DNA from: a virus
Direction: 5' to 3' (one strand)
Length of the DNA stretch: 35,187 nt
IMG/VR virus record: IMGVR_UViG_3300034045_000024
Coordinates: 1-35,187 of that record
The translations under genes were made by a program, and so were the position numbers. Shown one piece after another: positions 1 through 35,187 of this stretch. The notes under the pieces are model-generated. The model saw only the letters and a list, made by a program, of their open reading frames with translations, was not told the origin of the DNA and searched no databases. How positions within the stretch are numbered: the stretch's first letter is position 1; the number at the start of each line of letters is the position of its first letter.

Positions 1-11
1 AGTGTGATTAT

Positions 12-1040
12 ATGGCAAGACCAAGGAAAAATAAAAGCGGTTCATATACTGCACAAGTTCGACTTAAAGGTTTTCCTTCGATTTCCCGTAATTTTTCAAC
101 GGCTGCACTTGCTCGTGCATGGAAGAAAAAAACCGAGGATAGCATGAGATCTGGCAATTATCAACAAGATGCTAACATGACAGTTGATGATTTACTGAAT
201 AAGTATCTGAATGAAATTGTACCGTTAAAAAAAATTGACAAAAAGACCGGTAAGAACAAAAGCAACATGCATGTTTCAAACATCAACAATTTAAAAACAC
301 TTGGTGATTATTATATTTCCAATCTTACGGCAGATGTTATTGTTAATTATGTTAAAACTCGCAGTAAATACATCAAACCAAATGGTGATTTATTATCTAG
401 TGAGACCATACGTAAGGAAATTAACACACTTAATCACGCGATCAAGACAGGTATTGCATTGTGGGTTTTAAAAATAACAAATCCAGTGCCAATTGCCAAA
501 GATATTTTATCATCAACAAAAGTACTAAACCAGTCTGAGCCAAGGTCACGAAGATTGAATGATGGTGAAGAAGATTTACTAATCAATGCCATGAAGTTTA
601 GCCCCGAAACAAAATTAGCTTTTTTATTAACATTATCAACTGGCCGCAGGTTAGCGGAAATAATTGGCATTACAGAAGATTCATTAATTAAAAGAAACGA
701 CCGCATATTTTTAACAGTTAATGATACCAAAACCGACAAAGGCATAAATGTACCACTTCCTAACTCTGCAATAAATTTAATTAGATTTAGAAATGGAAAG
801 CTTTTTAATTGTAAATCTGGAAGTATTTCTCAAGGTTTTGCTAGAGCTAGAAAACGAGCGGGTATTGTTGATATTACTTTGCACGACATGAGGCGTGAAG
901 CTTTGAGTAGATTATTTGAGAAGGGTTTTAATGTTGCTGAGGTTATGGCAATCAGCGGTCACAAAACACCTGATATTTTAATGAAAGTTTATGCCCAGGT
1001 TAATACTGATAAGCTAAGCGAGAAACTTTCAAAGCTTTAA
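12..1040 (+). CDS. int: Phage tyrosine recombinase / integrase
   Basis: 342-residue tyrosine recombinase that would integrate and, with an accessory factor, excise the phage. An N-terminal AP2-like DNA-binding segment (residues 1-50) and a SAM-like core-binding domain (about 55-165) precede the catalytic domain. Visible catalytic residues are R213 in TGRRLAEI, K240 in DTKTDKG, H291-x-x-R294 in LHDMRR, H317 in ISGHK and the nucleophile Y327 in KVYAQ, so the set is complete. It is the only clearly phage-type rightward gene at the left edge, and its stop overlaps the stop of the convergent gene by a few bases. The attachment site is probably just outside the window; only 11 bases precede the ATG. 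Confidence 0.95.
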   Translation: MARPRKNKSGSYTAQVRLKGFPSISRNFSTAALARAWKKKTEDSMRSGNYQQDANMTVDDLLNKYLNEIVPLKKIDKKTGKNKSNMHVSNINNLKTLGDYYISNLTADVIVNYVKTRSKYIKPNGDLLSSETIRKEINTLNHAIKTGIALWVLKITNPVPIAKDILSSTKVLNQSEPRSRRLNDGEEDLLINAMKFSPETKLAFLLTLSTGRRLAEIIGITEDSLIKRNDRIFLTVNDTKTDKGINVPLPNSAINLIRFRNGKLFNCKSGSISQGFARARKRAGIVDITLHDMRREALSRLFEKGFNVAEVMAISGHKTPDILMKVYAQVNTDKLSEKLSKL

Positions 1041-1318
1041 GATGCCATGGACCGTTGATCACGATTGTATATTTTTTCATCAATTTTCTTCATATCTGCT
1101 AGATACGGGGCCAAATGTTCAACCATTACAACCTTACTCGTATATTTTGAATTAGGCTTTCTCATGGTGGTTATTGGTACAGGAAACTGACCTTTACAAT
1201 ACATAGATAATACAGATTTGCCAGTTTTACAACCGAAATATTTACTGACTTCATCCAGGGTTAGCATGGCACCATATTTAATAGCCAGCTGTTCTTTTAT
1301 TTCTTTTAGTTGGTTCAT
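1037..1318 (-). CDS. Small HTH regulator, PrtN/AlpA/excisionase-like
   Basis: 93 residues with a predicted helix-turn-helix (about 18-45) followed by a basic patch and a C-terminal helix. The pattern, a conserved G-x-F-P-V-P turn, a Lys/Ser-rich strand and a final 'HLAPYLADMKK' helix, resembles pyocin activator PrtN and AlpA-like proteins, which serve as regulators or excisionases. It is the last gene of the leftward operon and lies tail-to-tail with the integrase, which suits an excisionase (inference). Its ATG overlaps the stop of the methyltransferase gene (TAATG), implying translational coupling. Family assignment is tentative. Confidence 0.6.
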   Translation of the reverse strand: MNQLKEIKEQLAIKYGAMLTLDEVSKYFGCKTGKSVLSMYCKGQFPVPITTMRKPNSKYTSKVVMVEHLAPYLADMKKIDEKIYNRDQRSMAS

Positions 1319-2604
1319 TATGCTATCTTCAATTGTTTGTTAATGTAAAAGTTTGCCTCTACTAATGCTTTTGCAACTGGAGGACATACTGCATTGCCAC
1401 ACCTTGCTACCTGGTTAGTTATTGTTAATTTGTTTCCTTTGCTGTCCATGTCTATAATGTAATCTTTTGAGAATCCTTGAGCTGCAAACAACTCAGCCGG
1501 CGATAACATTCTTAGGCCAATATCAATTATTTGATAATCTTCACATGCGATAGTGACCAATCCGAACCTGTCTTTTGATGTGACAGTTCCAAGTGGCTTG
1601 TTAAGGTTGTTGCTAGTGCTGTTGCCATAATATTGAATCAGAAAGGCCCTTACTTCGCCAATGTGTAATCCACCTGCGCAAATTGTTCTCAATGGCTCGT
1701 CTGCGGACATGTTTCTTTGGGATGATCCATTTGCGCACTCTGTTATAAAAGGAGTTGTTTTTTCATCTGGAACAATAAAAGGTTTTTTATTGTTAATTAC
1801 ATATTTATTTATACCATTCGCAATCCTTTGCATTGTTTTTTCTGCCAACGGTCTTTTTCGATTAAATATTGATTTACATGTTAAGTTCCAATTAATAATA
1901 TCAGCTGCAGTTCGGAAAGGCATCAGCCCGTGTCCATGAGTTTTAGTCGGCCATTTAATTGGCTTATCATCTTTGCGAGCAACAAGGAATAAACGCTTTC
2001 TAATTGTTGGTGCTCCGTAATCACACGCACTTAATACTTGCCAATCTACAGAATAACCAAGCCCGTTAATTAATTCACTCTCGTTTATTTCTGGTAAAAT
2101 TACTTTTATTTCTTCAAGTGCTGGGTTTTTTGGACAAATACCTGAAGTTAGACAAGATATAAAGGCTTTAAATGTTTCCCCTTTTTTTTCTTTGTCGGGT
2201 TTATCATTATCGTCTAATGGTCCCCAAGTCAAAAACTCTTGCACATTTTCTAGCATTATAATACGCACTGAAACCTTTGCCGCCCATCTAACTGCAATCC
2301 AAGCAAGTCCACGAATGTTTTTATCTACAGGCTTGCCGCCCTTTGCGCGTGAAAAATGTTTACAGTCAGGAGAAAACCAAGCAAGCCCAACTGATTTGCC
2401 AGCACAGGCTTTAACTGGATCAACGTCCCAAACAGATTCACAATAATGTTTTGTCTCAGGATGATTCATTTTGTGCATTTCAATTGCCAACGGGTCGTGG
2501 TTGATTGCAATATCAACATGTCTATCCAAGCCCAGCTCAATTCCAGATGAAGCCCCGCCACCACCTGCAAAATTATCAACTACTAATTCATTCGATTTAA
2601 TCAT
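1318..2604 (-). CDS. DNA cytosine-5 methyltransferase (orphan, phage type)
   Basis: 428-residue C5-cytosine methyltransferase. Motif I is VVDNFAGGGGASSG (8-21, AdoMet binding). Motif IV has the catalytic C81 in the variant WFSPDCKHFS instead of the usual PPCQ. Motif VI is LENV (118-121). Motif VIII is APTIRKRLFLVA, and motif X is GNAVCPPVAKAL near the C-terminus. No restriction endonuclease is encoded nearby, so it is probably a solitary enzyme that protects phage DNA from host restriction. It belongs to the leftward early operon. Target sequence cannot be inferred. Confidence 0.93.
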   Translation of the reverse strand: MIKSNELVVDNFAGGGGASSGIELGLDRHVDIAINHDPLAIEMHKMNHPETKHYCESVWDVDPVKACAGKSVGLAWFSPDCKHFSRAKGGKPVDKNIRGLAWIAVRWAAKVSVRIIMLENVQEFLTWGPLDDNDKPDKEKKGETFKAFISCLTSGICPKNPALEEIKVILPEINESELINGLGYSVDWQVLSACDYGAPTIRKRLFLVARKDDKPIKWPTKTHGHGLMPFRTAADIINWNLTCKSIFNRKRPLAEKTMQRIANGINKYVINNKKPFIVPDEKTTPFITECANGSSQRNMSADEPLRTICAGGLHIGEVRAFLIQYYGNSTSNNLNKPLGTVTSKDRFGLVTIACEDYQIIDIGLRMLSPAELFAAQGFSKDYIIDMDSKGNKLTITNQVARCGNAVCPPVAKALVEANFYINKQLKIA

Positions 2605-2621
2605 TTTAAAACAGTAACCCC

Positions 2622-2900
2622 TTAAATATTTTCATTTATAGAAAAATAATTAAGGCTGTCAGTTTCGTCACGAACCTTAAATATCAATTTCATTTCTGCT
2701 AGTGCATTTGTTGCATTAACTACGGCTGGTTTATTTGCAAGTGATTTACCACCAATTTCGATAAACTGATTATTAGTAATTTTTCTGGACTTTTTACCCA
2801 CCGCATAAGTTTTTGACCAGATTATTAAAAACGCCTTAACTTGTGATCCAGTCAATCCGTTAAGCTTGCGTGATATTAATTGTTGTAGTGATTTAGTCAT
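2622..2900 (-). CDS. Winged-helix protein resembling phage replication protein O N-terminus
   Basis: About 92 residues from the ATG at 2900; a TTG start 13 codons upstream is possible but gives an odd hydrophobic leader. The sequence 'LTGSQVKAFLIIWSKTYAV', then 'KITNNQFIEIGG' and a final 'ALAEMKLIFKV', follows the winged-helix pattern at the N-terminus of phage replication protein O and related initiators. It lacks the rest of such a protein. It could be a small DNA-binding regulator in the early operon. The role is unknown; only the fold is suggested. Confidence 0.6.
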   Translation of the reverse strand: MTKSLQQLISRKLNGLTGSQVKAFLIIWSKTYAVGKKSRKITNNQFIEIGGKSLANKPAVVNATNALAEMKLIFKVRDETDSLNYFSINENI

Positions 2901-2997
2901 TTTCTTATTCTTAAACCTTAATGTTAAAACCACAAGCAAGCGATTAGTTTCTTAGCAACATAAATCCGCATTAATGTTGTGCTTGCTCATGATATTC

Positions 2998-3159
2998 TTA
3001 TCGCTCAATTGGTTCGTTAAACCCCAATCTTGCATATTCAATTTCTTGTTGTTCTAACTCCTGAGCAGAAGGCTTTTTGTCACATTCTTGCTCGTTGCTA
3101 GAAAACTCTTTAGCTCTTTTTTTATCGCTGCTTACTGCGAATAATTGTGAATTGTTCAT
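2998..3159 (-). CDS. Small hypothetical acidic protein, 53 aa
   Basis: ATG at 3159 preceded by a good Shine-Dalgarno (AGGGG, four bases upstream). The product is hydrophilic, rich in Glu, Gln and Ser, ends ...FNEPIER, and has no recognisable domain. It lies two bases from the stop of the upstream 60-residue gene, so it fits the leftward operon. It is not recognised. Confidence 0.6.
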   Translation of the reverse strand: MNNSQLFAVSSDKKRAKEFSSNEQECDKKPSAQELEQQEIEYARLGFNEPIER

Positions 3160-3161
3160 TT

Positions 3162-3344
3162 TTACCCCTGTACGGTTACTTTATCGTGAATATTTTCAAG
3201 CGTTAAAATCTGCTTGTCAGTTAGTCTAATTTCTTTCTCAATTTGAAATGAAAGACTATCAATAAACCTACATTCCCAATCTGTCATATTTTGATCACGT
3301 TCTTCGCAATTTTCTATAAGCTGCAATATGTCGTCCTGATCCAT
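3162..3344 (-). CDS. Small conserved phage protein, 60 aa, unknown function
   Basis: Acidic 60-residue protein with the pattern 'TDWECRFIDSLSFQIEKE' and 'LTDKQILTLENIHDKV'. I associate this layout with small proteins in the recombination operons of many temperate phages. Function unknown. The ATG overlaps the stop of the coiled-coil gene by one base (TAATG coupling). Confidence 0.7.
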   Translation of the reverse strand: MDQDDILQLIENCEERDQNMTDWECRFIDSLSFQIEKEIRLTDKQILTLENIHDKVTVQG

Positions 3345-4369
3345 TACGCCACCTTTTCATGGCTTACTTGACTAAGGGAAACCAAAGCATTGAGTCTTGA
3401 GTAATCTACCTTTAACTCGTTTGCAATTGATTTGGCTTCATCAAGACAGCACGTGACGTCAAGCCTTATTCTGTAGCACTCAATAGGTGGCAATGTTGAA
3501 TCATTGTGCTTTGTAACATGATTAAGGGTTTCAGTCACTCCATGGTGTACGCGTTTATCTGACTGAACTTTTTCAGGAATATGTCCACCAGGCTGAACTT
3601 GGCTAACAACTTCATTCTGCACTTGTTCTTTTGCCTTACGTGCTAGTCTATCAGCCTCAGCTTTAGCATTGGCTTGTCTTTCTTGCTCAACAAGTCTGGC
3701 CGCTTCAATCTTGGCTTTTTCTGCAATGGCCTCATCATTCTCTTGAATGCGTGACTTTATATGCTCTTCATAATCACCATCAATCCTCATTAAATTTTCA
3801 AGGTTAAATAAGTGCTCGTTATCTTTCACTAGCGATTGAATTAATTTCAACTTTGTTAAAAGTGCAGTTTCTTCAATTTGAATAGCATTGATTTTTACAC
3901 CAACATAAGTATTTAATGCTTCTTCCATTTTTGAAAGAAGTTTTTTGCCTTTGATTTCGTTGGCAATGTCGCTCCATTCGATAGTCAAATAAGCATACAT
4001 AACACTGTCATCAAATGCCTTTTTAATTGTTTGACTGGCTTTATCAATTAACTCTTGTTTAACCTGTTTTTCTTTTGCTGTAACAGTGCGATTTAGTTCT
4101 AATCTAACAGTTCTGCATTCATCAGATAATTCATTGATTAGTGAATTGATTTTTGATAATTCGCCTGATTCAAAGATTCTTTCTTTTGCTTCTTTTAATG
4201 CTTTTTCGCTTAAATCAAACTTTTTTACAAGTTCTTTTGCAGTTGCAAAATCATCATCTGTTTTAAGGTCGGTATTTACGCCTTTTAATAATGCTCGCAA
4301 ATCTTTTGCAAAGTCTGGCAAATTGTTGGCTGTGATTTCTGTTTTTGCTTTTAAAATTAGTTCTTTCAT
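3344..4369 (-). CDS. Coiled-coil phage protein, unknown function
   Basis: 341 residues, strongly charged and mostly helical. Residues about 45-115 and 200-250 look like coiled coil (Lys/Glu/Ala-rich). The Ala-Lys-Glu segment 'AKAEADRLARKAKEQVQNEV' resembles TolA-type low-complexity helices. A compact C-terminal domain from about 295 ('YRIRLDVTCCLDEAKSIAN') is distinct. Similar proteins accompany Bet/RecT and exonuclease genes in phages, so it may assist recombination (inference from context). Confidence 0.65.
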   Translation of the reverse strand: MKELILKAKTEITANNLPDFAKDLRALLKGVNTDLKTDDDFATAKELVKKFDLSEKALKEAKERIFESGELSKINSLINELSDECRTVRLELNRTVTAKEKQVKQELIDKASQTIKKAFDDSVMYAYLTIEWSDIANEIKGKKLLSKMEEALNTYVGVKINAIQIEETALLTKLKLIQSLVKDNEHLFNLENLMRIDGDYEEHIKSRIQENDEAIAEKAKIEAARLVEQERQANAKAEADRLARKAKEQVQNEVVSQVQPGGHIPEKVQSDKRVHHGVTETLNHVTKHNDSTLPPIECYRIRLDVTCCLDEAKSIANELKVDYSRLNALVSLSQVSHEKVA

Positions 4370-4380
4370 GATTTATTCTC

Positions 4381-5193
4381 CTAGTGTCTTGTTTTGTTTT
4401 GATTATTGATAGTTCTCATTGCCATATCCTTATCAACATATTTAAAAAGGTTTTGCTCAAAGATTGGGTCAAATAAATTTGATTTTGTGTGCCCTATTTT
4501 TCTGGCAATTTCTTGTAATTGGATAGTGAGGCTTTCCAGTTCATGCCATCTATGTTGTGCAACCTTGTTCCAAGTTGATGAATATTTGGCGTTTTGCTTT
4601 AGTTCTTCACATTCAAAATCACGTATTGGTGTTTCATTGATTAATTTAACTTGTTCGTCAATTGGTCGAACCCCTAGAAAGTGACAAGCTTGTGGATAAT
4701 CTGTTTTCAAAATGTCCTTGTAGGTGCTTACTTGAAATTGTCTTTTTAGTTGACCATAAAGAAATTGATGCGTGTATTGTTCGCTGTGACATAAGTTGTT
4801 TACAGTTTGGTAAATGTGACCGCATTGTTCTTCACTTAAAAATCTTGCTCTTGGGTTTGGATTTTCATATTTGCCAGTTTTTCTGATTGATGGCAATACT
4901 TGTTCAAATACCCAGTCTTGAAATGCTTTGGCTGATTTAAGCTTGGAGCCGAATATTAAACGGTATAAATCTGGTTCTCCAATTACTGCTACATTCTGCG
5001 CCCTGCCTAGCTTGTCAGTTATGGGGTGGTGATTCGCCACCCCATCTTTGCAATGAGTTTTAATGGCGTTGATTGTATCTTTGTAACCAAGTGCCAGTGC
5101 AACATCTTTGGCAACAAATGAAGGATTGTTTGGATTGTCATTAATGACACGAATTTGATTTGAATTAAAATCAAAGTTTAATTGATTAGACAT
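4381..5193 (-). CDS. Phage antirepressor with Bro-N domain
   Basis: 270 residues from the ATG at 5193. The reading frame stays open 77 codons upstream, but that part is the structured leader, and a Shine-Dalgarno (GGAG, 5203-5200) lies seven bases before this ATG. The N-terminal Bro-N domain (about 12-105) shows 'FVAKDVALALGYKDTINAI', 'VIGEPDLYRLIFGSKL' and 'AKAFQDWVFEQVLPSIRKTG', the standard signatures of this fold. The C-terminal half is a helical effector domain not recognised further. Antirepressors of this kind inactivate the phage repressor. The gene has its own sigma70-like promoter and a c4-like leader, so its expression is probably controlled by antisense RNA. Confidence 0.88.
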   Translation of the reverse strand: MSNQLNFDFNSNQIRVINDNPNNPSFVAKDVALALGYKDTINAIKTHCKDGVANHHPITDKLGRAQNVAVIGEPDLYRLIFGSKLKSAKAFQDWVFEQVLPSIRKTGKYENPNPRARFLSEEQCGHIYQTVNNLCHSEQYTHQFLYGQLKRQFQVSTYKDILKTDYPQACHFLGVRPIDEQVKLINETPIRDFECEELKQNAKYSSTWNKVAQHRWHELESLTIQLQEIARKIGHTKSNLFDPIFEQNLFKYVDKDMAMRTINNQNKTRH

Positions 5194-5383
5194 GATAGTC
5201 TCCTGAACGAATTTAGTTTTTTCGCCACTTTTTAGATGGTGGCGGGCTTCACTAACCGCGTTCAGACGGCGGAGCTTATTTCCCGAAGGTATTTTATTAA
5301 GCTCTCCAGACCCGCCATAAATTTTTGGCGTAAAAAAACCGCATAGAGTTGACGGGTGCGGATAACCGCTGAACGTTGTTAGG
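5194..5383 (-). ncRNA. c4-like antisense RNA / structured leader of the antirepressor gene
   Basis: On the minus-strand RNA the sequence CTGAACG (5265-5259) can pair with CGTTCAG upstream (5375-5369) or with a second CGTTCAG (5209-5203) that runs into the antirepressor Shine-Dalgarno. A second exclusive pair exists: TGGCGGG (5317-5311) with CCCGCCA (5246-5240), and the latter also forms a local hairpin CGCCAC/GTGGCG (5244-5239 with 5228-5223). A small hairpin with a TTCG loop lies near 5284. Alternating pairings over the ribosome site of an antirepressor, behind a strong promoter, are the hallmark of the phage P1/P7 c4 RNA. The 3' end of the processed RNA cannot be located by eye. Confidence 0.72.
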
Positions 5384-5389
5384 ATTCCC

Positions 5390-5418
5390 ATATTACTCCA
5401 GTGATTTAAGTTTGTCAA
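5390..5418 (-). promoter_or_regulatory. Sigma70-type promoter for c4-like RNA and antirepressor
   Basis: Minus strand: TTGACA (5418-5413), 17-base spacer, TAATAT (5395-5390). This is a near-consensus promoter placed just after the exonuclease stop. Transcription would start near 5383, at the head of the structured leader. It would let the c4-like RNA be made in the lysogen independently of PL. Confidence 0.75.
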
Positions 5419-5425
5419 ATACATT

Positions 5426-6049
5426 TCAAAACTCCACGTTTAAGTATTCATCAATTTCAGCCTTCTCTTTTTTCAACTGCTCGCTGAAATATAAAACCGA
5501 TTCTTTTATTTTTTTTATGAGTATTTCATCTCGCTTGATTGTTAAAATCAAAGGTCTGTATGATGGGTGATAGCTCATAAAATCCCATGTTTTGTAGCCA
5601 CTAAACAACATTCCCGATTGAACTTGAATGATATATTTGGTTGGCATAACTCCTGCCCGAACGTACCCGATATGGGTGTTTAGGTTAGGGCACTTAATTT
5701 CTAATCCGCGCTTTTCTGATTCAATTAAACCATCGGGTGAACATATTGTTTCTCTGTTTTCATCAAGGAAAATTCCTCCAACTTCACGGACTTTAAAACC
5801 AGTTAATTGCTGATACAATTCTTTGGCTTTTGGTTCCATCTCATTGCCGCGTTCCATTGCTTTAGACTTAAAGCTCTCAGCTTGATCAGGATCAACATAT
5901 TCAGCCAACAACTTGTTCATGTATTCATTTGCGCTTGATGATGCTTTGCCAGTTGATGTAATTATTTTGTCAAATTTTGAACTTGTTGGAATAAACTTGC
6001 GAGCGTCCAACCACGTTTCAGAGCCCTGAATGCAATCTAATAAAATCAT
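5426..6049 (-). CDS. YqaJ-family phage exonuclease (lambda Exo-like)
   Basis: 207 residues from the ATG at 6049, which overlaps the upstream stop as ATGA; a GTG three codons earlier is possible. The PD-(D/E)xK nuclease core is clear: 'QGSETWLDARK' near the N-terminus, Glu in RGNEMEP (70-72), D106 in SPDGLI, E117-x-K119 in GLEIKCP, and the Gln motif YIIQVQSG (139-146). Lambda Exo-type enzymes degrade one strand of double-stranded DNA to give the substrate for the annealing protein. Co-operonic with Bet, so together they form a two-component recombination system. Confidence 0.92.
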   Translation of the reverse strand: MILLDCIQGSETWLDARKFIPTSSKFDKIITSTGKASSSANEYMNKLLAEYVDPDQAESFKSKAMERGNEMEPKAKELYQQLTGFKVREVGGIFLDENRETICSPDGLIESEKRGLEIKCPNLNTHIGYVRAGVMPTKYIIQVQSGMLFSGYKTWDFMSYHPSYRPLILTIKRDEILIKKIKESVLYFSEQLKKEKAEIDEYLNVEF

Positions 6050-6402
6050 GACAACCACTCATCGCTATGTTCATGAGCATTGCCAACAAGCTGAAAACTC
6101 CTACCAAAACTATCACCATAAGCAGCATCGTAATAAGACGGGCTTTTTATTATCTTCCACGACATATAATTAAATTCATGACTCCAGTACAGCAATGCAA
6201 CTACACCTTCGTGTTCTATAATGTCGTTTTCATAAAGCGTTTCATTATTGACATCTGACTTATCTGACTGTATATCAACAATAATGCCGTTTTCTTTTAG
6301 CTCTTCGACTTGCCAAAAAAACCTACTAACTCCCATTTTTTCAGAGTAAAAAAAGCAATCGTTAAATTTGTCGTATGCCCTAAATTTTAGATTGTTATTC
6401 AT
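6046..6402 (-). CDS. YopX-family phage protein
   Basis: 118 residues. 'LKFRAYDKFNDCFFYSEKMG' at the N-terminus, 'LYENDIIEHEGVVALLYWS' in the middle and 'SFQLVGNAHEH' at the end follow the YopX pattern (KFRAWD..., LYEGDIV..., GNIYE...). YopX proteins are small phage proteins of unknown function, often beside recombination genes. Its start overlaps the Bet stop by four bases and its stop overlaps the exonuclease start. Confidence 0.85.
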   Translation of the reverse strand: MNNNLKFRAYDKFNDCFFYSEKMGVSRFFWQVEELKENGIIVDIQSDKSDVNNETLYENDIIEHEGVVALLYWSHEFNYMSWKIIKSPSYYDAAYGDSFGRSFQLVGNAHEHSDEWLS

Positions 6403-7244
6403 AACTCAATCGGTGTTTCAGTTTCTTGAGTTTCAACAGCTTGCTTTTGTGCTGTAAATTCAGCACGTTTTGCTTGTAAAATTGTTTGTGCTTGTTCTTC
6501 TGATAAGTCAGACAGCAATTCAATATTGTTTTGTTTTAATAGCTCAGGTATATCTGTATTTGTAGCTGAAAATGCCTTTTGTAAGCTCACTGCGGTTTCT
6601 TTGCTCATTGACTCAATTACATCTACATGATTTAAGTTTGATGACTTGCCATCAGTTGCCACTTCATCCGCTGTGATTTCTCCGCCTATTTCTTCTGGAA
6701 ATGCTTTTCTTAGTGCTCCAGCTTCTGCACATTTTGATAATTGACCGCGTGGGCGTTTTGTCCACATTGAATTTAAAGCACCATCTTTTTTAGTGGCGCA
6801 AGCTTCAATGAAATACTCAGTATGTGAAAATGGAACGCGCTCACCATGTATCATGCGATAGACAGTAACCGTGCATGAATCGGGTGTTTTTACTTTAATT
6901 CCACCTATGTTCAATTCTTCAATCTCTGAAAAAATAGGCGCATCTTGTCCAGCATATGACCCGCTGCGACTTGCAGTTGTGCGAATCTCGCTAATGCCTG
7001 GCATGATAATATCTCGCCATCCATACGACCCTGTTTTTGAATCTTTAACATTCATCGGAACTATGTGAACTGGTTTTTTAAGCACGTCCAGTCCACGCGC
7101 TTGGCAATAGCTTACTGCCATCATAATGCTGTCATCATTGGCGCCGGGGAAAACCGATGTTTGCAAGGCGTTCCAAGTTGCTAGGTCGATATTATTCATA
7201 TCAACGATTGATTTGTTTTGTTTTATTGCTGCGATGCTGCTCAT
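6399..7244 (-). CDS. bet: Phage recombination protein Bet (RecT family annealase)
   Basis: 281 residues. Single-strand annealing protein that pairs complementary strands made by the exonuclease. The RecT/Bet core spans about 25-195, with 'YCQARGLDVLKKPVHIVPM', 'WRDIIMPGISEIRTTASRSG' and the closing 'AEAGALRKAFPEEIGGEITADE', all typical of Bet. The tail (200-281) is acidic and Gln-rich. Starts as ATGA with the upstream gene. Confidence 0.94.
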   Translation of the reverse strand: MSSIAAIKQNKSIVDMNNIDLATWNALQTSVFPGANDDSIMMAVSYCQARGLDVLKKPVHIVPMNVKDSKTGSYGWRDIIMPGISEIRTTASRSGSYAGQDAPIFSEIEELNIGGIKVKTPDSCTVTVYRMIHGERVPFSHTEYFIEACATKKDGALNSMWTKRPRGQLSKCAEAGALRKAFPEEIGGEITADEVATDGKSSNLNHVDVIESMSKETAVSLQKAFSATNTDIPELLKQNNIELLSDLSEEQAQTILQAKRAEFTAQKQAVETQETETPIEL

Positions 7245-7663
7245 GATGCTTTCTCCAATTTGTAATATTTAGAAATTAAAAAATTGCTGTATGCTTTGTA
7301 AAATGAAAATTCGTTTGCTTGTGCGCTTGATCCCGTGTCAAACTCTTCAAAATCTTCAAATAAAAAATCAATAAAAAATTGTGGTAAATCATCTGCATCG
7401 TGACCAGCTTGTAAGAGTTGAGCATATGAGATTATGAAAAACTCATAGGTTGAATTGTTCAACTCAAGATATTGAATATCATCAATTGTGAAATCACCAC
7501 ACTTGTTCATGACTATTTTTATAGCCTCAATTAGTGTTAATTTTGGCGCATCTTCTAAATCATTCAAAAGCCTTGAATAAAATTCAAACTTTTCATCACG
7601 TTCATCTCTGATGTGAAAAGCTTCGGCATCACTCATGCCTGATTGTTGTAGTTCTGTGTTCAT
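7241..7663 (-). CDS. Acidic phage protein, unknown function
   Basis: 140 residues, very acidic, with many Asp, Glu, Phe and Tyr. The middle 'LPQFFIDFLFEDFEEFDTG' is notable. The start used overlaps the stop of the upstream membrane-protein gene (ATGA); an internal Met at residue 10 (MSDAEAF) is an alternative. An acidic protein beside Bet/Exo invites comparison with DNA mimics such as lambda Gam, but no homology is visible, so this is only a thought. Confidence 0.7.
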   Translation of the reverse strand: MNTELQQSGMSDAEAFHIRDERDEKFEFYSRLLNDLEDAPKLTLIEAIKIVMNKCGDFTIDDIQYLELNNSTYEFFIISYAQLLQAGHDADDLPQFFIDFLFEDFEEFDTGSSAQANEFSFYKAYSNFLISKYYKLEKAS

Positions 7664-7809
7664 AGTGAATACTCAATCATTATCATCATCATTCCGCAGC
7701 CCGTAATAGCCACAACCAATAGTCCAATGATTACATCATCGGATAAATACTTTTTTATTTTGCTAGTGTTTTCCATAAGCGTTTCGATTCTGTTTTTTAT
7801 CTGCTTCAT
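7660..7809 (-). CDS. Small single-pass membrane protein, 49 aa
   Basis: ATG at 7809 with a strong Shine-Dalgarno (AAGGAG seven bases upstream). A basic N-terminus precedes one hydrophobic segment, 'VIIGLLVVAITGCGMMMIMI' (about 27-46). Ends as ATGA with the next gene, so it is a genuine operon member. Function unknown. Confidence 0.65.
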   Translation of the reverse strand: MKQIKNRIETLMENTSKIKKYLSDDVIIGLLVVAITGCGMMMIMIEYSL

Positions 7810-8381
7810 TTGGATGCTCCTTCACTTGTGTTATAATGATTAAATTTGCCCATGAATAAAATATCAAAATACATAGAAATATTAGAGCTTTGTAAATCAG
7901 AACAGAGCTTTGAAGGCGACGTGAATGAATTTGCCGACCATATAAAACTTGTCGAATCTGGATATATTGGCTCAATATACGGTGCCAAAAAAAACATACA
8001 TCTTGATATGGGTAATGGTGTAAGGTTGTTTAATATGATTATTACGCCCAAAGGAGTATCTGCATTGATTAAGTTTAAACGACTTAGATACGACACTTCA
8101 TTCAGGGGACAGTTTTTTAAATTTGTACAAGCACCACTCTGGATTGTGTTTGGATTTTCTTTAGATAAGCTTAAAGATTTATTGTTAGATATAACCAAAT
8201 TATTCTTTTGAGCTGCATTATCAATACTGGCCTTTATAACCACTCCAACTAGAATCCATAAAATTATTCTAACCATTGTTAAAAAATTAAATCCTATTCG
8301 AGTATCTGCTGGACCATTCCACCAGTCATTTAACCTTGTCCACCACCTTTCTTTAGATTTGTTTTGATTGACTTGTTTCAC
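7806..8381 (-). CDS. Membrane protein, possibly interrupted by an antisense gene
   Basis: 191-codon frame whose first 60 residues look real: Trp-rich 'ERWWTRLNDWWNGPADTR', then a transmembrane helix 'FLTMVRIILWILVGVVI'. It is coupled by ATGA at both ends. Residues about 65-175, however, run antisense to a rightward gene (7852-8211) and have the Ser/Leu/Asn-rich character of a shadow frame. Either the gene once ended shortly after the membrane helix and a foreign gene was inserted without breaking the frame, or both strands are coding. The last codons include the Shine-Dalgarno of the next gene. Confidence 0.5.
   Translation of the reverse strand: MKQVNQNKSKERWWTRLNDWWNGPADTRIGFNFLTMVRIILWILVGVVIKASIDNAAQKNNLVISNNKSLSLSKENPNTIQSGACTNLKNCPLNEVSYLSRLNLINADTPLGVIIILNNLTPLPISRCMFFLAPYIEPIYPDSTSFIWSANSFTSPSKLCSDLQSSNISMYFDILFMGKFNHYNTSEGASK
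7810..7837 (+). promoter_or_regulatory. Sigma70-type promoter for the rightward accessory gene
   Basis: TTGGAT (7810-7815), 16-base spacer, TATAAT (7832-7837). The predicted start point is only about eight bases before the ATG at 7852, so the transcript would be almost leaderless. A promoter facing against the operon supports an independently expressed accessory (moron) gene. Confidence 0.5.
7852..8211 (+). CDS. Accessory (moron) protein, unknown function
   Basis: 119 residues from the ATG at 7852. The N-terminal part is globular; 'MIITPKGVSALIKFKRL' looks like the wing and last helix of a winged-helix fold. The C-terminus, 'FVQAPLWIVFGFSLDKL', is hydrophobic and may touch the membrane. It faces against the surrounding early operon and has its own promoter, typical of genes expressed in lysogeny such as exclusion proteins. 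No family recognised. Confidence 0.6.
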   Translation: MNKISKYIEILELCKSEQSFEGDVNEFADHIKLVESGYIGSIYGAKKNIHLDMGNGVRLFNMIITPKGVSALIKFKRLRYDTSFRGQFFKFVQAPLWIVFGFSLDKLKDLLLDITKLFF

Positions 8382-8809
8382 AAGACGCTCCCTTGGGCCC
8401 TAATAGAAAAGAAGTCCTTTAATGTTGGCTCAATCTTCATGATTAAACGAGCGTAATAAGATGAGTAATTGTTATTTAAGCCAAAACTTGATGATTTATC
8501 ATTGGTCCTTAATAGGTACTTATATCTGATAATATGAAACAGTCCACGAAGTGAATATTTTTTCACTCCCTTGCGCATCAGATTTTTTGCCATTTTAATT
8601 AAAAGCGGCAACACCCAAGGATTGTCATTGTGAAATTCACTAAATGCGTCGTAATGCACTGGAGTGCTTCCTCCGCTTGCCATGGCTACCAAGTCAGATA
8701 ATTTAATATCATCATATCCAAGGACCTTAATGCCTTCACTGGTGACCACTGTGGCCTGTTGTCTGTCTGCATTGCAGTTTGTTTTTATGTGCTTTTGGTT
8801 TGTGTTCAT
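8378..8809 (-). CDS. Conserved phage protein, first gene of the leftward operon
   Basis: 143 residues. Residues about 58-140, 'FHNDNPWVLPLLIKMAKNLM', then 'SLRGLFHIIRYKYLL', then 'FGLNNNYSSYYARLIM' and 'LKDFFSIRAQ', follow a pattern I have seen in many uncharacterised phage and prophage proteins (F-H-x-x-N-P-x-V ... N-x-Y-x-S-x-Y-A-R-L ... F-F-x-x-R). Function unknown. It is the first gene downstream of PL, so it would be expressed immediately after induction. Confidence 0.75.
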   Translation of the reverse strand: MNTNQKHIKTNCNADRQQATVVTSEGIKVLGYDDIKLSDLVAMASGGSTPVHYDAFSEFHNDNPWVLPLLIKMAKNLMRKGVKKYSLRGLFHIIRYKYLLRTNDKSSSFGLNNNYSSYYARLIMKIEPTLKDFFSIRAQGSVL

Positions 8810-8835
8810 GGTATTTATTTATATTAGGTATGCTT

Positions 8836-8871
8836 ATGTTAAGTTAACTTAATTATTAAGTCAATACTTAA
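8836..8871 (-). promoter_or_regulatory. PL promoter with overlapping operators
   Basis: Minus strand: TTGACT (8864-8859), 17-base spacer, TAACAT (8841-8836). A perfect 14-bp palindrome TTAAGTTAACTTAA (8839-8852) lies over the spacer and -10. A second dyad, TTAAG-N6-CTTAA (8856-8871), covers the -35. The sequence AGGTATGCTT (8826-8835) also occurs at PR. CI and/or Cro binding here would shut off the leftward operon. Confidence 0.7.
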
Positions 8872-8878
8872 TTTTAAA

Positions 8879-8924
8879 TTTCCTACAAACAAATATGAAT
8901 TTTCCTACAAACATTTAGGAATTT
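8879..8924 (+). repeat. 46-bp repeat module, copy A
   Basis: Contains TTTCCTACAAA twice (8879-8889 and 8901-8911), spaced exactly 22 bp (two helical turns), then TAGGAATTT. The second copy and TAGGAA make an inverted pair. The module is about 40/46 identical to the reverse complement of 13771-13816. It lies just upstream of the PL -35. Confidence 0.8.
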
Positions 8925-8988
8925 TGCCAATAGTAAAATTTTCAGTGATTGCTAAAATGGGTACCACTTAATAACAAGGAAAAGGACA

Positions 8989-9207
8989 ATGACCAAAGCA
9001 GAAGAAATTAGAAATAGAAGAATGGAACTTAAAGCCCAAAGGGGCTCGGACATTTACAATAAGTTAAAGGAAATTAGAAAGGAGTTGGCGATTGCTGAGC
9101 GCAATTATCCAAACAGTGCGATTCATAAAGGGATACTGCAATTATTGCTGGAAACCAAAGAACAGTTGAAAAGAGTTCAAAACAATCGGTTTATTTTGAC
9201 TGATTGA
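8989..9207 (+). CDS. Small basic helical protein, 72 aa
   Basis: ATG with a good purine-rich ribosome site (AAGGAAAAGG). The product is charged and almost entirely helical ('MTKAEEIRNRRMELKAQRGS', 'LQLLLETKEQLKRVQNN'), suggesting a short coiled coil. No recognised family. It opens a rightward accessory pair between PL and the toxin operon. Confidence 0.6.
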   Translation: MTKAEEIRNRRMELKAQRGSDIYNKLKEIRKELAIAERNYPNSAIHKGILQLLLETKEQLKRVQNNRFILTD

Positions 9208-9254
9208 TTTGATTGTGTTATTTTTTAAAACCTACTAAACAAGGGAGTACCTAC

Positions 9255-10175
9255 ATGAAAAAATTAATTACTTTAATAATGATGCTTACATCATTGAATC
9301 TTTTTGCCTTTCCTCCAGTCGATGGATTTTGGTGGAATCCAGACGAATCAGGAAGGGGCTTAACCATAGAAATACAAAACGGAGTGCTTGTTGCCGCTCT
9401 TTATGCTTATGATGACAATAATAACGGCCGCTGGTATCTGGGTTCTGGGGCTTTTGATGAGGCTACCAATACAGCCAATGGCACTTGGGACGCTTACGAT
9501 GGAGGACAATGCTCTGGCTGTCCGTACACGTCACCTTCAATAAATTCCAGCTTCTCTAAAGGTGCTTTTACACTAACCTTTATAACTGATGTTAGAGCTA
9601 GCATGCAGTGGTCTGGCGGGGTAATGAATCTAGAAAAGTTTGATTATACTTTCCCTGATCAAAAATCATATCTATACGGAGTTTGGACCGCGACCATGTT
9701 TTATAGCTTTGCCGCTTATTCAGAAAGTTTTTATCTTAATGGCGTTCTTGTTAGTGATGGCGATGAATTTGTAACTGGTAAGTTATGGGGAGGCTCTCCT
9801 GATAGAGTTGCTGTTGCTAATGTTTTTGAAGTGGATGTGAATGGAGAGGCAACATTCAGTTATCTTATTGATGTTTCTTCTTCATATTACAGACTTTATA
9901 TAACCAGGACAAATAAGAATAAAATGTCAGGACTTGGATGGCTGTATAGAAAAGGTGAAAGCCCCACAGGCGATGGTGCAACGTTACTTGGGACAAAATT
10001 TTTAGATAATGTTGCTGTTGGTAAAAATTCACCCACTGCTAACACTAAAAATGACAGCTATTACGATAACATTTATAATTCGACAACCAAAAAAGGGAAA
10101 TTTAATTCTAAGTACCTTGAAAAAATCAATAAAATGGAGCAAACGCTGTCAACAATAAAGGGTAAAATCAAATAA
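9255..10175 (+). CDS. Secreted accessory protein
   Basis: 306 residues from the ATG at 9255, chosen because AAGGGAG lies eight bases upstream and a signal peptide starts there (MKKLITLIMMLTSLNLFAF, predicted cleavage near residue 19). The mature part has 'DGFWWNPDESGRGLTIEIQN' and 'LYAYDDNNNGRWYLGSG', a beta-rich pattern that recurs in exported proteins of some marine gammaproteobacteria. CSGC may form a disulfide. The C-terminus is Lys/Asn-rich. A gene for an exported protein inside a phage early region is probably lysogenic conversion cargo. Function unknown. Confidence 0.75.
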   Translation: MKKLITLIMMLTSLNLFAFPPVDGFWWNPDESGRGLTIEIQNGVLVAALYAYDDNNNGRWYLGSGAFDEATNTANGTWDAYDGGQCSGCPYTSPSINSSFSKGAFTLTFITDVRASMQWSGGVMNLEKFDYTFPDQKSYLYGVWTATMFYSFAAYSESFYLNGVLVSDGDEFVTGKLWGGSPDRVAVANVFEVDVNGEATFSYLIDVSSSYYRLYITRTNKNKMSGLGWLYRKGESPTGDGATLLGTKFLDNVAVGKNSPTANTKNDSYYDNIYNSTTKKGKFNSKYLEKINKMEQTLSTIKGKIK

Positions 10176-10218
10176 TCGCTATGTAACTTTAGCCCGATTT
10201 TTATCTAAGGCGGGGATG

Positions 10219-11409
10219 TTAAAGAACAACCACCTTAACATCGCCACCTACTGGGCTGTTTTCACCATGTCTTACATACATTACACTTGAGGTGTCATTC
10301 ACAAACCTTTTAGCCCGTCTGCAAACATCATCAAATGGCATATCTTTAATCGTTTCGATAAACTCAAGGTATTTATTTTCGGCATCTTGTAGCATTTTGT
10401 CTTTTTCTTTTTGCCTTGCTAGTATTTCAGGTGTTGGTTCATAGGCAATACTTTTAAGATTGTCTTTCATTGACTGAGGCATGCTACTGTATAGTTCTTT
10501 AAGTTCTGGTGTGTTATAAAATGCCTTTATTTTTTCTTCTTCAATCTCTTTGTTAATAGATATTAAGTCTCTTTGACTATAACCAGTCATTTGATTTGCA
10601 GCATCGTTTGACAAGGCCATTAACAACACCTTGGTTTTTACATCTAGTTCTTGATAATCTAGGCGGTACTTCCACATTCTTACCCATCCTGGTATAACAC
10701 CATCGATCATCCAGTTTTCTGTTTTGCTTTTAGTTACATGCACAATATTTAGACATTGATTACTAATATACTCTTGAGCGTAGTGGCAAAAGGCAATCTT
10801 AAAATATTTGATGGTTAGATCCCTAAGTTCCTTATCCATTAACTTAATAACTAAATTGGAAAAAATGATTTTTTTAGCTTGTTTAAAAACAGCTGATCTT
10901 GATTTTTGAGTGTGCTGAATCGGTAATGATATGCGTTCATCTGGTCTATGATAATGATGCTCTTCCAGTTCTTGCATGATTTTTTTTATAGAATCATATG
11001 TGGCTTTTATTTGTTTCTCTTGTTCGCTTAGGTCGAGATAGAAAGAATTATATTTTTTGTAAAGTTGGTCATAACATGTTTCAACAATATCATTAAATTC
11101 ACTAACCAATCTAATAAGCCTTTCTTCTGGTGGTTCGCCGCCAATATTATTGCCAAGGTTTTCAAGAAGAAATTTTTTAAAATTATTTATTTCAAAATGT
11201 GAATGTTTTTCATAGTATGCGTCAAGTATGTCGTGTATTTTAACGAAGTTGATGTAGGTCCCGCCATAGAGAACGATGACTTCATCTGTATTTACTTTGT
11301 ATGTTTTTTGAGCGTTGTTATTTGGTGGTATAGAGCCGTTAAAAGATACCTTGCTGTCTATGGCTACGACCTTTCCTTGTTCATGCTCGATTATTACGCC
11401 GAATGTCAA
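10219..11409 (-). CDS. Proteasome/HslV-like Ntn hydrolase with large helical insertion
   Basis: 396 residues. The N-terminus matches proteasome beta/HslV: Met followed by a candidate Thr nucleophile (T2, T1 after Met removal), 'GKVVAIDSKVS' with Asp at mature position 17, Lys at about 34 in 'AQKTYKVN' and 'VIVLYGG' after it. These correspond to the Thr1/Asp17/Lys33 site. The C-terminus returns to a beta strand, 'SPVGGDVKVVVL', like the SGG strand of proteasomes. In between is about 250 residues of helical sequence absent from HslV (about 175 aa). Last gene of the toxin-antitoxin-chaperone operon; ATGA overlap with the SecB-like gene. It may degrade the antitoxin or a phage target (inference). 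Confidence 0.72.
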   Translation of the reverse strand: MTFGVIIEHEQGKVVAIDSKVSFNGSIPPNNNAQKTYKVNTDEVIVLYGGTYINFVKIHDILDAYYEKHSHFEINNFKKFLLENLGNNIGGEPPEERLIRLVSEFNDIVETCYDQLYKKYNSFYLDLSEQEKQIKATYDSIKKIMQELEEHHYHRPDERISLPIQHTQKSRSAVFKQAKKIIFSNLVIKLMDKELRDLTIKYFKIAFCHYAQEYISNQCLNIVHVTKSKTENWMIDGVIPGWVRMWKYRLDYQELDVKTKVLLMALSNDAANQMTGYSQRDLISINKEIEEEKIKAFYNTPELKELYSSMPQSMKDNLKSIAYEPTPEILARQKEKDKMLQDAENKYLEFIETIKDMPFDDVCRRAKRFVNDTSSVMYVRHGENSPVGGDVKVVVL

Positions 11410-11873
11410 CTATCACAACCCATTTTGTATAGTGGAACAGTTAAACTCCCCAATCTAAATCTATTGCTAACGGAACTAACCAGTTCTCTCCAATAAGGCC
11501 ATACATTAAAACCGACGTTTTCTTTACCGAACTCGTACAAAGCATCTTCATCAAGCTCGCCTGAAATATTATATACTGCAGCAAAGGTAGCTGTGAATGT
11601 AATTTTCACATCATCATCGTCCTTTTTATTAATATATCTAAAGCCAGCATCATATTGATAAAGTACTTGGTCTATGACCCCTTCAGGGTTGGTTAATGTA
11701 GTATAATCCTTAACCGCATTTAAGAATTGAACTTTATATTCACTTTGTGGGTCTGCGTCTTCAGAAATATAAGGTGGAACAAATAAATCTTTTCTTTCAG
11801 TGTTACAAGAAATTAAAAATACATCGACTATACTTAGAGATCTCACAGCTTTTTTTAAAAGTTTATTACTCAT
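11406..11873 (-). CDS. SecB-like chaperone (toxin-antitoxin-chaperone type)
   Basis: 155 residues. The C-terminal half matches SecB: 'ITFTATFAAVYNISGELDED' followed by 'FNVWPYWRELVSSVSNRF' and 'GSLTVPLYK', equivalent to the SecB strand-helix segment around FPYARE and L-x-L-x-P. The N-terminal region is divergent. SecB-like proteins next to HigBA-type pairs act as dedicated chaperones that hold the antitoxin. It starts three bases after the antitoxin stop, and its stop overlaps the start of the Ntn hydrolase. Confidence 0.8.
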   Translation of the reverse strand: MSNKLLKKAVRSLSIVDVFLISCNTERKDLFVPPYISEDADPQSEYKVQFLNAVKDYTTLTNPEGVIDQVLYQYDAGFRYINKKDDDDVKITFTATFAAVYNISGELDEDALYEFGKENVGFNVWPYWRELVSSVSNRFRLGSLTVPLYKMGCDS

Positions 11874-11876
11874 AAC

Positions 11877-12260
11877 TTATGCTACTTTTATAGGAGAGTC
11901 AGTCCAAACACTTGCATTAACTGCTTTACCCATTTCTGTCTTTCTTGTTACATCCATCGTGACAAGAGACAACCCTTGGTGCTCTTGCCACTTCTTCTTC
12001 TCATCCTTTATCTTTATATCAAGTTCACAACCAACAGCCTTAGTTAGCTTATAAAGTGTTTCCACTGTGTAGTTTGCGTCCCCTCGCAAAACTTTAGTAA
12101 TATATGCAGGGGAAGTATTGATTGATTTAGCTAACTGAGATGGTTTAATGTTTTTTTGTTGCATTAATTCCCAAAGCTTATTTGCAAAATCAAGTGTTAT
12201 CTTGCTAATTTTATAGTTATCAGATTTCCTAATGCTTTCAAACATCTTTTTGTATGACAT
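11877..12260 (-). CDS. HigA-like XRE antitoxin with C-terminal extension
   Basis: 127 residues. XRE helix-turn-helix at about 25-85: 'FANKLWELMQQKNIKPSQLA', 'NTSPAYITKVLRGDANYTVE', 'TLYKLTKAVGCELDIKI'. A 37-residue C-terminal tail containing Trp and hydrophobic residues (from WQEHQGLSLV to the end) extends past the usual HigA. In chaperone-dependent systems such a tail is the chaperone-addiction segment. The gene overlaps the toxin gene by 23 bases and the chaperone follows immediately. It probably represses the operon through the dyad at 12696-12713. Confidence 0.85.
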   Translation of the reverse strand: MSYKKMFESIRKSDNYKISKITLDFANKLWELMQQKNIKPSQLAKSINTSPAYITKVLRGDANYTVETLYKLTKAVGCELDIKIKDEKKKWQEHQGLSLVTMDVTRKTEMGKAVNASVWTDSPIKVA

Positions 12261-12672
12261 GGTCTTTTACCTCATTTTCTTCAATATCAAATACAGTAAT
12301 ATTTTTTAACCTTTTGGCTTCAAAATATTTATTTCTGTACTTTTTAATTATGTTTTTTTGTTTAGTTGGTGTCTTTTTAGAGTTTTTATAAAACCCGTGA
12401 GTACAAATAATAACTCTATTACTATCAAGAAAAAAAGGCACTCTTAAATTTCCTTTTATAAATTCAAACAAGTTCCCTTTTTTATCAATTTCGTGAATTA
12501 TGTTAGCATTATATTTAATAGGCCCATTAACTCTTCCAGCTACGTGCTGCATAACCGCGTATATACTTTCTACGTCACCTTTGTTTGTCTTGTAAAAATC
12601 AGCAATTGTTTTGCCTGTTTCTGCTATTTCACAAATAACCCACTTATCGTTTATAATTTCAGTTAGCTTCAT
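12238..12672 (-). CDS. HigB/Gp49-like toxin (RelE superfamily)
   Basis: 144 residues. The C-terminal half has the HigB/Gp49 core: 'NLFEFIKGNLRVPFFLDSNR', 'VIICTHGFYKNSKKTPTKQK' and 'IIKKYRNKYFEAKR'. This matches the strand-loop-helix (E-R ... R-x-x-F ... L-H-x-F-x-K-K-x-x-K-T-P) of mRNA-cleaving toxins. About 70 residues precede the core, longer than typical HigB. First gene of the operon; toxin-first order is normal for higBA. Predicted to cleave mRNA at the ribosome when not neutralised. Confidence 0.8.
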   Translation of the reverse strand: MKLTEIINDKWVICEIAETGKTIADFYKTNKGDVESIYAVMQHVAGRVNGPIKYNANIIHEIDKKGNLFEFIKGNLRVPFFLDSNRVIICTHGFYKNSKKTPTKQKNIIKKYRNKYFEAKRLKNITVFDIEENEVKDHVIQKDV

Positions 12673-12695
12673 AACACTAACCGAATGCCCTTATT

Positions 12696-12740
12696 TTTAA
12701 CCTGTGGGTTAAATATATGTCTTTTTATCCAGTTTTTCAA
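12696..12740 (-). promoter_or_regulatory. Promoter and autoregulatory operator of the toxin-antitoxin-chaperone operon
   Basis: Minus strand: TTGAAA (12740-12735), 17-base spacer, TATATT (12717-12712). A dyad TTTAACCtgtgGGTTAAA (12696-12713; seven-base arms) begins at the -10 and extends over the start point. This is the expected position of an operator bound by the HigA-like antitoxin. Confidence 0.7.
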
Positions 12741-12763
12741 CATAAATATTATTTTTTCCTCGT

Positions 12764-13453
12764 TTAAGGTAATTCAATCTTTACATCAATCACTTTCCCA
12801 AGGACTCTAAAATTTTCAAATATCTTTTTATAAACAGGGTCTTTGTTCAGTGGGTTTAAATATGGTGTTGCACCATCGTATTTTAATTGTTTAAAGGTTA
12901 CTGCATCATTGCCATTTTCTTTAGCGACAACAAATATTCCATTGGTTGTATCGCCTTTTTGCTCTGGGTCAACAATAATTATGGTGCCTTCAGGAAAACT
13001 ATAAGGTCCTGAATCTGTGGTCATTGAATCACCCATTACTCTTAGGGCATAGGTCATATTTGAGTGTTTTTTATAACAGGTCACTTTTTCATACTCTTCT
13101 GATTCGTCAATATAGGCAACGTGGGTACTGCCTGCCTGTATCCATGAGATGACAGGCACTTGTTTTGTTTTGGGGACACTTGCGGGTTCTGTGTTGGGAT
13201 TATAATGTAATGATGGTTCATTCACCGCATAACTTGCACCTGCCTCCTCTGGGTGTACTCCGTAGAGAATGTATTCTGGTGTTGTGTTAAGAATTTGACA
13301 AAGACTTGTTAAGCTTTTAGCTGAGGGCTTAGTCTTATCAGACTCCCATTGATTAACAGATGGTGGCTCAATACCTAATTTTTCAGCTAATTGACGCTGG
13401 TTAATACTTAAGTCTGACCTTAATTTTTTTATTCTATCGCCGATTGTATTCAT
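12764..13453 (-). CDS. CI-type repressor, LexA/S24 peptidase
   Basis: 229 residues from the ATG at 13453; an in-frame ATG nine codons earlier gives an extra segment without HTH content. XRE helix-turn-helix at about 4-62 ('QLAEKLGIEPPSVNQWESDK'). The S24 domain has cleavage site A107-G108 (WIQAGST), catalytic S143 (VMGDSMT) and K188 (VTFKQL). RecA-stimulated self-cleavage, and so induction by DNA damage, is expected. A TACAAT hexamer (13466-13461) lies close to the ATG, so the lysogenic transcript may be nearly leaderless, as for lambda cI. Confidence 0.94.
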   Translation of the reverse strand: MNTIGDRIKKLRSDLSINQRQLAEKLGIEPPSVNQWESDKTKPSAKSLTSLCQILNTTPEYILYGVHPEEAGASYAVNEPSLHYNPNTEPASVPKTKQVPVISWIQAGSTHVAYIDESEEYEKVTCYKKHSNMTYALRVMGDSMTTDSGPYSFPEGTIIIVDPEQKGDTTNGIFVVAKENGNDAVTFKQLKYDGATPYLNPLNKDPVYKKIFENFRVLGKVIDVKIELP

Positions 13454-13473
13454 AGTTTGTATTGTAAAACTTG

Positions 13474-13515
13474 TTGACATAGGTATGCTTTATAATTTAT
13501 ATTAAGCATACTTAA
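13474..13515 (+). promoter_or_regulatory. PR promoter and operator region
   Basis: TTGACA (13474-13479) with a -10 of TTATAT (17-base spacer) or TATATT (18). AGGTATGCTT (13481-13490), shared with PL, lies in the spacer. TTAAGCATACTTAA (13502-13515) is TTAAG-N4-CTTAA, the same format as the PL palindrome. GTATGCTT and AAGCATAC also form an inverted pair across the region. It lies between divergent cI and cro. Confidence 0.75.
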
Positions 13516-13533
13516 TTTATTTATGTTAAAAAA

Positions 13534-13722
13534 ATGAAAAAAACAGATGCAATTGAATTTTTCGGTAACCAAGTACGACTAGCCAAGAAATTAAATATAG
13601 ATCCTGGTGCTGTATCACAATGGGGCGAACACGTCCCAGAACTTCGAGCATACCAACTTGAGCGCATAACCAACGGTAAATTAATAGCTGGCGACTATCC
13701 CAAGAAGGCGTGTAATGAATAA
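13534..13722 (+). CDS. cro: Cro protein (P22 Cro family)
   Basis: 62 residues. 'KKTDAIEFFGNQVRLAKKLN' followed by 'DPGAVSQWGEHVPELRAYQL' and 'ERITNGKL' is the P22-type Cro pattern, with recognition helix around 'DPGAVSQW'. It would bind the PL/PR operators and shut off cI. First gene after PR, divergent from cI. No clear Shine-Dalgarno; the leader is AT-rich and short. Confidence 0.92.
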   Translation: MKKTDAIEFFGNQVRLAKKLNIDPGAVSQWGEHVPELRAYQLERITNGKLIAGDYPKKACNE

Positions 13723-13770
13723 TTTCCATACACCTATGATACCAGTCATTTTGCGCCAATATAAGTGGGT

Positions 13771-13816
13771 AAATTCCTATTCTTTTGTAGGAAAATTCAT
13801 ATTTAGTTGTAGGAAA
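13771..13816 (-). repeat. 46-bp repeat module, copy B (inverted relative to copy A)
   Basis: Reverse complement of copy A with about six mismatches. TTTGTAGGAAA at 13784-13794 and GTTGTAGGAAA at 13806-13816, again 22 bp apart, preceded by AAATTCCTA. With copy A (8879-8924) it brackets the immunity, defence and secreted-protein genes as inverted repeats. Confidence 0.8.
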
Positions 13817-13845
13817 AAGATGTTTATTGAGGAGGTGGCGTGATG

Positions 13846-14325
13846 CTAAAGCATTTTAATAGCCTTACTTCTTTCTATGTAGTTACCATTGTCATCATAA
13901 AGAACAAATGCATCATGACAAGACTTGAACTCAAACTGTTTATAATCAACCTGATGTTTCCATACAGAATTGGATATTCTTTCTTTATCAGAAACATCAT
14001 ATTTGTCATGGTAAATAGAAAATGGAATTTTGCAAAGCAGGCAAATCCCATACTTTTCCTTGCTCCAATAAACGCCGAACTTGAATTTAAGTTTTTCTCT
14101 ATTATTAAGCCAAACATAAAGGTGAAAATATGCTGATACTATTAACAATAACACTATTGCTGATGTCGTTTGTATCAGTTGTAACTTGGTCATTTTATCA
14201 GAAATTAAGCCTAAAACAGGCTCAACAACGGTGGTCTTTACAGGTATTAACAGCAATAAAAAAAGGCCTGTTAGTATTGTTAATGATTTTTCTTTTAGAT
14301 GGGTTATCAAGGATTTATCTGACAT
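13846..14325 (-). CDS. Two-TM membrane accessory protein, unknown function
   Basis: 159 residues. Two hydrophobic segments, 'ILTGLFLLLLIPVK' (17-30) and 'TTSAIVLLLIVSAYFHLYVW' (53-72), precede a soluble domain with 'GICLLCKIPFSIYHDKYD' and 'CHDAFVLYDDNGNYIERS'. It faces against the rightward early operon and has its own promoter-like sequence, so it may be expressed in the lysogen. The opposite strand holds open frames that start after a good ribosome site; I treat these as shadows. No family recognised. Confidence 0.65.
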   Translation of the reverse strand: MSDKSLITHLKEKSLTILTGLFLLLLIPVKTTVVEPVLGLISDKMTKLQLIQTTSAIVLLLIVSAYFHLYVWLNNREKLKFKFGVYWSKEKYGICLLCKIPFSIYHDKYDVSDKERISNSVWKHQVDYKQFEFKSCHDAFVLYDDNGNYIERSKAIKML

Positions 14326-14355
14326 GTTATGGGATCTATGTGCATGAAAGTGAGA

Positions 14356-14383
14356 ATTATATCACAAAGCCCACACAAACCAA
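14356..14383 (-). promoter_or_regulatory. Sigma70-type promoter for the leftward membrane-protein gene
   Basis: Minus strand: TTGGTT (14383-14378), 16-base spacer, TATAAT (14361-14356). The predicted start is about 24 bases before the ATG at 14325. Confidence 0.5.
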
Positions 14384-14404
14384 AAATCACTAGGAGACAG
14401 TGTA

Positions 14405-14629
14405 ATGAAATCTTTTAATCTCAAGTTTGACAGCACACACAGCGAACAACACAAACTATCACTTATATTGGCCGCTGCTACTGGCAATGAAAAGTTATTT
14501 ATTGAACTAAGAAATCCTTGCGAATCTCAACTACCCGAACAAGTTTGTAATCCCGAGTTTGTTGCCAATTCTCTCAAGCAGCTTGGCAGTATTGTGATAG
14601 TTAGTAACTCCAACAACAGAACCACATGA
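14405..14629 (+). CDS. Small phage protein, 74 aa, possibly truncated
   Basis: ATG preceded by AGGAG at a suitable distance. The N-terminal 45 residues ('MKSFNLKFDSTHSEQHKLSL', 'ILAAATGNEKLFIELRN') look genuine. The 3' third overlaps the convergent zinc-ribbon gene on the other strand and is low in complexity, so the original C-terminus may have been lost. Function unknown. Confidence 0.45.
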   Translation: MKSFNLKFDSTHSEQHKLSLILAAATGNEKLFIELRNPCESQLPEQVCNPEFVANSLKQLGSIVIVSNSNNRTT

Positions 14630-14731
14630 GGCACATTGTATGAATTGTACTTTAAAATTTGAACCAGTAGGGGCGTTTATTTTCGTTTCAAATCTAGTTG
14701 AATCACATTTTGGACATTTAGAAACGGCCAT
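14531..14731 (-). CDS. Small zinc-ribbon protein
   Basis: 66 residues from the ATG at 14731, chosen for the TGGAG ribosome site and the start MAVSKCPKC. CPKC (about 6-9) and CASCG (about 33-37) form a four-cysteine zinc ribbon. The C-terminus, 'TAKLLERIGNKLG', is helical. Small proteins of this layout are widespread in bacteria and phages; function unknown. A single copy of the TTTCCTACAAA motif lies just upstream (14749-14759), so it may share regulation with the PL region. Confidence 0.8.
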   Translation of the reverse strand: MAVSKCPKCDSTRFETKINAPTGSNFKVQFIQCASCGSVVGVTNYHNTAKLLERIGNKLGITNLFG

Positions 14732-14748
14732 TGGGTTTCTCCATTTAT

Positions 14749-14759
14749 TTTGTAGGAAA
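14749..14759 (-). promoter_or_regulatory. Isolated TTTCCTACAAA site upstream of the zinc-ribbon gene
   Basis: Same 11-mer as in the two 46-bp modules, here as a single copy 18 bases before the zinc-ribbon start codon. Confidence 0.5.
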
Positions 14760-14815
14760 TTTAATTGTAACAGAAATCCTTTGGTTTTTCTATTTGGCAT
14801 AAAAGAGGTGGTTTG

Positions 14816-14944
14816 ATGCCTTTATATTCTCTAGTTATTGCACTTGTAATTCCTCTTATTGTAGTAATCTTTTTATCAAAGCCAATAGAGAGGCTAGCTG
14901 ATTGGTTGTTCAATGTTTATTTAAAGTTTTTAGGAAAGGAATAG
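14816..14944 (+). CDS. Small membrane protein, 42 aa
   Basis: ATG at 14816 with AGAGGTG nine bases upstream. One hydrophobic helix, 'LYSLVIALVIPLIVVIFL' (3-20), then an amphipathic segment 'RLADWLFNVYLKFLGKE'. Short phage membrane proteins of this form are common between cro and the replication gene. Function unknown. Confidence 0.6.
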   Translation: MPLYSLVIALVIPLIVVIFLSKPIERLADWLFNVYLKFLGKE

Positions 14945-14945
14945 C

Positions 14946-15020
14946 GTGGCAATTGCAGATACAAGTCCAACTATAACATTTAAAGATATGTCAGTCATGA
15001 GGCTTTCCTATGTTGTTTAG
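14946..15020 (+). CDS. Possible micro-ORF, 24 aa
   Basis: GTG start one base after the previous stop, with AGGAAAGGA just upstream. It ends overlapping the next frame. Product 'VAIADTSPTITFKDMSVMRL' and four more residues. Spacing suggests translation, but there is no independent support. Confidence 0.3.
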   Translation: MAIADTSPTITFKDMSVMRLSYVV

Positions 15021-15210
15021 TGAAAAACCAGATTATATCACAATCCTTGTGACGGATACATTGTCCACCGTGTCGCCTTTGCGCGGCACATTAGCGCAGT
15101 TTAACTCTTTTCTTCTGCGCTTTTATTTTCTGATTGTACTTTGTGGGAAAGCAGCAATCAGACGGCTTGCCAGTGCCGAACAACTGGCCCATAACAGGTT
15201 TAAATTATGA
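15010..15210 (+). CDS. Small protein preceding the replication gene, 66 aa
   Basis: ATG at 15010 with GAGG upstream; its end overlaps the start of the replication gene. Hydrophobic middle ('FLLRFYFLIVLCGKAAIRRL') and a basic end. The DNA has a higher GC content than its neighbours and contains two stem-loops (GCGCAG/CTGCGC and TCTGATTG/CAATCAGA). It is in the position of Icd/Ash-like small proteins of other phages, but I cannot show homology. Confidence 0.45.
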   Translation: MLFSEKPDYITILVTDTLSTVSPLRGTLAQFNSFLLRFYFLIVLCGKAAIRRLASAEQLAHNRFKL

Positions 15211-16181
15211 AATTCACGTTAATAATAAATCAACCTAAGATTATAGAACTTGGTGTAACCAATATAAATCAAGCGCATATATTCGACTTATTGACAACTT
15301 GCTCTACATGGGCAAAGACAGTTGTACAAGATGACACTGTTTTCTATTGGGTATCACGCAATTTGATTGTTGAAGAAATGCCATTACTTAATATCAAACC
15401 TGACACGGTTTACAGGCACTTAAAATCGCTTCAAGAACTAGGCTTAATTGATTATCAAAAACAAGGCATAAAAGACTTAATTCGCATTACAAAAAAAGGT
15501 AAAAAGTATCATTCAGATACTAAAATTTCCTATGTCGGAAATGAATCCGAATCACCAGAAATCCCTATGTCGGAAATAAATCCGGATGAACTCGGAAATG
15601 AATCCGAATCATGCTCGGAAATAAATCCGACATATAAGACTACTACAAAACATCATACTACTAACAAAAACAAGTGTGTAAAAAATTCTATTCCTGATTT
15701 GCAACAAATCGTTGAATGCATTGTTGCAAATAATTGGACTGAGCTTGTTGAAGCCGAAAAGTTTTTTAATTGGTATGAAGAAAGGGAATGGAGAAATGTT
15801 CCTTTTTGGAAATCTAAGTTGCAAGACTGGGTTGATCGGAATGCAAAAAAAAACAATGAATCGAAATCATATTCTGAAATCATCAACCCGATTATCGAAG
15901 AAGTTACTGCAGCAATCAAAGATGGTCCTCTGTCACGCATATGGAAAACCGATCTCGCTTATACTGTTTTTAGACAAATTGATAGCGGATTGTGGAATGA
16001 CATGAGCGAGAAGGGAGTTGAGTACAAAGTCAAGGAGCTGCATAAGCAGATAAAAACAAATGGAGTTAGTCTGCTTAAATATCCTTTGCAAAACAATGTT
16101 GAGTCAAAACCAATTGAATCGAATGAGTTAAACGATCTAAGATTTAAAAAACAACTTGAAGATTTAGGGGTATCTGCATGA
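15207..16181 (+). CDS. Phage replication initiator (lambda O-like layout)
   Basis: 324 residues. The N-terminal winged-helix (about 20-105) has 'KPDTVYRHLKSLQELGLIDY' and the wing 'DLIRITKKGKKYHSD'. A repetitive linker (110-141; GNESES and SEINP repeated) is encoded by four iterons. The C-terminal region has 'FFNWYEEREWRNVPFWKSKL', a pattern seen in phage and DnaT-like replication proteins. N-terminal DNA binding, origin in the middle of the gene and a C-terminal partner-binding part is the organisation of lambda O. No helicase or helicase loader is recognised nearby, so it probably recruits host DnaB directly or through an unrecognised neighbour. Confidence 0.82.
   Translation: MKFTLIINQPKIIELGVTNINQAHIFDLLTTCSTWAKTVVQDDTVFYWVSRNLIVEEMPLLNIKPDTVYRHLKSLQELGLIDYQKQGIKDLIRITKKGKKYHSDTKISYVGNESESPEIPMSEINPDELGNESESCSEINPTYKTTTKHHTTNKNKCVKNSIPDLQQIVECIVANNWTELVEAEKFFNWYEEREWRNVPFWKSKLQDWVDRNAKKNNESKSYSEIINPIIEEVTAAIKDGPLSRIWKTDLAYTVFRQIDSGLWNDMSEKGVEYKVKELHKQIKTNGVSLLKYPLQNNVESKPIESNELNDLRFKKQLEDLGVSA
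15535..15630. repeat. Four iterons: probable phage replication origin
   Basis: Four 16-bp copies of TCGGAAAT(G/A)AATCCG(A/G) at 15535, 15570, 15592 and 15615. Each is a dyad (TCGGA...TCCGA). An AT-rich stretch follows (about 15631-15700). Four dyad iterons plus AT-rich DNA inside the initiator gene mirror lambda ori. Confidence 0.78.
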
Positions 16182-16381
16182 ATAGCGGCTGCATAAACGC
16201 CCAGCTATTCAATCACAATACACGTGAAAGTGTCATTGAGTATCTAGGTGGCTTGGACTTAACTTCCACAGAAAAAAATGGTTTTTATGTTTACTGGAAG
16301 GGAATAATTGCACGTAAAAAAATTCAAGAGCAGATGATAGAGAATAAACGATTGGCAAAACTTAGGAAGTTGAGAAGATGA
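16178..16381 (+). CDS. Small basic protein, 67 aa
   Basis: Overlaps the replication gene stop by ATGA. 'VIEYLGGLDLTSTEKNGFYV' is followed by a Lys/Arg-rich helix ending KLRKLRR. In the position of a small replication accessory gene; no family recognised. Confidence 0.65.
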   Translation: MNSGCINAQLFNHNTRESVIEYLGGLDLTSTEKNGFYVYWKGIIARKKIQEQMIENKRLAKLRKLRR

Positions 16382-16428
16382 AAGCTGAATTAAAAAACAA
16401 CAAGGTGATTAAATTATGCAATCAATAA
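16378..16428 (+). CDS. Possible coupling micro-ORF, 16 aa
   Basis: ATGA overlap with the preceding stop; encodes MKAELKNNKVIKLCNQ and runs 13 bases into the next gene. It may only serve to carry ribosomes to the next start, which itself follows an AAGGTG ribosome site. Confidence 0.3.
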   Translation: MKAELKNNKVIKLCNQ

Positions 16429-16913
16429 CACTTCTGGACCAAAACAACCTTAGTAAATTTGTCACATGGTGCCATGCAGAGTTAGACAAAGGCAATAATA
16501 AAAAAGAAATGGTGCTTAGAAACCGCCAAGAATCTGCAACACTTGCTCAATTTAAGGCTATTTTTGGAGCTTGGTTTAAATATCTACAGGATCACCACAA
16601 CCAAGGCAAAGACCATTTTCATAAGAAGTTTAAAACAAAGTTTCTCGTTAGAATTTATGAAAATGAGCCAACTGGAAAATTTCAGGAGATGTGGGCAGAG
16701 AATATAATTTTATGGACTGAACGCGGCAACATTGACAAGGCACTACAAGCAAGGGATAGAATTTCTTTATCATGGGCAACCAAGGAACAAATGTGTATGT
16801 ACATGCGAGATATTGAGATTTACTGGATTGAGAAAGGTGAGCCATTGCCGGTTATCGAAAAATCAGAACATAGAAAGTCTTATGAGGGTTTTTGTAGGAG
16901 GTTGGGAATATGA
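16416..16913 (+). CDS. Possible NinB-like recombination protein
   Basis: 165 residues. 'LDQNNLSKFVTWCHAELDKG', 'VLRNRQESATLAQF' and the C-terminal 'WATKEQMCMYMRDIEIYWIE' roughly follow NinB (an Arg-Asn-Arg motif, then a helical segment before the end). It lies directly before a YbcO-like nuclease and a RuvC-like resolvase, as ninB does in the lambda nin region. NinB-like proteins bind single-stranded DNA in recombination. Similarity is weak. Confidence 0.5.
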   Translation: MQSITLLDQNNLSKFVTWCHAELDKGNNKKEMVLRNRQESATLAQFKAIFGAWFKYLQDHHNQGKDHFHKKFKTKFLVRIYENEPTGKFQEMWAENIILWTERGNIDKALQARDRISLSWATKEQMCMYMRDIEIYWIEKGEPLPVIEKSEHRKSYEGFCRRLGI

Positions 16914-17227
16914 ATTTACTAAAACAACCAAGTGGCAAAATTAAAAAATTGACTCAAGCGTCAAAGTGCCAAGATTGCATCAGGTGCCATTCTCCTAATG
17001 CTTATGCTTGCCACTACAATGGTATATACCAACACCAATATGGCAAGGGTCGAGGAATTAAGTGCCATGACCTCATGACCGCTGATTTTTGCCATACTTG
17101 TGACCAGGATTACTCAGAAGGTAATAAAAATAATTTTGATAGTGACAATCAAAGAGATGCCATGTTTTTACACTACATCGCATTAACAAACATTAGAAGA
17201 TTTAACAGAGGTGTTTTGAAAGTATGA
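16910..17227 (+). CDS. DUF1364 / YbcO-like putative nuclease
   Basis: 105 residues. Cysteines in 'CQDCIRC' (20-26) and 'CHTCDQDYSEG' with His in ACHYNG and KCHDLMTADF give the HNH/zinc pattern of YbcO-type phage proteins. The end, 'LTNIRRFNRGVLKV', matches the family's terminal helix (...W-L-x-x-G-x-I-K-V). ATGA overlap with the preceding gene. Likely a DNA endonuclease for recombination intermediates. Confidence 0.72.
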   Translation: MNLLKQPSGKIKKLTQASKCQDCIRCHSPNAYACHYNGIYQHQYGKGRGIKCHDLMTADFCHTCDQDYSEGNKNNFDSDNQRDAMFLHYIALTNIRRFNRGVLKV

Positions 17228-17385
17228 AATTATTTATGACAAAAAGAAAAAAAAGAGCCTTTAGTCTCATGAAGCGCGGAATATTAACAACTCAAAAAGC
17301 ATTTAACAATCAACAGCGGCTCGCACTATGGCACTGGAAGCGTGGCAAGTCTAAGCACTTTGAGCAATTCGAGAAAGCTGCATGA
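17224..17385 (+). CDS. Small very basic protein, 53 aa
   Basis: Begins ATGA-overlapping with the previous stop and ends ATGA-overlapping with the RuvC-like start, so it is tightly embedded in the operon. Arg/Lys-rich with several Trp ('LALWHWKRGKSKHFEQFEK'). Probably binds nucleic acid; not recognised. Confidence 0.6.
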   Translation: MKLFMTKRKKRAFSLMKRGILTTQKAFNNQQRLALWHWKRGKSKHFEQFEKAA

Positions 17386-17843
17386 TGGATTATGTAATTG
17401 GAATAGATCCAGGCATCACTGGTTCAATATGTATTTTAGATTTAGATGGAAATTACATTGACCATCTATTAATGCCTTCGATGAAGATAGGTAAAGCCAA
17501 TAGAGTTAATTCAGCAGCTATCGTGGCGTGGCTAGAGCAATACAAAGATGCAAAGCACTGTTATCTTGAGAAGGTTCATGCAATGCCAGGGAATGGAAGT
17601 GCTTCAATGTTTAGTTTTGGACACAGCGCGGGAATTGCCGAGGGTGTGATAGTTGCTTTTGGCGTGCCGTTGACGTTAGTTACTCCACAATCATGGAAAA
17701 AAACATCTGGATTAATTGGAAAAGATAAAGACGTGGCCAGAACAAGAGCAATTCAGCTTTATCCAAACATTAGGGATTTGGACTTTAAAGGACGCGGTCA
17801 GGCATTAGCTGACTCTATTTTAATAGCAAGAGCAAATTTATGA
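17382..17843 (+). CDS. RuvC-like Holliday junction resolvase
   Basis: 153 residues. RNase H-fold active site: D9 in VIGIDPGITG, E63 in YLEKVHAMPG and D144 in ALADSILIA. Also 'FSFGHSAGIAEGVIVAFG' and 'VTPQSWKKTSGL', the RuvC/phage resolvase core. Cuts branched DNA during phage recombination and before packaging. Start could be either of two tandem ATG codons. Confidence 0.92.
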   Translation: MMDYVIGIDPGITGSICILDLDGNYIDHLLMPSMKIGKANRVNSAAIVAWLEQYKDAKHCYLEKVHAMPGNGSASMFSFGHSAGIAEGVIVAFGVPLTLVTPQSWKKTSGLIGKDKDVARTRAIQLYPNIRDLDFKGRGQALADSILIARANL

Positions 17844-18070
17844 TTGACAAAATACAACTTACAATAGGGCAAGTATTTGAAATTACAAAAGACAGCTTAA
17901 CGACAAAATGTCCTGTAATATTTATACCAAAAGGGATGGCTGATTTTAAAATTATTAGAAAAAAGAAACGATGTGAAAATAAAGATAGGTACTTAGGTGG
18001 CTATCAACCAAATCCAAGTCTATCCAGTGGTTTTCCAATGCCAGCATGTAAGCCTCCCAAGAAGAGATAA
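17840..18070 (+). CDS. Hypothetical protein, 76 aa
   Basis: ATGA overlap with the resolvase. Ends with Lys/Pro-rich 'GFPMPACKPPKKR'; has 'CPVIFIPKGMADFKIIRKKK'. No recognised domain. Confidence 0.55.
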   Translation: MIDKIQLTIGQVFEITKDSLTTKCPVIFIPKGMADFKIIRKKKRCENKDRYLGGYQPNPSLSSGFPMPACKPPKKR

Positions 18071-18073
18071 CAA

Positions 18074-18373
18074 ATGAAAAAGCCCACTAGCAAAGATTTG
18101 ACCGCAATTGGAGAAGTTCTCCAGGATAGTTTTTCATCACTTGACCAAAACCAACCAGTCACCATGGAATCTCTAAAAAATGAGTTTATAAAAAAAATGG
18201 GTGAAAGGTTTAATGGAGATAGCTTATATATTTCTCATAATACAAAAATGGAAAAAAGGAATAGCCTGGTTCAAAAATACTTAATAAAAAACCATTCAAT
18301 TAAAGAGATAAGTGCCATTACTGGAATACCTGTCACTAGCGTCTTTAGAATTGTTAAAAAATTAAGACCATAA
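18074..18373 (+). CDS. Mor/C-family late transcription activator
   Basis: 99 residues. The dimerisation part has 'ERFNGDSLYISHNTKMEKRN', corresponding to the GG-x-x-x-Y-I-P segment of Mu Mor. The C-terminal helix-turn-helix has 'YLIKNHSIKEISAITGIPVT' and 'SVFRIVKKL', as in Mor and C. It is somewhat shorter than Mu Mor (129) and C (140). In Mu, C activates the late promoters. Here the gene is the last of the early/middle operon, immediately before the lysis and head genes, and is followed by a dyad that recurs before the protease gene. It takes the place of lambda Q. Confidence 0.85.
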   Translation: MKKPTSKDLTAIGEVLQDSFSSLDQNQPVTMESLKNEFIKKMGERFNGDSLYISHNTKMEKRNSLVQKYLIKNHSIKEISAITGIPVTSVFRIVKKLRP

Positions 18374-18383
18374 AATAATACAT

Positions 18384-18427
18384 ATTCCGCTTTATGCCTA
18401 AAAAGTGGAATGCTCTTTTGATATGTT
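18384..18427 (+). promoter_or_regulatory. Probable activator-dependent late promoter (Plys-like), dyad copy 1
   Basis: Imperfect dyad 18384-18411 with arms ATTCCGCTTT and AAAGTGGAAT around ATGCCTAA; all 28 bases are repeated exactly at 25493-25520. A -10-like TATGTT (18422-18427) lies at the same offset (24.5 bases from the dyad centre) as in copy 2. The dyad would be centred near -36. It precedes the holin gene, as Plys does in Mu. The dyad followed by CTCTTTTG could also be a weak terminator. Confidence 0.6.
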
Positions 18428-18451
18428 GGAAAAAACTATTAAGGAGCAAAT

Positions 18452-18784
18452 ATGAAGTTTCTAGAAATTATTAATAAAATCAAACGCAGAGCTGGAGAAA
18501 TTGCATTTCTTCTATTTGGTTTATGGGTCATCATGAACCCGACAGCATTTATCACACTCGGCGGCGATGCTGGATATAAGCTATTTACATGTGTATGGGC
18601 TTTAATCATTGCTCACTTAGCAATTAGTCAAATTGACAGGCATTGGTCGCAAGCAGACGACAACAAAGATGTCTCTTTATCAAACTTCATGAAATTTGAA
18701 GCTTCAGCAGACCAAAAGGCAAAAATCTATGCGGTTATTATTGGGGCTATTGCTCTTATTATCTCAGCAATTGTCATTAGCTAA
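18452..18784 (+). CDS. Putative holin
   Basis: 110 residues with three hydrophobic segments: 'AGEIAFLLFGLWVIMN' (14-29), 'LFTCVWALIIAHLAISQI' (43-60) and 'IYAVIIGAIALIISAIVIS' (91-109). A basic N-terminus and a charged loop lie between. AAGGAG just before the ATG. First gene of the lysis cassette, so a pore-forming holin is likely, but no specific family is recognised. Confidence 0.7.
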   Translation: MKFLEIINKIKRRAGEIAFLLFGLWVIMNPTAFITLGGDAGYKLFTCVWALIIAHLAISQIDRHWSQADDNKDVSLSNFMKFEASADQKAKIYAVIIGAIALIISAIVIS

Positions 18785-19397
18785 GACTACTAGCAAATAT
18801 GATGATTTAATTAAAACGGCCTCAAGGCTGTATTTGCCATTATGGGATTGGCGTTGGTACCGTTCACAACTTGAACAAGAAAGCCTTTTAAACCCATTGG
18901 CAGAGTCACATGTCGGAGCTAAAGGCATAGCGCAGTTTATGCCAGCAACGTGGTCAGATATGCAAAGAGAACTTAAATTTAATGGCTCTAGAAATGATGC
19001 ATATAAATCTATCCGTGCCGGTGCTTATTACGATAAGAAACTAAGAAACGTCTGGAAATGGAAAAGAACCGAAGAAGATAGAAGAAGATTAACTTTTGCA
19101 AGCTACAACGCTGGTACTGGCAACATTCTAAAAGCACAACAGTACTGCATCGGATCAAGACGATGGGAACACATACAATTATGCTTACATCAAGTAACGG
19201 GCGGGAACGCATTGGAGACAATAAATTATGTTAACACGATTGAAATCAGATTTTCAAAACAGATCGGTAAGAGCGTTACTGATAATGGTCGCCGTTTTAG
19301 TTTTGATCCTTTATCTGAATGGTGGCAGACACAAGAGAAATTATGCAGCATTGCAAATCAAGAAAGCGGATTTAAAACAATGTCACCAAGTCAATAA
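18729..19397 (+). CDS. Transglycosylase SLT-domain endolysin
   Basis: 222 residues from the ATG at 18729, which has AAGG upstream; an ATG 11 codons earlier lacks one. N-terminal signal or signal-arrest segment 'MRLLLGLLLLLSQQLSLA'. Catalytic Glu51 in 'LEQESLLNPLAESHVGAKGI' with 'AQFMPATW' and 'FASYNAGTGNILKA', the lytic transglycosylase core. Cleaves peptidoglycan glycan strands. The start overlaps the holin end, and the last 57 codons overlap the spanin gene in another frame. Confidence 0.92.
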   Translation: MRLLLGLLLLLSQQLSLAKTTSKYDDLIKTASRLYLPLWDWRWYRSQLEQESLLNPLAESHVGAKGIAQFMPATWSDMQRELKFNGSRNDAYKSIRAGAYYDKKLRNVWKWKRTEEDRRRLTFASYNAGTGNILKAQQYCIGSRRWEHIQLCLHQVTGGNALETINYVNTIEIRFSKQIGKSVTDNGRRFSFDPLSEWWQTQEKLCSIANQESGFKTMSPSQ

Positions 19398-19635
19398 AGA
19401 AGAAATTGAAAAGAGAGATGAATTAATAACCAGGATTAACGAGCTTGTTGAAATACAGAAAAATATTGAAAAAAATATTTCAGAAGCTAAACAAAGAATA
19501 GAAATTTATGAAATTAAAGCACAAACACAACTGGAAAAGAAAATTGTCAAGCTTACAAGCTTACCTCGAACTAATTGTGATGACATGCCCATTAGTGATG
19601 ATGTTATCGAGTTGTGGTACCAGACAGATAATTAA
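19228..19635 (+). CDS. Inner-membrane spanin (Rz-like)
   Basis: 135 residues. N-terminal anchor 'ALLIMVAVLVLILYLNG' (16-32), then a long coiled coil ('KEEIEKRDELITRINELVEI', 'IEKNISEAKQRIEI') and a C-terminal periplasmic end with one Cys. This is the Rz topology. It pairs with the embedded lipoprotein gene downstream to fuse inner and outer membranes in the last step of lysis. Confidence 0.85.
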   Translation: MLTRLKSDFQNRSVRALLIMVAVLVLILYLNGGRHKRNYAALQIKKADLKQCHQVNKEEIEKRDELITRINELVEIQKNIEKNISEAKQRIEIYEIKAQTQLEKKIVKLTSLPRTNCDDMPISDDVIELWYQTDN

Positions 19636-19828
19636 AACAGAATATGTCGATGTGCCAGTGCCTCAAATAATCCCTATCCCTGAAAAACTTACTGAACCTA
19701 TTATGAAACCAAAAAAACAAAAATTCACATGTGGAACAACAAGAGACGTTCTTGTGCCCACGCTTTTTAGCAAGTTACAACAATGCAATAATAAACTAAT
19801 TGAAATTCGTGATTTGAATCATGAATGA
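19508..19828 (+). CDS. Outer-membrane spanin lipoprotein (Rz1-like)
   Basis: Lipoprotein with a basic start (KHKHNWKRK), a hydrophobic run and lipobox LSSC (Cys36 if the first Met is used; a shorter start at 19580 also gives a signal). The mature part is Pro-rich, 'YVDVPVPQIIPIPEKLTEPI', typical of Rz1. It overlaps the Rz-like gene by 128 bases in another frame, the usual Rz/Rz1 arrangement. Confidence 0.82.
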   Translation: MKLKHKHNWKRKLSSLQAYLELIVMTCPLVMMLSSCGTRQIIKTEYVDVPVPQIIPIPEKLTEPIMKPKKQKFTCGTTRDVLVPTLFSKLQQCNNKLIEIRDLNHE

Positions 19829-20357
19829 ACAAGCAGAATTTAAGACAACGTATGAAGGCTTAATTAACAGGACTACTTCACTAGAAAGCGAAATAAAAGC
19901 TGTAGTAGACGCTGTTGGCAGCCTAGCAAATAGTGTAGGAAAAATTGGTGTTGAGTTTGGTCATATTGCCAAAGAAGTCGGCATTATAAAAAACGACATC
20001 AAAGAAGTAACGACTAAAAAATTCGAGTGGTCGACGTTGATAGCTGGAATAGTTTTATTAATCGGCTTATGGGGAGCTGCAATTAACCCGATAGAAAATT
20101 CAGTTAAAGAACTTAAAGCGAACCAAGCACTAACTCTTAAAGAGTTGGTTGTAAGATCAGAATTTATTGGCAAAACCAAAGCAGGACTACACCTGAATAG
20201 AGTAGATATAGATAATATTAAACAATCTATGATTGAAACTTTAAGCTCAAGATTCACAAATGCAGACGGCGACAAGTTAGAAACAGAAATCAATCAACGC
20301 ATCAATACTCTTGAAAACCTTGTATTTGAACAACACGTAAGCAAGAGCAAAAAATGA
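19821..20357 (+). CDS. Coiled-coil membrane protein
   Basis: 178 residues. N-terminal coiled coil (1-65), one membrane helix 'LIAGIVLLIGLWGAAI' (73-88), then another long helical region ('TLENLVFEQHV' at the end). The layout resembles XhlA-type lysis-associated proteins but is longer. Between spanins and terminase; role uncertain. Confidence 0.65.
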   Translation: MNEQAEFKTTYEGLINRTTSLESEIKAVVDAVGSLANSVGKIGVEFGHIAKEVGIIKNDIKEVTTKKFEWSTLIAGIVLLIGLWGAAINPIENSVKELKANQALTLKELVVRSEFIGKTKAGLHLNRVDIDNIKQSMIETLSSRFTNADGDKLETEINQRINTLENLVFEQHVSKSKK

Positions 20358-20845
20358 ATAAAACCGCTAAGAAAACAACTAAGAAAAAAGTAACCAAGAA
20401 AAAGGTCACTAAAAAAACTGGAAGGCCAACAAAATATTCAAATAAATTAGCAGATTTAATTTGTGCAAGACTATCAGAAGGAGAATCTTTAAGAACGGTT
20501 TGCAAGTCTGATGACATGCCTTGTAAGACTACAGTGTTTATGTGGTTAAGAACCAACAAACCCTTTCTGAACCAATACGCGCGCGCGAAAAAAGAAAGTG
20601 CAGACGCTTTAACAGATGAAATGTTAGATATTGCAGATGATGCATGCAATGACTGGATGGAGAGGTTAGGAGAGGACGGACAGCCTATTGGTTATCAGTT
20701 AAATGGAGATCACATCCAAAGGTCAAGATTAAGAATTGAAACGCGTAAATGGTTAGCTACAAAATTACAGCCTAAAAAATATGGTGATAGGCAAGAACAA
20801 GAGCACTCAGGCGGCGTACAAATCAAAGTAATTAGAGAAAAATAA
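20354..20845 (+). CDS. Terminase small subunit (Sf6-like)
   Basis: 163 residues. A Lys/Thr tail of imperfect KKVTK repeats (1-21) is followed by 'GRPTKYSNKLADLICARLSE', 'TTVFMWLRTNKPFLNQYARA', 'LTDEMLDIADDACNDW' and 'RLRIETRKWLATKLQPKKYG', the standard small-terminase HTH and oligomerisation pattern. It recognises phage DNA for packaging. ATGA overlap with the preceding gene and directly before the large subunit. Confidence 0.92.
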   Translation: MNKTAKKTTKKKVTKKKVTKKTGRPTKYSNKLADLICARLSEGESLRTVCKSDDMPCKTTVFMWLRTNKPFLNQYARAKKESADALTDEMLDIADDACNDWMERLGEDGQPIGYQLNGDHIQRSRLRIETRKWLATKLQPKKYGDRQEQEHSGGVQIKVIREK

Positions 20846-20846
20846 A

Positions 20847-22157
20847 ATGTCAGCTCTGGCAGTTAAGCCACTTGATGAATCAAAGGATGGTGAGATTGTA
20901 ATTAAATTAAAAGTTCTTCACAGTGGACAAAGGAAACTACAGAGAGAGAAAAAACAATTTAATGTAGCTTGCATGGGTCGCAGATGGGGAAAGACTGTAT
21001 TTGGTGTAGATGTACTGATGCAGGACGGTGGATTATTGGAAGGTATGCCATGCGGTTGGTTTGTTCCAACTTATGACATTATGCTAGAAGTATGGGATGA
21101 AGTTTGCGGAATATTAGAACCTCTGATTGCCCATAAGAACAAATCAGAAAAAAGAATAAAGTTAATAACAGGCGGTAAGCTTGAATTTTGGACACTAGAA
21201 AAGCCAAATGCAGGACGATCAAGGAAATATGCAAAAGTCATAATTGATGAAGCTGCCATGGTTAAGAACTTAATGGATGTTTGGAATAAGGCCATTTCAG
21301 CAACAACACTGGATTATGGAGAAGATGCAGAGGTTTGGTTCTTTTCTACTCCTGCGGGATTTGATGATTTTAGGGAAATGTATCAAAGAGGTCAATCTAA
21401 AGACTGGCCTAATTGGATGTCCTGGAAAATGCCAACATCCTCAAACCCTCATATTTCTAAAGAATACTTAGAAATGAGGAAAAAGGAATTGCCAGAACTG
21501 GTTTATGCTCAAGAGCATTTAGCCGAGTTTGTTGACTTCTCTGGCTTATTGATTAGCAGAGATATGCTAAAGGTTGGAACGCCTACAAATGTGGTTGCTA
21601 CATCCATAGGTGTAGATTTAGCCATAGGCACAAGGGATATTAAATCAAATGCTTATACAGCCATTTCTGTAATGCAAAGAGATTTAGACGGCGGCGTTTA
21701 TTTAAGGCAGGTTAAGCGCGGCAGATGGGCGTTTAATGTAATACTTGAAATGATAGAAGAAATGGCTCGCGATTGGAACGCGGACATAATAGGAATTGAG
21801 AAAGTACAGTTCCAAGATGCAGTCGTTCAAGAGCTGTTAAGAACAACGAATTTGCCCGTAGTTGGAGTTGACACTGGTGGACGTGACAAGATAGTAAGAT
21901 TCTTAGCACTGCAAAACAGATATGAAAGGAAAATGATTTTCCATGATCCTGCGTTAACAAATGGGATTTATGAAGATGAATTATTAACTTTTCCAAATGG
22001 CGAGTTTTTAGATATGGTTGACGCAACGGTTTACGCGTTTAGATTATTGCCAGATAATAAGCATTACAAAGTGATTTCAACAGGCGAAGAAAAAGATTTT
22101 ACAAGTAAGTCAGAACACACAATTAACAAGAAGCGCGGCTTCGGGTCGGTAAGATAA
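20847..22157 (+). CDS. Terminase large subunit
   Basis: 436 residues. ATPase domain: Walker A GRRWGKT (44-50), Walker B VIIDEA (131-136), coupling motif FFSTPAG. Nuclease domain starts at 'SIGVDLAIGTRD' (D257) with 'DIIGIEKVQFQDAVVQEL' and a late Asp in 'FLDMVDATVYAFR'. It translocates and cuts DNA at the portal. Its stop overlaps the portal start by one base. Confidence 0.95.
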   Translation: MSALAVKPLDESKDGEIVIKLKVLHSGQRKLQREKKQFNVACMGRRWGKTVFGVDVLMQDGGLLEGMPCGWFVPTYDIMLEVWDEVCGILEPLIAHKNKSEKRIKLITGGKLEFWTLEKPNAGRSRKYAKVIIDEAAMVKNLMDVWNKAISATTLDYGEDAEVWFFSTPAGFDDFREMYQRGQSKDWPNWMSWKMPTSSNPHISKEYLEMRKKELPELVYAQEHLAEFVDFSGLLISRDMLKVGTPTNVVATSIGVDLAIGTRDIKSNAYTAISVMQRDLDGGVYLRQVKRGRWAFNVILEMIEEMARDWNADIIGIEKVQFQDAVVQELLRTTNLPVVGVDTGGRDKIVRFLALQNRYERKMIFHDPALTNGIYEDELLTFPNGEFLDMVDATVYAFRLLPDNKHYKVISTGEEKDFTSKSEHTINKKRGFGSVR

Positions 22158-23638
22158 TGACAAAACAAATAAAGAAAGAAGAAACTCCACAAAAACCAGC
22201 AACTGGCAGGGTTGTAAGTTCAGTTAAAAGTGATTTTGATGGATTTTCATCATACATGAATTCAATGCTTTCTTCATCAGATAGTGTGCTGGCTTCAATT
22301 GGCGGAGATTATAAGTTATATGATGAGATACTCAGAGATGATCAAGTCAAAGCCTGTTTTCAACAAAGACGGCTTGCGGTTGTATCATCAGAATTACTCA
22401 TTGAACCAGGTGGCGAATCACCACAAGATATTGCTTGTGCAGAAGCTTTAAAAGTCGAGGTTGAATTATTAAAGTTTGATAATTTAACAGACAAAATGCT
22501 TTATGATCAATTTTACGGTTATGCCGTTTCTGAGGTGGTATGGACAATACGCGGCACATTGTATGGATTTGATAAAATAATCGTTCGTGATCGCTCACGT
22601 TTCCATTTTGACAATGATTGCGTGCTTAGACTAGCCGCTGTGAATGGTACTGGTGACGGTATTAAATGCGAGCCCCCATATTTCTGGACAACATCGGTCG
22701 GTGCAACTCATGACGATGAACCATATGGACTTGGATTAGCTCATTATTTGTATTGGCCTGTATTATTCAAACGCGGGGGTATTAAATTCTGGATGAAGTT
22801 CATCGAGAGATTTGCACAGCCTTCGATACTTGGTAAATATCCAAATGGAACGGTTGAAGATGACAAGGATAATCTTTTAGCGGCAATTAAATCAATTGCA
22901 AGTGAAACAGGCACATTATTACCAGAGGGTATGACAATTGAACTAATTGAAGCCACGCGCTCAGGGTCTGCTGATCAAGCAAAGCTTATTGAGATAATGA
23001 ATAGTGCTATTTCAAAGATAATACTAGGCCAAACAATGACGACCGACAATGGAAGCAGTCAATCACAAGCTAAAGTCCACATGGAAGTCAGAGAAGATAT
23101 AATTGATTCAGATGCAAATATTCAATGCGAATCATTCCAAGATGGACCAGCGACATGGTTTACTGAAATTAACTTTTCAGATGCTAAAGTTCCTTTAATT
23201 TCTCGCAAGACCGAGAAAGAAGAAGAACCGGCACAAAGAGTTGAACGAGATGCTAAAATTTACGCCACTGGTTACGCACCTACTCAAGATTATATTGATA
23301 GGCATTATGGCGAAGGTAATTATTTACCGACAATTGATCCAGTTGTTAATACAACACTTAAAGATAAAACAAACTTTGCTGAATTTGCTGAATCACAATT
23401 CCCCGACCAGAAGGAACTTGATGATGCTTTGGATAGCTTAACTGATAATGAACTTAATGATCAGATGGCAGTTATCATTGAGCCGATACTAGATTTTGCA
23501 GAAAAAAACGGAGCTGATAAGGCACTGAAAAAAATGGATGAAGTTTATGACGCCATGGATATTGATGACTTGACCGACCAGTTAACCCAGATGCTTTTTG
23601 TTGCAGAAATACATGGGCGATTCAATGCCACAAAATAA
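22157..23638 (+). CDS. Portal protein (Mu gp29 / DUF935 family)
   Basis: 493 residues. 'LYDEILRDDQVKACFQQRRL', 'YGYAVSEVVW', 'FWMKFIERFAQPSILGKYPN' and 'IILGQTMTTDNGSSQSQAKV' are signatures of the Mu gp29-like portal family. Forms the head vertex ring for packaging and tail joining. The Asp/Glu-rich C-terminal end overlaps the MuF gene. Confidence 0.94.
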   Translation: MTKQIKKEETPQKPATGRVVSSVKSDFDGFSSYMNSMLSSSDSVLASIGGDYKLYDEILRDDQVKACFQQRRLAVVSSELLIEPGGESPQDIACAEALKVEVELLKFDNLTDKMLYDQFYGYAVSEVVWTIRGTLYGFDKIIVRDRSRFHFDNDCVLRLAAVNGTGDGIKCEPPYFWTTSVGATHDDEPYGLGLAHYLYWPVLFKRGGIKFWMKFIERFAQPSILGKYPNGTVEDDKDNLLAAIKSIASETGTLLPEGMTIELIEATRSGSADQAKLIEIMNSAISKIILGQTMTTDNGSSQSQAKVHMEVREDIIDSDANIQCESFQDGPATWFTEINFSDAKVPLISRKTEKEEEPAQRVERDAKIYATGYAPTQDYIDRHYGEGNYLPTIDPVVNTTLKDKTNFAEFAESQFPDQKELDDALDSLTDNELNDQMAVIIEPILDFAEKNGADKALKKMDEVYDAMDIDDLTDQLTQMLFVAEIHGRFNATK

Positions 23639-24908
23639 CCCCAAAACCCTATATGATTTATTCAAGCTTGCACCAGATCAAGCGATTAAATGGTTTGGAA
23701 ACAAAGGCAATCAAAAAAGCTGGAATTGGTTTGAGGTATGGCAAGAGCAACATGCCAAGGCGTTCACAGTTGCCAAGTCTATGTCATTTGATATTCTTGC
23801 TGATGTCAGACAAGCAACAGAACAAGCATTAAAACAAGGATTGACAAGTAGGCAGTATAGATCATTGCTTACAAACAAGCTAAAAGCAAAAGGATGGTGG
23901 GGAAAAAAAGATATTCGCAACCCAAATACAGGAGTTGTTCAAAAAGTACAGTTGGGCTCACCATGGCGACTGAATACAATTTATCAGACCAATATGCAAT
24001 CATCAATGATGTCTGGCCGCTGGAAAGCATTTTATGATAACCGTAAGAAACGCCCTTTTCTTCAATACATTGCTGTGCTTGATTCTATAACAAGAAAATC
24101 ACATGCTGCTCTACATGGTAAAATATTCCCTATTGGCGACCCAATATGGAACAGTATTTATCCGCCCAATGGGTTCCAATGTAGGTGTCGTGTTAGGGCA
24201 TTAACTGAAAAGCAAGCAGTTCAGCGTGGATATAACTCAAATGAAAAATATAAAGTTCCTGATGATTTCCCAGACAATGGGTTTAGTCACAACAATGGCA
24301 TTGGACAAATTGCCAATGACATAAAAACGTGGAAATCTTTATATAAAGTAGAAACTTCTATTTCTAAAAAATATACACCAAAGTTTATCGATGAATTAAT
24401 GAAAATAGGTGTTTATACTGCATTCATTGATCGGGCATATAATAGAAATAAAGCAATCGGGGATTTGGTTACCACTGGATACATGAGTAATAAAGAATTT
24501 GACGTTCTTAAGAATCATTACCCATCGTTAGATAATGGGGCTTTAGTTTTTAGCGACAGCCTGATTGTTGGGAAAAAAGCTATTAGACACTCTAAAGAAA
24601 GAGCCGACAGGAAAACAGGAAAACCATTAAACCCAGATCAATTATCAATAGCCGACTGGAAAGCGTTGCCTTTATATTATCTACATAGAAAAGCGGTGTA
24701 TTTGGATAAATCATCAAATGACATTATCGTCATTATGAAAAGTCGTAATGATAGTCGCTACATTAAAATGGTTTATAAATCAGGGGACTTTTATAAGTTT
24801 GATTTCCGAGGTGGTTCTATACGAACGGCATTCTATACCGAAAACGTAAAAGTATATGGTAAAGATTCTAATAAATATGAATTAATTTATGGAAAGAATA
24901 TTGAATAA
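23613..24908 (+). CDS. MuF-like minor head protein with C-terminal toxin-like (PBECR-type) domain
   Basis: 431 residues from the ATG at 23613; an ATG at 23625 is equally possible. The N-terminal half is Mu gpF/SPP1 gp7-like: 'WRLNTIYQTNMQSSMMSGRW' and 'YPPNGFQCRCRVRALTEKQA'. Residues beyond about 240 are not part of MuF. They contain 'ALVFSDSLIVGKKAIRHSKE', 'WKALPLYYLHRKAVYLDKSS' and 'DSRYIKMVYKSGDFYKFDFR', resembling the PBECR (phage barnase-EndoU-colicin E5/D-RelE) nuclease domains fused to MuF proteins in temperate phages. Such domains may be injected with phage DNA. MuF part certain, toxin part moderately so. Confidence 0.85.
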   Translation: MGDSMPQNNPKTLYDLFKLAPDQAIKWFGNKGNQKSWNWFEVWQEQHAKAFTVAKSMSFDILADVRQATEQALKQGLTSRQYRSLLTNKLKAKGWWGKKDIRNPNTGVVQKVQLGSPWRLNTIYQTNMQSSMMSGRWKAFYDNRKKRPFLQYIAVLDSITRKSHAALHGKIFPIGDPIWNSIYPPNGFQCRCRVRALTEKQAVQRGYNSNEKYKVPDDFPDNGFSHNNGIGQIANDIKTWKSLYKVETSISKKYTPKFIDELMKIGVYTAFIDRAYNRNKAIGDLVTTGYMSNKEFDVLKNHYPSLDNGALVFSDSLIVGKKAIRHSKERADRKTGKPLNPDQLSIADWKALPLYYLHRKAVYLDKSSNDIIVIMKSRNDSRYIKMVYKSGDFYKFDFRGGSIRTAFYTENVKVYGKDSNKYELIYGKNIE

Positions 24909-24909
24909 T

Positions 24910-25009
24910 GTAAAGCGCGGGAGGCCGCCCAACCCTCCATCCCGATTAGCACGAAGCTTGAATCAGTGCGCAGCACCGGCGGTAATTAATTTCTGGCGTC
25001 GCGCTTTAC
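24910..25009 (+). ncRNA. GC-rich structured RNA element between MuF and gpG genes
   Basis: Closed by a perfect 10-bp stem GTAAAGCGCG/CGCGCTTTAC (24910-24919 and 25000-25009). Inside, GGAGG (24920-24924) pairs with CCTCC (24934-24938); the hairpin loop carries CCGCC (24925-24929), complementary to GGCGG at 24978-24982, a potential pseudoknot. GCAC/GTGC (24949-24952 and 24966-24969) form another helix. The block is far more GC-rich than the neighbouring genes, and I see no convincing ORF in the interval. Identity unknown. Confidence 0.7.
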
Positions 25010-25028
25010 TTGGAAGCTGTATTATAAC

Positions 25029-25472
25029 ATGAAAATATCAATTGACTCAACTCACGCAATAAAAGGGCTTAATAACATACTAAGTAAAGTATCTAACACG
25101 GCCCCATTAATGGAAGAAATTGCAGGATTTCTTGCTGATGTCACAGAAGATGCTTTTCAAGGTGAGTATGATCCATCAACTGGGGCGGGATGGACTGGAT
25201 TGTTACCAGCTACAATTAAAGCAAGAACAAGAAAAGGGCATTGGCCTGGTAAGATACTATCAGAGAGTGGCAACCTTGCATCAAGTGTGGTTACTAACTC
25301 TAGTGACGACTTTGCGGAGATAGGTACCAATAAAACATATGGAGCAGCGCATCAATTTGGAGTTGATAGCTTTTCAGACCGATCTGGTGAGTTACCAGAA
25401 CGGCCGTTTATTGGCTTTTCACCACAAGATGCTGATGATATTGAACAAATGATTGCTGAATATTTAAACTAA
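25029..25472 (+). CDS. Virion morphogenesis / tail completion protein (Mu gpG family)
   Basis: 147 residues. 'WTGLLPATIKARTRKGHWPG', 'ILSESGNLASSVV', 'YGAAHQFGVDSFSDRSGELP' and 'RPFIGFSPQDADDIEQ' are the phage virion morphogenesis family pattern. In Mu the gene sits between F and I, as here. It begins 19 bases after the structured RNA; only a weak ribosome site (GGAAG) is visible. Confidence 0.92.
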   Translation: MKISIDSTHAIKGLNNILSKVSNTAPLMEEIAGFLADVTEDAFQGEYDPSTGAGWTGLLPATIKARTRKGHWPGKILSESGNLASSVVTNSSDDFAEIGTNKTYGAAHQFGVDSFSDRSGELPERPFIGFSPQDADDIEQMIAEYLN

Positions 25473-25492
25473 TTTAAAAAAATATCACCATC

Positions 25493-25536
25493 ATTCCGCT
25501 TTATGCCTAAAAAGTGGAATGGTTTTTTAGTATTTT
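25493..25536 (+). promoter_or_regulatory. Probable activator-dependent late promoter (PI-like), dyad copy 2
   Basis: Exact second copy of the 28-bp dyad (25493-25520), with a -10-like TATTTT (25531-25536) at the same offset as in copy 1. It lies before the protease gene, the position of Mu PI. A run GGTTTTTTAG after the dyad also allows reading it as an intrinsic terminator. Confidence 0.6.
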
Positions 25537-25543
25537 GCACATC

Positions 25544-26677
25544 ATGGCAAATAAAAAACAGAAACATTACCAATTTGAAGTACTGCGCACAGGAACTTTT
25601 ATTGATGCTAATGGCAGAAAAGTAACGATAAGTCAGTCAGACCTCAATGAGCTTTCAGAAAGCTATGATGCAATTAATTCACCATCTCCTTTAGTCGCTG
25701 GACACCCAAAAGACAATGACCCCGCTCTTGGCTGGGCTGATTCTTTTTCCGTTGTTGGCAATAAACTAATAGGATTCTCCAAAAAAGTTCATAAGAATTT
25801 ATCCAAAGCAGTCAATCAAGGGTTATATAAAAAGATAAGTCTATCAATATACGATCCTGATTCAACATCAAATCCAGTACCAGGTAAAAAATACATTAGA
25901 CATGTTGGTTTTTTAGGAGCTGCTGCTCCTGCCGTTCCTGGACTTAAAACATTGGCCTTTAGTGCTGATGAATCAGGCTTCACTGAAATTGAATTATCCG
26001 ATGTTACTTTTTCAGAAAGCACATGGAGCGATAAAACAACCGCTGGAATTTTAGGAAAGTTAAGAGAATTTATTATTGATAAGTTCTCAATCGAAGATGC
26101 AGACAAAGTTGTACGGCCTTGGGAAATCGATTCTATCAAAGAGTCAGCTACAAGACGCGAAGTTAAAGACACTGCAAGAGCACAAACCACCAATTCATTT
26201 ACAGAAACCTCAGAGGACACAGAAATGACCCCAGAAGAAATAGCCGCGCTACAGACAAACTTGTCCGAAGCCAAAACCAAAGTCACAAGCTTAGAAACTG
26301 AGGTTGCAGACTTAAAACAAACCATTGCAGATGGCATTGAACAATCAAGAGTTAAGGATATTAATGACTTTTGCGATCAAGCCATAAAAGACGGCAATAT
26401 TTTACCAGCTGATAAAGACAGACATGTGCAAATCATGTCCAGCTTACCAGTTAGCGAGATTGAATTCGCAGAAGGTAAAACTTCAGCTTTGCAGTTATAT
26501 AAAGACTCACTAACAGCAAAGAAAGCAAATATTGATTTTAGTGAAAAATCAAGAAACGAAAAAGGCTATCAAAAGCCAGAAGATAAATTAAACCAAGTCG
26601 CAAAAATAGAAGCACATGCCAAAGAAAAAAGCATGAGCTTTGTTGAAGCGGCCAAAGATTTGGAGATTACAGCATGA
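25544..26677 (+). CDS. Head maturation protease with C-terminal scaffold (Mu gpI-like)
   Basis: 377 residues from the ATG at 25544; a GTG at 25514 lies inside the dyad and is unlikely. Protease part about 1-150: 'YQFEVLRTGTFIDANGRKVT', 'PSPLVAGHPKDNDPALGWAD', 'LYKKISLSIYDPDS' and 'RHVGFLGAAAPAVPGLK', the Mu I-like pattern (catalytic His/Ser not assigned with certainty). The C-terminal part (from 228) is a Glu/Lys-rich coiled coil, the scaffold. An internal start probably makes the scaffold alone. Confidence 0.9.
   Translation: MANKKQKHYQFEVLRTGTFIDANGRKVTISQSDLNELSESYDAINSPSPLVAGHPKDNDPALGWADSFSVVGNKLIGFSKKVHKNLSKAVNQGLYKKISLSIYDPDSTSNPVPGKKYIRHVGFLGAAAPAVPGLKTLAFSADESGFTEIELSDVTFSESTWSDKTTAGILGKLREFIIDKFSIEDADKVVRPWEIDSIKESATRREVKDTARAQTTNSFTETSEDTEMTPEEIAALQTNLSEAKTKVTSLETEVADLKQTIADGIEQSRVKDINDFCDQAIKDGNILPADKDRHVQIMSSLPVSEIEFAEGKTSALQLYKDSLTAKKANIDFSEKSRNEKGYQKPEDKLNQVAKIEAHAKEKSMSFVEAAKDLEITA
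26225..26677 (+). CDS. Scaffold protein from internal in-frame start (Mu gpZ-like)
   Basis: ATG at 26225 preceded by AGAGG eight bases upstream, in frame with the protease. Product 150 residues beginning MTPEEIAALQTNLSEAKTKV, helical with a clear coiled coil. In Mu and lambda the scaffold is made from an internal start in the protease gene. Inferred from ribosome site and family precedent. Confidence 0.6.
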   Translation: MTPEEIAALQTNLSEAKTKVTSLETEVADLKQTIADGIEQSRVKDINDFCDQAIKDGNILPADKDRHVQIMSSLPVSEIEFAEGKTSALQLYKDSLTAKKANIDFSEKSRNEKGYQKPEDKLNQVAKIEAHAKEKSMSFVEAAKDLEITA

Positions 26678-27009
26678 GCCAAGAAGCAATTTTATTTCCG
26701 TTAACCCTACAAGCTACAGCCGCAGTATTGGCTGATAGATGTGTAGATCAAGACGGCGGGTATTCAACAGCGGCTGCCAGCTCTTTTGGCATTACTACAG
26801 TTGACATGGCTATTAATGATTATGCAGCGGTTTCAGTTATGGGAACCAAGATAGTCACAGCAGGCGGTGTTATTGCTAAAGATGCTTATGTTGAAGTTGG
26901 CACGGATGGCAAAGTAGTTACATTTGCAGCAGGTGTGAAGGTGGGTAGATGCCTACAAGCCGCCGCAGCCGATGGTGACAAAATCGAAATTTTACAATTC
27001 GTTAATTAA
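26674..27009 (+). CDS. Capsid decoration protein (DUF2190-like)
   Basis: 111 residues, Ala/Val/Gly-rich, beta-structured: 'GITTVDMAINDYAAVSVMGT', 'GGVIAKDAYVEVGTDGKVVT'. Family members stabilise the capsid surface and lie between scaffold and major capsid genes. ATGA overlap with the protease stop. Confidence 0.82.
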   Translation: MSQEAILFPLTLQATAAVLADRCVDQDGGYSTAAASSFGITTVDMAINDYAAVSVMGTKIVTAGGVIAKDAYVEVGTDGKVVTFAAGVKVGRCLQAAAADGDKIEILQFVN

Positions 27010-27020
27010 GGAGACCTAGA

Positions 27021-27965
27021 ATGTCAAAAATGAATAAAAGTCAGATAAGAATGGGTCAAGATCCTGTTTTAACAACAGTAGTGCAGCAACATAGACCTAA
27101 TAAGTTCAATTTGGGTGACGCACTATTTCCACCAGTACCAGTTCCTAGTGATTCTGGATTAATCCGTGTATTTGGAGACGAAGCTTTCCAGATTGTTGAT
27201 ACTAAAAGAGCACCTGGAGCGATTTATAAAAATGTAAATGCATCTTACAGCTCAACTAGATATCAATTAATAAACCAAGGCTTGAAAACTAGCCTTGAAT
27301 TTGAGAACGAGTTGGAAGGTAAAAAAGTCGGTGTCGATGTAGTCGCGCCCAACTTAATTAATCTTGACATGAAAATGAAAATGTCACTTGAAAAAGATAA
27401 GGCTGACTTGGCTGGTAATTTGGCAAATTATCCAACGGCTAACAAAATCACCTTATCTGGCACTTCTCAATTTTCAGATTATGTAAACTCAGACCCACGC
27501 GCAGTGGTTCAGGCTCTTGTTGATGCTATTGAGGACGCCACAGGTGAAGAAGTTACTGTCATGGGCATGTCAAAACCAGTCTTTAGAGTATTGAAATTGC
27601 ACCCTGACATTATAGCAGCCGCTAAGGCCATTGGTGTTGGTGAAAAAACCATCACTAAGGCTGATTTAGCCGAGTTCTTCGGTATTCCCAGAATCATCGT
27701 ATCAAGTGCGCGTTTTCAAGATGCGAACACTGGTACCTGGTCTTATTTTTGGGGCAATGATATTTACTTGGCAGCTGTCCCAGACAAAGGCGAATCTAAA
27801 GAATACATGTCATTTGCTTACACTTACCAGCATGAAGATTATCCAGGCGTAATGAAGAAATACTGGGATGAATCAAACGACACAATGAACTGGAAGCAAA
27901 AAGACAACAATGCACCAGTAATTGTATCAAACGCATCTGGTGCATTAATTAAATCCGCAATTTAG
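27021..27965 (+). CDS. Major capsid protein
   Basis: 314 residues, preceded by AAGGAG. 'FPPVPVPSDSGLIRVFGDEA' near the N-terminus, 'NLANYPTANKITLSGTSQFS', 'MGMSKPVFRVLKLHPDIIAA' and 'YFWGNDIYLAAVPDKGES' fit the HK97-fold major capsid group found in B3-like and other Mu-head phages. Position after the decoration protein agrees. Confidence 0.9.
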   Translation: MSKMNKSQIRMGQDPVLTTVVQQHRPNKFNLGDALFPPVPVPSDSGLIRVFGDEAFQIVDTKRAPGAIYKNVNASYSSTRYQLINQGLKTSLEFENELEGKKVGVDVVAPNLINLDMKMKMSLEKDKADLAGNLANYPTANKITLSGTSQFSDYVNSDPRAVVQALVDAIEDATGEEVTVMGMSKPVFRVLKLHPDIIAAAKAIGVGEKTITKADLAEFFGIPRIIVSSARFQDANTGTWSYFWGNDIYLAAVPDKGESKEYMSFAYTYQHEDYPGVMKKYWDESNDTMNWKQKDNNAPVIVSNASGALIKSAI

Positions 27966-27973
27966 GAGGTTGT

Positions 27974-28291
27974 ATGAATTTATTAAATCCAATATTACAT
28001 AACGGAAAACGTTATGAAGCTGGTAAATATGATGGCGGTTTGCCTAAAGATGTAGAGAAAGACTTTATATCTGAAGGTTATTTTGACCTAAACAATGCTA
28101 TTAAGTTGCCACAAGTTGATCCTGATGATTTGAATATTAAAGGTATTCAAAAATTATCAGTTTCTAAGTTGAAAAAGGCCATTGTCAATTTATCTAATGA
28201 TGAACTTATTGAGCTTCATGAATTGGAATCTAATTCAGAAGATCCAAGAAAAGGCGCGTTAGCTGCAATTGATGAGGCTTTAACTGATTAA
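27974..28291 (+). CDS. Small head protein, Mu gp35-like position
   Basis: 105 residues with GGAGG at 27965-27969. 'NPILHNGKRYEAGKYDGGLP' at the start resembles FluMu/gp35-type N-terminal segments. The C-terminus, 'LSVSKLKKAIVNLSNDELIE' onward, may be a small helical (HeH/SAP-like) domain. Function unknown. Confidence 0.65.
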   Translation: MNLLNPILHNGKRYEAGKYDGGLPKDVEKDFISEGYFDLNNAIKLPQVDPDDLNIKGIQKLSVSKLKKAIVNLSNDELIELHELESNSEDPRKGALAAIDEALTD

Positions 28292-28293
28292 TC

Positions 28294-28722
28294 ATGGCTT
28301 ATGCATTATTAACAGACTTGGAAGAACGGTTTGGAGTTGATGAAATAAATCAGCTTTCAGACCGTGACAATGATGGCGTTAATGATGTGGGTGTTGTTGA
28401 CGGTGCTCTAGATGATGCGACCGATGAAATTAATAGTTATTTAGCAAGAAAGTACACAGTGCCGGTTGTTTCAGTTTCTGCCAATCTTAAAAAAACATGT
28501 TGTGATATTGCAAGATATTTACTCCATGGAGATGCAGCAACAGAAGAAGTTGAGAAACGATATAAACGAGCTGTTGCATGGCTGAACGATTTAGCCAGTG
28601 GCAAAGCTGTTTTAACAGATGCCAGTGGCGTTGTTACAGCAATTGCAGGTACTTCAACAAGTGGCGTTAAGAGTTTTTCTAACGATCGATTATTTACAGA
28701 TGAATCATTGGCCAGTTATTGA
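28294..28722 (+). CDS. Head-tail joining protein, DUF1320 / Mu gp36
   Basis: 142 residues. 'AYALLTDLEERFGVDEINQL', 'DDATDEINSYLARKYTVPV' and 'LKKTCCDIARYLLHG', then 'VEKRYKRAVAWLNDLASGK', match the DUF1320 (gp36) pattern throughout. Likely forms the ring below the portal. Confidence 0.93.
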   Translation: MAYALLTDLEERFGVDEINQLSDRDNDGVNDVGVVDGALDDATDEINSYLARKYTVPVVSVSANLKKTCCDIARYLLHGDAATEEVEKRYKRAVAWLNDLASGKAVLTDASGVVTAIAGTSTSGVKSFSNDRLFTDESLASY

Positions 28723-29144
28723 TGCTTGACTATGGATTGTGGCAGCAAAGATTAAAAGATGGGCTTGGTAGCAGTGTTAAAAAAGTAGGTTTTTCAGCTG
28801 ATATTAAATCAGTTTTAGCAAATGCAGTAAAAGCTACACCTTCAATACATGTAATACCAAGGGATGAACGAGCTGTTGACATGCCTACTACTGGCACAAA
28901 CCGTTCAAGAATCACAGCAGGGATTGACGTTGTGATTATAGCCAAAGACTCCAGTGATGCACTTGGTGGTCAGGCAAAAAAGAATATTAAAAGCATTAGA
29001 GATGCAGTTTATACAATACTAATGGGATGGAAACCACCTGATGCAACACAGCCCGTATTTTTCAGGGCTGGAAAAAGAATAGCAATGCACAAAGGCTTAT
29101 TAATTTGGGCAGACACTTACGATTGTAAATTTATAAAAGGTTAA
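28722..29144 (+). CDS. Head-tail protein, DUF1834 / Mu gp37-like
   Basis: 140 residues from the ATG at 28722, which overlaps the gp36 stop (TGATG). 'RSRITAGIDVVIIAKDSSDA' and 'GLLIWADTYDCKFIKG' fit gp37-like/tail terminator proteins. Directly after gp36, as in Mu. Confidence 0.8.
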   Translation: MLDYGLWQQRLKDGLGSSVKKVGFSADIKSVLANAVKATPSIHVIPRDERAVDMPTTGTNRSRITAGIDVVIIAKDSSDALGGQAKKNIKSIRDAVYTILMGWKPPDATQPVFFRAGKRIAMHKGLLIWADTYDCKFIKG

Positions 29145-29148
29145 TAAC

Positions 29149-29325
29149 ATGGCAAAAGAAAATATTAAACGCCCAGACGTTCAGTCTTCTGATTTAGACA
29201 CAACTAAATTCAGTTCATTCATACGCGATCCAAAAACTGGGAAATGCAAAGGTGTTGTGGAAGCAACAAAACCATCTTTAACAACAAAAGAAAGAAAAGA
29301 TTTATTGAATAAAGGAGAGTTGTAA
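29149..29325 (+). CDS. Small basic tail-region protein, 58 aa
   Basis: ATG at 29149, five bases after the previous stop; its stop overlaps the tail tube start (TAATG). Hydrophilic: 'MAKENIKRPDVQSSDLDTTK', ends KDLLNKGEL. Mu has a similar small gene (gp38-like) before the tail genes; equivalence not shown. Confidence 0.65.
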   Translation: MAKENIKRPDVQSSDLDTTKFSSFIRDPKTGKCKGVVEATKPSLTTKERKDLLNKGEL

Positions 29326-30272
29326 TGGCTTTTAACCAAGCGGATTCGCAAACAGTATTAATTAAGTTAGAAGTAACCGAAGGTCTTGATCCAACGCCAA
29401 CTCCAGCAGCCGATGCTGTTGAGATTTTTGGCATTAAGGTCACACCAACAAGTGACACAATCACGCAAACTCCTAATAAAACATTCTTTGTAAACGACAA
29501 AGTGTCATACCCAAACAAGCGATATGATATTAGCTTTGATTTTTACATGACTGGCGCGGGCTCAACTGCATTGGCAGCTGGAACGCCGCCACCATACAAC
29601 GTGATTATGCTTACAGCAGGTCACGCAGGAGTGGGAAGTGCTGCAGTTGATTATAGATACTTGCCAGTTACTGGAAGTGCAAATTCATCAACAATCTATT
29701 TTTGGCAAGATAAAGTCTTAATGAAGGCTCATGCGCTAAAAGGTTCAATTACAGACAAGATGATAATTGGTGATGTTCGCTTGGCTTCATTTAAAGGAAC
29801 TGCACTTTATGTTTCTCCTGTTGACAATACAATTTCGGGCACTCCTGATTTTTCAGCATTTAGACAATCGCTTGAAGACGGTGAGCCAGAATCAATTTGC
29901 ATGGTGCACGGCGTTGAAGTACATGGACGGAGCTACTCATTCGACCAAAACAGTACCAATGAATTTTATGAAACCACAAAAGTTAAAAGGGTTGTAAATA
30001 CTAATCGACAAGCAAAAGGCACATTAGTAGTTGCACTTGAAACCCTTGCTGATTTTAACTCTTACGCACTATGGGAATCAGAAGCAGGTGGTGAAATCTA
30101 TTGGGAAACTGGAGTTACTCCAGGTGATATTGTAAGAATTTCACATCCTAATGCACAAGTAGCAGTACCAGATAACGCAGGTGACAAAGGCGTTACACAA
30201 CAATCTTTCGAAATCATTCCTCATCCTACTCCCACAGGTGTAGATGATGAATACGTTTACATTATTAAATAA
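29325..30272 (+). CDS. Major tail tube protein
   Basis: 315 residues with GGAGAG upstream. Beta-rich: 'VEIFGIKVTPTSDTITQTPN', 'FDFYMTGAGSTALAAGTPPP' and 'GSITDKMIIGDVRLASFKG'. This is the size and position of siphovirus tail tube proteins, directly upstream of a G/GT pair. No sheath gene precedes it, which argues for a non-contractile tail. Confidence 0.85.
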   Translation: MAFNQADSQTVLIKLEVTEGLDPTPTPAADAVEIFGIKVTPTSDTITQTPNKTFFVNDKVSYPNKRYDISFDFYMTGAGSTALAAGTPPPYNVIMLTAGHAGVGSAAVDYRYLPVTGSANSSTIYFWQDKVLMKAHALKGSITDKMIIGDVRLASFKGTALYVSPVDNTISGTPDFSAFRQSLEDGEPESICMVHGVEVHGRSYSFDQNSTNEFYETTKVKRVVNTNRQAKGTLVVALETLADFNSYALWESEAGGEIYWETGVTPGDIVRISHPNAQVAVPDNAGDKGVTQQSFEIIPHPTPTGVDDEYVYIIK

Positions 30273-30292
30273 CAGACTTAGGAGTCAAAAAA

Positions 30293-30631
30293 ATGGCATA
30301 TGTATTAGAAGAATCAGAAATATTTAAAGCAGACACAATTGTTCATGTCCCTAATGGGAAAATAAAAAGACGTGTGAAGCTCGAATGTGAGTTTAAATTA
30401 ATCCCAGCAGATGAAGTAGATGATCTCATTTATGATGTTGGTGATAAAGGCTTTTTAGAAGAAGTTTTAGTCAATGTGAGTGGTTTTGATTTAGGTGAAA
30501 AACTTAAAGAGAAAGGAGTCACAATGAAAGAAGCGGCCATTGCCAATTTACCAATGCGCAGACAAATGGTCATCACTTACTTGAAAGAAGTTAACGGAGC
30601 GGATGAAAAAAACTCGAAAAGGCGGCGTTAG
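30293..30631 (+). CDS. Tail assembly chaperone, G-like (unshifted product)
   Basis: 112 residues, acidic, with GGAG 10 bases before the ATG. 'VKLECEFKLIPADEVDDLIY' and 'LGEKLKEKGVTMKEAAIANL' fit small tail chaperones. Ends ...ADEKNSKRRR just after a slippery site. The unshifted protein would be made in excess over the fusion, as lambda gpG is over gpGT. Confidence 0.85.
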   Translation: MAYVLEESEIFKADTIVHVPNGKIKRRVKLECEFKLIPADEVDDLIYDVGDKGFLEEVLVNVSGFDLGEKLKEKGVTMKEAAIANLPMRRQMVITYLKEVNGADEKNSKRRR

Positions 30632-30957
30632 CATTAATAACACCGTCAAAAGTTACAAAGGCAGCCATTGAAGATAGAAAAAAATGGGGAGCTACTAATG
30701 AGGACATTAATAACTGGATAGAAGAAAACACCGTAAGACTCGGTATTTTCCCTAAAAACTGGTTAGCAGTCCAAATCATTCAGCAGCTAAGAATGGATGA
30801 AGTTGTTGGTATGGGTGTTTCGTTTAAGACAGGTTACAACAGGACTGAAATAAACGCCACTATGAACATGTTCGATGTTAACAATTCAAAAAAAATGGAT
30901 GTGTTGAAAAAGATTATATTCATGGAGCGAGTAATTTTAAATAAATTAAATGCTTAG
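30293..30957 (+). CDS. Tail assembly chaperone GT fusion by -1 frameshift
   Basis: Reading shifts by -1 at A AAA AAC (30607-30613) and continues to TAG at 30955-30957, adding about 114 residues: 'LEKAALALITPSKVTKAAIE', ..., 'WLAVQIIQQLRMDEVVGM', ..., 'MERVILNKLNA'. The extension has normal protein composition and has no good start of its own. G/GT fusions sit between tail tube and tape measure in siphoviruses; here the position and length agree. Confidence 0.82.
30607..30647 (+). promoter_or_regulatory. -1 frameshift signal: slippery heptamer plus stem-loop
   Basis: Heptamer A AAA AAC in the zero frame (30607-30613), a 7-base spacer (TCGAAAA), then a stem of GGCGGCGTTA (30621-30630) with TAACACCGTC (30638-30647): one mismatch, one G-T wobble and a 7-base loop. 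Heptamer, spacing and stem match known -1 signals. Confidence 0.82.
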
Positions 30958-30964
30958 GAGTTAC

Positions 30965-30994
30965 ATGGGTGGTAAGCCTCTTAGTGAAAAATGA
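30965..30994 (+). CDS. Possible leader mini-ORF before the tape measure gene, 9 aa
   Basis: AGGAG (30956-30960) followed by ATG at 30965 and MGGKPLSEK then TGA. It is in the same frame as the tape measure gene, whose ATG lies 40 bases further on. Nested inverted repeats surround it: AGGAGT/ACTCCT (30956-30961, 30994-30999) and TGGGTGGT/ACCACCCA (30966-30973, 31017-31024). Confidence 0.35.
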   Translation: MGGKPLSEK

Positions 30995-31033
30995 CTCCTA
31001 GCATTAAAGCAGGTAAACCACCCACCTTATATT

Positions 31034-34000
31034 ATGCAAGACTTAAAAGTAGTACTAAGAATAGACGCCGAAACAGGAAAAGCTACACTTGAAGTCAATG
31101 AACTTGAAGGGCAGTTAAAAGGCGTTGGCGAGTCTGGCAAGAAAGCAGGTGATAAAGTATCCAAAGGAATGAAAAAGGCCGAGGATAGCACCAACACAGC
31201 TCAGGAAGTTGTCAAAGGAATGCGCAACGAATTAGTAAGACTTGCATCAGTTGGCTTTGCTGTCAAACTTATTAAAGACACCATCCAATTAGCAGATGAA
31301 ATGAAATTACTAGATGCTAAAATCGGACTTGTCACCAATTCACAATCAGCATTCAATACAGCTCAAGAAGAAACTACACGAATAGCATTAGAAACCCATA
31401 CAGCTATTGGCACTACTGTTGATTTATACACAAGATTAGAGCGATCATTACAAGGTCAATCTGTTGCACAAAGGGACGTTTTAAGCATAACCGAAACAAT
31501 CAATCAAGCAATGGGTGTGTCAGGTGCTACAGCTCAAGAAACATCAAGCGTAATAACCCAACTATCACAAGGTCTAGCCGCTGGTGTTTTACGTGGTGAA
31601 GAATTCAACGCAGTGAATGAAAGCGGGTCCCGTATCATGCAAGCCTTAAAGGATGATTTGGGTAAAACATCTGGTGAACTTCGTGAAATGGCTTTTGCTG
31701 GTGAATTAACCACAGAAATAATAACAAAAGCACTACTTAGACAATCTGAAAAAATAGCGGCTGAATATGCACAATTGCCAGTTACGGTTGAAAAGTCACT
31801 CAATGATTTAAGGAGTTACTTTAGTCTATACGCAAAAGATTTAAACAGCTCTAATGATATAACCGGAAAGCTTGCAGCGGGTATTGAATTCCTTGGTAAA
31901 AATTTAGAAACCGTGATTAAAATAATAGCTGGTGGTGTAGCCATTAGATTACTAGCCCCTGTTTTATCTTCAATATCAGTTTCAGCAATAGCTGCGAGCG
32001 CAAGCATTGGGAAAATGTCATTATCAATGGTTGCTGCTAGAACTCAAGCAACCCTATTAAGTGGTTCAGTTGGATTATTAAAAGGCGGCATGACATTACT
32101 AGGCGGCCCCGCTGGCGTTGCATTATTGGCAGCTTATGGAATTTATGAGTTAGGGAGTGCGATGATTGAAGCCGCATCCAAAGGAGACGATTTTAAAAAC
32201 TCAATTGATGATATAAACAAGGCTTTGGCAGTGCCTTTAAAAGTTTCTAATCTTGAATCGATTACAGAAAAGTATGCGAAGCTTAGATTGGCAGTAAATC
32301 AATTGACTGGTGCAATAGAAAAACAAGCCAAAGTTGACGCGATTATTAACTCGCAAAAATACATTGATGGTGTGACTAATTTATCTAAAGCCATGGGCAG
32401 ACAACAACAGGCGGCTCTTGGTAGATTAACAGTTTCAGAATCGTTGGATAAAATAATCTTAAAACTTACTAAGTCAACAGAGAATTACGCCAAAGCAATA
32501 AAAGACAAAGAAACAAAAGCCATTGAAGCCGCAAACAAAGTAACTAAAGCCAAAATTGATTTTGACAAAGAAACAATAAAACTTCAAGAAGAAGCAACAA
32601 AGCTATTATCGCAATACGGCACAGAAGCTGAACGCATCGCCATTGTTGAGCAAGAAAGGAATGAGCGAATTCAAGAGTATAATATTCATGGAGAATTAAC
32701 ACAAAGTGTGCTCGATGCGCTTAATAAAAAATTTGATACACAAATCAAAAAACTAAAAGGCGTTTCAAAAGAATTAGAAAACCAAAATGGATTATGGGAT
32801 GATTACGAAAAGCTATTAAAAGATTTAGGTTTGATTGATGATGTCGAAGCCTCGTTTTTAGCATTAGAAATTAGAATCGAAGATATTGCAAAAGAAATGA
32901 ACCTTTCTGCTGCTGAAACAGATGTTTTAAGAGAAGCGGTGCGAAAACTAAGGCTTGAAGCCGATGGCGATATTGATGTAAATGTTAATGTAAATTCAAC
33001 AAAGGGTTTTTCAAATAAAGATTCGTTTAGAGGGTTGCTTGATGATGGCAATACGTTGGTTGACATTTTCAACCGTGCGGGTGAAGGATTAAACGAAGGC
33101 ATTCAGAGCGCGGCCAATTCAATGAATGTTTTATTGGAAGGCGCCCAATTTTTATCTGATGTCTGGAACTCACACTCAGGGCAAGATAGTGTTGGTCAAG
33201 TACTCAATTCAATCAGTGATGTTGCGGCTACAGGCGCATTGGGTCCCGTTGCTCAAGCAATCGCACAAGTAGCCAATACAATCAATGGATTAACTGGTGG
33301 CAGATTGTTTGGTACATCATATCAGCTAGATTCAACAGCTTTAAATGTAGATTTAGCCAATGGTGGAAGTGGTGGAACTACAACATCAGAATCAAGACAA
33401 AGAAGCCTATTCCGTGGAACGCAAAGAAGAGAGGTGTTCGATGCGTTGGTTGGCGATGCATTGGCCGCTATACAAGAAATATCAAGACAAAGAGATATTA
33501 TCGCAGAACAAACAGCCATTGCCCTTGGTACAACTGCAGCTGAATTAGTCAATGCAACATTCCAACAAGTTTATGACAAAGATGGAAATCTGCAATCAAG
33601 TAAAAGTGTAATAAATGGCGTTACATACAATGATCAAACAATTCAAGAGTTTGCATCAAGGACTTATAGCGAGCAAATTATCGCGGGGCTTGCCGGTGCG
33701 CTGCCGCTAGTACAAAAAGAGGTCACGAATTATTTCAATAATTTTGAACGCGAATTTACAGATGGAATGTCTAGTTTTAGCACAACATCATTACAGTGGG
33801 TTGATGAGGTCAACTTTTTAGCCGACACATTTAGAAATCAAGGCGTTGAAGCTTTAGCTGATTTTGCACAATTTGCATTGCAAGCAGTTGTTGATATTAA
33901 AAATGGCTCTGGAATATTAGATTCACTCACCAATACATTATCAATTACTCAAGAGTTACAAATAGGGAATGATTCATTACTACAAACCTATCAAAGATTG

Positions 34001-35187
34001 GTTGCTGGAACACAGTTAACATCTCAAGCATTAGAAACAATGGGAATTAGTCTTGGACTAGCACAAGATGATTTTGTTAGATTTTCAGATGGTATTGTCC
34101 AAGCAGCTGGTGGCTTAGATCAAGCTGCAACATTATGGAATGACTTTTTTAATACTTTCTATACACCCGAAGAACTAACACAAAGAAGTTTAGAAACTTC
34201 ATCACAATTGTTGGGACAGCAAGCCACTGACCTTGGTATTGATCCCACAATTACAGCCGAAGAATTTAGAGCATTGTTTGAAGCACAAACCGCTGCTGGT
34301 AATCTAACTGCAGAACAGGTTGTTCAATGGCTACAATTTGGACAAACACTAGGGCGTGTTAATACATTGATCGATGAAACAAATCAGGCAGAACTTGATC
34401 GCGTTGCAACACTTAATCAAGCTATTACTGAATATAATAATTTTGGTAATTCAATTAGAAGGCAAATTGACGATATAAACGGTGTAAATAACTCGCTCAC
34501 TGACATTAGAGCAGTATATCAATCTAACATTGCATCACTTAATGATTTGGCGCGTGCTGCAGGTTTGGCTGGTGCCAGTGATAGAGATTTAGCCGATGCA
34601 CACGAACTTTATGTTGCACAAATACGACAAGCAACTCAAGCATTGTTTGATCAGTTGTATGGTGATAATTTAGATGCTCGAATTGCAGAACTAGAAGCAC
34701 AACAAACGGGCGTAATTAATAACGTATCAACAGCCAGTAATGGATTGTTTGATGCTTGGACTCGCGCAATTGACAATCTACGAGATTATACAAAATCAAG
34801 ATTAGTAGATAGTTTTTCACCATTAGAAGCCAAAGACAGATTGGCACAAGCTCAATCAGATTTATTTGCCGCAGTAAATGCCGCAAATAATGGTGATTTA
34901 GCAGCCGCGCAAAGTTTGCCAGGACTTGCCGACACTGTTGACCAACTCAATCGAGCAGTCAACGCATCAGGCAGTGACTACAACGATATTTTCTATGCAA
35001 TTCAAAACGCATTAGATGGCGTTAATGCTCCAAATGGAATAAGTAATAATATCGTTGGTGGAAACTTTGGCGGCGGTGTCAGTCCAGAATTACAAGCATT
35101 ATATGATGAGCGTGATGCAAGACTAGCAACCCAAACAACTCAAAACAGATTAGAGCTCGCAACACAGTTGGCACAGCACCTTAATGC
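31034..35187 (+). CDS. Tape measure protein (partial, runs off the window)
   Basis: At least 1384 codons with no stop before the window end. N-terminal 'VVLRIDAETGKATLEVNELE' and coiled coil, then 'INQAMGVSGATAQETSSVIT', 'LRGEEFNAVNESGSRIMQAL' (the tape-measure N-terminal domain). Hydrophobic segments follow near residues 295-330 and 345-375 ('GGPAGVALLAAYGIYELGSA'). Long helical, Gln/Asn/Ala-rich regions with Asn-Val repeats follow. Sets tail length: 1384 codons imply a tail well over 150 nm by the usual 0.15 nm per residue. The start codon lacks a clear Shine-Dalgarno; the nearest good one belongs to the 9-codon leader. Confidence 0.93.
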   Translation, partial: MQDLKVVLRIDAETGKATLEVNELEGQLKGVGESGKKAGDKVSKGMKKAEDSTNTAQEVVKGMRNELVRLASVGFAVKLIKDTIQLADEMKLLDAKIGLVTNSQSAFNTAQEETTRIALETHTAIGTTVDLYTRLERSLQGQSVAQRDVLSITETINQAMGVSGATAQETSSVITQLSQGLAAGVLRGEEFNAVNESGSRIMQALKDDLGKTSGELREMAFAGELTTEIITKALLRQSEKIAAEYAQLPVTVEKSLNDLRSYFSLYAKDLNSSNDITGKLAAGIEFLGKNLETVIKIIAGGVAIRLLAPVLSSISVSAIAASASIGKMSLSMVAARTQATLLSGSVGLLKGGMTLLGGPAGVALLAAYGIYELGSAMIEAASKGDDFKNSIDDINKALAVPLKVSNLESITEKYAKLRLAVNQLTGAIEKQAKVDAIINSQKYIDGVTNLSKAMGRQQQAALGRLTVSESLDKIILKLTKSTENYAKAIKDKETKAIEAANKVTKAKIDFDKETIKLQEEATKLLSQYGTEAERIAIVEQERNERIQEYNIHGELTQSVLDALNKKFDTQIKKLKGVSKELENQNGLWDDYEKLLKDLGLIDDVEASFLALEIRIEDIAKEMNLSAAETDVLREAVRKLRLEADGDIDVNVNVNSTKGFSNKDSFRGLLDDGNTLVDIFNRAGEGLNEGIQSAANSMNVLLEGAQFLSDVWNSHSGQDSVGQVLNSISDVAATGALGPVAQAIAQVANTINGLTGGRLFGTSYQLDSTALNVDLANGGSGGTTTSESRQRSLFRGTQRREVFDALVGDALAAIQEISRQRDIIAEQTAIALGTTAAELVNATFQQVYDKDGNLQSSKSVINGVTYNDQTIQEFASRTYSEQIIAGLAGALPLVQKEVTNYFNNFEREFTDGMSSFSTTSLQWVDEVNFLADTFRNQGVEALADFAQFALQAVVDIKNGSGILDSLTNTLSITQELQIGNDSLLQTYQRLVAGTQLTSQALETMGISLGLAQDDFVRFSDGIVQAAGGLDQAATLWNDFFNTFYTPEELTQRSLETSSQLLGQQATDLGIDPTITAEEFRALFEAQTAAGNLTAEQVVQWLQFGQTLGRVNTLIDETNQAELDRVATLNQAITEYNNFGNSIRRQIDDINGVNNSLTDIRAVYQSNIASLNDLARAAGLAGASDRDLADAHELYVAQIRQATQALFDQLYGDNLDARIAELEAQQTGVINNVSTASNGLFDAWTRAIDNLRDYTKSRLVDSFSPLEAKDRLAQAQSDLFAAVNAANNGDLAAAQSLPGLADTVDQLNRAVNASGSDYNDIFYAIQNALDGVNAPNGISNNIVGGNFGGGVSPELQALYDERDARLATQTTQNRLELATQLAQHLN

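Follow-up and report, generated by a model that had tools for sequence, protein, structure and literature searches.

A probable c4-like antisense leader of sRNA-Xcc1 (RF02221) type ahead of a phage antirepressor gene

How is a phage antirepressor gene controlled when its start codon lies behind a long leader with competing internal pairings? We analyzed such a locus in a stretch of viral DNA of 35,187 nt, referred to here in its entirety as the window. An initial annotation had proposed that the leader carries a c4-like antisense RNA acting on the antirepressor. We find that the leader very probably exerts c4-like antisense control and falls into the sRNA-Xcc1 (RF02221) class; its RNA would block translation of ant in trans and may attenuate its own leader. 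The features involved are as follows.

5390-5418, minus strand: sigma-70 promoter, TTGACA (5418-5413)-N17-TAATAT (5395-5390), from a sequence scan; start expected at ~5383
5378-5382, minus strand: a1, leader CTAAC, complement of GTTAG in the c4 joining strand; 5 nt only in the window
5369-5375, minus strand: b1, leader copy of the target, CGTTCAG, then a conserved CGG (comparison of leaders)
5358-5369, minus strand: candidate antiterminator hairpin GCGG-UUAU-CCGC (minimum-energy leader fold)
5332-5361, minus strand: candidate intrinsic terminator CCGCA...UGCGG-U7 (survey of stems before T runs in homologous leaders)
5238-5317, minus strand: c4-like antisense RNA, ~80 nt (RF02221 match and a covariance model built without the window)
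5317-5310 with 5247-5240, minus strand: closing stem TGGCGGG/CCCGCCA of the c4-like fold (sequence and fold)
5259-5265, minus strand: b', specificity tag CTGAACG in the hairpin loop (tag comparison across elements)
5251-5256, minus strand: a', joining strand GTTAGT, second pairing element (own-versus-other leader comparison)
5223-5244, minus strand: local hairpin CGCCAC...GTGGCG competing with the closing stem (fold; homologues have similar hairpins there)
5213-5217, minus strand: a2, ACTAA, upstream of the target (joining-strand comparison)
5203-5209, minus strand: b2, target CGTTCAG, overlapping the Shine-Dalgarno AGGAG at 5204-5200 (sequence and homologues)
4381-5193, minus strand: antirepressor gene, Bro-N plus ORF6C, 270 aa (Pfam Bro-N 9.5e-22, ORF6C 2.3e-5; PHROG anti-repressor Ant 4.3e-41)
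12764-13480, minus strand: CI-like repressor gene (PHROG transcriptional repressor 9.7e-45)
12-1040: integrase gene (PHROG)

The promoter and the pairings described in the initial annotation are all present on the minus strand. The TTGACA-N17-TAATAT element matches the consensus at 10 of 12 positions and is the sole hit of the promoter scan in 5150-5500, where shuffles expect 0.6; at a strict cut-off, promoter-like pairs lie upstream in 29 of 107 homologous leaders, versus 1.5% in shuffles. From the expected start at ~5383 to ATG 5193, the leader measures about 190 nt. CTGAACG (5265-5259) has its two CGTTCAG partners, one upstream (5375-5369) and one at the antirepressor Shine-Dalgarno (5209-5203), and the 3' strand of the closing stem alternatively pairs with GTGGCG at 5228-5223. 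Two features had been missed. One is a terminator-like stem with seven U (5361-5332), located after the promoter and before the c4 fold; the other is a further short pairing element, GTTAGT (5256-5251) with CTAAC (5382-5378) and ACTAA (5217-5213). Folding of the 191-nt leader gave -58.1 kcal/mol (z -3.5), equaled by 0 of 200 shuffles. The folding energy of the c4-like part by itself is not unusual (z -1.2), so energy alone proves little. In the minimum-energy fold of the 191 nt, the loop is base-paired in cis to the leader copy and the Shine-Dalgarno stays open; an unprocessed transcript folded as predicted might thus escape control.

The downstream gene encodes a Bro-N type antirepressor, as had been proposed, with the Pfam and PHROG matches given above. 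The likeliest protein for it to act on is the CI-like repressor, whose gene, together with that for the integrase, fits a temperate phage. The cassette is flanked by a YqaJ exonuclease gene (6058-5426, minus strand) and a gene at 4369-3344 (minus strand), with RecT upstream. The YqaJ exonuclease and the 4369-3344 product match residues 1-145 and 210-486 (the C-terminal half), respectively, of the same RecE-like PHROG, phrog_7655, as if promoter, c4 and ant had split a single gene or operon unit in two. Leftward early transcripts may plausibly run through the leader. A DNA methyltransferase gene (2604-1318, minus strand) separates the early region from an excisionase/PrtN-like gene.

To collect relatives, viral and genome contigs were scanned with a DNA pattern of the conserved arm that contained no pairing tag. 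A filter for closing stem and hairpin passed at least 141 elements, from Pasteurellaceae, Enterobacteriaceae, Xanthomonadaceae, Neisseriaceae, other Proteobacteria and phage records; a few weak passes among these are chance, and certain later tallies omit 16 of them. For each hairpin loop, the longest exact complement was sought in the 95 nt downstream and in the upstream leader. Over the at least 141 elements, loops matched their own targets over 6.04 nt versus 4.39 nt for the targets of other elements (sd 0.07, 1000 permutations), and their own leaders over 6.53 nt versus 4.56 nt for other leaders. Among the matches listed, 119 distinct loops showed a match of at least 7 nt with their own target in 46% of cases (crossed pairs, 2.1%) and with their own leader in 66% (crossed pairs, 3.0%). 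About 37% of the distinct loops among the matches listed have no nearby target match of 6 nt; for some of these, symE or unknown genes lie downstream and there is a leader match only. Tag and target read CTGAACG/CGTTCAG-GAG in the window, CTAGTC/GACTAG-GAG in Aggregatibacter phage S1249, CTGTTTG/CAAACAG-GAG in Aaphi23 and TTTGTTG/CAACAAA-ATG in Pasteurella Pmp1. A median of 8 nt separates the end of the target from the start codon, and with b2 of at least 6 nt, the start codon of an ORF of at least 50 codons lies within 25 nt in 80 of 89 homologues, versus 22% at random positions.

There is a second pairing element as well. The strand that joins the hairpin to the closing stem is complementary to a few nucleotides immediately upstream of each tag copy, matching its own leader over 6.55 nt and other leaders over 4.94 nt. 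In 98 of 105 leaders a precedes b, as in the P1 annotation (a1-b1, a2-b2). In the window it spans 5 nt only (GTTAG/CTAAC, TTAGT/ACTAA) and would not stand alone. The features first noticed at this locus are more than chance: the three-way complementarity persists among relatives whose tag sequences differ.

The fold was assessed in the ten closest relatives, aligned with a stated structure and with the window left out; a 64-sequence MAFFT alignment had misregistered the 3' strand between subgroups. In these relatives, 97.8% of cells are paired and 9 pairs have changed on both sides, with 28 doubly changed cells compared to 8.0 in shuffles. The covariation score was unmatched in 500 shuffles, and sliding the partners destroys the covariation. 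Covariation in homologues, the absence of which the initial annotation had named as refuting its proposal, is found both in the stem pairs and in the tag, the latter over 119 loops.

Between promoter and c4 fold, 91 of 108 leaders have a stem that abuts a T run, which shuffled sequence equals in 8%. There are 36 distinct stems, including CCGCA/TGCGG, TCAC/GTGA, CCAAC/GTTGG and CCCACC/GGTGGG; P1 and P7 leaders carry CCGCA/TGCGG-type stems at the same place. CGG directly follows the leader tag in 78 of 105 leaders. The window stem (5361-5332) is not listed by a generic terminator scan with loops of up to 8. Its predicted probability rises from 0.01 in the free leader to 0.90 with b1-CGG bound, and over 88 leaders the corresponding values are 0.38 free and 0.84 with tag and CGG bound. 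With shuffled 5' regions, masking raises the probability too, by a smaller step (0.59 to 0.77). The change is opposite in 3 of 89 leaders, and the candidate antiterminator helix differs between leaders. Averaged over leaders, the modeled switch exists, but its effect is modest. A GCGG/CCGC antiterminator common to all leaders was rejected, being absent from those with TCAC/GTGA or CCAAC/GTTGG terminators. A pairing between the closing stem and the terminator loop CCCGTCA was also rejected, because the stem varies and the loop stays constant. Many leaders retain CCCG(T/A)(C/T)AG in the terminator loop despite the changing stem, and no pairing partner for it was found.

Leader anatomy, fold, three-tag covariation and antirepressor identity are documented at the level of sequence; for RNA release, trans action, the translation block, attenuation and the effect on lysogeny, we infer the following mechanism. 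The promoter, constitutive in appearance, would give rise to a leader transcript, from which the 80-nt RNA (5317-5238) would be released by processing, as for P1 c4. Acting in trans, its CTGAACG loop, helped by the joining strand, would pair with the CGTTCAG that overlaps the Shine-Dalgarno on the mRNA for the Bro-N antirepressor. This pairing would block antirepressor translation, so that the repressor stays active and lysogeny holds. The RNA would also pair with the leader copy, CGTTCAG-CGG, and open the hairpin that otherwise blocks the terminator; when plentiful, it would stop its own transcription and that of ant. Taken on its own, the attenuation step is slightly more likely than not. 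That the element works like c4 we hold with high confidence: its loop is complementary to the antirepressor ribosome-binding site, the two pairing elements come in the same order, and an antirepressor lies downstream. This part of the initial proposal, an RNA directed at the antirepressor start site, stands on comparative evidence, whereas its family proves to be the sRNA-Xcc1 class and not C4 sensu stricto.

Evidence from other genomes bears on RNA release. RIBO-seq of E. coli EDL933 recorded sRNA-Xcc1 as an untranslated 89-nt minus-strand RNA with 40293 transcriptome reads, an RPKM of 25609 and ribosome coverage of 0.02 (PMC5331693). In the stretch of the re-sequenced EDL933 chromosome that we scanned, an 89-nt RF02221 match (L252:14620-14708, minus strand) lies directly upstream of an annotated phage antirepressor and has the tags AAATAAG/CTTATTT/AAATAAG-GAGG, a 7-nt match. 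This is very likely the same abundant RNA, with assembly coordinates differing by ~2.6 kb. In 104 of 125 homologues, the closing stem is tRNA-like with a 3' end RCC, suggestive of a processed short RNA (RNase P). A sequence scan of Gifsy-1 found terminated IsrK, a C4 fold and an antirepressor, the same plan as in the window. PMC4825925 describes experiments on Gifsy-1 isrK-orf45-anrP and STnc1160 as a processed, discrete RNA in Salmonella; it likens the system to P4 CI/seqA, and in the accessible part c4 goes unmentioned.

Gifsy-1 also raises the possibility, which we consider doubtful, that the main regulator is the terminated leader RNA of ~50 nt (5383-5332), pairing with the c4-like part to turn the antirepressor on, with the c4 fold chiefly a cis lock. 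The order of promoter, leader, terminator, C4 and antirepressor is the same there, and short IsrK pairs in trans and activates anrP translation, as PMC4825925 reports. Constitutive orf45/STnc1160 strengthened IsrK growth arrest rather than weakening it (PMC4825925), which counts against our preferred explanation. Moreover, leader:c4 pairing exceeds c4:target pairing, both in the window (-27.6 versus -19.6 kcal/mol) and in the mean over homologues (-20.3 versus -16.1). Yet the closing stem ending in RCC is widely kept, and discrete RNAs are released in EDL933 (PMC5331693) and, as STnc1160, in Salmonella (PMC4825925). A short leader RNA may well act besides c4 repression, not instead of it.

Control purely in cis is unlikely. 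Here the loop would alternate between b1 (start site open) and b2 (closed) within one transcript, like a riboswitch without ligand. One RNA can form both pairings, and loop:b1 is what the 191-nt minimum-energy fold uses, but a discrete, abundant short RNA comes from the homologous locus (PMC5331693), P1/P7 c4 works in trans (PMC12197685), and a closing stem kept across homologues, with its RCC end, is in keeping with a processed RNA.

We return to the preferred reading, a c4-like RNA acting in trans, and to its family. At its own thresholds, Rfam reported no family in the window. The best match in a permissive search was sRNA-Xcc1 (RF02221), full-length (model positions 1-87 of 87) at 51.0 bits, 2 bits short of the gathering score of 53 (E 4.7e-8 with cmscan, 4.9e-10 in the record search). 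Searching the minus-strand region with the Rfam C4 model (RF01695), a check proposed in the initial annotation, gave 18.8 bits (E 0.87) against a gathering score of 45. P1, P7 and Gifsy-1 give proper matches with this model, so the model works and the window element is not C4 sensu stricto. The isrK (RF01394) and c4-a1b1 (RF03163) models had no match in window positions 4900-5700 up to E 10; both match Gifsy-1, and c4-a1b1 also matches P1 and P7. Model R1, built from the ten relatives without the window, found the element at 77.7 bits (E 1.2e-16), with no other match in the window. R1-found loci in G001, G002 and G004-G007 exceed the RF02221 cut-off, and siblings of the window element score 49.6-67 bits with RF02221. 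The element is ordinary for the sRNA-Xcc1 class, to which it belongs by structure and kinship, at 2 bits below the curated score. Membership in the C4 family proper of P1/P7 is accordingly improbable: the two-element plan and order are those annotated in P1 (a1/b1, c4, a2/b2), but it is refuted at the curated threshold, R1 does not find the C4 of P1, P7 or Gifsy-1, and the class has a conserved extra arm, AAUAnAAyACC...GGrAAUA, that is not in P1 c4.

The 347-aa frame that begins at ATG 5424 and ends at 4381 is almost certainly not a real gene: it is open for 77 codons above ATG 5193, but such an open frame occurs in only 23 of 103 homologues (median 20 codons), ATG 5424 lies upstream of the promoter, and a strong Shine-Dalgarno precedes ATG 5193. 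The same frame (5424-4381, minus strand) spans the promoter and the c4 fold in frame with the antirepressor, and a gene caller may annotate it, hiding the RNA.

Compared with known systems, the window element shares fold and conserved arm with sRNA-Xcc1 of Xanthomonas and integrons. RF02221 has been studied as a virulence-linked sRNA of plant pathogens, and its annotations in many genomes come with no assigned role. The founding sRNA-Xcc1 has been described as a trans-acting sRNA under HrpG/HrpX control, located in integron cassettes upstream of symE (PMC12444791); unlike the window element, it is not described as an antirepressor regulator. P1/P7 c4, a processed 77-nt RNA, is alike in promoter, leader a1/b1, a2/b2 at the ribosome-binding site and antirepressor operon, and the P1 leader shares the CCGCA/TGCGG-T stem with the window. 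However, P1 c4 is of another sequence family, and P1 controls icd-ant1/2 by coupling, whereas the target in the window is the start site of ant itself. Gifsy-1 isrK-orf45/STnc1160-anrP has the terminated short leader RNA, then the C4 fold, then the antirepressor gene, but its fold is of the C4 family, the window has no isrK match, and PMC4825925 reports activation through orf45. The second element and leader terminator are conserved in the window class, as in P1 c4 and Gifsy-1 isrK-anrP. P22 sar RNA is transcribed antisense to the ant leader from a separate promoter, and no leader copy of its target is known. It is alike in antisense repression of the antirepressor start site (PMC12197685). 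In satellite phage P4, compared by description, the CI RNA (seqA/seqC) is an antisense RNA cut from the leader that pairs with up- and downstream copies and promotes termination (PMC4825925), but it regulates P4's own replication operon, by termination only.

What appears to be new is that RF02221 is largely a c4-like antirepressor-control family, found also upstream of symE genes. Our literature search found no paper linking sRNA-Xcc1 with c4 or antirepressors, and the class appears not to have been recognized as c4-like in the literature searched. Among the matches listed, Pfam domains in 114 downstream proteins comprised P22_AR_C (21), Bro-N (19), KilA-N (19), AntA (16), P22_AR_N (15), pRha (11), ORF6C (9), ORF6N (6) and SymE (5), counts that overlap since some proteins carry several; most of these genes encode antirepressors. 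A protein-based search for relatives gave two viral loci and no genome loci. Both viral records are without an RF02221 match, so close antirepressors can lack the RNA.

We see about even chances for a wider reading, in which sRNA-Xcc1 as an entire family is an antisense immunity module that can be moved and retargeted. On a constant 80-nt scaffold it would carry a fast-changing tag of 7-8 nt that reads a Shine-Dalgarno and a leader terminator switch, serving at least six antirepressor domain types; it would have moved onto symE toxin-like genes in integrons, and the founding Xanthomonas sRNA would be a recruited phage control element. If this is true, one RNA blocks antirepressor translation and shuts off its own transcription. 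Apart from this wider reading, the c4-like assignment gives RF02221 a likely function, and with the tag expected to decide cross-regulation among prophages, immunity groups might be read from sequence. The old c4 puzzle of why there is a second, upstream target copy becomes testable, the leader copy being predicted to sit on a terminator switch.

Some elements depart from the common arrangement. Five lie upstream of SymE-family genes (L208, L140, L166, L169 and L181); in L169 the tag lies over the symE Shine-Dalgarno, and the two Xanthomonas cases, L208 and L140, have a leader match only. Seven Xanthomonadaceae elements (L162, L163, L168, L174, L183, L141 and L237) have a perfect leader match of 7-8 nt and a terminator of the form GGTGGG-T6. 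The proteins encoded downstream of them are related, but no target lies near the start, raising the question of leader-only control; the two downstream proteins searched, those of L162 and L237, had no Pfam match. In Aggregatibacter phage S1249, tandem c4-like folds (L004:2332-2413 and 2566-2644) with different tags precede one antirepressor gene.
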